From Xestospongia bergquistia (Eukaryota > Porifera > Demospongiae > Haplosclerida > Petrosiidae): DNA of 64,000 bases. Position 1 is the stretch's first letter, and each line of letters opens with the position of its first letter. Of the stretch, positions 1 through 64,000 are shown in pieces. Below the pieces are notes generated by a model. The model was not told the DNA's origin. It did no database searches and saw only the letters and a list, made by a program, of their open reading frames with translations. The position numbers and the translations under genes were made by a program. Location: positions 10,087,849 to 10,151,848 of the forward strand of contig OZ014412.1 in NCBI GenBank assembly GCA_963965975.1, written 5' to 3'.

Positions 1-116
1 TACAAGGTAATATAAATAAATTATGTAGGTCCATACTTAGTAAATACTTCTAACTAGCAAAGTTGTTACAAATGTTTTAATGTTTTCTACATGATACTTA
101 CATCTTTTTTCTGTAG

Positions 117-2211
117 ATATACCCGAACCAATAATATTGTCTTCAGTTACTGGTGATTACAATGTAGGCAGCAACCTGTCTGTTCTATGTACTGTTGACA
201 TTATTGATAATCTAGTCAATGTCAGTGTTAATGCTAGCATTGTGAAAGTAGAAGAAAACTCAAGAGTAACACTAGTTGATAATACTTTATCAGACAATAT
301 CACATTACATTTATTGTATGCACCATTAAAAGTATCTCATAGTGGTATATATGAATGTCAAGTGATGCTCGTCCAGTCATCAATCAACTATGAAGCTGTA
401 TATAAATCTATGTTTAATGTGAATATAACAAGTAAGTGCATTATACATGTAATGGCTGATCAGGTGATTACTTTTATAAACTGAGCTATTGTATGAATTC
501 ATTTTTCTCACTATAGTCCCACCACCTGATATTATAATGTCCATTGATCCTCCTGATGCTGGTGTATTGATTGAAGGCACATACATTGACTTAGTTTGTA
601 TTCCTCTTATTGGAGGTGTCAGTGATGTCTCCATTGATGTCACTATCACTTGGTTTCGTAATGAAAGTGTTTTAACTAATTCAACTGAATACACTATAAC
701 TAAAACTTCAGAACAATATGGTAGCTTTCTTCGCATTGAAGAGTTGCAATTCAACAGAGATAATTTAGCTAACTATATATGTAAAGTCAAAATATCTGAC
801 AGTCTTTATATTATTGGTAATGAAAATAGTTCAAATATTACTTTATCAGTGAAAGGTAAATGTAATCAGTTATATTTATTACTTTTCAATCTTACTTTAT
901 ATAGATTTTACATCTAGTGATGTTACAACATCTATTATCTACTCAAATCCACCTATTGCTGGAGATCTGTTCATAATGACTTGTAATATATCAGTGCCAA
1001 TGAGATTGGCTCATGGACCCAGTAGTGTCATTTGGGTACCTGAAACAATGCATGAGTTGGGAGGAGTATTAGGAAATATCACCAGAAATGGCAGTATATT
1101 CTTACACTCTCTTACTTTTGATCAACTAACAACTGATGATGCGATTTTATATTGTTGCCATGTAAATTTTCAAGATTTTAGTGTCAGTAGCAGTGACACT
1201 ATCACACTAAAAATTAAAAGTATGATATATACATTAAATCATTAACAGCATTTATATTTCTGTTTAGTTCCTCCACCAACAGTCTCTATAACATCAATTC
1301 CTGATCTCATTTATGAGAGTACTAAACTTAATCTGACTTGTATTGTTTTAAAACCAGATGCAGTTCGTGTGGGAGTGGAAGTCGATATAAAATGGCTAAG
1401 CTCTAATGGCACAGTGATAGTTAATGATAATCATATCACAGTTACTGATGTCATATCATTAAACGCTGATGAAGTCTTTCAAAAGTCACTAATTTTTAAT
1501 CCTGTTGACAATGGTGACTATAGCAACTATAATGATACTGGGAATTACATTTGTCAAGCAAATATTAGATCAGAGAATCCAAGGGTTATTGAAAATACAA
1601 ATATGTCCTTCTTTTATGTCAGTGTCAAAGGTAAGTAAGTTCTGATACACTTGTTTTCAAACTGAAAATATTATTGTGCTATTCCAATAAATGACATACT
1701 CATTACAAGTTATGTAGATCAGTCAGTGAACTTATTATGAATGATTTAGTGTATTGATAATTTAAGACAATAGCTAAGTCAGGAGGTTGTTCAATGTTAT
1801 ATAGTTAAAGTGTATATCTGATCAATTTTGCAAACCAAACACATATTATTTTTATTAAACAAAATTTATAAATAATTTATGTTTCCACTATAGACTTGCC
1901 TCCCTTGTCTCTGAGTATCTCTACAACTGGCTCAACAGATTTTGGCCATGTTTTCAGTCTAATTTGCAGAGCTAATTTGCATAACCTAATTCCAGGACTA
2001 TTACTTAAATGGACAAAAAATAATGAACCTTTGGATTTTCACATAATACCAGTAACAGAAAGAAACGAGAGTGATTTCAAGTTGCTTACAGCTAAATTTA
2101 CTAGTTTAATTTATAACATGAGTGGTATATATATATGTACAGCAGAATATAATGTCTCCATCACAAATGATGCTGAATCAAAAGAAATACAATATATATT
2201 AAATGTTACCA
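117..2211 (+). other. Five Ig-like domains, one per exon
   Basis: Exons 117-431, 517-855, 905-1219, 1268-1630 and 1894-2211 each encode about 105-120 residues with the Ig signature of an early cysteine and a late Y-x-C: YEC, YIC, YCC, YIC and YIC in order. The core tryptophan is present in copies 2 to 5 (for example TWF, IKW, LKW) but not evident in copy 1. N-glycosylation sequons (N-x-S/T) are frequent, consistent with an extracellular position. Symmetric phase-1 boundaries allow exon-wise duplication of domains. Confidence 0.85.
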
Positions 2212-5200
2212 GTAAGTTTTTAACCTTTTTAGTGACTTGTAATGTTTTTATTTAATGTACTCCTTACTTTTTAAGGTTTCAGTGGACCACAAAATTTTTT
2301 TGTTTCTGAAGTATCTCCTTTTCAACTTAGGCTACAATGGTCTCCTCCCAGTAATCCTATTGGTCCCTTTGATTATTATCACATTCACACAGCTTTCAGC
2401 AATGGTAGTTCTCCATTGGTGAATCAGATAGATGCTAATCAAACAGAGTACCTTTTAAAAGGACTGTCTCCTTATCAATTTGTTATCATTGAGATTTCAG
2501 CTCATTATGAGGCTGGTAATGGATCTGTTGCTAAACTCAGCCAATACACAGCACAATATGGTACAATTTCTATTTTTATAATATCTATAGTGTCCATAGT
2601 TTAAAACATTAGTATATGTTTCATCTAGTAGCAAATTGTTTTTCTTATTTTAAAGATGCAGGCCCTGTTAGAAACTTAAGCATTTCAACTGTCAATATGT
2701 CTACAGTGATAGTTAGTTGGCTACCTCCTGAAGAAGCTAACGGTATTATAGAACATTATAATATTTCATTGAGAATGTATAAAGGAAATGAATTACAAAA
2801 ATATAATACATCAGAAAACCAACAAATTCATATTATTAAAGAACTAGGTCAGTATAAACTCTCACTAAGAGACTATTTAATTACCATGTACTACAATTTC
2901 AACAGAAACTGCAATACCATATGAGATCATTATTTCGGCTGTAAATGGTGCTGGTGATGGAATGTCAACAACAAAAGTGTTCTTTGTAATGGAAGGAGGT
3001 ATGTAGAGCTATCTCTTAAAAGAGATTGTTACAGTGGCATGTGCTGCTTAAAATTTCCAAAATAGTCATATACTTTCAATATAATGTTCAATAAAAGTGT
3101 TTGTGTGTAATTTTCTTTCAGTGCCTCCTGCTGTGACTCGTCTTAATGCCTCACGTCTTAATGGTACACATATGAGAGTTGAATGGGGTTTCATATCACT
3201 GACTGAGTCTAGAGGTTTCATAAAACTATATGAAGTGCAGTATTTTAAACTAAATGAAGGAAAGCAGCAAACACTTTCAGTAGTTGTCCCATTTAATCAA
3301 ACTTATGTAGTTATCAATGATCTGAATCCCACCAGTGCATATAATGTGTCAGTTATTGCCAACACTAGTGCAGGTTCTGGAAACGTTAGCAATATCGTGA
3401 TGGTTGATCGTAAGTCATATGTATGTATCAACTTATGAATGATTCTAATGACTGATTGTAGGGCCAATGACATCCATGTTTGAAGTAAGTGGCAAAGATT
3501 TTCTGTCTTGTTCAGATTGGACGGTAAGTGATGTTTTGATAAATACATCTGCCTTTCCATGATTTCTTATAACTCTATTCTGTTGTACTTTGTAGAGCTC
3601 TGTTAATGATTCTATTAAAATGTTGATACGTAATACAGTAGTGACAACAATTAGAAGCAATTGTAGCTGTAGTTTTGAGGAGAACTACATCAGTGGAGAC
3701 ATTTTACTATGTAATGATACATCCTCAACCAATGTACTTTATAAAGCCAATATTACAGCTTATGGGTCAATATCTAGTGAGCAACTTAGACAGTGGGTAA
3801 CTAATATATCCTGTTACACTCAATATGAGGAAAATAATGGCAGCATTTGTTTGCAAACAATTTCCTCATCAGTGTTGATAACCAACACTGATTCTTCATC
3901 AGTTACATCTACAAGTGCTGTGTCTACACAGATAAACTCTGCATCCCCATCAGTTACATCTTCAAATACTGTGTCTACACAGGAAAATTTTCACTTAATT
4001 CTGACTATCTCCATTACAATTCCAATGTTAATTTTACTTTTTGTTTTAGTGTCGATCTGTGTAGTAGTACTCAGCGTACTTCTAAGAATATCTGCTAATA
4101 AAAAAGACAGGTGAGATGAAAATCACTCTTGCCACTAAAAAACCATAACTAGAAGCCATAAGTTGTTACATCTGATGAATACTGGTATATATATATTTAA
4201 TTTTTTTTGTTAGATATAAGTCTGGTCAAGTGTCATTAGAAATGACTATGTATGCAAGCAAGAATGCGTACAAAGACACTTTTGTAATATCATCAACTGA
4301 GATATCGGAAACAGACTCTGTCTACGAAAAAATAGATGTTACAGTAATGGATTCTATACAGACTCGTGCATTGCCACCACAACCAAATAGTGCAACTGTA
4401 TCATTACAGGCACACAATCAAAGTATAACATCAGGTAGGATGCTCTCTGTTTCCATACCACCTACTCATGATGCCGAAGAGTATGAAATTCCTTCTCCTG
4501 TAAGATCTAGTAACCAAAGTTCAAGCAGTACTCTGATGTCAAATGAGCAATCAGTTCATTTGCTAACACCTCCTTCATCTACAACATCATTAATATCAAA
4601 TAGCACATCAGCTTTAGATCAAGTTAATAATCCAACTAGAACACTTCTCAATTCAAGAGAGCAGAGAGTCAGATCATTTGATGTTGGAATAAATGAATAT
4701 CCTAGAGAATCCCGAAAGGCTGGATCAAGCTTAAGTCTGCCTCCATGTGTTAAAGATATAGATGGTTATGCTGCAATCACAAGAGATAGACGAATTCAAT
4801 CTGCTACATTAAGACCTTCATTTCCAATAGCAGAAGTGGCACAAGAGTATGAAGCACCTTTTACTTCATTAAATGAAGACATAGCACAAAGAGAGTATGA
4901 TTTGCCAAAAAGGTTAAAACCAAGTGAATCTGGAATTTCTCAAAACTCCGAAGGAGAGGAAACCACAATAATAACCAATGGTTGTTTAAGGGCACAGTCT
5001 ACTTTAGAGAAACCACCACAAGACTATGAAGTTCCAATATGTTCAGTTTCGTCAGCAGATGATAGTGTAGTTTCCATTTCTACACAAAATACTCAACAGT
5101 TCAGCCAGAATGAGTATAAACAACCACAAGAGTATGAAGTACCCATTTCTTCAGTATCTTCAATAAAGGATGTATTCTGTAATCCTCCTGCCACACAACA

Positions 5201-5744
5201 TTCAATTTTGGATTCAACAGGAGAGTATGTAATACCATATCACAAAGAACATACCAATGTGACCTCAGAAACACAACAGGAGAATGACCCACAAGATTAT
5301 GAGATCCCTGTTCCCTTAGCTTCACCAACAGATTATAATAGTGCATTTCTTCCAGCAACACAAGAAGAACAATCAATTCTGGAATCAACTGGTCTAGGAG
5401 AATATGTAAAGCTATCTGATGACAAGATTAAAGACTGTGCAAATGTGGATCCTGATGTGTGTGAGGTAAATTTGACACAAGAATTGGAAGTCCTAATATC
5501 TGTATCAGACAATGAATCTGGTGGAAGTCAAGAACCTGCACTAGATAAACTAGGCTATACGTATGCTGTAGTCAACAAGAAAAAAAAGAAAACTACTTCA
5601 ATGAAGACTGATGAAACGACTGACTGTACAGTATATTATAATGTCAATGTTAGTCCAAAAACAGATAATAAACGTCATCATTGGTACGAGAATGTTGATA
5701 TTGAATGCAAGTCAGGAAACGAAACTTCACCCAATAAAACATAA
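117..5744 (+). CDS. Ig/FN3 single-pass receptor with a multi-YxxP tail (5' partial)
   Basis: The first exon seen starts in phase 1 after an acceptor ending at 116, so the start codon lies outside the window. Exons read: 117-431, 517-855, 905-1219, 1268-1630, 1894-2211, 2276-2560, 2656-2847, 2906-2998, 3122-3409, 3462-3523, 3596-4110, 4214-5744. All phases agree, and the first nine junctions are phase 1, as is usual for extracellular Ig/FN3 modules. About 1538 residues are visible: five Ig-like domains, three FN3 domains, a Cys- and Ser/Thr-rich juxtamembrane stretch, one transmembrane helix, and a long tail in one exon. There is no kinase or phosphatase domain, so it should signal by recruiting SH2 proteins. 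It may be an adhesion or recognition receptor. The ligand is unknown and no vertebrate orthologue is claimed. The gene is convergent with the RNF213-like gene. Confidence 0.88.
2276..3409 (+). other. Three fibronectin type III domains
   Basis: Exon 2276-2560 encodes one FN3 domain with LQWSPP near its start and a late AHYEAGNGS-type turn. Exons 2656-2847 and 2906-2998 together make a second (VSWLPPEEANG, then SAVNGAGDG). Exon 3122-3409 encodes a third (VEWGF, then VIANTSAGSGN). The W near the start and the Y/A-N-x-x-G turn near the end are the family hallmarks. The second domain is split by an intron and the others are not. Confidence 0.85.
3462..4110 (+). other. Juxtamembrane Cys and Ser/Thr-rich segment plus transmembrane helix
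   Basis: Exons 3462-3523 and 3596-4110 encode about 190 residues. Several cysteines (SNCSCSF, LLCND, ISCY, SICL) suggest a small disulphide-bonded membrane-proximal module. Its pattern is loosely SEA-like, but the family cannot be assigned by eye. Next come two imperfect Ser/Thr repeats (SVTSTSAVSTQ and SVTSSNTVSTQ), a likely O-glycosylated stalk. A run of about 28 hydrophobic residues at roughly 3993-4085 forms the membrane helix, followed by a basic stop-transfer sequence (RISANKKDR). Confidence 0.75.
4214..5744 (+). other. Cytoplasmic tail with seven YxxP SH2-docking motifs
   Basis: One 1.5-kb exon encodes about 509 residues of acidic, Ser/Thr-rich, probably disordered tail. The tyrosine of each YxxP motif lies near 4482 (YEIP), 4847 (YEAP), 4893 (YDLP), 5024 (YEVP), 5134 (YEVP), 5227 (YVIP) and 5300 (YEIP). 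YxxP with an acidic preceding residue is the known binding motif of Crk-type SH2 domains, as in the p130Cas substrate region. Near 4322, SVYEKI fits the ITIM consensus, and near 5684, YENV fits the YxN motif of Grb2. The stop codon is at 5742-5744, followed by AATAAA-like sequence. Confidence 0.75.
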
Positions 5745-6888
5745 TAAACAACAAATATTATAAACTAGCTGTTCCTCAAAATATGTTTTAAAATTTTATG
5801 TTTGAAAATTATTAGTATGACACTAAATTTTTAGTTTGCTTTACAAATAACTAATCTACCTTATTTTACAAGATTATGACTAGACAAGCAATTGTTTATT
5901 GCTGTTTTTAAGCATTTCAAAACTAGATCATTATTTATATTATTTTTTATTACATTATTTTGGGTTGAGTTCAGTAAATTCAAAAAGTTATAAACTAATG
6001 TTATTTCACATGTTCCTTATATTGCAAATGTATTGTGATTTATTTCATTCAATCAGATTTAGCCATTTCAAGAGATGTTCTCAAAATAAGCTAATTGTAT
6101 TAGAATATTAAATAACTGACTCAAATAAAGTACCAATAGAAAAAATCAGATTGGTATGATATCTAAAAGAAGGATCATAATGCTTTGCAGTGGCAATGTA
6201 GTTTTTACAGCATTTTTAAAAAAATTTTGGAACCAGTTAATGAAGTGATAAATGATAAAATATTGTAAAAGGAGTGTCCTAATTTTTATATTTAATTACT
6301 TCAATAGAAAGCATAACACATAGGAATTATCATGAGGAAATTGCTGTTGGATTAACATGTAGATGATTTAGTGGACTCTGTTCTTGGTTGTACATGCGAA
6401 TGTATTAAATCCGTGGACTAATTGAATGAATACAAATCAACAATCAAGATAGAAATTGGAAACAGTTGCATGTTTTCTGTAGTCACATTGAGCACTTGAT
6501 GCACTCAGCTCAAATTTGATGAACTATTCTTTTATAGTCTTTCTTATTCATCTCCACAAATTATATATTACATACTATTTGCATTTGTTGGAACAATTTT
6601 AATGTTAGATTTGATTACTTTCTTTACTCAATTAGCATATGTAATTATTTGTTCTAGCAATTCAAAATGTCCCTAAAGATCCAAATATATACATTAATAC
6701 AAAAATCAGCCAAAAAAAAACATTAACATTATTATATAAGTATGCTTGTGTAAATAATTATTTCAGCATATTTTCAAACTATAGTTCAGCATATACAAAA
6801 CAAACTTAATTGGAGTCAGTACACTATACTAGGCATGTCACTAAAATTCTATTTTTACAAACTTATTAAACTACTTTTATTATGTAAA
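5745..6888. other. Intergenic region between two convergent genes
   Basis: About 1.1 kb of AT-rich DNA lies between the receptor stop (+) and the RNF213-like stop (-). AATAAA-type sequences occur just after the receptor stop and near 6124, so it probably holds the receptor 3' UTR. An open frame at 5899-6111 is AT-rich, lacks family features and is treated as chance. No RNA gene, repeat or further exon was recognised. Confidence 0.6.
6876..6881 (-). promoter_or_regulatory. Polyadenylation signal of the RNF213-like gene
   Basis: The plus strand reads TTTATT here, which is AATAAA on the minus strand. It begins only eight bases beyond the stop codon at 6889-6891, implying a very short 3' UTR. 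Confidence 0.5.
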
Positions 6889-9450
6889 CTAATGCCTTGT
6901 TTTCTTAATATCATCTTGAAGGCAGACAATCTGTTTCCATGTAGCTGCTACTTGGCCTAGAGTAATATCAGGTGGTAACAAATCCAAAGAACCAGCAATC
7001 GACTCAGATTTGATTTGTTTAGCAAACTGAAGAAGTACATCTTTCAGTCTACAGTTCATAATTATTAATATAAATTATTAATACAATCATTACTTACAGT
7101 AGTTTTGCTTCATTTACATCACACAAATGAACATACGTTTGAATGAATTCATACATCACCTCCAACAAGTTGTCTAAAAACGACATCTTGTTGACAGCCT
7201 TTTCAAGGGACAGACTTTGATCTTGAGACTTGTTAGTCTAAAAGTAATAAGATATAAACATATTGCATTAAATAAACTTAACCTTTAAAGTATTATTAAA
7301 TTCTGGCCGTAAGACAGGAAATGGATTCTATGTACAATAAGATTGATAAAGTGATTAATGTCAAGTCTTTGATATTATACCATCTTGTTGCGAACTTTAA
7401 TCTTTGCCTGTTCAATGTTAAGAAGCTTCCATAATGAAACAATGTGTTCAAGACAGCAATAATCTGCAATCTGATAAAGAAAGTAGAATATGAACCAATG
7501 CACTTATATGAATACGAAGTGATGAGTGTTATATGCTTACCTTCTTGTTTCTCAATTTTCCAGACATTTGTAACTCAACTTCTATATAATCTCTTATCTT
7601 CCTTTTTGGATCTTCTTTTGTTTGCAAAAACCTCATCACTGTTTCAACTAAATCACACACTTTAGTTATATCTGATATTGTTTTTAGTTCTGTCAAAATT
7701 TCTGGCTTAGCTTGAGAAGGCAATGGTTGCTAGAATAAAATTTAAGAAAAAAAATCATATTTTTGTGTTTAAAGTATTTGCTATACTTGTGGAATATTCT
7801 TCTTGACTAATGCTATTGTTTGAGTATTATATATCTGACTCTGCCAAGTGACTTGAGGAATTTCTAAGGTGTGTGTAATAATGTGCTTTCCAAGTACAAA
7901 TCGTTGCACTAAATCTCTTTCCAATCCATCAAGATTGTACTCAATTTTGACATTGCCTGAAGAAACTGTATAGGTGCTATGAACATGTAATAGTTTAATA
8001 AATTCATTAGTGCAACAGATTAAGTGAGACTGATCTATTTTTAGCAAATTAACTTCAGGAGATTTCCAAAGCCACTTTCTAAAACATTCAGTAAATCAAT
8101 TATTTAAAAATTAAGTTTTTACCTTTTCAAGGATTTTTCAACGAATTCACGACATTGTCTAATAAACCTGTTGTGTGTTATAATGAGATGATCTATTAAG
8201 GCAGTTGTGATCACTCCAGGACCACTAGTTGTTGGAATTATGAACTTCATTAATGTATCTTCAGTGATATCTTCTTGTAGATATTCCTTTTTCATTGCTT
8301 TCAAACGATCTGAAAGCAAATATAAAATTTTGACCAGAAATTGTAGATGTACCATAGTCATATAGTTCACAACGACACAAATTCCAAGCTTTTTGAAGTG
8401 ATGTTAGCAACTGATGACAATGTTCATTTAACTGAGCATCTACAGGAATTATGTTTTTAGGTGTGCTAATATAATGATTCAATATACCCAAGTTAGCTTG
8501 ATCAAGAAAGCTAGAGAAAGTCATATTTGAAATGATGTTTCTTTTTTGAACATCCAATTGTTGATAAATGAGTCCTTGAATCATCTTCTGCATATTTAGT
8601 ATGTCAGGTATCATTTGAGTAGCTTCCAAACTATGCATCTAAAAAGAATACTAACAGAATACATTAAAATATGAATACCAACTTCAGAAAGGAACATATA
8701 AAGAACTGAATTAGTTTCTGCAAGTTTTAAATTGAAGAACATGTATCGAAATTGTTCTATAGTTGGTTCAGGATGGACTTGCCATAAGAACAGTTCTCCA
8801 TTCAATGGAGCAATATAAGTAGCAGCAAACAATTGATTGTGATCTATAATTCAATCATATTGATAAATTTTAAGCTATAAAGTTTCTTAATAATAACATG
8901 TAAGAATATGCTTGTTATATTTTTTTACTACAAGGCTATTGTAGAGTGAAGCTAATGATTTTTGAACTAAACTAACTACAAATTATGATACATTATTAAT
9001 TGTATAACAGTAACTGACAATACAATGAGTTAAATATTAATAACATACCTTTCTTGCTTAGTTTTTTCAGTATCTGATTTATGGCCAAGTCAGGTTCCTA
9101 CAAAAGATGTAAAAAGTATGTAGGCACTCAGATAATGTACTTCAAAAATAGGTTTGACATAATTAACATGGAAATGTTGCTCCCACTCAGTGCATTGATC
9201 ATAAGAAGTCAGCTTATCATACTTGATTGCTTCTATTATTTACATAGATGATTATGATAAAAATACAAATGTTATCATCAAATCACTTGATTGCAAAATT
9301 TGTATTTCTTCTCCTTTTTGATTAATTTCTCTCAGAACACTATGAAGTAATAATGCTACTTCATTAATGGAGCGTCCTGTAGCTTCAGATAGCTGGGCAA
9401 TATCATCTTGTAGCTGATTCCAAAAATACATTGGAAGATCATCCATTGGT
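6889..9450 (-). other. RNF213-like C-terminal domain
   Basis: Exons from about 9450 down to 6889 encode the all-helical C-terminal region. Segments matching vertebrate RNF213 in order include an exon at 9252-9446 (FWNQLQDDIAQLSEATGRS, then NEVALLLHSVLREI), VQRFVLGKHIITHTLEIPQV near 7830-7920, and the final exon (PPDITLGQVAATWKQI). The terminal exon ends with the stop at 6889. The matches are from recalled family sequence, not from a search. Confidence 0.8.
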
Positions 9451-12400
9451 GCTTTTTTATAGAATAATTGATTGACATTCTAAATTGTTATGTAACTTGT
9501 AAGAAGTACAAAAATGATGTACATACTTTTCCACTACAAGATGCCCACAGTAGACATGAATGAATAATACATCTAATAATAACACTAGAAACAGCAGGGA
9601 CTTTTCCTAAGGGTACGTTTTTTTCTCTTGATGTTAATGGTACATAGCCATGTAGGATATCTGGATATTTTGTACTTTTGAATTGAGAAGGTAAATTAAA
9701 TTCTTAATATATTCAGTGACAATTTTAAGCACCTTGTTGTCTTATCATCACATTTGTTAATAATGTTACCACATTGTGGACAAGGGCACTCAATCTATAA
9801 TTAAACATAATTTAGTTGAAAAGAAAAGTTACATATATTTACCATTTCAGATGTGTATTGGTGACCTTGTATACATTCTGCACTTGAAAAATAACAACAG
9901 TAATTTCATAGACTAATACATCTCACCAGGAAAGCGTTCTTCTTCAACAATTTTCTTTGAAGATTGTGCTTGTATAGGCATGGCTGGCAGCAGGCAATCC
10001 TTATTAAAAAGACTTATAAAGAGCAATACAATCTTATAATAAAATACTTTTAAAACATCTGGAGAAATAATTAAATTGGAAAAGAATTTAAGTGTAGTCC
10101 TTCGATTTGCTAGAACTGTTATCACTGAATGTATAACAATCATTCTGTATGTAGTGTCTTCAGCAGTGTCTTCTTGTTTTGCTTGCATTGCATGAAAGCA
10201 TTGACATTGTTTATTTTGAAGCAAAGCTTCTACAATCCTCAATATCTTGACAAAACAAAATGATTAGACTGAGGTAATCAACCTCACATATAAATTTAAT
10301 CATTATTGTTGTTACACACACAAAAATAAAACCCAAAACAAACCAAAAGAAATTAAACTAAACTATCTGTAGAAAAACAATATTAAGAAACTTAACAAAC
10401 AATACTGTTGTAAATCTATCTATCACACTTACTTCAGAATTATTATGAAATAGTTTACACCTTTGTACAAAACCAGTTAAATGCTCAATAGTCTGTGTGT
10501 AACAGGACAAAATGAAAACATCACTATTACATGAAGAGAACCTCTTACTTCAGGAGATAATTTTTTTGATGGGAGTTCACTAACATAGCTTAAACGAACT
10601 CGTTCCCACAATGCTAGAGTCAGTGGAATAATGTTACTTACTTTCAGAGACTATTATTAAGAATATCAGTTAAATATTAAATTTAAAAAAATCAATTATT
10701 ACCTCAATTTGTTTGGCTAGCACATCAAAATCACCTGTAGTTGCTCTAGTAATTGCTGATCTAATGTTTTCATACACAGGATTATAGACTGCTCCTTGGT
10801 CCATGAATGGCTCTTCGGGAAATATGTCATAAGGGAGAACCCAATTAAATGTGTCTTCATTAGAGATTTTAAACAATGTAGTTACTCCAAATGTTCTAAT
10901 AATATAGCGTACAAGGTACCATAATGGTCCATCACAAGTTTGCTCTTCATTGAGGGAGTCATTTTGAAGGTACATTTCTGCTTCACGAAAAAAATAACGC
11001 ACATCTTCATCACCACTTATTTCAAACTCTATTGAATGACTAACAACTGATTTTAATGTGTTAGCTAAAATATGAACAGATAACTTGATCTGTGCAACTG
11101 CCTGCAAATATTCAGATGAAGTGGGCTTATTACCATAGGTAAGTAAGTCATTGTGGCCTTTTTGTAGCCATTCATCGGTTACAAAAGAAATTTTAGCATT
11201 TCCAATTTCATCATAACAATCATGACATTTTTGTGTCTAAGTCATAACATAGTGCTGAGAAAAATTAAATATTGAGCAATACCTTAAAATTATTAGTCGC
11301 TAAGCTTAGGAAGTCTTGTTTTTTCATTTCTGTAATTTTGCTTTGTTTAACATCCCATTTGCTGGTCCTGTCAAAAATTTTGACAAGAGCATTATTTGAG
11401 GTAGAGAATCTACAAGAAAAGTACAATGAAAAGAATGTATAATAATAATATAATTTTATGTTCTAACTCTTGGCATAGAATTAGCTTCATTACAAAGGAC
11501 TGCAAATAGCTTAAATGTTCCAGATGATTTTGAACAAATGTAGTTAATTTTTCATCTTTGGGTGGTTCACCAGGAACAAAAAATACTGAATCAATTAAGA
11601 CATCAATTAACTCTTCATTGACATCAACACAAATAATAGATAACAAGTCTAAGAAAAACGACCAGCAACTCTTACGAATTGGATCTTGCTGATTCCTGGG
11701 TCTGAATAGAGTAAAAGACAAAAGAAGCTCAAACATTATAGTCTTATGACATTTTCATACAATTTTTGAAGTCCTTTTTCCACTGAATTTAATAAAACAG
11801 CAACAGTTCTTAATGTGTTTGGTGTTTGAAACTCATCACCCTTCTCCATGTACTATGTAGAAAGCAATAAATCTTGCATTGTATAATTGTCATTGTACCT
11901 TTTCAATCCGTCTGGCAAAGAAAATTAACTCCTTTTCATTATTCAAAACAACATATTCAAAAAACATTTTCATGACACAAATCCATTGCCATTTCAATCT
12001 AATGAAAGAAAATTTCTATACAGAATTTAAACATTAGTTCTTACAATAATGGTCCTGGTATATGATCTTGGAGCTCCTTAACAACTTCACTAATTGTTTC
12101 ATGTAATTCATATAACTTCTGTATCCATCCTTTTAGTGCACTTGATCCATTGTAGAGAGGAGCCTTAACATCAAAGTAATGGCTGTTTAAGATCTCTTTC
12201 ACAGTTTCAACTACTAGAATCTACAACATGTAAAAATATAAATCTGTTGTACTTTGGTAATTAATTACAGACTTTTATTTCAGGGGTTGACATAAAGTTC
12301 TTTTTTAAATCAATGATTATACTAGGCATTTGGGAAACTAGGTCTGAGAACATGATAAAATAAGACTTGTTCTCAAAGTAAATTTGATGAATAGCAGCAA

Positions 12401-15400
12401 TTGTCTGTAACAAGATTGCCTGATAAATGTTACCAATCTCTTTAACAGCCATATTTTGTACACACTCATGTAATATCTAGAGAATAAAATTAAATTGTCA
12501 GAAAAAAATGTTATATATTACAACCTCATAGTAACTATCATTTTGAGATTGTAGTTTAGGAAAAACAATATGAACAAAGTCATGAATATAACTTTCAGCT
12601 AGTCTTCCAATTGTTGAATTTGAGAGACAATTAAAACAATAGCTCAGATCTGTATCTACCAGAGCTGTTAAGAACATTTAAGAATAGTGAAATATAATAT
12701 TCATACTAGCACTGGTTTATTTACCTGATAAAGTCACTTCTCTATCTGTAATAATTTTAAAAACAAAGAATGAAAATGGAAATTGGCATTGAAAAGTGTT
12801 CTTGGTGATTACTGTTTCTTCCTCTAATGATCCTACAGTTTCAAACAAATGCTGACTAAGATGAGGCAATGAATATAGATCCAGCCATAATTTGGTGATG
12901 TCATGGTCACCCTGAATAAGTAATTCCAAGTTACAATTTCTGTCTGCAAAGGAAATAATATTTCCTAAAACTGGAATGACAAGTTTGTCAAACTTTCGAA
13001 TGAGTGCATTTAAAAATGTTCCTGCTTCTTGTAATCTCTGTAAATTAGTAGCTTCATGTAGAATCCATTCCTGTGAATGGAAAGTATTCTTTTGCAAAAT
13101 CCTTTTGACAATTTTAACAGTTAAAAGGAAGAAAGATGGCTCATCTGTAGGGAAAACAATAAAACACTGAAAGAGTATTTATATGTGTCAGTTAAAGAAC
13201 CTTGAATTAAAAAGCTTGGTTCTTTAGGGATTACTTTCATAAGACGTTCGAGGCGTCCAGGCTCACTTTGATATGGTGATTGTGAAACTGCATCACATAT
13301 ATACAGATGCATTCGTTTACAAAGGTTTAGAATGTTTGATGAGCCAAAGCTTGAAATTGGCTTTAATTCAAAAGGTTCATTAATACATACATCCATAGTT
13401 GACTGTTGCACCATTGGTATATCAGGAATAGTGCTCTCTTCATGGAAATAAAGCTCACTTATCAGCTGACCTTCTCTACAGACAAGATTTGCAAGTGATA
13501 TTGAAGGTAGGATATCATCAACGTGATAACAAAGCCAAGGCTGTTCTTGGAAGCTAACAAAATTAGATTTGGTACATTTCTTAGGTAGATGTATTAATAA
13601 AACAAAAGATGTTGAACTTGACTGATCAGCCTCTGCAAGCTTATCAACAAGTCGGTATCGGCAGCAAGAAATGAGGTTTCCATTTTCATGTCCACTCTCA
13701 CATTCAAATATGATGAGGTAATCATCAGATTGTCCTTTTTCTAATGCAACACTACACATTGTTCGTACAAATGAAAAATTTTGTAAAATGATCACTTACT
13801 CAATACTGCTTAAAAAGTCTTGTTCAGTCTGGAAAGCTTCTAAATGCACCCGATTAACTTGTTCATAAGTCATTCCTATCTTTTCTGCTAGAATGTGAAC
13901 TTCATCTTGTGATAATGTTGAGGCATGAGTTGTAACCTAAAAAATATAATTAAAATTAATGGCAGTTGGTTTCCATGACTTGTAAGTTACTTGTAGTAAC
14001 AATGTCTTCCCATATGATGGCTTTATTCGAGACATTAAATCTGCTAAAGATGAATGTTCTTGCTGTATGAAATAAATGTCCTGTAAGTAGCTGTTATCTT
14101 TGTCATTTGCTACATGTCGCATAATAGCATCAGGTGAAGTTATTTGCAATAATAGCCATTCACTCATTTTAAAAACCTAAACACAGTAGTAATGTTTATT
14201 TAATTTAATGGAACATATACTTGTTCTTTCCAAGCTGGGGAGTCCTCTGAATATTCTGGATTATTGTTCTGAACTAAGATACTGGCTTGAAGTACTACAG
14301 CTGCTTTTGTGTCCTCACTGTACCCAATGAATGCATCGTTTTTATCAAATCTAGAAAAAAATTAAATGTTATTTTGGATTGTTTTGTTATAGTTTATTAT
14401 GTTAAGATAAAAGAATGTATATGTACCCATTATTAGAGTCATCAAATGAATTAACCCAATTTCCCAAATCACTACAAACAGCTCTTTGCCAATCTTTCAA
14501 AACTGTTTCTGTGTTGACAAAATGTTTTTCAAGACGATTAATTAAGGGAATTGGAAATTCATCATAAACTTTGTCTTTCTCAGCAATTAGTACAAGTCTT
14601 TCAATAGAGGAAAAATAGTAACAAATACATTTTACATGGACTAACTTGAATTGTTGATGAACTGTACATTTCATTCTGTTAGTCCTTAATCCTAAATCAA
14701 CATACCTGTGACCACCACTTTTTATATAATACTAAGAAGCAACAAAAGTAATAATGTCTGTGCAGAAGGATACAATTTACCTGGTTTAATACATCATACA
14801 AACTTTCATAAAGATTTTCCAAATTTAGTAAAATCACCATACGACCTGTTTCCATGCAAAGCCTGATTTCACTAATATTTTGACACACCTATGCAAATGA
14901 TATTGTAGAATTAGCACTAACTATTGCTGTGCCTACCTGAGCAAATTCACTGTCCTTAGGGAAACTGCTACCAAATAGTACATATGGCTCCATTGCTTGA
15001 GCATTTGAGGAGTTAGAAGTTTGTAAGCAAGAAGAGGTTACTATATAATGTTTTAACACTTGAAGTGAAGAATAATTGTCAGTAAGAAAAAGCAAGTAGC
15101 GACTCTCCCTGAAATTAAAATAATATTCGTTAATAGTTGAACATAATTATACCCATGATAAGTTATTTCCTTGTTAGTAAGACTTTCCTTGATTAAACCA
15201 AGAGGAGTATAGTCAGGATTCATCACTGTATCATCCTGTGATTATTAAGTCAATAACTTAAGACTGAATTATAGACATAAACATACTGAAACAAGTAAAA
15301 AAAATTCCTTTTTTCCATATATGTGAGCAATAGAAGAGTTGTGATGATGAGGGCATATCTGTATAGATTTTTGATCTGGAGATAAGAGATTATTGTTTAA

Positions 15401-18400
15401 CATTTATATGCAGTAAGAATTACTTCTTGTCTCCAAAATATTAAACTGAGTTTTGACCTTTTGAGCAACCTAAATTATAAGATATGTTCCCACTCCATTA
15501 CGATATTACTGATTAAACTAACCAAGACTACATCTCCATTTACACTTTGAGTCCCAATCCAAACATTGTTTGCAAAAGCACTCTGAAATGCTATAGTCTT
15601 GTTCTCAATATGGACAATAAACTGAGCTGAAATTAAAAATAGGAATATATAATAAAATTGCTAATTACTGAATCCATATTTGTGCATTAATAATAATTTA
15701 AAATCATTCTATATATGATTAGAGATTACCATCTTTACAAGCATCAGCCAATAATTATGAAACTAGAAAATTTTACCATATGTCATTATTAATATGATAT
15801 GTAACCTCAGTTTCAAACTTAATAACAACAATATTATTTGCAATTGACATAGCGAAATTTTACTAATTACCATTTCTTGTATTACTAGAACTGCAATGAA
15901 GCTCATCCTTTTCATTAATAACAAGATACTCATCTGTTGTATTATGCTTTAGCATTATAACATCTTTTTCCCTCAATTGCTTCTATGGCAAATGAATTGT
16001 TAACACTATTAAAACAATAATACTAACCAAAACATTTGATGAACTAATCAGATGGCTTTTATATACATTCTGTGAGAAAGAGTAAGTATAAAAAAGAGAT
16101 TTTAGTTCACCTTGAATTCCTGTAAATGTGACTCAAATATTTTTACAGGATCAAACTCATCAAATCCACTGAAGTTGCGTCTAATTGCATGCTCTAACTG
16201 TGGTCTTGTTAGAATTGATTCAGATCTTGCACTCATCCAATACAGCATTTTGATTAAACTGCATAGTTCCAATGAAGCTAACTAATTTTAATTACAATTC
16301 TTTTGCACACCTGTAAAAATCTCTGAGACCAAAGAATTCCCGTCTTTGACGTTTATATATAGCAATGTAAGAACGAGCTAGATCAAGAAAATAATCTGTA
16401 AGTCTAGACAGCACTGGATCATCTTGTCCTCCTTTGTTAGAACAGATACCTCTGAATAATAACTAATAATCAATACAGCAGCTAACAATCACACACTTAC
16501 TTAGCACTCTCAATTAGGTCTTCAATAGTGGGGTCACTACGAGTTACCATAATCCCTCTATTCATCTTTGCTGGATCTAATGCCCAATTGGATATCCCAA
16601 TGAATGCAACACGCTCTTCTCTTGAAACCCGCTATATTTTAGACACTACAATAGTTACAATGTAATCCTTCAATATACCTGATCATCACTACCAGAGCCT
16701 TCTGTACCATCTTCTAGCAGTGGATGCAAAGCTTTTAGTGGAAGGTAAGGTGATGCTTCAGCTAATCCAACTTCATCCAAAACAACAACTGATACAAATG
16801 ATGTGGTATCTTTTTTCTTATCCTGGAAAGTTTTAGCATTTATAAATACTTCTGTAATACTTGCAGGAGTTGATAATGGACTACATTGATGAGAGTGTAG
16901 GTGGACCTAAAATGTGATAATAGCAAATAAGAATGTGGAACAATAGCAACAAACTTGTTTAAACTGTTTTAATGTTTTCTTTTTGGAATTCTTTCCTCTC
17001 ATGGAGCTTTCAATAATAGTTTTTGCAAGTGATTTTGAACTTCCAGGTTTACCAACAAGAAATAATGGTATGCGTAATTCTATACACACGAACATCATAA
17101 ATATGTTTTCCCTTAGAGCAGCATTTTTAGCAATATTATCTTCAATCTCCATACAGTTTAACAAACTGTTTTGATATCTACAGTAATGAATAGTATGATT
17201 TGTAGGATTATTATTAATATTATGATTATTATGGTGTACTAAACATCATTTCCTAATTGTTTTTAAAAAACAACACTACAGTATATGTAATTTCTAAAAA
17301 TTGAGAGTTACTAGAAAAAATAAAATTACTACCAAAGAAATTAACAGCTTCAAAACAATTGATTATGCCTAATTTAGCAGCAACAGTTAAAACATTTAGT
17401 TTATTACTATTTGATTGTCAATACAATAAGAGATGTCCTTTGATATATATACATTGTACATATATATCAATGTGGGATAAAGCAATCAATCATAGAATTG
17501 CCTGACATTTTTTGCACCAAGGAGTATTAAAGTACATTCAAAAAGCAAAGACCCTTAAAGATCACAAGATGTCATTCAGCTTATTACTTTGACACAGTTA
17601 TATAATATTCTGGTCATACAAATAATATATATACTCACTGAAATAATAACTGATTATACTCTTTTGCAGTTACTCGTGAGAGTTGCTTCGACTGTTTAAT
17701 AGTATTCACAACAAGACTAATAAATTTTTCTCTTGAGGTCATTCTAGCAAGATATGATACACTAAGCGCCAACAACAACGATTGAGTTATTTGATTAATT
17801 TTTTGAAATCCAGTTTCCTGTAGCATTGCGTACAAGGTGAGATTAAACCAATTACTAAACTTACATTAAAAGATGGAGTAAATGTCTCAAGAAAATAAAC
17901 GAAGATTATTAATGCTCTTTCAACATCACGAAGACTTACAAAACTGCATTCATCCTACAGTAAAAAATTATTAACTAGACAAAGCGTCAGTTGGTAAAGA
18001 TTTAGAATAGCATATATACATATTCTAAATTATTTGTATAATCAAATCCATGCAGATTATGTTTATTGTATGTTTATTTGCTCAGCCTGGAAGGTAGACA
18101 CTTATTATGAATTTTAGTGTCAAATGGACAAGAACGTCTATCTATGCTATGCTTGGGAAAACCTCACAACAACAACAAAAGTATTAGAGAGGTCTGGTCA
18201 TGCTAGTCATCACTATGATAGAAGTGCTCAATCCTAGCTTTAGAAAATTGTTTGCACGCAAAAATTTACAAGGGCATTTTAAAGACTACCTTTTGCATTT
18301 TCATGAAGTCTTGACACACTGCTAGCACATTATCAATTGCTGGTAAAATGGCTGGTTGTTGAAATTGGAACATTTTAAGCTGTTGATTTAGAGACTTAAG

Positions 18401-21400
18401 TCAGTGAACTAGCAATAATAATATTACTTTATTAAGCACCATTTGCTTGATATATTCCTTCTCTGTTTCTTTATTTAATTGTCCAAAATCATAAACCAAT
18501 GCTTTCATACTGTCAGGCAATTCCAGGACTCTATAAACAAGATCACGTAATGGTATTTCACCTAAAAGAGTAAAATAATTGATTTTACAAAGGTAGGATA
18601 AAAATTAAGTACACCTAATTTTTCAGTGGAATTGGTTGCACCTTCACGCCATCCAAGTCCGGCACCTTTAAGCCGTTCAATCATTTCATCTGAATGCCTA
18701 GAAAAAAGTTTATATGCAAAAGAATCTAAAAATGTAATTACATACTTTCTATATGGATTACAAGCTGCAACAAACTTGAGGAAAGGAGGCACCAATTTTC
18801 CTTTACACCTACCATCACACATGATTTCTTTTATTAGACTTATCACATCACTAGTGTTAGCTTCATCAAAGAAAACAACAGTATCAATTTTGAACTTTCG
18901 GTTCTCCAATGCAGCTTCAGTTGCATCTTCTAAACATTTTATGACATCCTTTTCAGTTGTACCACCATGAACCTAATACAGTATTATTATTATTATTATT
19001 ATGCATTATTAAAGGTTAATAGTTTATTTACTTTAAGAATGAACATGTTCTTATTATGTTTTTCATAGGCAGCAATCTTGCACATGTACCGAATTAAATG
19101 AGTTTTTCCGCAACCAGTTTCACCCATTAGTACAACTGGAATCTGACACCTGCATATATAAGATTTGACAAGTATGTGATATATTCATGATCTGTGGTTA
19201 GAAGACATTATTTACCTGAAACGAGTTTGAATAGCCATTATCTTAGTTAAATTATCATGAGTGAGAACATAGTTTACATCTGGTGATACTACACCTGTTC
19301 CTACTTCAATTTTAATATTCATAAAGTCAAGCAATCGCTTTACAAGTTGCTCATTTGAAGTAAATTCACTGCAATCAAAATAAATGCAAATATTAAAATA
19401 ATTAATTCTAAAAACTGACCTGGAGATGACAATCGGAATATTAACATTGTTTGACAAAAACTGAATCACTTCTTTAGGCAATGAAGTGAAAAGTGGGTTG
19501 TTAGTATATGCATCATACAGGACATATCTTGAGTCAAAAGTGAGTCCCACATGAGTAATTGAGGTACGATCCTTATTGAAGAAGAGGTATGGATGCATAC
19601 TGAAATCAAAAAACAGAAGTGATTTTCAAAATAGTTCAAATGCCTTTCTGCAAGAAGCAAGTACTATTAATATTTGGTGGTATAATTAATTACAACAACA
19701 TTTACATAGCATTTTAAGGATAAATGATGGTATAAATGTTTAGCATGTACTTAGGGACTATAAAAACAAAGACATCAAAAATTTCCTTGTAATATAAGAT
19801 TTCTATATAAAGAAGTTATAAAAAATTATAATGATAATAATGAGATGGTAATACAGTAATACAGTAATATGGTGGTAAAAAAAGTGCTAACAGTTAAGAG
19901 GAAAGGTCGCAAACTCTGTGAAATGAGTAGCTATAGCACTAGATCATTTTTGACTATTGTTGTATTGCTTGTAGTATACATTTTTGATTTAAGTATATGT
20001 TAGCTGGTCAGTATGTGTGATGCAACTTCATTTGCCTTGTCTGTGATAGTTGCATGCAACATTGAATAATCTATCAGAACTGTCATATAGAATAGTTACA
20101 ACATGACAAAAAACAACCTTTTGTACACCTGGCATGCAAAGGATGCCAGACAGAAAAATCTGCCAAACAAACCAAGATTAATTAGGTCAATAGCTAATAA
20201 GGTTAACAAAGAGGAAATATATGCAATAATAGAAAACATATTGTCATACAAATACTATTGGTGGGCATTTCTTTCATTTCATTATCATTTCAAGGAATAT
20301 ATCATCTGTACTACCTTTCTTCCCAATTATTTCTTGGAATATGTTGTTTAAGAATATCATCTGTCTTCTCAAGGGGCATGGAGGAAGTAGCAAAATCCTA
20401 AAGTAATCAATATGTGATAAATATAAGGCTACTCAAAATCTATTTAAATATAATTACTAAGAGATGTCATAAAACAAGTGAACAAACATAATACATTCAG
20501 ATATGACTTCAAATTAACCACTGCTTACCCGAGACATCATTATCATAAACTCAATAGTAAAACACTTCAAACCTTTCACCCGTTTAATGATATTGGATTG
20601 TTCGCAGGCACTAAGTTGAACATTCAAAAACCAAACAAAGTGACGTATTTCTTTCCATGTTGGATTTGGAATGCTTGTATGCCTACATATGTATTCATAT
20701 TAATTCATATAATACAATAAATGGGTGATATTTGTTAACCTTATGATAGTGTCTAGACAATCTTTATCAGTTCCTTCAAGTGTACCAACAAAAATGAACT
20801 TGTCTAGAGCTAAGAAATCATTTGAATCAAAATATTTTAAATATTGATACACCCTTTGGTACATGGGAGTACGAAGTTCAGCCATTTCAAAGTCTGAAAA
20901 AGTGATATCACTATGACAATGTTTCATGCTATTGTTACAACATACCATTATCCATCATTTCTAACATTTTTTGTGGTTCAAAACATTGCGTATTGGGCAA
21001 AAGTTGCAATAGATTCATGACTCTTCTCGTTTGAGTATATCCCCAAATATAAGTCTGTGGAAAAAAATCAATGAGCAGGATGACTATGCATCAGTATTAC
21101 TTTTAATGAAAACTAATGGAGTGTGTATTAACAAAATGACTACAATAATAGATGATATGCTATACCTCTCTTTCTGGTACAGTCACTTCAAGTGCATATA
21201 GTTGTGAGGGATGGCATCTCCATATACGTCCACTAGCATCTGATAATCCACCCAGAATAAGTATACTAAATAAAATATCATCGATACTCTTCAAAACCTA
21301 AAGAAATACACAAAAGAGGAACATGTACATTAGGCAAATATGAACTTACTCGTTGTGGAATATCAAGATGAATAATACAAGATTTTAAGTCACTTTCATC

Positions 21401-24400
21401 TTTAAGTAACATTGAAAGTACTTCATCAGATGTAACCACTGGTCCATGAAGGGGAACTGTAATGATTGCTTTTGAAGAATGCTTTTCCTTTTGCTTTAAC
21501 AATTTCATCAGTTTGTCTTTCATTTTACGAATATAAAGTGATTTTCCTACACCAGACTGTGTTGATGTTACTACACGAACACGTGAGCTAAATTGATAAT
21601 ACTCATACTAGTCAATGATTATAAAGAAATAACATACTTGTCTTGATCAACTGTTGCAGCGTTAACAATGGAAGTGTCTTGAACATCATTATGCTGTATA
21701 AAATGTTGCTTTAGATATTGTTTTATATGTTCTTTGTCTTCTTCAGAAGGAAGATTCCATTCTCGTCGATATGCATGGATTCGAGAAACTATGGATGATT
21801 TTCCCTCCCCTTCATCACTGCATATTATTACTAACTGGTAATCTATTCATAAAATATGAAGGTAGTTCATTATGGAAAATAAAAATTTTTGTATACCAAA
21901 ATATAAGATGTAATATTATGACATACAAACTTATATACCTTGTATTCCTTGTGAGAGGTACTTTAATAAGTCCATGGCTTTTTCAGCAATAAGATAAGTC
22001 AACTTTTCAGCATGAACTAAACAGTATATTCTGCCATTTTCCTTGTTAAAAAGAACTCTCATCCAAAATATTACAACCTAAATTAACAATTCCTTAATTG
22101 GTTCATTCATCTTATTTTAAATACTACCTCTTCTAATGTTGTGGATTCAGAACAAAGGAGGACTTCATCATAAGTTGGAAGAGAGTTATCACTATCTTGA
22201 GCATAGATTTGCAATGTGCACAAAAAGATATTATCTAAAAATTAAAAAAATTAAGCATAAATGTTAGGGGCATTAAATGAAAATAATGTTATAGTAGTTA
22301 GCATTGTAGTTCTGCCTTTTAATAGTTACATATCTCATATTCAAGATTACATTATAATTTTCCAAATGTTTACTCAATAGCAGTTATGTTTCAATAGTTA
22401 GACTATTTAAATTAAATTAAATTAAAAAGTTAAATTAGTTGTAACTAAATTTAGACAGATCTAAAATACCAGAACACCAAATTTATTATAAAAACCATCT
22501 CATTTTGTACAAATTATGTTATGAATATTAATAGTTCAAATACTATAACAATAGATAAAATTAAATCTTCATAATTGTCTTGAAATCAACAATGTCACAG
22601 TAATATCCTAAAATGAAGAGCTAAAAGTCTGAGAAGCAACGCAGATTGAGCTAAATCAGTTAGACTCATGGTAGGATCAATTGTGGTAGAGGATAATTAA
22701 GTTCATTGTTTGTCATTTGCAAAATTGATTAAAACATGTCATTATATTGTTTTAAACTTTCACATGCAACAAGATTGGACATAAAAATAATTATACATAT
22801 TCAATACATAATACTTAATTAAACAGCTACATAACTGCCTGGCATGCTTTGCAAGCGAGGTTGCAAAATTAGTCATTAAAAATAGGTAGTTAGAATAAAA
22901 CTTTAAATTAATGTTAAAAGTGAATATGCATATATAAGAACATGTAACTAACCAGAGACTGTAACAATCAAGTTTGGAGTGCCTCTTTCAAATGGTTTAA
23001 AAAATGTTCTTACTTTTCCTTCCATTGTACCACCTACATACATGGAATGTAAAATTTAAAAGATTGTTGATTCTATAAGTATTAGAATAAATAAATTCTA
23101 CAATTTTATAAATTAAAAGAAAAATACAAAAATCAAATTCTCATTATTGCATGTAGATATCTATTCTGTTACTATTAGTCATACATAAATTATTGCATAT
23201 AGGGACATTCAAGCAATCTAAGAGTTTTGTGAATGTGTGAAATGAAATATACCTCTTCTTTTAGCAATGTTTTTCAGACACTTTCCTAAATCTTCCAGTG
23301 AAATGAAGTCACCTTCATCAACACATAATGATCTGTAATAAAGAATCATTATATCCTCAAAATATGTTAACATTTCCAAAAATACGTATTGTACCTAGTA
23401 AGATTTTTTTCATTCATATGAAAGAATGAACTTGCAATAGGAGTAACATTTAATTCTTCCCCCTGATGAAAAATATTGATAGGATTAGAGTCTTCTATTG
23501 GAGATTTCAAAGCATTGTCATTACTGCTCTTAGTATCACCATTGTGCAATTCAATCCAAAAAGTTTGAAACTTGGCACGCTCATCATTAGGACAGTCATC
23601 TATCCATTCCATTGCACTGTAAATATCTGAAATCTCTTCATGAAGTATTGCCTCAAGGATAAGAAAATCATCATATCCTAAACAAATAAGCTCATTAAAC
23701 AATTTTTTCTGGGTATCATCTAAGCCTTCAATTGAAGACACTATCTTTGAGGTTTTTTTCTCATTTTTCTGAACATCATCAAAAGATTTTTCAGAAATCT
23801 CAAACATTATTTGATCTTGAGATGGTGAGGCAATGTCATCATCTTCTTGCAGATTTTGTGTTAGTACCTTTCTTAGAAGCACAGTTGAATCCACAGGCTT
23901 ACCAGCAGTGCTATATAAAAGATGAAAGACTTGAGGGATAATTTGGTACAATTCATTTTGCAGAAGAGATGTAAGTTCTTTTCGTAATAAAATGAGCTGA
24001 TTTGTAGCATAGTAATTAAGTTCAGAATAACGATAACGACAACTCCAAATGTACTTTATCCAATTAAAAAGAATGCTTTCAAATTCATGAGTCATTTTGT
24101 CTAAGTTATTCAATTCATACAAGTACTTTGAGCAAGGCAAAGAAACAGACCATTTAAGAAATGCCATATGTCCATATATATTCAACTTATGTATAGCACT
24201 TGACATTTGACAGACATGAAGAAACATCTAAAGAAATTAATCGAGAAAATATTTTAAAATAAACCATAATTTTCTTATATTAATTGAGAGCTAAAACTAG
24301 AATTAATACTTACTTCTTGAAAACATTCTTTCTCATGTTTCCAGCTAGATGATTGACGAGTTATTAGCACAAGCTTGCTTTCTAGTTCACGAAGATCTTC

Positions 24401-27400
24401 AAAAGTCCAGACTTTCTTTGAAATTTGATCATCATCTGAGACAATTTTTAAGGACACTAAACAACCAGAAGATTCTGTGGTTTCAATGATGTATTCTCCA
24501 GCTTGATTAATATCTTGAAGTTGTTTAACAGTTCCCTGTTCTGCTCCTTGTAGTTTACCAACAAAATGATACCATGTCATGTTAGATGCACATGTTTCCT
24601 GTAAATTGCATTGTTAATATTATCTTTTAAAAAGTTTTAAAACTTACAACTAGAGTTAAAGGATCATCATAAATCTTTAAAGACTCCCATGTTTGTCGAA
24701 ATAGTTCTAGAATACCAGCAATAGATCAAACGATCTTGGATATCAACCCCTTCTCCAGCAACTGTATCCAATGCGATTCCAATGAATCTTTCCATTTCAC
24801 TGACATCTATTTAAAAGTTAGATCCAACTTGTACACTTTCAAAGGTCAAAAAATACCTTCACTTTTACTTCTAACCCAGATTCTAAGCTCCTTAAATTGT
24901 CCCAATTTTCGTATAGACTCTCTCACCTCTGTTGCTTGCTTCTTGCTTTCTTTTAAAAATTGCAAAATCTGCTCATCTTTCTTAGTGACAGAACACAAGC
25001 TGCTTTGAAGAAACACATGTATATTCTATATGAAGTAACCATATCATTAGTAAATATACCAAATCATATATACACATATATACCTGCTTTGAAAAACTTT
25101 GAAAACTTTCTCCACATAGTTCAAATCTTGACAAGATGTCTATGAATTGATCTGCTTCATTAGAAAGTTCATAAAGTGAATTCCATTGATTAATTTGTTT
25201 AGATACGTCTTTGATCCAATCACAGCTGTCATGTATTGGAATAAGATCTACTAATGTATTTGCAATGGACTCAGTATGGTCTGTCAATTGAGTAATTGCA
25301 AAAAACTTTGTTGCTAGTAACACTATGTCTTTACAAACAGGAGAATGGCACTTTACAACAGCATGGAATAGGCGGGTAATAGTGTGTTCTGTTTCAGCAA
25401 GCTCGTAGGTTCCAAAATGCTTTCCAAGTTCTTGAAGGGTAATGGTTTTGCTCTTCAAACTGTCCATTAAGTCACCGCAGAAGTCAAATATGGGATACCA
25501 TACTTTATGGCAAATATCATCTAATGAAGAATCAATATTAATGTTTTTGGTGAGTTGTTGCCATTTGCAGTGAAAAATATCGTTTTGCAATCTTGGTGCA
25601 GTCATTACAGTAAATGGAAGAAGCATAGATTGAAGATGTTCAGCCTCTTGCAACTCAGGAAACAACCAACAATTGTTTTCAAGACAGCAAAGATGATTGA
25701 TATTGATGTTGGATTGCTGAGTGGTTAGTCGATCTAGTTTTTCTAGCAAAGTTTGCATCACTACAAGAATAAACTAAAATATTTGTTGAAAACATACATA
25801 TACCTTGTAATTTTCCAGAAAAAGTTAGTGCAAAATGCCTTAACAAGTATGAGAAAAGGTTAAAAACTGCAACTCTGTTCTCCAATGCATCGAGGCATTT
25901 CCTAAAACAATCTTGATTTAAACGTATTGGCAACAATATTTTGATGACAATCGAATCCCATTTTTCTCTTAAAAGTTGCAACTGTCTCACTGAGATGTTA
26001 CCAATAGCAATATCTTCTTGTACTCTATGAAATATTTCCTTGACACAATGACATGCAGACAAACTGTGTTCTGAAATTCCATCAGAGACATCCACTAATA
26101 TCATATTATGTGCATGATGCATAAATTAAAGAATATACTGCTTACCAAGAGCTGTTAAAACAAATGGCCATGCATCCCACTTAAGTACTTCATCAAAGGT
26201 AGTTGGCATGACACGAACCTTGCAATCAACTAGTCTGCTTAAAATACTTTTGCAAGCAGCTGATCCACTAGCCAGTATCTTTGCATCCTATACAGACATT
26301 TCTTTTTCAATATGCATTAAAATTAATTTTATAGATGACCTCTGTAGAAGCAAAAGCAAGTCTTTCATCAATCACCTTCTTAATGGTTTCAACGATCTCA
26401 CCATAACAATTTGAATCTGAAATCAATGACTCAAAAATTGTGATCTGGGAACGAAAAGGGACCACCTATAAAGATAAAAAGTTAGCTACTACACTATTCA
26501 CTTCACATTTGCCATATTACCCGTCTAAATCTCTGTGATACAATACAATTTAACTGATATTTCCATTGAGCACAGTTACTTTCAAGGGTATACAAGTTTT
26601 TCCAGAACTACAGTTACATGAGTGTACTAATATAAATTTAATTTCTTATTTTACTTTCAATTCTTTTTTTAATTTGTCTTGATTGCTACCAGCAAATTTG
26701 TCATCAAGAGAAATAGATGCCCATGTTGCAATAAACGGAGCTATTGAATTCAATACTTCACTTTTCTTTTCATATTCTTCCATGTAAGTAAAGAACAAAG
26801 TAAGTTCAACACTATTAAAAGCAGCTTCTGTCCATTGCTTTTCCATTGAGGAAAAAGTCTTGCTTTTTTCCTGCAGTGCACTTATCAAAAGTAATAAACA
26901 ATCAATGATGTTGTGACGATATCTACAATAAAAAGGGTTTGCTTCAATACAATAAAAAATAATAAAAGAAAGTGATTCAAAGCAATCAATGACATTACTC
27001 TTATACAAATTGAAATTCATTAATTGTAATAAATATCAGTTAAAAAGTTTATGTTGAAGTATGGCTACACAAATTTAAATGAATGCATTTATGACAAAAT
27101 CATAAACTATTTATAAACAGCTTTTACTGGCTTACTTTTCCAACTGTACTGATGGTTTGTTCATTGACATTTTAACTATCAGAGCAGAAACTTTACCAAA
27201 CTATAATGAAGATGAAACATTTTTTTATTAAATATAGTAGCTAAGAAATATACCTGATTGGCAATGTCACGATTGTTCATTATTTCCATAGAAAGAGCCC
27301 AAATTATAGCTGGAGGTGCAACATGCTCTACTACTAAAGAATATACAAATTTTGTGCATGCTCGACATGCTTGAAGAAGAGTTAATTGGAGGTAGGGATT

Positions 27401-30400
27401 ATCTTTCAATTCATTTGCTTTCATATGTAGTAGCAAATCCTTAATTTCACTAAGGAAGTCAAAATTTGATTTAAATTCTCAAATAAAATTGTATTTCTCA
27501 ATTATTTCAAAGATTGTATAAAAAGTTAAAGAATCAATATATGTATGACTACTTTAGATATTAATCATTTACCTTTCACTAATACCTTTAAAAAGACTGA
27601 GTTCTTGTATGCTTTTCATTGTCACATTAAGAGATCTTGAGCTCATATCAACTGAAAAAGGAGCTTTTGGAAACCTTACAAACCAGTAGTAAAGAAGCAA
27701 TGATCGAATGATTAACAGCCATGGTATCTTTCCTTTTAATTTGATTACTCTTTGTACACATTTTAAGACACTCTCCATAAAAGGTAACCTAGTACTATTT
27801 AAGTGTTGTAGAACAAAATAAACAGCAATAAAACATACTTGAAGTTTGGCAAAATTGATACCACTGTGTGATACTCATGAAATGTTTGTTTTTCTTGATC
27901 AACATTTAAAAGGGACAATATGTTTTGAGAACTAAATGACTTTGAAATATCCATCAAACACCTACATAAGATCAAACTTGATATAATTTTCTGTGGTTGA
28001 TTTGCCTCATCCAATTTTGTTACCAGCGTGATAAGCAATTCCTGAATTATCTGGAAAATGCAGAAGTAATGTCAATAAAAGTGCAAAAATATTTACCTGA
28101 ATACAGCTTCCATTAAGAAGTGGGTATTGCCTATTTGATAGTTGACTGGCATTCACTTTTTTAAGATTCAAAAAGCTTGAATATACACTCATAATTGTAA
28201 CATAAACTGAGTGCACGTCAGTTTCACTAGAATATCGACATTGTTCAATTTGCTCATAGACATTATTAAGGTGAACTGTTATGCAATATTGTTGTTCATT
28301 TTTGAATTGCTCAGGTGGTTTATACTCTTTGGTGGACTTGAATAACCCCTTCAAGTATCTAAACAAGGAAGGGTCAACAAGTACTTGAGGATATATACAG
28401 GAGTCAAACACAGTTAGCTCTGAAGGTAAACTTAAGAATATGGCAGTAATATTGATATACAAACCTGATGTATCATTAGGCACATTCCATATTCTGTAAC
28501 AATGATTTACTTCCTCATCAGTTATAGGTTCTTTTATAAACAACATCTCTACTGGTGGATATAAAGGAGATGAAAGCAACATGTATTTGTAATACAAGGA
28601 CTTCCCAAGTAAGTATTTTGAAATCGACAGCCCACAGGACACAACTGAACAATCATCCAAATGTCTAAAAAAAGCCTAAAAACTAAATCACTAAAATTAA
28701 GTATGTACCTTATTTGAGTGACATCAAAATTAACAAGCAAGTTATTGATAATGCCTGGTATTGAAAATAACATTCCCATTTTAATTTTGGTATCCCCTTC
28801 AAGTTTCCAAATTTTACGTCGTATTATCACATCAAAATTCACAACTATGTGAGTTTTTTCAAATCTTGAACTTCGCGAAAAATTTTGACAAAATAAATAA
28901 TAATATTATTAATTAACATACTCTTGGTTAGTGATGAGTGGAATGTTATGAAGTGAGTCCTGTTTGACATACAATAGAAAAATAAAATCTATGAATTATC
29001 ACTTTTAGCTTATAACGTTTTGAGAATTGCAATGTTCTAATAATTATCCATATATGGAGATATGATTCAATATTCAATACAAGTATAATACCTTTTGAGG
29101 ATGAACTTTAAAATCTAAAAATGGAAATAAAGAGATGTGAAGGAAACAAATATCTTACCACTTGATAATATGGAGTTTATTGTTGTTGTCATGTTGGCCA
29201 CACATGTTTTAATGTTCTTCAAATACATTTCAAGACTTACACAATTAATAGCAGATTCTAAAGACAACACAATATTTTTTTGGAGTTCTTTTATTTCTAG
29301 CCAAAAAGTATCTTTTTCCTTTCCAGTCAGGTAAAAGATAAATTTCATTAATTCTTCCAGTACTAATCCAATTATCTGCTGAAATTTATCAACCTATAAC
29401 AAACCAGCGCAGTACACTTGTAATTGTGTAATTATTGTAATTTAAATAGTATTAAAAAATTGTTTTGAGTAAATCTAGGGATAGATAATACCAGTCCATT
29501 ACAAAGAATGTAAAAAAAGATACTTTGGATGGCAATTACATCACCCCTACATAATAGCACAGGCATAGAACATATCAATGGTATTATTTAAGTGATTTAG
29601 ATCTACATTTTTGTAGTTAATAAAGTTTTTGTGCCATCTGTGCTATATATGTAGAGACAATGCAACTACTATCTCCAACACCTTTGTATTAAGCTGATTT
29701 TAGCTGTATTATATTCACTGCACTATTTAGAAAATGTTTTTATTTACTTGTTGGCTTAATACTTTAAAATGCAAGTGTTGTAACTGAAGGCAGTGAGGCT
29801 CGACTTTTAACAAGCTCAAAAAACATTCTTATATATTTTGATGACAAAATTTTAATATTAAATAACTATTAGAGTGTCTATACAAACATGTAGGTCCTAC
29901 AGAAAGTGCAAACTTTGTTAAACAATAAACAGATACTCAGAACTTAAACCCTAAATATCACCTGTATGTATGACTTCCTGCTGGACTATAGGCACTACCT
30001 GACTTTTATTATTAATGGCTACTAATATACTATACTAATGTACTTTGGGAGTTTCCAGCTTGCATAACACAACATGATGGTATCTTCTCATTACAACAAG
30101 TAAAGGCTTTTATAATAAATTTAATAAATTGACAAAAATTGAGCAAACATGTACACATAAATGAACAGCTTTTCCTCTCTGTTATACATGCTGTGTGCCT
30201 CCTTGATCTTTAACTTCAAGATAATCCATTGTTTAATCATCAATCCATAAAGGATTATTAAATGTTTCTTTACTTTGAGTCAGAGAAATAGTGTCTATTT
30301 TTTATCATGTCTGAGAATGGTGACAAAACAGAGACAGTCAAAAGTTGGGCATTGAGTTCAACTCCTAAGGTTCTAGAATAGACTACTTTCTTCTTAGATG

Positions 30401-33400
30401 ATCAGCTTAAGAGAAGATCCAGTATAATTACTGTATGACTAATATGCCATTGACTCTATACCTAGCTATGGTGCTTTGAATTAAAATCATTATAACTTTC
30501 TTATTGTGTTTTAGAGAACCTCCTTGTTGTACAGAACTCATGATAGAATAATTCCATGTTCAAGTTAATTTATCTCCATAGTTATTAATAATAACTATTA
30601 TTATTTTTTCATCATAACATATAAGAATGATTTTTTGTGAGCTAGTTGAACATGGAGCCTCATTGCCTTTCAATGTACTATAGCTTTCCTTAGCTGTCAA
30701 ACAACTTGGATTAAAAAATAAGCAAACAAATAAAAAGGACGTTTAAAAAATTCAGTAAATGCAGGGATGTCTAATGTCAGTCCAATATAAAGAATGCAAA
30801 CAAGCTAATGGGTATGGTAATTGCATCATCCCTACATAATAGCACAAGTGACACCAAAAATTAATGATTACCACCAACTATTTTAATAATTTAAATAACA
30901 TCATTAATATATTATTGAATTCTTTGCCAGTACTATTGTGTAGGGATGGTTTGAATTCTTTGTATTGGACTGACATTTTCTCTTTTTTTTAGAATTTTTT
31001 ACCTACCTGTCGAAATTAGTACATTATAATTTTAGAAAATTAATTGTATGAATATGTATCTTAAAATTAGAATTCTATGGATGTAATAGAAAGAAGTTGA
31101 AAAGATGCACAGATGCTTGATGGAGGAAAACAAATGTGAGGTGATATATTATATGCACATATTTCCTTCAAACATGATAAAATGAATATTGACATTATTG
31201 ATTTCCAAATTTGTAAATGGATATAAGTACAACTTAACTAATTCAAAATATTACTTATTCTTTACCTCATGAGAGTACATTTTTAGGTCCTCATAGGGAT
31301 GTGGTAATTTTTCAGAAATATATTTGAGTAGGGCTTGCAATTGTTGAATGCATGAGTGACCAAGTGAGTAAACATCAATAAAAGGATCATTCTTAATCAT
31401 CTCAAACTTTGGCAATACTTTTTGTTCAAAAGTGACAATTTTATATTGCATATAAGCATACCTAAAAAATTGTAAGAATATCAAACATGCAACTACAGTA
31501 TACATGTAGAGGTATCTTATTTAATTAATAATGCATGAACTCATAGTAATTTAAAATCAAAAATTTGAAAAGTGCTTTCCATGTATTTAAGCAAATTTTG
31601 TAAACCTTGTTTCATTTTTTCCACTAAAGATTTGTGATTATACCCTTAAAGATAGAAATAATTCAACAGAGTTCTATTTCAATACAAAATGCTACCAACA
31701 AAGGAAATCACAGACTTGCTATGAGATAACAATGGGATTGATTGAATCAGTGCACTTCAGATAATCATAACACTTCATTTCCTAACTACTTTCTTCCTTA
31801 GTCAATGAAATATTAAACAGTTAGTGGATTACATGTCTTGTAATCTTTATTCAAGAAAACATTAATACTTCGTTTAGTACATGTCCCTAATGCCATTGCT
31901 GTTTGTATTTTTATTGAATTAATACTAAATCTCTACATCATATTTACTTATTATAAAATTATATGCTTAGAATGCTATATATATATAGTAGTCATCTGCT
32001 GCTGCTATTTTGTATACATTCATTTACTCTACCTGATCATTTGAAGAAATCCAGAACTATGTGGCATAAGATATTCAACTTTTAAGAAATATTTTTTACC
32101 AGAAAACCAATACTCTTCATCTTCACTTATACAACACCGAATTGACTGAAGAAGTTGAGTATAAACCTGTGTACAAATAACAGCATTGATCAATTAAACA
32201 GTTATTACAACATTTCTGAAATCAATGGATGCTGTTATATATATATAACAGCATCCGTATATATATATGCTGTTATATATATATATATTTGCTGTTATAT
32301 ATATATGCTCGTACATCTACATCTGTATCTGCATTTGCATCTATCTATCTACCTGTTTACCTCTCTGCATCTACATTTGCATCTACCTGTCTACCTCTCT
32401 GGCTGCCTACCTGTTACCTACCTACCTACCTATCTATCTATGTTTTAGTCAACTTTTCATTGTTTAAACTAAACCATTCTTTAGCCATATTACTTACTTT
32501 AAAAATAGTTATCTGTTAAATATAACACAACAGTTTAATTAAATGTAAACTTTAATAAATTTAAATGCTACTCAACCTTACCTTAAAATATGCAGGTGTG
32601 TCAGAGGTCTGATCACAATTAGGTAATATGTTTTGTGTCTCAAGAATATTTTTTAGTTGTGCTACAAGAGCCAAAAAATTTGATATGTCTACATCTGAAG
32701 TAGAAAGAATCTTATTAATCTCGATTGTCTATGGATTGAGATGAAATAAGTAAACTCAAAAATATAAGCAATCAAGTTACCAGCAACAGGGCATCTCCAG
32801 TAAGAATTCTTTTCATATCACTTAAACTTTGTAAGAACAAGGACAAAACCTAAACAGCATCAAAAAAATAAGATTCACAATATATTATTGCATTACTAAT
32901 TTTAATTCAGACATAAAGTACCTCTTTTTGATCACTTTTTGACAACAAAACTTCCACATAAACGCAGATTTCATAAAGCTTGCAAACCTTTAATGTGTTG
33001 ATATGTTCAATGTTGTCATGAATTCCCCATTTACACAAATGAAGACACTAGAAAAAGTTAATTCCATATAGAACACACGCATAATATCCAAAATTAACTT
33101 TAAGTTTACAAAACTGTCCTCATAAACATAGCTACTAGTAGTGTGTATTTCATTATATGTAGGATTCAAGTAAAGATTTCTTTCTCCTATTGATCAGCAA
33201 CAACAAATTTTACATGAAAACTTAAACAAAAACTAGTAAAAACTTTAGCTATTACCTACATAGCAGATATAGTGCACGTTTTACAGGAAGTTTCATATTA
33301 ATAACTACATTGCTTGTGACCAACCACTATCTACAAGAAGTGGCTACATTGTGTTGGAATTTGGTGTCTGTGATGACAGACCTGAAAAATTGAGAATGAA

Positions 33401-36400
33401 ACAGTTTTAAACAGCTCAGCAAAGGACAACATCAATTTGTGATATTCCAAGAAATAATAAGTATTATCCCATTTCTTAAGTGCATCAGATTGAAACTCCT
33501 ATAATAAAAATAGACAGTAAAAACACTAATTATAATCTACATAATATTGAGGTATTTCATTCAGAAACTCTTATGTTAATTATAATCAAATTGAGAAGAT
33601 ACTAACTTCATAATGAAACAATGACCAGAGCTAGGGCTACCAGAAGGTTTTTTGGAGCCTAGCTGTAGGGCGGCAATATAAAACCTGGACCCACACTACT
33701 AGTAATTGGAGTAATGCTATGTATAGACAAGCATTGTTTCATGAAGTTTTCTTTCCTAGCTTATTAGAGGCGAATTCATTAATAACAGAGCCATAGTGCT
33801 ATGTGATAGATTGGGCTCAAATAACAAAGCTATTAGGATTGGTAGATGGTCTTTATAAATTGTTAACCAAAGAAACATTTTATTAGAACTAATTCGCTGA
33901 AAGATTTACTCTCATTAAGAATTCATTAAATGTAAGGATGGCGGAAAATGATCTCAAACAAGGCCAAAGTAGAAATGGAAGCATGAACATGCCACTCAAA
34001 AATACCTGAACACAAAATGGATGTTATATTTTTGCTATGTTAAAGAACTTTACTAGATCACTTCTGAAACTGCCTCAATATTCTGCTACAACTATTGCAA
34101 CAAATAAACATTATACACTTGAAATTGTAGCTACTATGTAGGAATATCGATAATGCCATTTCTAATTTAAACTTTTTTGAGATGTTTTTACTGCCATCCC
34201 TACATTTAATGAATTTTTAGAAATTTTCATTTACTTGTTGCAAATTAGAAAATGATACTCAGCTAGAATACAAACAATCAAAAAGTGACAATTTGCATAT
34301 GCATTATCCTTAACAGCTGCCACACCACATTATAGTTCATTTGCATAGAGACGAGTTGAAGTCTGGAGCCTTTTCGTTGTGGTGTCTAGGGCAAACTGCC
34401 TCAGGTGCCCCTTCTTGGCCATCATGACTCAAACTAAAAAGACTGCACAATTTGCTATAGTCTATGATGAAGACTAAAGAGTACTAGAATATTTGTTGAT
34501 AGAGAGTGAGACACACCTATTATTGTAGTGCTTGTAGTTCAGGCTAATAACATTCATTATTCGTTATATGCATCAGTAGTTGCGATATATGGTTGAGTTT
34601 TATTTTTTATTTCAAAATTGTTGCTAACAATAATAGGATGAAGATAAAGTAAACATACAAATATATATATATGTATATATAACACGCCATTCAAAACAAT
34701 TATAAGACTTCCTAGCACCCTGTGAATGCCAGGCAGCAAAAAAGAGAATAAATGCATGTATAAGTAGTTACACATACCTGTAGCTTTTTTGTTGCAAATT
34801 CGATGCATTCAAAGTAAGACCTTTCATCAACTCTAGTCTGTAATATTCTTAATGTTGGATCTGAACACTGTACACACAAGGTCTATATAATGAATAAAAG
34901 TATGGCGACTTTCTTAAGCCATTCTTTATGTTATTCAGCAAATTACAAACTATTTTGTATATATAACATACTTCAAATTGAGTATGAAGGTCCTGAAAAT
35001 ATTTTTTGCCTTTTTCAATAGCTCCATTACATGTCTTTGCTACTGTCTGAAAATTCATCAACAAATTTTGGTGTGGCTCAATATTTTTCCATGAAGAATG
35101 CTTTTCACTTCCATAAAATTGTTTGATTAGTTTCTTAAAGTGATTAATTAAAGTTTGCAAGTGTTGAAGTAATCTTTCAGAGTTAGGATTCTAAAAAATA
35201 TATTAAAGGTCTTAATAATTGACATTTAATTAACCATTAAAGCAAATACTTACTTCTTTAAAATTTATTTATTTTAATATAATTTTTTTCAAAAGGTAAA
35301 TTATTCAGTGCTACATTCTTGTGAAAATATCAGACTTTGCTTAAACCCTAAACCCTAATGCTGTGTTTTAATAATTTTAAAAGAGCTTTAGCTTTCACGG
35401 GAGTTCTAAGGTAAAATGTCAAACTTTGCTGTTCAAGCCGAAAAGTATTGTTATGAGATTATATGTTTGGCATGACCAAAGAATAACTCTGGCCTCCTCA
35501 TGTAATTTAGTCCAATTTCATACAAATCTGCTCTATTACATATAACATGCACGTACAGCAGCTTGCTCACATATCTACCATTCCTAAACTTTAGAAAATA
35601 CTGACATCATTTAAACATAAATCATCACCATCATTTGGACATTTATTACTGATACTCACCTCAATTATGAAGGAAATTGTTAAAACATTGTCAAGATATG
35701 TTCGGAATTCTTTCCCTACCAAGTTTGCTAAGTCTTTGTATGCACCTGGTGCTGAAAGATTTTCTAACATCGTTGTTAACCTTTTTTCAAAAGAGGATAG
35801 TTGGCTTCGAATATGTAGAAAACCATATGAACTATTCCAAGTCTATAAAAATGATTAATGATTAATTTACATGATAATACATGACAATAACAAAACAAAA
35901 TTACCATTATTTTAAATAGTAATCAGTCATATAACCATCGTCTTTGTATCCCATTCAATATCACTTTTTGCATGTCTTGGAGGATGTATATTTATTTACC
36001 AAAAAACATCCATATTTTTATTAAATAGCAGAAGCTAGTGATTTTGGCAAAATGGCCAAATTAAACCTATGCAACTCTTCATATAAGGATAAATGAGCTC
36101 TATCAATAGTATATACATGCATGTATACATACTACAATATCCCAATTGCAAAAATCTTCGGGCTGTTTGACATGCTTATAGACAAACAATTATTTCTGAT
36201 GCTGTAAATCATCTTGTGTTAAAGGCTAAAGAAAACAGAAGCTGTAGTGCTGCTAAGAAGCGTTTTCTCAAATAAGAGCTTCCAATGGTCTCACCTAATA
36301 TCATAGTTCTTGTGGCATACATTAAACAGTCAATGCAATAGGGTTGATACTAGTCCATATGCATTATATAAACCTGCCAACCTTTGAATATTATTCAATA

Positions 36401-38139
36401 CCCCCATGCTTTATATAGAGCAACAGTGGAAGGTTAGTATGAATCTCTACGAGCTTACAGGTGGTAAAAGGAGCATTGACTCATGCAAATCTGCAATTAT
36501 AATTAGACACTGTGTAGTTCCATGTGATTCTAGATAATCATCATTTATCAGGCACAAAGTAGCAATGTAGGAATGTAACAGATTTTTCATATTGAAATAT
36601 ATACTCATAGAAAGTAATGAATATCTCATTCAAAACTGATCAAAAGCTCTTAAATCTTTACAGTATTTTTTTTCAATTATAATACCTTCATTATACCTTA
36701 GTTATATGTTAAGACAAGGTTTCTAAGCATCATAAACACAATTCATCAAATGAAGAGTTTGTTCATCTTTCTGCCTCTACTTTATAGTTCACAATAACTC
36801 ATTAAACACAGAAAATCCCAGAGTTAACATGCTTCTTGTACAATGAAGAGCTTTTTATAGGTCTCGTTTTGAGCAAGAAAATAGTGATTTCAGCGATTTA
36901 CTATTTGTTAAGTAGCCATTTATGAATAATTAATGTAACGAAACAGAAACGGATATGAACGGAGAATATACATTTCATTGTAGCTAAACTGAAGCATAGT
37001 CTCCTGTTTATGGCAGTAACTATAGACTATTTCCTGTTTTGATGTTTAGCTAAAAAGAAAATGCAGAATCATTATTGTACAACTATTAAGCCAGTGATTG
37101 TAAGCCTAGGTATGATGTTGTCCAGAATAATTCTAAGTTCCCAGCTACTTTTGTTATCGTTGTATTTAACTACCTAATAATAATACTAATCTTCATCATA
37201 ATGTGTAAGAACATTTTTTGTCCCAGCTACTTTTGTTATCGTTGTATTTAACTACCTAATAATAATACTAATCTTCATCATAATGTGTAAGAACATTTTT
37301 TGTGAGCTGGTTAAACATGGAATTTTATTGCCTTCAGCATGTTCAATATTGTACGGAAGCCGCAAAAGGACATTAATTTCTTATTTCTTCCGCGAACTCC
37401 GTATAACCCCGTTTAATTGAAATTGGAATGTCCGTCTGCGGTATCTATAGTATTGGCTTACAAAACACTTAAATTAAAATGTTTTCTAAAAATAAAATAA
37501 ATGCGGGTCTAATACATACAATGCAAACATGATAGTAGGGATAATAATTACAGCATACCTACATAATAGCACAAGAGTATAAACAAGTATTAAGGATATA
37601 CACCAACTATCTAAATCACTTAAATAACTTCAGTGATATGTCTTTGCATTCTGTGCCTGTGCTATTATGTAGGACAATGCCATTGCCATATCTATTATAT
37701 TGTTTTCACTCTTTGTATTGGACTAATACTACCCATCCTTACATATACTTGGAAATATTTTATTTACTTGTTATGATATTGGATTATAGACATCATGGGA
37801 TTAGACATTTTGGGGGATACAATTCTGGGATGCTTCCATGCAACTAAATCTCTCAGAAAAATACTTAATCTGCCTACATACTAGTTGACTCTCAATGCTT
37901 ATACATCACATATACGGTAGCATTTAACATAAACGGAAAAAGCGCTATTGTATACCGCTCTATACACTTACCAAGGTTTTCCGCATATCTGATAGAGTTG
38001 GTAGCGTATCTAGAAGTCTTTCAATTGTTTGAATCTATATATAAGCAAAGAAGAAGTCAAAAGATTGATTAGTATAAATTGTCATCACCTCTAATAGCTC
38101 GTCATCGCACAGAGAGCCTCCGCCACTTTCGCTCGACAT
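6889..38139 (-). CDS. RNF213-like: RNF213-like giant AAA+ ATPase / E3 ubiquitin ligase lacking the RING finger
   Basis: One gene of many short exons spans about 31 kb. Recognition rests on blocks in vertebrate RNF213 order: AAA2 P-loop (near 21.55 kb), AAA3 Walker A GETGCGKT and Walker B FFDEANTS, AAA4 Walker A GKPGSSKSLAK and Walker B LDEVGLAE, then FGSSFPKDSEFAQ, METGRMVILLNLENLYESLY, FPIPLINRLEKH, an E3-module helical shell, an RZ-type finger, and a C-terminal domain ending in ATWKQIVCLQDDIKKTRH and a TAG stop at 6889-6891. Vertebrate RNF213 (about 5200 aa) is a cytosolic, lipid-droplet-associated ligase acting on bacteria and viruses. The proposed start is ATG at 38137-38139, with an A at -3, followed by MSSESGGGSLCDDELLE and a clean donor. 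The N-terminal half (about 24-38 kb) is divergent, and its inclusion rests on continuous strand, spliceable exons and absence of another promoter. The RING is missing (see 11702-11760). Confidence 0.9.
9733..9877 (-). other. RZ-type zinc finger of the RNF213-like protein
   Basis: Two exons (9843-9877 and 9733-9794, intron between) join in frame to give ECIQGHQYTSEM followed by IECPCPQCGN. The C-x3-H then C-x-C-x2-C pattern matches the RZ finger of vertebrate RNF213 (CPNGH ... CIDCHAPIGG) at the same place, between the E3 shell and the C-terminal domain. In vertebrate RNF213 the RZ finger, not the RING, is reported as needed for ubiquitylating bacterial lipopolysaccharide. The GECG part of the vertebrate finger looks shortened here. 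Confidence 0.75.
11702..11760 (-). other. Intron marking the place where the RING finger is missing
   Basis: The upstream exon ends GLQKL at 11761 (donor GTATGA) and the downstream exon begins PRNQQDPIRKSCWSFFLDLL at 11701. In vertebrate RNF213 the equivalents (ASKTLSRFG and FRQMCNSFFVDL) are separated by the C3HC4 RING and a short linker. Here they are joined directly across 59 bp, too short to hide a RING exon. The upstream block (LKWQWICVMKMFFEYVVL, about 11.9-12.0 kb) also aligns with the RNF213 helix before the RING. No C-x2-C/C-x-H-x2-C cluster was seen in neighbouring exons. Confidence 0.7.
12717..13800 (-). other. RNF213-like block linking the AAA core to the E3 module
   Basis: Exons at about 13187-13795 and 12717-13097 encode a region matching vertebrate RNF213 in order. 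They contain SSTSFVLLIHLPKK and QEQPWLCYHVDDI, then LQEAGTFLNALIRK and ISFADRNCNLELL (human has a near-identical SFIDRDGNLELL). The segment stands just before the E3 shell and identifies the family even without the RING. Confidence 0.75.
14402..15115 (-). other. Conserved core segment following AAA4
   Basis: Three exons carry some of the strongest matches to RNF213: VLFGSSFPKDSEFAQ, then CMETGRMVILLNLENLYESL with YDVLNQ, then VDLGLRTNRMKCTVHQQF, and then LVLIAEKDKVYDEF with PIPLINRLEKHF. This stretch is almost invariant across the family. Splice sites are standard and no disruption is visible. Confidence 0.82.
16500..17164 (-). other. AAA4 ATPase unit (Walker A and B intact)
   Basis: Walker A GKPGSSKSLAK is at about 17021-17053. 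Walker B LDEVGLAEAS is at about 16753-16790, followed by LPLKALHPLLEDG, and by VAFIGISNWALDPAKMNRG in the next exon (about 16540-16620). The lysine, serine, aspartate and glutamate needed for ATP binding and hydrolysis are all present, so this site should be catalytically competent, as in vertebrate RNF213. Confidence 0.85.
18562..19148 (-). other. AAA3 ATPase unit (Walker A and B intact)
   Basis: Walker A GETGCGKT is encoded at 19101-19124, preceded by PVVLM and followed by HLIRYMCKIAA. Walker B VVFFDEANTSD is at about 18853-18880, followed by MCDGRCKGKLVPPFLKFVAA and a CNPYRK sensor-like motif. These are the hallmarks of the second active ATPase ring unit in RNF213. Residues for ATP binding and hydrolysis are intact. 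Confidence 0.87.
21278..21600 (-). other. AAA2 unit with P-loop
   Basis: The exon encodes RVRVVTSTQSGVGKSLYIRK (P-loop GVGKS at about 21540-21560), followed by a lysine-rich helix and VPLHGPVVTSDEVLSMLLKD. The vertebrate protein has a similar VVTSTHCGVGKSLYV segment in AAA2. Whether this site hydrolyses ATP cannot be told: no clear DE Walker B follows, only IIHLDIP. Confidence 0.7.
23586..23742 (-). other. UBA-like helical segment in the RNF213-like protein
   Basis: Within exon 23397-24227 the translated stretch from GLDDTQKKLFNELICLGYDD to EEISDIYSAMEWIDDC resembles a ubiquitin-associated (UBA) domain: a L-G-Y/F loop after helix 1, a central hydrophobic helix, and a final A-x-E-W-[I/L] helix. 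It lies near the start of the AAA core. The assignment is by pattern only. A UBA is not a recognised part of vertebrate RNF213, so it may be a chance resemblance. Confidence 0.35.
29440..29755. mobile_element. MITE-like inverted-repeat element, copy 1 (decayed)
   Basis: The left arm contains CCAGTCCATTACAAAGAATG and CACCCCTACATAATAGCACA. The right arm (TGTGCTATATATGTAGAGAC and CTTTGTATTAAGCTGA) is a weak reverse complement. It has the same ends as the better copy at 30719-31015. No coding capacity is visible, so it is a non-autonomous DNA element. It is the most eroded of the three main copies. Confidence 0.5.
30719..31015. mobile_element. MITE-like inverted-repeat element, copy 2 (best preserved)
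   Basis: About 300 bp fold back on themselves. GTCAGTCCAATATAAAGAAT near 30776 pairs with ATTCTTTGTATTGGACTGAC near 30955-30974. ATCCCTACATAATAGCAC near 30830 pairs with GTACTATTGTGTAGGGAT near 30932-30949. AT-rich outer arms (AATAAAAAGGACG-type on the left, TTTTTTAC-type on the right) extend it. Target-site duplications were not resolved. The structure is that of a non-autonomous terminal-inverted-repeat transposon. Confidence 0.65.
32229..32450. repeat. TA and TACC/TATC microsatellite cluster
   Basis: An intron of the RNF213-like gene holds alternating GCTGTTATATATA runs (32230-32305) followed by imperfect CATCTACATTTG and (TACC)n/(TATC)n tracts to about 32440. Overlapping open frames here are translations of the simple repeat and not genes. 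Confidence 0.85.
33530..34780. other. Long intron of the RNF213-like gene
   Basis: No coding exon was recognised between the exon ending near 33.5 kb and the one near 34.8 kb. It contains an inverted-repeat element (33913-34245), a short dispersed repeat (about 34667-34750, also seen near 63.77 kb) and otherwise AT-rich sequence. Confidence 0.5.
33913..34245. mobile_element. MITE-like inverted-repeat element, copy 4 (related subfamily)
   Basis: AATTCATTAAATGTAAGGATGGC near the left end is the reverse complement of the right-end GCCATCCCTACATTTAATGA, with one or two mismatches. The right flank TTTACTTGTTG recurs at the ends of copies 1 and 3. The internal part differs from copies 1-3, suggesting a subfamily sharing termini. 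No open frame is present. Confidence 0.5.
37140..37303. repeat. 82-bp perfect tandem duplication
   Basis: The segment starting CCCAGCTACTTTTGTTATCG at 37140 repeats directly at 37222 without an evident mismatch, so the duplication is recent. It sits inside the long 5' intron. Confidence 0.9.
37467..37775. mobile_element. MITE-like inverted-repeat element, copy 3
   Basis: CTACATAATAGCACAAGAGT near 37558 pairs with TGTGCTATTATGTAGGACAA near 37656. The distal right arm CTCTTTGTATTGGACTAATA near 37710 matches the arm of copy 2. The right end TTTATTTACTTGTTA is shared with other copies. It is non-coding and lies in an intron. Confidence 0.55.
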
Positions 38140-38235
38140 TTTGAGTCTGAAAATAACGCTCAGACACGGATCTACACCTCCTTCTCTCTATTTATTAATA
38201 AAGAATTTAGAGGGCGTGTGCGTGATTCTGCAACG
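38140..38235. promoter_or_regulatory. Putative bidirectional promoter between head-to-head ubiquitin genes
   Basis: Only 96 bp separate the proposed RNF213-like ATG (38139, minus) from the ATG of the E2 fusion gene (38236, plus). The gap holds a TATTTATTAATAAAG stretch near 38187-38201 that could serve as a TATA-like element in either direction. Both start codons have an A at -3. A shared core promoter, and hence co-expression, is inferred. Either gene could have an unseen upstream non-coding exon. Confidence 0.55.
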
Positions 38236-39347
38236 ATGGATCATGACTTGCTGAAATATCTTAGTCCTTCTGGTGTGGACGAAGAGGAATTACGGAGAAA
38301 AATTATCCCTCAACTAATAGGCAAAGGATTCAAGAAAGTTGGCGACCTTGAAGATTTAGAAGAATCAGACTTAAATGGTAAGTTAACTCAAGTTTTATTC
38401 ATTTCTTATGTATATTCTAACAAAGGATTCGATGAATTAACTAAAAGGCGTATATGGAAACTAGTTCATTCTGTTAATAGGCCTTCAAACTTTCCTGTTA
38501 ATATTGACGTCTTTCAAGAAGATCAAGAATATGTTATCTATGTGCGTTATGTTTTTTGTTCTGGTGATCTCTTTTCTGATGACATTATGCAGACTGACAT
38601 AAAAGATATTGATCCTACAGCAATGACACTATTGGATATTAACAAACATATTTTAGAAGATGCTAAGATACCTCCAGAACAGACTATTGAATTATATTCT
38701 AGTGAAGGGTATCCCCTACAAAACAATGAAATTACCAATAAAGGTAATACTTACAAGTATTACTGTTGTTAATCTATCTCTTCTTTACTGGTAGCATCCC
38801 TAAAATTATGGGAAATATGTGATGGCGATTTGTTTTATGTGATGATTCGTCCTAAAGAGCAACCAGGACATCGAAAGTTTGCTACATTACCTGAGCTAGA
38901 TCATGACATTGGTAAGAAGAACAAAGTCGTATTAACAATTATATTTAATGTTTTCAGGTCAAGAAACATTCAATATTGAAACACCATTTCATGGATGTTT
39001 TCAAGTCAATGCTTATATGGATTGTGACTCTCCTGAGGATATTGCACAGAAAGTGTACAGTCTTACTGATATACCAGTTCCATATATCTCTTCATTTATT
39101 AGGTAGCTAAATAAGATAATAATTGTTTGTTTGTTGTGTTTTGTTTTTACTTAGACGAGGGTATAATTATGAAAGAATGAACGCCTTTACTGAAATGGAA
39201 GATGGAGATGTTATACGAATAGTATTGAGAGATCCACAAGAAGTGATTCATCCTCGATCACCACATTATGGAATCCGTACTTACAACCCTCTTGTACCAC
39301 AATCAGAAGAAGGTATGTCCAAGTTTTACTCAATCTTGAAATATCTG
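38236..39347 (+). other. SAM-like N-terminus and two ubiquitin-like regions
   Basis: The first 66 residues form a helical bundle pattern (LLKYLSPSGVDEEELRRKII, then FKKVGDLEDLEESDL and FDELTKRRIWKLVHSV), like a SAM or SAM-like domain. Next comes a beta-grasp pattern: strand YVIYVRYVF, helix TLLDINKHILEDAKIPPEQT, strand IELYSSEGYPL, and the ending DLFYVMIRP. A second similar unit follows: GCFQVNAYMDCDSPEDIAQK with IPVPYISSFIRRG and DVIRIVLRDP. There is no C-terminal Gly-Gly, so these are built-in interaction folds and not conjugatable modifiers. Confidence 0.55.
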
Positions 39348-42300
39348 GTTAGTTCGTTATATTTTTATGACATGCAATGAGAACTATTTACAAACTAGTG
39401 CTCAACACAACCTTTCAACAAAGAATATGATTTTGAGAAACTTCTGTCATATCTCATGAATTTCACTAATTTTCCTCCACTTGTCCATGCTCTTCGATCC
39501 TTGAAAGACCATTCATTTCTTTCTTTAGCTGGATGGGTAAGTAGTAGATCTCTTGCAATGGATGTGGTTTAGCAATTAGCATACAGACAGATAAGCTATG
39601 GATTTTGATGTTCAATTCGCAGAAAATAAACCTACTTTCCTTGTGAACAATATTCTATTACCCATTAACATACAGTTCTGACTTCTGAGTCTCAGATTTA
39701 TTTCATCAACTGCTTTATGTACCATACTAATTACAATTTTTAGGGTACAATAAAGAATCACAACTGTAATATTATTATATTATTAACATATTATCATAAG
39801 ATTTTTATTTTAGACTGCCCTTATTGAAGGATGCTATTATCTCTTTAAAAAAGTTATCAATAACTTTGCTACTGGTAAGTATCATTTTATAATAAACTTG
39901 TATTTATTATAAAAATAAGTTGATGATGAGAAGATATTTGGATATTCTGATTATGTATGGTCTATCTTCATTCTTAATTCTCATGTAAGATGACAACACT
40001 GTTAGGATAGCTATTATAATCTCTGCTAAATTAAATAGGCAGTTGAAGATGAGTCTAACATAGAGTCTGAGTTACATTCACTGGTGTGCCCACTCTCTGG
40101 TGTAAAGATTTCTAATCCTGTTTGTATTTCGTCGCATAATAGCTTAGGACCATTTGATAAAGCAAACATTCTGGCTAAGATTAAAGGTACCTTGATATAT
40201 AGAGTTAGTATATAATTATATCAGTGTAAAACTGGTTGTTTTGAATTAACTAATCTATAATCATCATTGTATATAATATTCAGTGAAATATAGTAAATAC
40301 CACTTTGTTCTCATTTCTAATAGACTAATGACAAGTCATTTAGTTGATTCGTCAGAGTTATAAGATCCTGTAAAACAAGTCATTATAGACAATACCCACC
40401 TTAATCTGTATGCACAATATAGTCTATTTCCTTCTTATGTTGTACTGTGTTAACATAGAAGGATGAGACATCTGGGTTTTTTTTCCTAACAGGGAAATCT
40501 GTTCCTTCTTCTGTTTATACTATTACTATCAGTAATGTCTGAGTAACTATAGTATATTAGCAATTAAAATACAGTGTGGTTTACTATACTTCACAATATC
40601 TCATTATGTACTATTAGCAAGAAAAATGATTGTGGATTGGTTAAATCAACTAATCCATTTTTATAGCATATATATACATATCCTATATGAATTATTATAG
40701 GTGGTGAAAAGCTATCTGAGTTTGGACTACATGTTACTATCAATGATAAGGAAATAATCCCAGATTTACTCACATCTCGACTTCTAATGTATTATCCTTG
40801 GGAAACAAATACAAAAGTCAGTGTATGGTATAATCCACCAGAGGAAGTTATCCCAATGTAAGTCTATTAAGTTTTAGTACATTTTAGTTATTGTATTTCA
40901 TTTAGGGTTTGTAAAAGAGTTGAGGCGAACTTCACATGGTTTGATATGTTGAGATCTCTGCCAGAACTATGTGTTGTTAATCCTTGTGGTTTGTATGCTG
41001 GATCTGAATGTCTTACATATGACAGCAATGGTGAACAGTCTACTTATTAATAAAATCGTTTACTGTTATCAATGCACTTTAGGAAAACTTGTTTATTTTA
41101 TGGGTGCTTCAAAAGGCACTGATGAACACAGGAGGATTTACAACCCTCAGTCAACCAATGAAGATTATTTACAATTAGTTTCAAAGGATGAGCTTGATAA
41201 AATTGGGAGGTATTACAAAGACTTTCAGTTACTTATATAACATTTGTCATTTAGGCAACTTGGACATAAGATTTTTTCTCATGACATTGTAAGCGTTCTT
41301 AAAGATGTCAGTTTATTTACAGAAAAAGTTAATACATCAGCTGCTATCAGGTGTGATGTGTAAAAATGTTTTTGATTAAAAGTAATTTGTTATTTTAAGG
41401 GCGTCTGCTATTATACAGCCTCAAGAAAGTATACGTTGGGAAACTGAAGAAGCCATTGTTGTGAGTTAACTATATACAGCTTTTCAAATAACAAGTAGGT
41501 TTTATTTGATCACAGTGGTTCAATGGATGAAGATGTCTTTCCAGAAGAGTAAGGCATTAAAATATATAATTATTATTAAGATTTTTTTCAGAATACCAGG
41601 ACTAAGAAGAATTGATGCAGCTAAAGAGTTATTCAATGCTTTTGTTACACGAACTCAAGCTTATAAACTCCATCACTCGTTTGGGCTTACATTGTTTAGT
41701 ACTTTAATAACTGTTAAACTGAACATTACTAAAAATGTGGAGGAATTTGAAGTAAGTTGTTATTATAGAATCTTACAGTAATTAAAAATACAAAATACAT
41801 GCATTGCAGAAAATAAAGAGTAACATTCACTTCCTACCAGTAAACTGGTAGGAAGTGAACATCACTGTTTAAATTTTTACAGTTCAATACTTTAGATTTC
41901 TTAAGCCATTTATGTCTCGCATATTAAGCAATCCTTGCTTAGATTGGACAATATGTTGAGACTATTATTTCCAGATGTTTCATGGTACAATATGTTATTA
42001 TCAAAGCTAGTAAAATAATAATATTCACACTGTAACCACTTATGCATATACCACAGCCAACAATTATAATTTATTTAACATAATAGTATTATTGCCATAA
42101 ATGTTTGCATTAAAACTCATATCTTTATTCAGTCTTCAATGTTACTTGTAAAGAATTAACTTAACTATGTCATGTGGTGTTTGCATAGTACACATATGTC
42201 ACTTTTAGAAATACACAGGAAAAATCTATTAATCATTTCTGTTGTAATAGATGAGTTTGAAAGAGGTGGAACCTACAAATCGAACTTCTTTAACAGAAGC

Positions 42301-44387
42301 AATTATTAATGCTGTCAGCCAACTTAGAAGGTACACTTGTCAAAGGTTAGATTTTCTATTCACATACAAAGCTAACACTTATATTAATAGACGAATACTA
42401 TGCTTAACTGATGGATTTAACAATTGTGGAACATCATATGCTACTGCCTTGGAGAGTGCTAGAGTAAGTGTATATTCTGGATGTGTTTTCAATACATTTT
42501 TACACATAGAGTAACAATGTCATTGTAGACACAGTGTTATTAACTTGGCCAGATGATAACAGTGAACAAAAGGCACTGTCCCATGCCACAGGTATATTTC
42601 TTTCAGGTATATTGATACTGTATAGCCAGTTGCTTTCATCATGGTAGACTGAAAGCAAATGGGATAATTGTGTAAATTTCTAAAACAACTTTGTGCATAC
42701 AACAGAACTGGACAATATCAGTAGAAAATGAATGTGGTTATTTAGTCTATACAAACACAGCTATATGAATATTATTACTAATAATATTCATATAGCATGT
42801 CCTAAAGCTCATAAATCATACTTAAATTATCATTGTGAGTTTGTGATCATACACTATTTGTGGAAATGACTAATACTACTATCTAACATTTGTGTAAGCC
42901 ATCCATCCCAATGAATTTAAAGGTTTCATCTGTTGAATGTGATAAACCAATTATTTGAAGAACTTGTAACAATTCATTGTGAGGGCTGTTGTTGACCATT
43001 CCTTTCAGAGGAATCACTAATAAGTAGATTGCATGTTTATGCTTACAAAAGTATAGGCTTGCAAACTCTAAACTTGTTATGCTATTCTATTCCATTGCGG
43101 CAAAACATATAAAGTTAATGACACAAGCCTATGTATAGCAACATGATTACAATCAATTTGTAAATTCAATTTGGGCATGTGATGTGATCTATGGTAATTT
43201 ATACAACAAGTTAGCTGAATCATTTATATGTAGGTGGAGTTTGTGTTCTTCCTAGCACAATGCAAGAGGCTTTGAGATACTTTGAAATGGATTCTATGCT
43301 CTCTGTAAAAGAAAGACCCATTTGTTGGCAAAAAAAAATAATGGTAAAAGTAATGCTTTAATGAGAATACTCATATGTTCAAAATTTAGACTGGTATTGC
43401 TTACTTTGAAGATGAGACAATTTTTCCATATGAAACTGAAGATAGTTTTAAGTCTAGTTACATTCATATGTTCCAACAAGTTAAAACATCCTCTACACAA
43501 AAGTTAGCTTCTTGTGTTATGTATAACACACTGTAAATGTGTAATAGATATTTAAATGGCAATAAAGGAAAGTTGTATGATTCATCTCAGCAGAGGCGAA
43601 TAATGAAGGAACTAATGGAGTTTATGCATAATCCTCATGATCACATTTCAATATTCCCTTCCCAAAACGAGTATGTTTATTTTCTATTCAAGTCATTATT
43701 ACAATAACATTTATATAGGTATAATAAATGGAAAGTTATTATGTGTGCACCTGAACACACTGCATACAAAAGAGGTAATGTATTCATAATTACTATGTAT
43801 ATTATTACATAGTTGTGGTTATGTTATAGGAACATTTGTACTAAGTGTTCATTTTCTTGAAAAGTATCCCTTTGTACCACCTGAAGTTCGCTTCTTGACA
43901 TCAGTAAGTTCTAGGAAGATGTGATAAAAATGCTACACAGTGTACATAACATAATTATACTATATCTGTAGATTTATCACTGTAATATTAGTAGTAGTAG
44001 TGGCCGAATATGTCACAGCATTCTTGGTGAATCCTACACACCATCTACTAGTATGCGTGACATTCTATGCTACATTTATGGACTACTAATGTGTCCTGAT
44101 ATGGACAATCCTCTTGATAGGTAGCTTGACTTTAACATTTTGTCATATGTTATCAATACTAATTAGTGCTCTTGCTGATGAATATGGATATCTAAGTCAT
44201 CGAGAAAAGGATTTAAACAAAGCATTGAATTCAGATAGGTATTTTAGAGCAACAAAAACCTATTTTGACAAAGCTGAATTTCATGTCATGCTTCATGCAA
44301 GTAAACGTAAAGAAGATTTAGAGAAGGTTAGACACTGTTTATAAATTTTAATTATGACTTTGTTTCTTATAGGAATTAAGTGGATAG
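38236..44387 (+). CDS. Ubl - U-box-like - vWA - E2 ubiquitin-conjugating fusion protein
   Basis: The 26-exon model is consistent in phase throughout: 38236-38377, 38426-38743, 38795-38911, 38958-39102, 39155-39347, 39399-39536, 39814-39874, 40043-40186, 40701-40857, 40906-41030, 41083-41209, 41255-41350, 41400-41460, 41499-41548, 41592-41751, 42251-42330, 42391-42463, 42510-42591, 43234-43343, 43390-43502, 43548-43670, 43719-43774, 43830-43903, 43972-44120, 44167-44326, 44373-44387. It predicts 1022 residues. The ATG at 38236 has context AACGATGG. Order: SAM-like helices (about 4-66), two beta-grasp ubiquitin-like regions (about 70-190 and 193-300), helical linker, U-box-like segment (from C387), unassigned region, vWA with MIDAS (about 600-735), E2 (about 840-1000, Cys929). 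It is probably a cytosolic ubiquitin-transfer protein that scaffolds its own E2. Junctions at 39347/39399 and 43502/43548 are least certain. No known orthologue name is claimed. Confidence 0.87.
40043..40186 (+). other. U-box/SP-RING-like segment
   Basis: The exon encodes VCPLSGVKISNPVCISSHNS followed by LGPFDKANILAKIK (residues about 386-419). The C-P-L-S...P-V...H...F-D layout resembles a U-box or the SP-RING of PIAS proteins. The second zinc-ligand pair expected of an SP-RING is not obvious in the next exon, so a U-box or a degenerate fold is more likely. If functional it would recruit an E2, possibly the one fused to the same chain. Confidence 0.45.
41400..42591 (+). other. von Willebrand factor A domain with intact MIDAS
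   Basis: Strand 1 with DxSxS is split over exons 41400-41460 and 41499-41548 and reads AIVVLFDHSGSMDED (D612). Exon 41592-41751 gives the amphipathic helix and the FGLTLFST strand. Exon 42251-42330 holds EPTNRTSLTEAI, whose T supplies the third MIDAS site. Exon 42391-42463 gives ILCLTDG, the fourth. All metal-site residues are present, so divalent-cation-dependent partner binding is expected. Intracellular vWA domains often act in protein-complex remodelling. Confidence 0.85.
41826..41859. repeat. Perfect inverted repeat (16-bp arms, 2-nt loop) in an intron
   Basis: TTCACTTCCTACCAGT at 41826-41841 is followed by AA and the exact reverse complement at 41844-41859. It lies in the roughly 500-bp intron 41752-42250 of the E2 fusion gene. 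It is GC-richer than its surroundings and could fold as RNA or cruciform DNA. Confidence 0.9.
42760..42796. repeat. Perfect inverted repeat (18-bp arms, 1-nt loop) in an intron
   Basis: GCTATATGAATATTATTA at 42760-42777, a single C, then its exact reverse complement at 42779-42796. It is in the 642-bp intron 42592-43233 of the E2 fusion gene, the second such hairpin within 1 kb. Confidence 0.9.
43548..44387 (+). other. C-terminal E2 ubiquitin-conjugating (UBC) domain
   Basis: Helix 1 reads RRIMKELMEFMHNP. The beta-meander contains KWKVIMCAPEHTAYKRGTF and FLEKYPFVPPEVRFLTS. The active-site loop reads IYHCNISSSSGRICHSIL, where Cys929 aligns with the catalytic Cys of canonical ICLDIL. HPN is changed to HCN, with the oxyanion Asn kept. 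The helix after it (MRDILCYIYGLLMCPDMDNP) matches canonical VLLSIQSLLxDPNPDDP. Downstream, AlaAspGluTyr and a short helical tail end at TAG. The catalytic elements suggest an active E2. Confidence 0.85.
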
Positions 44388-44789
44388 TTCAAGACAAGAT
44401 AAAACTAAACTAGTACATTTAAACTTATAGAATTTTAACATGTCATTACATACGTTGTGCTTCAACTGGTTTTATAAATTTTTTTGGTGTTGTTATACAT
44501 GAACAGACCATATAGTTATGAAAGTCCTAATGATGTTAGATAAAAATTACAGAGCACAAAATAACTACTGCCTTTCTACAATGAACATTTTGGGTTTCAT
44601 AACAAAATCACATATAATGGCATTTAAATATACATGGATTTTAATGTTGTAAACCCTAGCTACAAAGTTAAGCTATATATAGTAGTAGGATACTTACTGG
44701 TGTACTAATTGAATTGTAAATGGCTGGCATGACTTAGTAGATATGTTTAGGGAAGGAATGCCAATAACTTTTAAGATAACATAAAGGCA

Positions 44790-45740
44790 AGAAATAGTAT
44801 GTAAGTAATAGGTCATTCTAAGAATATCCAATCATTTGTATCCATACATAATAATTTTAAGAGCTTGATTTTTGAAACATACAACTCAAGAAATGTATTA
44901 CTAAAGCAACATGACCAAATTCAAAAATTAGTGTGAACTTGTAAAATGTAGAGAATTATAAGGTAGTTCCATTTGGAAGTGTGACTACCATATAAAGCAT
45001 ATTCACATCTTACTGGAACTATTGTCAAAATCTGTTAGGGGGAGTGATAATTGTATTCATGTCCTCCAAGGAACTCAAACAACTTGGTATGTTATCATGT
45101 ACATACATAAGTGGGGGGGGGGGGGGAAACGATGTCATCTCCTTCTACAATCATTTTTAAGAAACCATAATCATAGTAATGTCAATAGTTTTCAGTTAAA
45201 TTCAATTTAACCTAATATAATGAAAACATGAATGGCAATGGGTGTAAAAAAGAGAACAAATAGTCCACTATACCTTATATAGACCTTCTTATATAGGATA
45301 TAATAATGGGAAACTATTAACATAATATGTATTATAAACTATACACAGAACTATAATTATAGATTGGGATATTCCTGCTATACTAATTAAGAAAATTTGA
45401 TTGACATGTATTTGGAAAAGAAACACCAAGAATTAACAGACAAGCAAAAAAAGAGTTCATAGTATAGAAGTAAATGGTCATTCTAAGATTGTCCAATCAT
45501 TTATATCTATACACAATCATTTGAAGAGTTTAATGCTACTCAAGAATTGTGTAACTATTTCTTGACTAAATTCAAAATTTAGTGTGAACTTAATTGGTTA
45601 TGTTGAGAATTATAAAGTTCTTCTACTTGGAAGTGTGTACCATCTAAAGTGTATTCATATCTTAGAGGAATTAGTCATCATGTGTTAGGGATTGTGATAA
45701 CTATATTCATGTCCTCCCAAGAACTAAACTACCTTAATTG
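44790..45740. repeat. Two copies of a second repeat block at the left edge of the array
   Basis: A block running from GGTCATTCTAAGA...TCCAATCATTT to GTGATAA...TTCATGTCCTCC occurs at about 44811-45065 and 45477-45716, and again at about 52577-52830 inside the main array. The second and third copies also share a preceding segment (ATTGGGATATTCC, at 45366 and 52461). The block is non-coding and partitions the array. Confidence 0.75.
45112..45126. repeat. Poly-G homopolymer run
   Basis: Fourteen or so consecutive G residues interrupt otherwise AT-rich DNA. The exact length may reflect sequencing or assembly uncertainty. Confidence 0.85.
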
Positions 45741-48700
45741 GTATATATTTATGGAGTAAGAAAAACCATAGTAATAGTACTGTCAATAGATTTCAGCTAA
45801 ATACTTTTTTATTAGATATAACATGAATGTTAATGAATGTAAATAATATATTGTATATATATATATATAATATATATGTATGCATACCATATAAATTATG
45901 TTGTTTAGGGTAATCTAATGTGAAAATACTAAAATGTTTAAAGCCTATAAATTACTGTCACTAATTACCAAACTATACCATAATCACTAAACTTAATTAT
46001 GTTCATAAGCATTACATACAATGATTGGTATTGAACAAGTTTTTAAGGTTGTTCTCAAAATATTCAAGAGTCATATCCAAGTAAGTAATCTAACTTCAAT
46101 GATAGAAAAGTCCTAGAATTAATGTAAGCATTAGCAATATTGTTATAATCTCAGGTCATTCTCTTATTCAACCATTCTTTCTCTTTTCTTATTTAATTCA
46201 AAATTCTCCATTAGTAAGTGATTCGAATGTTAACTGTATTAAGTAATGGCATATGTGGACATATAAATTGTGACACATTGAAACCTTCAAAGGTATAAGT
46301 TAGCGTAAACATAATTCAAGTATCCCTAGATTATTTTTAGCTAACATTTCACGTTAGTGTATAACAAGGAAAACATATAAAGCTTTCTAGTTACTGGTAT
46401 GGTAATCATGTGATGGGAAGCACCCTCGTTAGTATTCCCACAAGTAACCTCAACAATAGTAAAAGTCACCTGACATGTTTCTGGACTAATGAACTTAAAA
46501 CAACATTACTCAGTATCCTTTGTACATAACAAAAACCAACACCTCCAGATAGTCTGCCTTAAATCCTCTGTCCTTGTACATAAAAATAACAGTTTAGCCT
46601 ACCATACAGGATTACTAAGGTGGAATTCTCTCTCATAACCTCTTAAGAACTATGAACTATTAACATTTGAATAGTTAAGTGCTACATGTATATGGACATA
46701 TATATATACATGTATGTACATATATATATTACATAATATTTGATAGGTACACATCACATATGTTTATTAAGGAATCCTTAGAAAAATATAGATGTTATTT
46801 TCACCTTTGTTATGTCAACTCTAGAGTTATTTTATTCATAAGCAAATCCATTATATGTTGTTTCATTGCCAAAAATAAACGATATAAGATGGTGAACAGT
46901 CAATGAGTATAGGCTTCATTGTCCATCTCTCTCATTTAGTAATCAATGCACTACATTGGTATATTCATTTTATAGTGTACTGTTGATGAGTCAACTGACC
47001 AACCAATCACAATTCATTGTACTTGCTCAAGTAAGTTACATTTGAATATTAATTAGTATGGAATTGGAAAACTATATCATAGTACTGTCAATAGATTTCA
47101 GTTAAATACTTTTATTAAATATAACATGAATGTTAATGAGTGTAAATAAGATAATATATATGTTGTGTATTATCCAATTACCACATAAATCATGTTATTT
47201 AGGATTATCTAATGTGAAACTATTATATGTTTTCTTAGCATTAACCATGTTTACTGCCTTACATGCCACGACAGCCAGGTGGTCTAAAGATCATGTGGTA
47301 AGTTAGCTTGTATGTCAACATTCCAATCTATACTATAATTATTGTGCTTAATTATTTGTTTGTCATAAGCACTATTTATAGTGATTGGTATGAATTTCTA
47401 AGCTTGTTATTAACCTATACAAGAGCCATATCCAAGTCTTCTAACTTCAATAATAGCAAAGTCCTAGAATTAATGTAAAGATCAGCATTATTGTAACAAT
47501 CTTAGGCTATTCTCTTATTCAATCATATTTTCTCTTTTCTTATTTAATTTAAAATTCTCCATCAGTAAGTGATTCCAAAGTTAACTGTATTAAGTAATGG
47601 AATATAAGGACATATAAATTGTGACACATTGAAACCTTCAAAGGTCTAAGTTAGCACAAACATAATGCAAGTATCCCTAGATTATTTTTAGCTAACATTT
47701 GATGTTAGTATGTAACAAGGAAAACATATAAAGCTTTCTAGTTACTGGTATGGTAATCATGTGATGGGAAGTGCCCTCGTTAGTATTCCCACAAGAAACC
47801 TTAACAATAGTAAAAGTCGCCTGATTTGTTTCTGGACTAATAGATCTAAAAAAACATTACTCAGTATCCTTTGTACATAACAATAACCATCACCTCTAGT
47901 TGAGTATGCTTTACTGGAATTACTATAGTGGAAATTTGTCTCGTATTTTTCGTATTTTAATAATCTCTTAAGAACTATAAACTATTAATAACATTTGTAC
48001 TATTAAGTGTTACATATACATGTTCATGTATAATAGCTAAGTACTAGTATTAATTCAAGAATCAGCACCATCGTTATAATCTCAGGCTAATCTCTTATTC
48101 AATCATACTTTCTTTTCTTTACTTTAAATTTCTCCATTAGTGAGTGACTCCAATGTTAACAATATCAAGTAATGGCATACATGGACATATAAATTGTGAC
48201 AGATTGAAACCTTCAAAGTCTAAGTTAGTGCAAACAGAATTTGTGTATCCCTAGATTCTTCATTTAGCTAACATTTCATATTAGTGTATAACAAGGAAAA
48301 CATATAAAGCTTTCTAGTTACTGGTATGGTAATCATGTGATGGGGAGTACCCTCGTTAGTATTCCCACAAGTAACCTCTAAAGTTACCTGATATGTTCCT
48401 GGACTAATGAACCTAAAAAACATTACTCAGTATCTTTTGTACATAACAATAACCAACATTGATAGTCTACCTTAAAATTCTCTGTCCTTTATACATAACA
48501 ATAACAGTTTAGTCTGCCTTACTGGAATTACTAAGGTAGAACTCTCTCTCATAACCTCTAAGAACTATGAACTATTAACATTTGAATTGTTATATGCTAC
48601 ATGTACATATACATGTATGTATAGATATATATTACATAATATTTGACAGGTGCACATCATATATGTTTATTAAGGAATCCTTAGACAAATACAGATGTTA

Positions 48701-51129
48701 TTTTCACCTTTGTCATGTCAACTCTAGAGTTATTTTATTCATAAGCAAATCCATTACATGTTGTGTCCTTGCCAAAAATAAAAGATATAAGATGGTGAAC
48801 AATCAATGATTATAGACATCAGTGTGCATCTCTTTCATTTAGTAATAAATGCACTACATTGGTTACATATAGGTTATTTGCTTTATAGTGTACTGTTGAG
48901 GAACCAATCAACCAACCAACCAATCAATCACAATTCATCATTGTACTTGCTCAAGTAAGTTATTTTTGAGTATGGAACAGGAAAACCATATCATAGTACT
49001 GTCAATAGATTTTAGCTAAATGCTTTTATATTAGATATAACATGAATGTTAATGAGTGTGAATAGGATAATATAAATAGTATATAATCCAATATACCACA
49101 TAAATCATGGTGTTCAGGACAATCTAACGTAGAATATTAATATGCTTTCAAAACTTGACCATGTTTACTGCTTTACATGCCAAGCCAGCTAAATGGCCCA
49201 AAGGTCATGTGGTATATTAGTTTGTATGTCCACATTCCCACACTGTTTTGTACAATGATTAAAGCAAATAAATTACTGTCACTTACTAACAATTTATACC
49301 ACAATCAATGAACTTATTATACGTTTGTCATAAACAATACATACAATGATTAGTAAGAGTCTCTTTTCTTCTATATTTTATAATTGTTACGTTAGTGAGT
49401 GAATCTAAGGTCAACTGTATTAAGTAATGGCATATGTGGACATGTAAATCATTATTCATTGAGTCCTTTAAAGGACAAAGTTAGCGCAAACAGATTTCAT
49501 GCATCCCTACATTCTTTTTTAGCTAACATTTCATGTTAGTGTATAACAAACAAAAAGGCTTTCTAGTTACTGGTATGGTAATCATGTGATGGGAAGTGCC
49601 CTCTGCTAGTATTCCTACAAACAATCTCAACAATAGATAAAGTCACCTGATATATTCCAGCACTAATAACCTACAATAACAATTACTCAGTATCCTTTTT
49701 ATGTATCAATAACCAACACATCCAGACAGTCTGCCTTAAAATTTCTCCGTCCATTATACATAATGAAAACAGTTTAGTCTGCCTTATTGGAATTACTAAA
49801 GTAGAAGTCTCTATTATAATTCACTAACCTCTTAAGAACTATAAACTATTAATAGCATTTGCATTTGTATACAGAATATTTGGCAGGTGCATATTGTATA
49901 TGTTATTTAAGGACTTGTTAGATAGATATAGACGTTATTTTCACTTTTATTATATCAACTTTAACATAGTTTTATTCATAACTAAATCATATACATGTTG
50001 TGTCCTTACCAAAAATAAAAGATGTAAGATGGTGAACAATCAATGAGTATAGACTTCATTGTCCATCTCTCTCATTTAGTAATAAATACACTACATTGGT
50101 ACATTCATTTTATAGTGTACTGTTGATGAGTCAACTGACCAACCAATCACAATTCATTGTACTTGCTCAAGTAAGTTATATTTGAATATTAATTAGTATT
50201 TATCTTATTATGGAATTGGAAAACCATATCATAGTACTGTCAATAGATTTCAGCTAAATACTTTTTATTAGAGATATAACATGAATGTTAATGAGTGTGA
50301 ATAAGATAATAATATATATGTTGTGTATTATCCAATTACCACATAAATCATGTTATTTAGGACTATCTAATGTGAAACTATTAATATGTTTTCTCAGCTT
50401 TGACCATGTTTACTGCCTTACATGCCATAACAGCCAGGTGGTCCAAAGATCATGTGTATGTTAGCTTGTATGTCAATATCCCAATGTAGACCTATAATAT
50501 AATCATTGAGCTTAATTACATGTTTGTCACAAGCACTATTTACAACGATTGGTATGAGTTTGCAAGCTTGTCATCGACTTATACATGAGCCATATCCAAG
50601 TCTTCCAATTTCAATAATAGAAATGTCCTAGAATTAATGTAAGCATCAGCATTACAATCTTAGGCTATTCTCTTATTTAATCATACTTTCTCTTTTCTTA
50701 TTTAATCCATTAGTGAGTGATTCCAATGTTAACTGTATTTAGTAATGGCATATGAGGACATATAAATTGTGATGAGTTGAAACTTTCAAATGTATAAGTT
50801 AGCTTAAACATAGTTCAAGTATTCCTAGATTATTTTTAGCTCATATTTGATGTTAGTGTATAACAAGGAAAACATATAAAGGGATTTAGTTACTGGTAGG
50901 GTAATCATGTGATGGGATGTACCCTCTGTTAGTATTCCCACAAGAACCTCAACAATAGCTAAAGTCACCTGATATGTTTTTGGACTAATGGGCCTAAAAA
51001 TAATATTACTCAGTATCCTTTGTACATAACAATAACTAGTACCTCTAGTTTAATATGCTTTAATGGAATTACTATAGTGGAAACTTGTCTTATAATTTAC
51101 TAACCTCGTTAGAACTACAAACTATTAGT

Positions 51130-51180
51130 AACATTTGCACTATTAAGTATTACATATACATGTACATGTATATGTACGTT

Positions 51181-51211
<31 letters not shown>

Positions 51212-51275
51212 ACGTGTATATGTATATTTATACATGTACATGTATAAGTACATATATGCATGTACATGTAACATA
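51130..51275. repeat. TA/TACATG microsatellite
   Basis: Alternating TATA and ACATGTA motifs fill this stretch inside one array unit. Shorter versions stand at the same place in other units (about 46680-46735 and 48600-48640), so the unit carries an expandable simple repeat. Confidence 0.85.
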
Positions 51276-52576
51276 ATATTTGACAGGTGCACACAATACC
51301 TGTTATTTAAGGGGTCCTTAGAGAGATATAGATGTTATTTTCACTTTTATTATATCAACTTTAACTTCATTCACAACTAACTCATATACATATTGTGCCC
51401 TTGTCAAAAATAAAAGATTTAAAATAGTAAACAATCAATGAGTATAGACTTTGCTATAAATCTCTCTCATTTGTTTATCAATATACTATATTGTTTACAT
51501 GGAGGTCATTCATTTTAAAGGGTACTGTTGATGAATCAACTGACCAACCAATCATACTTCATTGTACTTGCTTAGCCAAGTTACTTCTGAGTAGGCCTAG
51601 TCCTAATTTGCCAACTATTACATCATATAAGATCTGATTGATTTCAAATTTCAGGACTGGGTACACCAAACACCAAAATATTGATGTTAAAATTAAAAAA
51701 AGTTGAAACCACACAATTCAACAATAGCATTATAACAATATTCTGATGTATTAGAACACATGGGCATAAAAAATCTAGAACTAATCAATTCTTCCAGGAA
51801 CACATTTATAGTCTAACTTTGACCATGTAAATCGCCTTAATGCCACATAAATCATGTTGTTTAGGATTATCTAATGTGATATTATTAATATGTTTTCTTA
51901 GCATGTTTACTGCCTTATTTGCCAAGCTACCCAGGTGATCCAAAAATCATGTGGTAAGTTAGCTTGTATGTCCATATTTCAATGTATGCCATAAACATTG
52001 AGCTTAATTACATGTTTGTCAAAAGCACTATTTACAATGATTAGTATGAGTTTGTAAGCTTGTCATCAACTTATACATGAGCCATATCCAAGTCTTCCAA
52101 TTTCAATAATAGAAAAGTCCTAGAATTAATGTAAGCATCAGCATTACAATCTTACGCTATTCACTTATTTAATCATATTTTCTCTTTTCTTATTTAATCC
52201 ATTAATGAGTGATTCCAATGTTAACTGTATTTAGTAATGGCATATGTGGAGAAATAAATTGTGATGAATTGAAACCTTCAAACGTATAAGTTAGCTTAAA
52301 CATAGTTCAAGTATCCCTAGATTATTTTTAGCTCACATTTGATGTTAGTGTATAACAAGAAAAACATATGAAGCTTTTTTAGTTACTGGGTATGGTAATC
52401 ATGTGATGGGAAGTACCCTTGTTACTATTCTCATAATAACCTCAACAATTGCTAGATGGAGAATTGGGATATTCCCGCAATACTAATTAAGAAAATTTGA
52501 TTGACATGTGTTTGGAAAAGAAACACCAAGAATTAATAGACAAGCAAGAAAAGAGTTTATAGTATACAAGTAAATG

Positions 52577-52830
52577 GTCATTCTAAGATTGTCCAATCAC
52601 TTATATCTATACACAATCATTTGTAGAGTTAGGTTTGAAACATACTACTCAAGAATTGGGTAACTAAAACAGCTTGACTAAATTCAAAATTTAATATGAA
52701 CTTAATTGAATATGTTGAGAATTATAAGGTTCTTCTACTTGGAAGTGTGTACCATCTAAAGTGTATTCATATCTTAGAGGAACTAGTCATAATGTGTTAG
52801 GGATTGTGATAACTATATTCATGTCCTCCT
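52577..52830. repeat. Third copy of the left-edge repeat block within the array
   Basis: This copy matches 45477-45716 closely, including GTCATTCTAAGATTGTCCAA and GTGTGTACCATCTAAAGTGT. Finding a left-edge block embedded at the right side suggests that a larger multi-kb segment was duplicated after the block arose. Confidence 0.7.
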
Positions 52831-53520
52831 AAGCACTACCTTAATTGGTATGTATTTTATGGAGTAAGAAAACCATAGTGATAGTACTGTCAATAGATTT
52901 CATTTAAATACTTTTTTTTAGATATAACATGAATGTTAATGAATGTAAATAATATATTATATATATAGTGTTTATTATATATATATTATATATACCATAT
53001 AAATCATGTTGTTTGGGATAATCTAATGTGAAACTATTAAAATATTTTCATAAGTTTGACCATGTTTACCGCCTTACATGCCAAGCCAGTATATTCATGT
53101 TAGCTTGTATGTACATATTTTAATACAATGATTAAAGCAGATAAATTACTGTCACTTATCAATAATGTATACCAATAAACGTAACTATGTTCACTACATA
53201 GAATGAGTTTCTAAAGTTGTTCTCAATATATTCAAGAGTCATATTCAAGTAAGTAATCTAACTTCAATAATAGAAACGTCTTAGAATTAACGTAAACATC
53301 AGTAATATTATTACAATCTTAGGCTATTCTCTTATTCAATCATACTTTCTCTTTTCTTCTTTAAATCAAAATTTCTAAGTGATTCCAAAGTTAACTGTAT
53401 TAAGTAATGGCATATGAGGACATATAAATTGTGACACATTGAAACCTTCAAAGGTCTAAGTTAGCACAAACAGATTTCAAGTGTCCCTAGATTTATTTTA
53501 GCTCACATTTCATGTTATTA

Positions 53521-54391
53521 TAAATCATAATCTTAACTTCAACCAACAACATATAAGAATTAAGAATCTAGTCATGCATTTACAAGATGGTCCAGGTAAA
53601 CTATATAAGATTATGCAATGCTAACATATGCCCTCCGAATAAAAATGTTAAATACATACATCATCCAACATCGAAGCTATAATTCATACTAACATAATAT
53701 ATCTTATACACAGCATGTAAATGCTATATTAGTAGGTAAAATAGAACAAAGTGTATAGGAATAGTAAAAGACAAGTGATGTATGATATAAACCACACCCA
53801 TCATAAACTAACCTGTAAAAGACAACATTTTTCTGTTTTAACTGACTCTCATCTTTTTAAACATATAACTATGTGGCTCTATTAAATATTGATTTATAAA
53901 TAAAGATATTGTATCCACTTCACTTCACTTACCTTAACATGAATTATAACACACCCACATGTGGCTGGGGTGTGTCTATTATTATACATTATTAAACTTT
54001 TTTCTTTTTAATTTGATTTACAGCATTTATTAGTTAGGTATGTCTGAACCTCGTAACAAATTGTAAATACCATTTTAATTTGATTTCTTTTCATTTGTTT
54101 ATGCATTTTGTACATATATGCATATACTTTGAGCAGAACTTATACTTTTCACTTACTATCAATAGCAAGGGTTCAATGATAAAAACTAATATGATAATAT
54201 CATATATAATTATTACTAATACAGCAAAAAAAGGCGTATAGGAAAGATACATAGTGTTTATTTAAAGATTTCTTATAAACTCAGCAATACACACACACAC
54301 ACACACTCACACACATATTTATATATAAAGCATTAAAGGTTTGTATGCTAATGTTACTTAATAGCAATTATTAAAAACTAACTAATTATGT
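53521..54391. other. Intergenic region downstream of the IP3-receptor-like gene
   Basis: AT-rich DNA between the repeat array and the minus-strand stop codon at 54392. It contains an (AC)n tract at about 54289-54318 and minus-strand AATAAA-like sites (for example near 54257) that could serve as the polyadenylation signal. No further gene was seen. Confidence 0.6.
54289..54318. repeat. (AC)n microsatellite
   Basis: A nearly pure CA dinucleotide run with one CTC interruption lies between the array and the IP3-receptor-like gene. Confidence 0.9.
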
Positions 54392-54599
54392 CTAAACTGG
54401 TTCAACTTTCTCAAGAATTTCTTCTTGGGTTTTCTTCATTTCTTGTTGGGTTTCACTAATTTCATAAAAAGATCATATTGTTTCCTCTCTAACTTAACAA
54501 ACCTTCTTCATATTTTGTAGACACCTTTCCTCCAAGTGCTCTAGCTTTTCGAAGTGGAAGGAACTTGTAATCACGTTTCTTGTAATCAGGTTTCTCAAA
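54392..54599 (-). other. C-terminal tail with short coiled coil
   Basis: Exon 54499-54599 joins 54392-54455 across a 43-bp intron (donor GTTAAG), giving ETQQEMKKTQEEILEKVEPV before the stop. The heptad-like pattern matches the C-terminal coiled coil of IP3 receptors. If the intron is not removed, translation stops at 54489-54491 and the coil is lost, so splicing here decides the end. Confidence 0.6.
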
Positions 54600-57500
54600 C
54601 TAAAATATAAGTTATTGTAAAATATGAATTATGCAACTCTAAAGTTCAAAGCAACCAAATAATGTGATAATAGATAAAGTGAGGTCACAGCATATGACCC
54701 CAATCAGACTATGTCTCAATGTTCAATTCAGAAATATTTGGCAAATCTCAATGAGCAACTGTATTACATGCATATCATTTGTTGGATAGCCTTTGGGTTT
54801 TTTAAATTCCTGGCAGAGCAAAAAACTAAAATGATTGTCCCAATCATACATCATATAACAAGTATACTCACACAATCATAGACATATTTTTCAACAGCAT
54901 TATGATCTTTTGGTTCCTTCGACATGACATGATGAATAAAATACATGTAATTATACATGTTGTGATCATGATGATAATGATCTTCAAAACTCTAAGAAAA
55001 AGAGAAAATATTTTATTAAATATAGTAATTATAAGAGCTGGCAATTAGTTGTTTATAGTTATTATATCAGCATATTTTCCACAAACCAAAAGAGTGTAAA
55101 TAAACTTATGAGTGACAATTTTGACAGTCTTAATAAAGTTGTAGCTATCAGTCTTACCTTGCCTCTTCGTTCAAAGCGATCACTTTCAATACCACAAACA
55201 AAACAGAAATCTTTCTTGTCCTTTTCAGCTTTATCCTACAGTAACATTGAACACATTTTAAAGCTATTGTACTATGCAGTCTTACAATTTCAGTTCTGAG
55301 CTGATTAAACCTAACTATCAAGATAGCTGAAATAACTCCCATACCAATAACAGATACTATCACATAAAATGACAAGTCAATAGATAAACGTCCCAAGTAA
55401 GTTTGAAAAGATGGTTGCATTTGGCCAGCATGATTTACTGGAATCTATATCAATCAGTTTGTGAAAATACATATCTTAATGTTAAACTCACATTTTTAAA
55501 GCCACCTAATAAACCTTCTCTCATTACAGTAATATAACACTCGAAAAGTGTACGACAGAACAGATTGCTACCAGGTTCAGGATTAAAGAAGTTAGAAATG
55601 AAAGCAAATGAGATGGTAGCATAAATCAGTATAATACTCAGAATAAGAAGTAAAACCCAGGATAACTGGATAACTGTAATGTAATAGTAATGACATTGAT
55701 AACTGTATTGTAATTAGCATAAGATATTTATTTACTTACTTCTGCCTCGAATTGCCTTTACTATGTGTTCAAGAACATTAACTTTAATAAAAATGTAAGG
55801 CAAACAAAAACAATAGAAGTATCCAGATAGTAACAGGCCCAAAATGGAACAAGCAAGAAAGAACAAACGATAAAGTGTATATAGTCCAAAAAAATAGATC
55901 TGAAAACCCTTTTTTCCAATTGGTTTTTCATTCTTTTCTTTCAAATATTCAAATTTATCACGAAGCCTTTTAATCTTGCTAAGCCACCCTTTTATTTCAT
56001 TCCTGTAAGAGAAATTTAATAAAAAGAAAGTATACATTATTGTTCAGACTAACTGTAATGATAATACACATGTCAGAAGGTATACTTTTACTTTTAAAAC
56101 AATACACCTACCTTTTATTGAGAACGAATGGAATTTTGTAATAGAAGTTTTGGCGCATTGTGTAAAAGTACTCAAACACCATCAATTGACTTAATACAAC
56201 ATGAAATATTGCCAGTTGACGATATACAATTTCGTACGATAGAATTGGATATGGAAATAAGACAATGAAGAGCGAAGAGTTGGTACTGCCAATTGTAATG
56301 GAACTAGAAAGAAGAATTTAAAATGTAATGTTATCATCACGTACTTCAGATTACAGTTATATATTTTAATTAATAATAAATACATTTGTAACATACTTAT
56401 CAGAAATTCTAAAGATACTAAGTACAAGTATGTTCAGCAAAATTGTCATAAAGCACAAAGAATAATGCAGTGGAGTCCTAAAAGTTCAATAAATGAAGGA
56501 TAAACAGTCTAATAAAGTAAACCTTACGACATAATCTCTATTAGTTCCCTGAACTTGAGATCATTCTACATAATTGAAACTGAATTAACACATACAAGTA
56601 TAAGTATAGATAATGTTGTAATTGTATTTTTAGTAATGCAAAGTTGTTGGCAAGTGCATATTGACCTTATATTTCAAGTGTTTATGAACAGATTCAGCCC
56701 ATACCAAGAGGTCCTTTGCTTTGTCTTCTAGAGAGTCACGATTAATATTCAATTGCAACTCATTTTTCTCATTTTCAGTCAATTTTCCCTAAAATACATA
56801 TGCATTCATTGTAGATACCATAAAAAGCAAACAAGCATAAAAAGATACCAACAAAATAATGCAATACATATAGATAATTATTTCATAAAGATGGTTAGAA
56901 AATTATAAGTTGAACCCTCAGAAATGGGAAGAGGGAATGACATAGAGTAATATGTCAACATACATGGCATATAAACAGCTATAACATCACAACTACAAGG
57001 TAGAGCTGTAACTAATCCAGTTATTTACACTATGGTTCCTTTTGATATACCATATCATTATTGTCCTAAGTAATGTGTCTTAGTGTTAAATGTAAGGGCT
57101 AAATGTGTATTTATTAACTTACTGAGTCAAAATGGAAATAAACACTAGTCAATATAGTATCATCACCTACAGTATCATCATTTGAGTTAGTATAGTTCAC
57201 TTCAATATGACAGGTCTTGTCTTCTACATGTTGCCACACCTGGTCATTGGCATCATGAGGAGCTATTAAAGAGTTCAGTGTATATTAAGACAATGCTAAG
57301 TTCATAGATCATACAGACATAAGGCTTTAGATAGTTAACATTGCTTATTACGATGAGTTACCAAAAAATCTTTAATCTGGAATGTGAGTTATTAATTTGG
57401 TTATCATATGTACAGTTAGTAATGCATGATAAATATAATGCTATTTACTTACAGATGTGAATGTGCACTAATAAAGTTTGTAAATAATTACCATATCTTC

Positions 57501-60500
57501 CAACAGATATATCAAGATAATCAGCCACTTTTTTCATGATATGATAAGCTTTGACTGTTCCTATATCAACCTCCTTTTTGTGATCACTGACATCATTAAA
57601 TCTTTTTTCCTAAAACAGGAAGAGTGTGGCTATCTTTATCAAATCATTCATAAGTTGTCAGAATTGATTACTTCACAAGTGATTGTCATGACAATATGCC
57701 TGCTCGTGAAGTAGGTTATGTTAAATTATCAGATATATTCACAATAAAATGTTTTATAACCACATTAAAATTAAGTAATTAAAGACTAAGTAAATAGAAC
57801 TGGATTGATTATTTACCTCATAAAGTTTATACATTGTTTTTTCAACAATCTCTCTCTTTAGATCTTTAGCTATAGTTCTTCCAATATGTTGACAAGCATT
57901 CTGATCAGAACAGGTTTCCTCTAACAAAATCTCTAATAGCTCCAAGGCTTTGCACTGCATATGGACATGCTCCCACTCCCAATTCTACAAATATTAATAC
58001 AATTACAATAAAAATCGTATAATTGCTTTTAAAATGCCAATTGACAGACTAGGTTTAAAACTGAATATCTAACAACAAAATGAGAAAGGCAGAAAAGTGA
58101 GCTAAAAACTTGAAGGTACTTCAAAGACCAATCAGTTAACGTTGTCATCATAGCACTCACAGCAAAGGCTAATAAAATTCATTTGTTGAATTAATGTAGA
58201 TCAAAATCTAACTGATGGTATAATACAGCATCATGATTTCTTACCATCATATTGAGTCCTTCAAGTAAGATTAGATTTAATGAGTCAATCACTTGACTAT
58301 TTATTGCAATTGTTTGATTTTTATGATTACCACCACACATTTTAATAAGAGCCTTTACAAGAAAAAGAAAATCCAAAACATTACACAAGTAATTATTTTT
58401 TTTACCTGAATTGCTTTCACAATAATAGATAAATGCATATCAGGATTTTTGTGCTCAGCAAGAGTTTGTAATAGTTCAGACACTTCACCAACAATGTTAA
58501 TCTGTACATATTTGACAAGAAGTGAATCAATAAGCTATCTTGTGTACTTACAGAGATATAATGCTCCTGAGACTGTAAAATATCTTGCATTTCTTTGACC
58601 TGACGATCACACATTGTAATAATCACATTTAAGACAACATTGACATGTTTAACAGCTTCCTCTTCAGTAACTTCCTATATTAATATATGTTGAGATTGTC
58701 CTCTATATTAGAGTTGCCATGTATTCTTACAAGTTGGCCTGCAGACTCAATAGAATATACTGTGGAGATTTGAGGTTTATTATTATCGTCATCTTGTTGT
58801 TGTTGCTATTGGAAGTATACAACATTTAAGAGAAAGATCAAAACAGTTAACAAACATAAACAAGAGATAAAGAATTTAAGTTTTATAAATTAGTAACTTA
58901 CTAACTGATCTCTATATTCTACCTAGAGAAAAAAAATAGCAATAAAACATCATCTTATATGGTATTTATAATTATTTGATAGTTAACTTACAATAGAATC
59001 TGAAGTGATAGAGGCAACATCTTGGACAGAGCTATATAAAAATCAACATATTTAAATGTATACTAACCCTTAATTTACTAGCACAGTCAATAATGCAAAG
59101 AAAATTACCGATAGTAACTGAAACAGGAGATAGCTGTTGACAAGAGTTTGTGAAGTCTTATAAAAAGGTTTGCACTTCCATGACAAATCCAAGCTGCAAT
59201 CTTCTTTTGCATATTATAATCACATTTGTAAAGTAAGACATATATCAGTCCCAGTACTGTTACAGCAACATCATCATCAGGATGAACAAGATGTAAAACA
59301 GCCTATAAGAAAAGAGAACTTCCATATATGAAAAGACAGAAAAATAACTTATAAAATACAGAGTAACAAAGTTTTGGAACCATTATCTACAACAAGACTT
59401 ATCAACTAATCTAAACATAACAATAAAGCACCATTATGATTTACAGTTAATATAAATCAAGGCATTCCAAAACACAGTACTATTATTGCATTAATGAGGG
59501 ATGACAAGGGTTTAATTAGAATCAATTAATACTTAGCACAATCTGTGAGTTAGATGTCATAGAAAGGTGACAGAAGTGATTTATAATAAAGTAAGTGCAT
59601 GTGCCGCCTTAGTAGTCAAACATGATAATTCAGCTACATGCAGGGCTTACTATAATTATCCAGCTGCATTACTTTAAATCACCCATTTACTTGTAATAAA
59701 CACAAATAGTGTCATAATTAATACAATAACTAGTTAATTATAATACCTTTTCATACATCTTCTCCAAATCATTTTCAATCTCTTCTGAATTTATAGGCCT
59801 ACAATGGACACACAACACTCAATATGCATACTCCATAAAGATTTGTTTAATAACATTCATTGACCCATATGCATTTAAGAGGACAGTGAGCTGGGACTTT
59901 GTTCCTCCTTGATGTGGTTGCATGTACTTTCATGTAGATAGGTCTTAAGTCTCAGAAGGAAATTGCTTTTAAGTGATAAATACCAGTGTTAAGAACAAAA
60001 TTGAAATAATTATATAAATGTAAAAATATAATATAAATACAATGTAGTGGTAACAATCTCATTAGCTGAAAGAAAGGATATAAATGTTACAGAATAGTTC
60101 AGTTATTGTTATAAAGGGATGCCAATATACAAAATGAAAAATAGGTTCTTTCTTCTCAGAGTTACTAATGTTTTCTAGTTAAAATTATTCAAAAAAAGAA
60201 CTTACTTAACACTCTTCATTCTTCTGTCTAGAACTCCAAACAGTGTTTGCAGTGTGAAAAGCAAGACCTCATTAAGTTGATTTCTCTTATAACTGTCATA
60301 AGCCTGACACACATGTAACTGGTTATTAAAAACTCTACAAAGAAAATTGCAAAAAATGACAGGGATTGACAAATCCAATAACTTCTTAATAAAACAATGT
60401 ATTACCTTCTTGTAATTTTTACTACTGACTATTTAATTTTTGCTCTTTAAATGTTGTGGACTCTCACTAATCCAAATATTGTTAATCTGATTCTTTTTAT

Positions 60501-63500
60501 GTAATTTGAATCCACTAGTGGAAAGTGTTTTGTAAAAAACTACTAGAACTTCTAACATCAAGCTATTTAGCACAAATGTCAGTACAGTTAGAGCTGTGAA
60601 TTTGTTCATAAATAATAGCAATATTTAAAAAGCTTCAACAATCCAAATATTTCATTAATATAAATGTAGCTTAGTCTCTTGGCATATGGAGAAGTGAGAA
60701 TCAATTGTTTTGATAAGCTTATAGCATGGCCTAAAAAAACAATGTTGTCATACATATTACCATTTCAACTTACTCAAGCATATCAGAGAGTGGCTTAGTG
60801 ATCTCGACACTTCTGTTAATATAAAATATATATATTATAGTAATGTGCTAATACCATAGAATTTTTTAAAATTTTTATTTATAAATTCATAAATCATGAT
60901 AATGGTTACATACATACATGTGTTTCATATTCATATTCCATTAGACAATTATACATGATTACATAATAATCGAAGGTCAAAGGTCAACAGTGAACACAGG
61001 TTGACACAGTATTTAATGTTAGCACCTAGTTTAATACTGATGCAATAGAAATATATACAATTAATAAGTCTTAACCTTTCATAACAAGCACTCTCTCTAC
61101 AGTTATCATTACCTTTCTGGTGAGTCATAATGACAAAACAAGTCAATCAACTGTCGAAAACTCCTTCCACCAGGTAATAATTGTGTACAACATTCACATA
61201 AATCTAATTGAAAAAATTTTTTTCTCAAACTATGCAAAATGACTATTTCAATAACAATAAGAAAAGAAAGTAAATAGTCATTAAATACAATACCTGTATC
61301 ATCATTTTCTTGATTACTATTATCACTTCCTTGTTCATAAACTTTCTGATAGTTAGAAATAAAATTGTGAAATAAGGAGTTTAATCCATCTTCTTCAGCC
61401 ACTTCAGCCTCATACTCAACAAGCTTTTCAAATTTAAAGTATTGCTGTCCAATTTTGGCAGTTGCAGCCTATATATAAAAATGATTACATTAACTCAAGT
61501 ATACAAATACATACATTGGACTACCACTACAGTTTGTTGATATGGCATTGATAATGATTCTATAACAGTCTTAAACATACAGTTGTAAAAAACAACAAAG
61601 AATTCATTACATGCACTTATTTCTTATGTAATTTTTTAGGTAAAGTTAGTACACTCTACAAGTCTCATTTAAAACAAGCATTTGCAGATACAAGTGCTGA
61701 ATTAGTTTAATTATATACTAGGAAAAATACAATTGGAGATTGGGCACTAACTTCAATTAGCCATTCCACTGAAACCTCCACTGACTATACATATTACACA
61801 ACACAAACTATACCTTATATTGTTCACTTGGAACTACTTTGGCAATGCTGTTGAAACAGGATTTCCAAAACTCAGTATGAGCTTTACAGGTTAGAAATAT
61901 TGGAGCAAGATCTTCATTGAGTAGCTTCTATTGATGAAAATAAATTAAAACAATAGGTGAATTGAAGAATTAAAATGTGGACTTAATCACTTAAACGGTT
62001 TGTAGAGTATACTTTACAAACCTAATTTTTAAAGTTAATTTAATAATAACAAAATATTTAACAAGTTATAAGACATTTACTTACCAATACTGCATCACCA
62101 AATTCTTTTAGCTTATCTTGTTGCCACTCATCAAGTTCATCAGAACTTAGCTCATTACAAAATGAAGTAACTAATGGAATTACTCCATCAACAAAATAAA
62201 ATAGACCAAAACTGATCTCTTCAGTACTTGAGTCATCATCAAGTTTCCAGACTTTTGTCCAACTCTGAAAAAATGGCAGTAAAATTCATATTAAATAATG
62301 TTAGACAAAAATATTTAACTTACAATATGTTCAGAGAACAACCTCTTAAAGAGAAACATAAACTTATGTGGTTCATCAAGTGCACGTAATGTATTGATAT
62401 GATCATTAACAAAGGAAATGCAGTCATCAATGTGTTTCCAGAAATCACTATTCCTGGGTCTAAATTTACAATCAATATAAACGTTATGGTAATTCCTACA
62501 GTTAGTAGACCCTTACTTGAGCTCATGCAATGAAGAATGAGAATACTTCTCACTATAAATGAAACCTTCATTAAGGAGCCGAACAAAAGGTACTTTACGT
62601 TGCCTTGGTACATCATCATTTACAAGAATACTATAAAGATTTTATAAGAAAAAATCTGTAATTATACAATAATAATAATAATAATATATTGTAATTAAAT
62701 ATTTGGCTAGCAAACAAAATCATTGGAAAGTCAAAATTAAAATGAACTATTTTTTAAAAAAAAATCGTATATCTTTTAGACAAAAAAAGGCATTTATTGA
62801 TGTATATATGTTAACCAATAAATGTTATTTATTGATACTACAACAGCAATACAATGACATGTATGTGTACTAATGTATATAAATAAAACATTTCGAAAAC
62901 ATCAGTCAGTATTGACTTATTACTAACTTCATAAGCTCTTTGACTGTGAAGATCTTGTGACACACAACCTCAGCAAACCTGCCTCTACCCTCAGCACATG
63001 TAGCTAATAAACTAGATACATTCAATAGTGTCAATAACTCATTATCATCATTAGGGGTCTATATAAAATAAAAGATAATTTCTGTATAAGAGTATACACA
63101 TACTACTTACATCTTTTGATAGTACAGCAAGTCGTTCATTAGCCTTATCTTCTAACATAAGACTAAAAAAATTGTCTTTGTACTGAAAACTTTCGTTCAA
63201 CATTCTGGCTATATTTTCTTGAGAATTCATCAGAAGAGGACCAGATTTGCTTTTGGAGGGCTACAAAATATGAATAGAAGTGTTTATTAAAGAAGTTTAT
63301 ATATAATATTCTACCTTCATCACAGCTTCAAGAGTAGTAAAAAAGTCTAGATATTCTTTAGTCTCATTTGAAGTACCAGTACAAGCCAGTATATATAGTT
63401 GTCTAATATCTCCTTCAGAAAAATTCCGACATAATTCAACATGGTCTGTAATAATCTATAACAAGAAATTAATATTACAATTGATTATTTTTTTGGTACT

Positions 63501-64000
63501 GCTGCTATTTCTATTTAAGGAATTGGATCATTGCTAACTTTGAAGACTGGAAAATAGCATAAGATATGAAACTGCTTGAAAGCATTTATTCAATCAGAAG
63601 CTTAAAACAGTTATACCCAATTTAAAGTACTCACTGTAGAAGCAATGATATTTATTAGTTGCTATGTAAATTGGCAGTAACTGTATGTGGGTTCATTTCA
63701 TTCGTCATTCTTAAAAGTCACATATAACAATGCAATATAATAATGAAAACAAACATATCTGTGTATATAACACATGATTCAAAACAACTTTAGGACCACC
63801 TGGCACACTGTACATGTCAGGTGGAAAAAACAATGAAGCTAATACTGGCTAACATACAAATCGAACACTTACTTCTGTCAACAGATAGGAAACTGAAGAT
63901 ATGGCAATCTTGACTTCATAAAAGTCAGTAAAACGTAGAAACATTTTTTGTTGTATCTTGAATTAAGTAGCTTTACAGTAATACAACTATCATATTAATT
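54392..64000 (-). CDS. ITPR-like: Divergent IP3-receptor-family calcium channel, C-terminal part (5' end outside window)
   Basis: Many short minus-strand exons run from the window edge to a TAG at 54392-54394. Family features in order: helical RIH-type region (about 61-64 kb); RIH-associated segment with KMCGGNHKNQTIAIN (about 58.3 kb), matching CQGPCHENQTCIV of IP3 receptors; several transmembrane exons (55.4-56.5 kb); a VLEHIVKAIRGR S4-S5 linker; the pore exon; RFNQLRTE, equivalent to TFADLRSE; CFVCGIESDRFE, then HDHNMYNYMYFI, equivalent to CFICGLERDKFD and EEHNMW; and a coiled-coil tail. IP3 receptors release calcium from the endoplasmic reticulum. The ligand-binding N-terminus is beyond the window, so IP3 binding cannot be judged. 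The sequence is much more diverged than usual for animal IP3 receptors, and the filter is altered. A RyR relationship is less likely, given the linker and tail. Confidence 0.8.
54872..55235 (-). other. Linker zinc-finger-like segment of the channel
   Basis: Exons 55158-55235 and 54872-54991 encode CFVCGIESDRFERRGK then SFEDHYHHDHNMYNYMYFIHH. The C-x2-C ... H-x4/5-H arrangement is the conserved zinc-binding linker of IP3 and ryanodine receptors, which couples the gate to the cytosolic domains. All four ligands are kept, with extra histidines. Confidence 0.75.
55286..55680 (-). other. Pore region with altered selectivity filter
   Basis: The upstream exon (about 55492-55674) encodes a transmembrane helix (LLLILSIILIYATISF), FCRTLFECYITVMREGLLGG and FKN. 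Exon 55286-55444 continues with a final hydrophobic helix (YVIVSVIGMGVISAILIV) and RFNQLRTEI. The alignment places LLGGFKN where IP3 receptors have GGGVGD. Two glycines remain, but the Val and the conserved Asp are gone. Confidence 0.7.
57754..58700 (-). other. RIH-associated helical region
   Basis: Exons at about 58543-58676, 58405-58503, 58242-58354 and 57817-57985 encode helices with ALIKMCGGNHKNQTIAINSQ, then VIDSLNLILLEGLN and a helix-rich CKALELLEILLEETCSDQN. The C-x-G-x-x-x-x-N-Q core matches the RIH-associated domain of IP3 and ryanodine receptors, which follows the RIH domain and precedes the channel part. Confidence 0.65.
63765..63845. repeat. Short dispersed repeat shared with the 34.7-kb intron
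   Basis: TATATAACACATGATTCAAA and the following 60 bases resemble the segment at about 34676-34750 (TATATAACACGCCATTCAAA...). The core CACCTGGCA ... TGTCAGGTG forms an imperfect inverted repeat. It lies in an intron of the channel gene. The family is unknown. Confidence 0.45.

Follow-up and report, generated by a model that had tools for sequence, protein, structure and literature searches.

A sponge gene that appears to encode a vWA domain and a ubiquitin-conjugating (E2) domain in one large protein

The window, a 64,000-nucleotide stretch of contig OZ014412.1 from the sponge Xestospongia bergquistia, contains on its forward strand, at 38236-44387, what appears from the DNA to be one gene (gene A) encoding one large vWA-UBC protein. 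The model of 1027 amino acids plus stop draws on the open frame, the GT-AG introns and a paralogue, gene B. It has 26 exons: 38236-38377, 38426-38743, 38795-38911, 38958-39102, 39155-39347, 39399-39536, 39814-39874, 40043-40186, 40701-40857, 40906-41030, 41083-41209, 41255-41350, 41400-41460, 41499-41548, 41592-41751, 42251-42345, 42391-42463, 42510-42591, 43234-43343, 43390-43502, 43548-43670, 43719-43774, 43830-43903, 43972-44120, 44167-44326 and 44373-44387. The ATG lies at 38236 and the stop codon ends at 44387, exactly the limits proposed in the initial annotation; an in-frame TAG stands upstream at 38095, with no ATG between it and the start of the gene. The frame is open over all 1027 codons and 25 of 25 introns are GT-AG, which bears out the earlier claim of a single phase-consistent chain. 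The earlier count of 1022 codons has to be corrected. The exon ending at 42345 (donor 42346) is 95 nt long in both A and B, and use of a donor at 42331 instead would drop exactly 5 codons; paralogue B keeps the longer exon. From the N-terminus, the encoded protein consists of a helical segment, two ubiquitin-like (Ubl) regions, a helical stretch, a degenerate U-box-like segment, a middle region, the vWA domain, the E2 domain and a tail.

The UBC and vWA assignments in gene A are certain. Three Pfam models match above their cut-offs: UQ_con (1.6e-32), VWA_2 (1.2e-10) and VWA (3.2e-6). The best PDB matches of the E2 domain are ubiquitin E2s (8e-24); these matches and the Pfam values were computed on a 1007-residue version of gene A that differs at exons 5 and 6. 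The profile searches thus place UBC and VWA on one chain, as initially proposed. The vWA domain spans about residues 607-770 (41455-43259, + strand). Its MIDAS, described as intact from the outset, consists of D612, S614 and S616 (41508-41522), T690 (42284-42286) and D717 (42410-42412), all five invariant across A, B and a further paralogue, C. The E2 domain spans about residues 852-976 (43594-44185, + strand) and has the motif HCN at 923-925 (43978-43986) and the catalytic cysteine at Cys934 (44011-44013). The catalytic Cys and Asn of the original description stand: H923, N925 and C934 do not vary among A, B and C, although A and C are only 32% identical, and the catalytic Cys, His and Asn together with the HCN motif are also retained in a fourth gene, D. 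Two places after the active cysteine, both A and B have Ser, whereas two ordinary E2s of the same genome have Asp; a Ube2L3-like E2 of this genome also lacks Asp there. At a second acidic position near the active site, A carries Asn and B carries Ser. If these acidic residues matter for reactivity towards lysine, that of the A and B E2 domains may be low. The passages of PMC10971424 at hand describe the E2 motif as histidine, proline or cysteine, and asparagine, and HCN, the form present in A-D, is tolerated (PMC10971424).

Pfam finds no ubiquitin, U-box or SAM match above cut-off in gene A, and the assignments in the N-terminal half therefore depend on profile comparison. Ubl 1 (about residues 84-177, 38533-38865, + strand) scores 60.7% against the ubiquitin family in hhalign, and Ubl 2 (about residues 196-272, 38966-39248, + strand) scores 65.7%. 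A degenerate U-box/MIZ-like segment (about residues 380-452, 40066-40798, + strand) scores 77% to U-boxes over only 37 columns. Cross controls for the Ubl and U-box-like segments stay below 1%, compared to 61-77% for the segments themselves. In the PDB, 8 of the 14 matches of Ubl 1 are ubiquitin chains (E 0.22-1.2), Ubl 2 finds only five coiled-coil chains, all with E above 1, and the best match of the U-box-like segment is a plant U-box (E 0.78). Ubl 2 is just 13% identical between A and C. Pfam gives zf-Nse at 0.0047, below cut-off, on the U-box-like segment of A and no match on that of C. The two Ubl folds and the internal U-box-like segment named by the initial annotation are hence supported by profile comparison at a sub-threshold level, and fall short of the Pfam cut-offs. 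The N-terminal helical segment (residues 1-66, 38236-38481, + strand, with one intron inside), which was absent from that description, is SAM-like or HhH-like. A Pfam search found no SAM match in this segment of A; the counterpart in C gives SAM_TNK at 0.0036, below cut-off. A profile of the A, B and C segments has DNA ligase (0.024, 0.034) and then RAD51C (0.06) as its top PDB matches, which speaks equally for an HhH-like fold, and a plainly SAM-like assignment was rejected.

Gene A is a member of a small family of four genes (A, B, C and D) in the same genome. Gene B lies 86 kb beyond A and is 73% identical to it. A and B agree in the phase of all 25 introns, and 24 of these coincide exactly in position, the remaining one lying beside an alignment gap. 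Across 1021 codons the dN/dS of A against B is 0.22, and these values, together with the shared phases, argue that the gene is more than a product of chance. The ratio is 0.34 for the vWA domain, 0.38 for the middle region, 0.18 for the E2 domain and 0.176 for the vWA-E2 linker; excess change at third positions has p 0.01 in exon 20, p 0.079 in exon 19 and p 0.11 in exon 21. Exon 24, in the E2 domain, has 48 of 49 residues identical and a dN of 0.009, the lowest of all exons apart from the 4-codon exon 26. In three short exons dN exceeds dS: 12 (before the vWA domain), 14 (vWA) and 22 (E2).

Gene C lies on another contig and is 32% identical to A. From the vWA domain to its end it has 14 exons, in one frame through the E2 domain and a genuine C-terminal U-box; its last 487 residues match VWA_2 (5.2e-8), UQ_con (6.7e-35) and U-box (2.3e-10) in Pfam. 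As read from the genome, E2 and E3 domains thus share one chain in C from the vWA domain onward, with a one-base frameshift suspected upstream, in exon 7. Gene D, which lacks its 5' part, is probably a broken partial copy. Its C-terminal U-box is above cut-off (3.5e-16), and the U-boxes of C and D are two of the 11 U-box matches in the genome. We considered an E2-U-box chain in D as well, but ordinary splicing puts the E2 and U-box out of frame, so such a chain is claimed for C only. Given these defects in C and D, the only clean full-length genes are A and B. Both stop at the exon where C continues into the U-box: exon 26 of A (44373-44387, + strand) encodes ELSG and the stop, and its counterpart in C begins ELTKES and runs on. 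Three genes, A, B and C, present the vWA-E2 order with intact MIDAS and E2 residues, in A and B within a continuous frame under selection.

Gene A is head-to-head with R1, an RNF213-like AAA+ gene on the reverse strand whose rough extent, 6898-35836, is taken from the exons it has in common with a duplicate, R2, among the matches listed. One R1 exon matches RNF213 in the PDB at 6.4e-19. Gene B is likewise head-to-head with R2, also RNF213-like, and the A-R1 and B-R2 pairs look duplicated as a unit. The RZ active site is degenerate in both R1 and R2. None of the nine RZ-family matches in the genome falls on the contig of R1, and we considered that R1 might have no RZ finger at all; degenerate RZ exons at about 9880-9730 rule this out. 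The RNF213-like copies examined have no uninterrupted RING pattern, a pattern blind to RINGs split by introns. Genes C and D are neighboured by AIG1-like GTPases.

We propose, at a probability of roughly 0.6, that the product of gene A is a ubiquitin-transfer enzyme built around its E2 domain, with the vWA domain as a recognition arm; this would be a variation on the E2/E3-hybrid idea. For its activity, ligand, gating and partner we infer the following scheme. E1 would charge Cys934, the vWA domain would use its metal-dependent face to bind a ligand or partner, and assembly or positioning of the chain would fall to the N-terminal and Ubl modules; taken together, these steps would allow the chain to carry the charged E2 to a selected target. 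In C, the genuine U-box behind the E2 could act as an E3 in cis. A and B, which have no C-terminal U-box, would have to rely on their degenerate internal U-box or on a separate E3 as partner. The sequence does not bear out the earlier notion of a self-contained transfer device for A, in which no domain scores above an E3 cut-off; only C has a genuine U-box in frame after the E2, that of D being out of frame by ordinary splicing.

Two readings would deny that A is a single working gene, and both are very improbable. An intron of 642 bases near the junction of the two halves might suggest that a Ubl/vWA gene and an adjacent E2 gene were joined in error, but no stop separates the halves, the counterpart of this intron in B is only 143 bases long, frame, phase and protein similarity are all preserved across the linker exons of B, and in C the vWA and E2 domains are in one frame. 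Decay of A as a duplicate finds a parallel in the suspected frameshift of C and in the partial, frame-broken D; against it, all 26 exons are open in both A and B, at the low dN/dS of 0.22. More plausible, though still unlikely, is a regulatory or scaffold role for A, with an E2 domain that is no longer catalytic in vivo. Such a role would fit the missing C-terminal U-box of A and B, the missing acidic residues near the active site and the higher dN/dS of the vWA and middle regions compared to the E2. The catalytic Cys, His and Asn kept in A-D and the very low dN of exon 24 argue against it.

A little more probable than a scaffold role, yet also unlikely overall, is that A and B are each paired with their neighbour in an RNF213-type immune machine. 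The vWA-E2 chain would serve the divergently transcribed RNF213-like AAA+ protein, and its vWA domain would dock on the AAA+ ring in the manner of the Rea1 MIDAS domain. The head-to-head pairs that look duplicated as a unit agree with this, and degenerate RZ active sites in R1 and R2 leave room for another transfer module. Like the Ube2L3-like E2 of this genome, the E2 of A lacks the Asp two places after the active cysteine. RNF213 is described as favouring the cysteine-reactive E2 UbcH7 and as working even when its RING is missing, and its six-AAA relative Rea1 as working together with a MIDAS domain at the C-terminus (PMC7311170). On the other side, only R1 and R2, among at least 12 RNF213-like copies in the genome, share a contig with a member of the vWA-E2 family, and both derive from one duplication. 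The 39.4 kb surrounding C and D contain a single match to R1 frames, 17 residues long (E 0.005). The degenerate RZ finger of R1 also argues against its accepting ubiquitin from A, and adjacency alone does not prove an interaction. More speculative than either of the last two readings is an AAA+-driven split machine, in which an RNF213-like motor with a degenerate finger and a divergently encoded vWA-E2 chain would cooperate, the MIDAS coupling ring to E2 as in Rea1, and the C branch would be a self-contained vWA-E2-U-box form in an AIG1/GIMAP-type neighbourhood.

If the A chain is active as an E2-centred transfer enzyme, its E2 would be permanently coupled to a domain for metal-dependent recognition, and the E2 of C to a U-box of its own as well. 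A single molecule would then both choose the target and carry out the transfer, so that E2-E3 transfer in cis could easily be tested. The pairing of A with an RNF213-like gene of degenerate RZ finger would offer a way to study the rewiring of RNF213-type systems in this lineage.

Narrow-pattern scans of viral contigs (with queries including the E2s of A and C, two other E2s and a Ubc13-like E2) and of genome contigs, for viral, bacterial or archaeal relatives, gave no confirmed relatives of the queries. Among known systems, a Mimivirus protein annotated as a bifunctional E2/E3 has both functions on one chain. Plant RGLG-type E3 ligases combine a RING with a copine vWA and so, like A, contain a vWA domain in a ubiquitin-ligation protein; to our knowledge they have no E2 on the chain. 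A falls outside this class of RING finger with vWA: Pfam finds no RING on A, and a six-frame search of the window found no uninterrupted C3HC4-like RING pattern, a search that cannot detect a RING divided between exons. We know of no vWA or U-box in UBE2O, and the BIR-UBC giants are of the BIRC6/BRUCE type. In the sections available, UBE2O is described as a hybrid with both E2 and E3 activity and, like A, combines a UBC domain with other regions in one large chain, but these are CR1/CR2 and a coiled coil, whereas A has vWA and Ubl-like modules and C a U-box behind the E2 (PMC10393103). The BIR-UBC giants, like A, are large multidomain proteins with the UBC at their C-terminal end; they differ in their BIR repeats and their size of 4000-5000 residues, and the excerpts at hand mention neither a vWA domain nor a Ubl pair (PMC2964712). 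As far as these sources describe them, the fungal clade 6A PARP-UBC proteins likewise fuse a UBC with an active cysteine to an unrelated enzyme domain, but the partner there is PARP, not vWA (PMC2964712, PMC4245714). The vWA-E2 chain of A joins a set of E2 fusions with precedents in UBE2O, the BIR-UBC giants and the fungal PARP-UBC proteins, as these are portrayed in the same accounts (PMC10393103, PMC2964712).

Gene A (window 38236–44387, plus strand) encodes an N-terminal helical segment, two putative ubiquitin-like folds (Ubl 1 and Ubl 2), a degenerate U-box-like segment, a vWA domain and an E2. Its model was built by hand from splice signals and then corrected with paralogues of the same genome. 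The final model has 26 exons and 1027 codons plus a stop, with 25 GT–AG introns of 38–642 bases, and starts at 38236, the first ATG downstream of an upstream in-frame stop. The span and open frame of the one-gene model in the initial annotation stand, but its 1022 codons become 1027: exon 16 has two possible donors five codons apart, and the longer exon is backed by paralogue B. In Pfam, with scores taken on a first, 1007-residue model, UQ_con (1.6e-32), VWA_2 (1.2e-10) and VWA (3.2e-6) pass the cut-off, and DUF1194 over the vWA (0.0017), zf-Nse (0.15) and RWD over the E2 (0.18) fall below it. The proposed union of UBC and vWA in one chain is thus borne out; the profile search suggested alongside it places these two domains past the cut-off, but the Ubl and U-box-like segments are weak by sequence. 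For the C-terminal part, the best 60 of 297 PDB matches are E2s or ubiquitin carrier proteins (top match 8e-24).

Across the whole assembly (146 Mb in 21 contigs), a search found 51 matches: four family members and more distant E2 matches. B (C2:10218000–10222719, same contig and strand as A) is 73% identical to A. Intron phase agrees at 25 of 25 introns and exact position at 24, the remaining one lying beside a gap; the introns themselves align at only 44–79%. Overall dN is 0.168 and dS 0.757 (ratio 0.22, 1021 codons). Selection is uneven along the gene: dN exceeds dS in three short exons (12, 14 and 22), and dN is 0.009 in exon 24, which holds the active site. The dS of the UBC part is 0.28, below the other parts. 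The E2 active-site exon (window 43972–44120) is identical between A and B at 48 of 49 residues, with a dS lower than in most exons. The low dS of the UBC part and of this exon may reflect gene conversion. Paralogue C (about C4:7859.1–7864.5 kb) is 32% identical to A, and its N-terminal modules were assigned through alignment. Inspection by eye points to a possible one-base frameshift in its exon 7 (L031:5490–5560, in the stretch that holds C) and to one GC–AG intron at about L031:6057. D ends about 4.4 kb upstream of C and is reduced to the latter half of the vWA, followed by the E2 and a U-box. On contig C10, an E2 match (C10:6593239–6593628, minus strand, stretch L004) lies within a stop-free open frame of 339 residues, which seems to encode an E2 that is larger or atypical.

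Five MIDAS residues and E2 His923, Asn925 and Cys934 are invariant across A, B and C, in keeping with the initial annotation's intact MIDAS and catalytic Cys and Asn. The Cys+2 position and a second, usually acidic position of E2s have roles in lysine reactivity. Cys+2 is Ser in A and B and Pro in C and D; among other E2s of this genome it is Asp in the Ubc13-like and Ube2C-like proteins and Pro in the Ube2L3-like one. The second position is Asn966 in A, Ser in B and Asp in C and D, and the Ube2C-like E2 of this genome has Ser too. Two papers describe UBE2L3 (UbcH7) as lacking lysine reactivity (PMC10971424, PMC7311170), and one gives the E2 motif as histidine, proline/cysteine, asparagine (PMC10971424); it is HCN in all four paralogues.

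Scanning the genome for U-boxes returned 11 matches, of which two sit directly behind the E2s of C and D. From the vWA to its end, C consists of 14 GT–AG exons in one frame with a stop after the U-box, and its last 487 residues match VWA_2 (5.2e-8), UQ_con (6.7e-35) and U-box (2.3e-10) in Pfam. In A and B the counterpart of this U-box exon reads ELSG and then a stop, so the order vWA–E2–U-box is present in this genome and its final part is absent from A and B; it may have been lost from these two or acquired in the branch of C. The U-box of D scores 3.5e-16. Because the E2 exon of D is shorter than that of C (L030:8264–8330), the ordinary splice from E2 to U-box is out of frame, and D does not count as a one-frame vWA–E2–U-box chain by that splice; a putative in-frame alternative splice is possible.

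Since the segments outside the vWA and E2 are weak by sequence, A/B/C profiles were compared with reference families drawn from this genome. These comprised 8 of its 93 ubiquitin matches and 5 of its 11 U-box matches, the U-boxes of C and D among the latter. In single profile comparisons of shallow alignments, Ubl 1 and Ubl 2 match the ubiquitin family at 60.7% over 54 columns and 65.7% over 67 columns, and the internal U-box-like segment matches U-boxes at 77% over 37 of 96 columns. Five cross comparisons gave 0.1–0.8%, and the two Ubl segments match each other at 0.9%. Ubl 1 has 14 matches in the PDB, eight of which are ubiquitin chains (E 0.22–1.2); the Ubl 2 profile finds coiled-coil chains only, and Ubl 2 identity between A and C is only 13%. 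The U-box-like profile finds four PDB chains: two plant U-box proteins (E 0.78 and 1.7) and two unrelated chains. In Pfam this segment matches zf-Nse below the cut-off in A (0.0047) and has no match in C. The N-terminal segment may be SAM-like or helix-hairpin-helix-like: the copy in C matches SAM_TNK below the cut-off (0.0036), but the A/B/C profile finds DNA ligase (0.024) and RAD51C (0.06) in the PDB, in regions that are presumably helix-hairpin-helix.

Beyond the sequence anatomy, we infer as the most likely mechanism that E1 would put ubiquitin on Cys934 of A, the vWA would engage a partner or target, and the Ubl and N-terminal modules would assemble or position the chain. In C the U-box could act in cis, and in A and B the E3 role would fall to a partner E3 or to the degenerate internal U-box.

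The minus-strand gene adjoining A, R1 (window 6898–35836), is RNF213-like (PDB RNF213 6.4e-19, over a single exon among four pieces searched) and lies head-to-head with A. Its closest other copy, R2 (C2:10176047–10217253, minus strand, 68% in the AAA segment), likewise lies head-to-head with B. The outermost exon common to R1 and R2 is about 2.4 kb from the ATG of A and 0.75 kb from that of B. There are at least 12 RNF213-like copies (13 matches); of these 12, only R1 and R2 share a contig with a vWA–E2 family member. Elsewhere in the window, a receptor-like gene (95–5744, plus strand) has Ig-like repeats (by eye), FN3 repeats (1.4e-10, one frame scanned) and a long tail in which YE(I/V)P motifs recur.

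That A and B work as partners of R1 and R2 is attractive because RNF213 prefers a cysteine-reactive E2, does not need its RING to function and shares the build of Rea1, a protein that engages a MIDAS domain (PMC7311170). However, the RZ finger, in which PMC12075652 assigns roles to mouse Cys4462 and His4483, is degenerate in R1 and R2. With splices read by eye, C-x3-H and CPxC or CLxC are present, the intervening loop has five residues fewer, and neither the position of the active-site Cys (His+7) nor that of a later His is conserved; in principle, an additional Cys close by could replace the former. The two copies read of six on contig C12 retain Cys and His, the C15 copy retains Cys, and an RZ-family scan of the genome gave nine matches, none on C2. 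Moreover, the A–R1 and B–R2 adjacency stems from one duplication, and C and D have no RNF213-like neighbour within the stretch examined. Near C and D lie several AIG1/GIMAP-like GTPase frames (C4:7838628–7850352, stretches L030 and L046), three of which were scanned (1.6e-22, 8.7e-8 and 5.7e-8). Between these genes, reading frames at C4:7841088–7845097 (minus strand, L046) resemble a Ty3-like LTR retrotransposon on visual inspection.

E3s with a vWA domain are already known. UBE2O is an E2–E3 hybrid (PMC10393103), and BIR–UBC giants and PARP–UBC proteins are E2 fusions (PMC2964712). Since such fusions and hybrids are known, and no vWA–E2 or vWA–E2–U-box family turned up in titles, opening lines of abstracts and passages of open-licence papers, the vWA–E2(–U-box) chain, judged in this genome, appears to be a new form among E2 fusions and E2–E3 hybrids.
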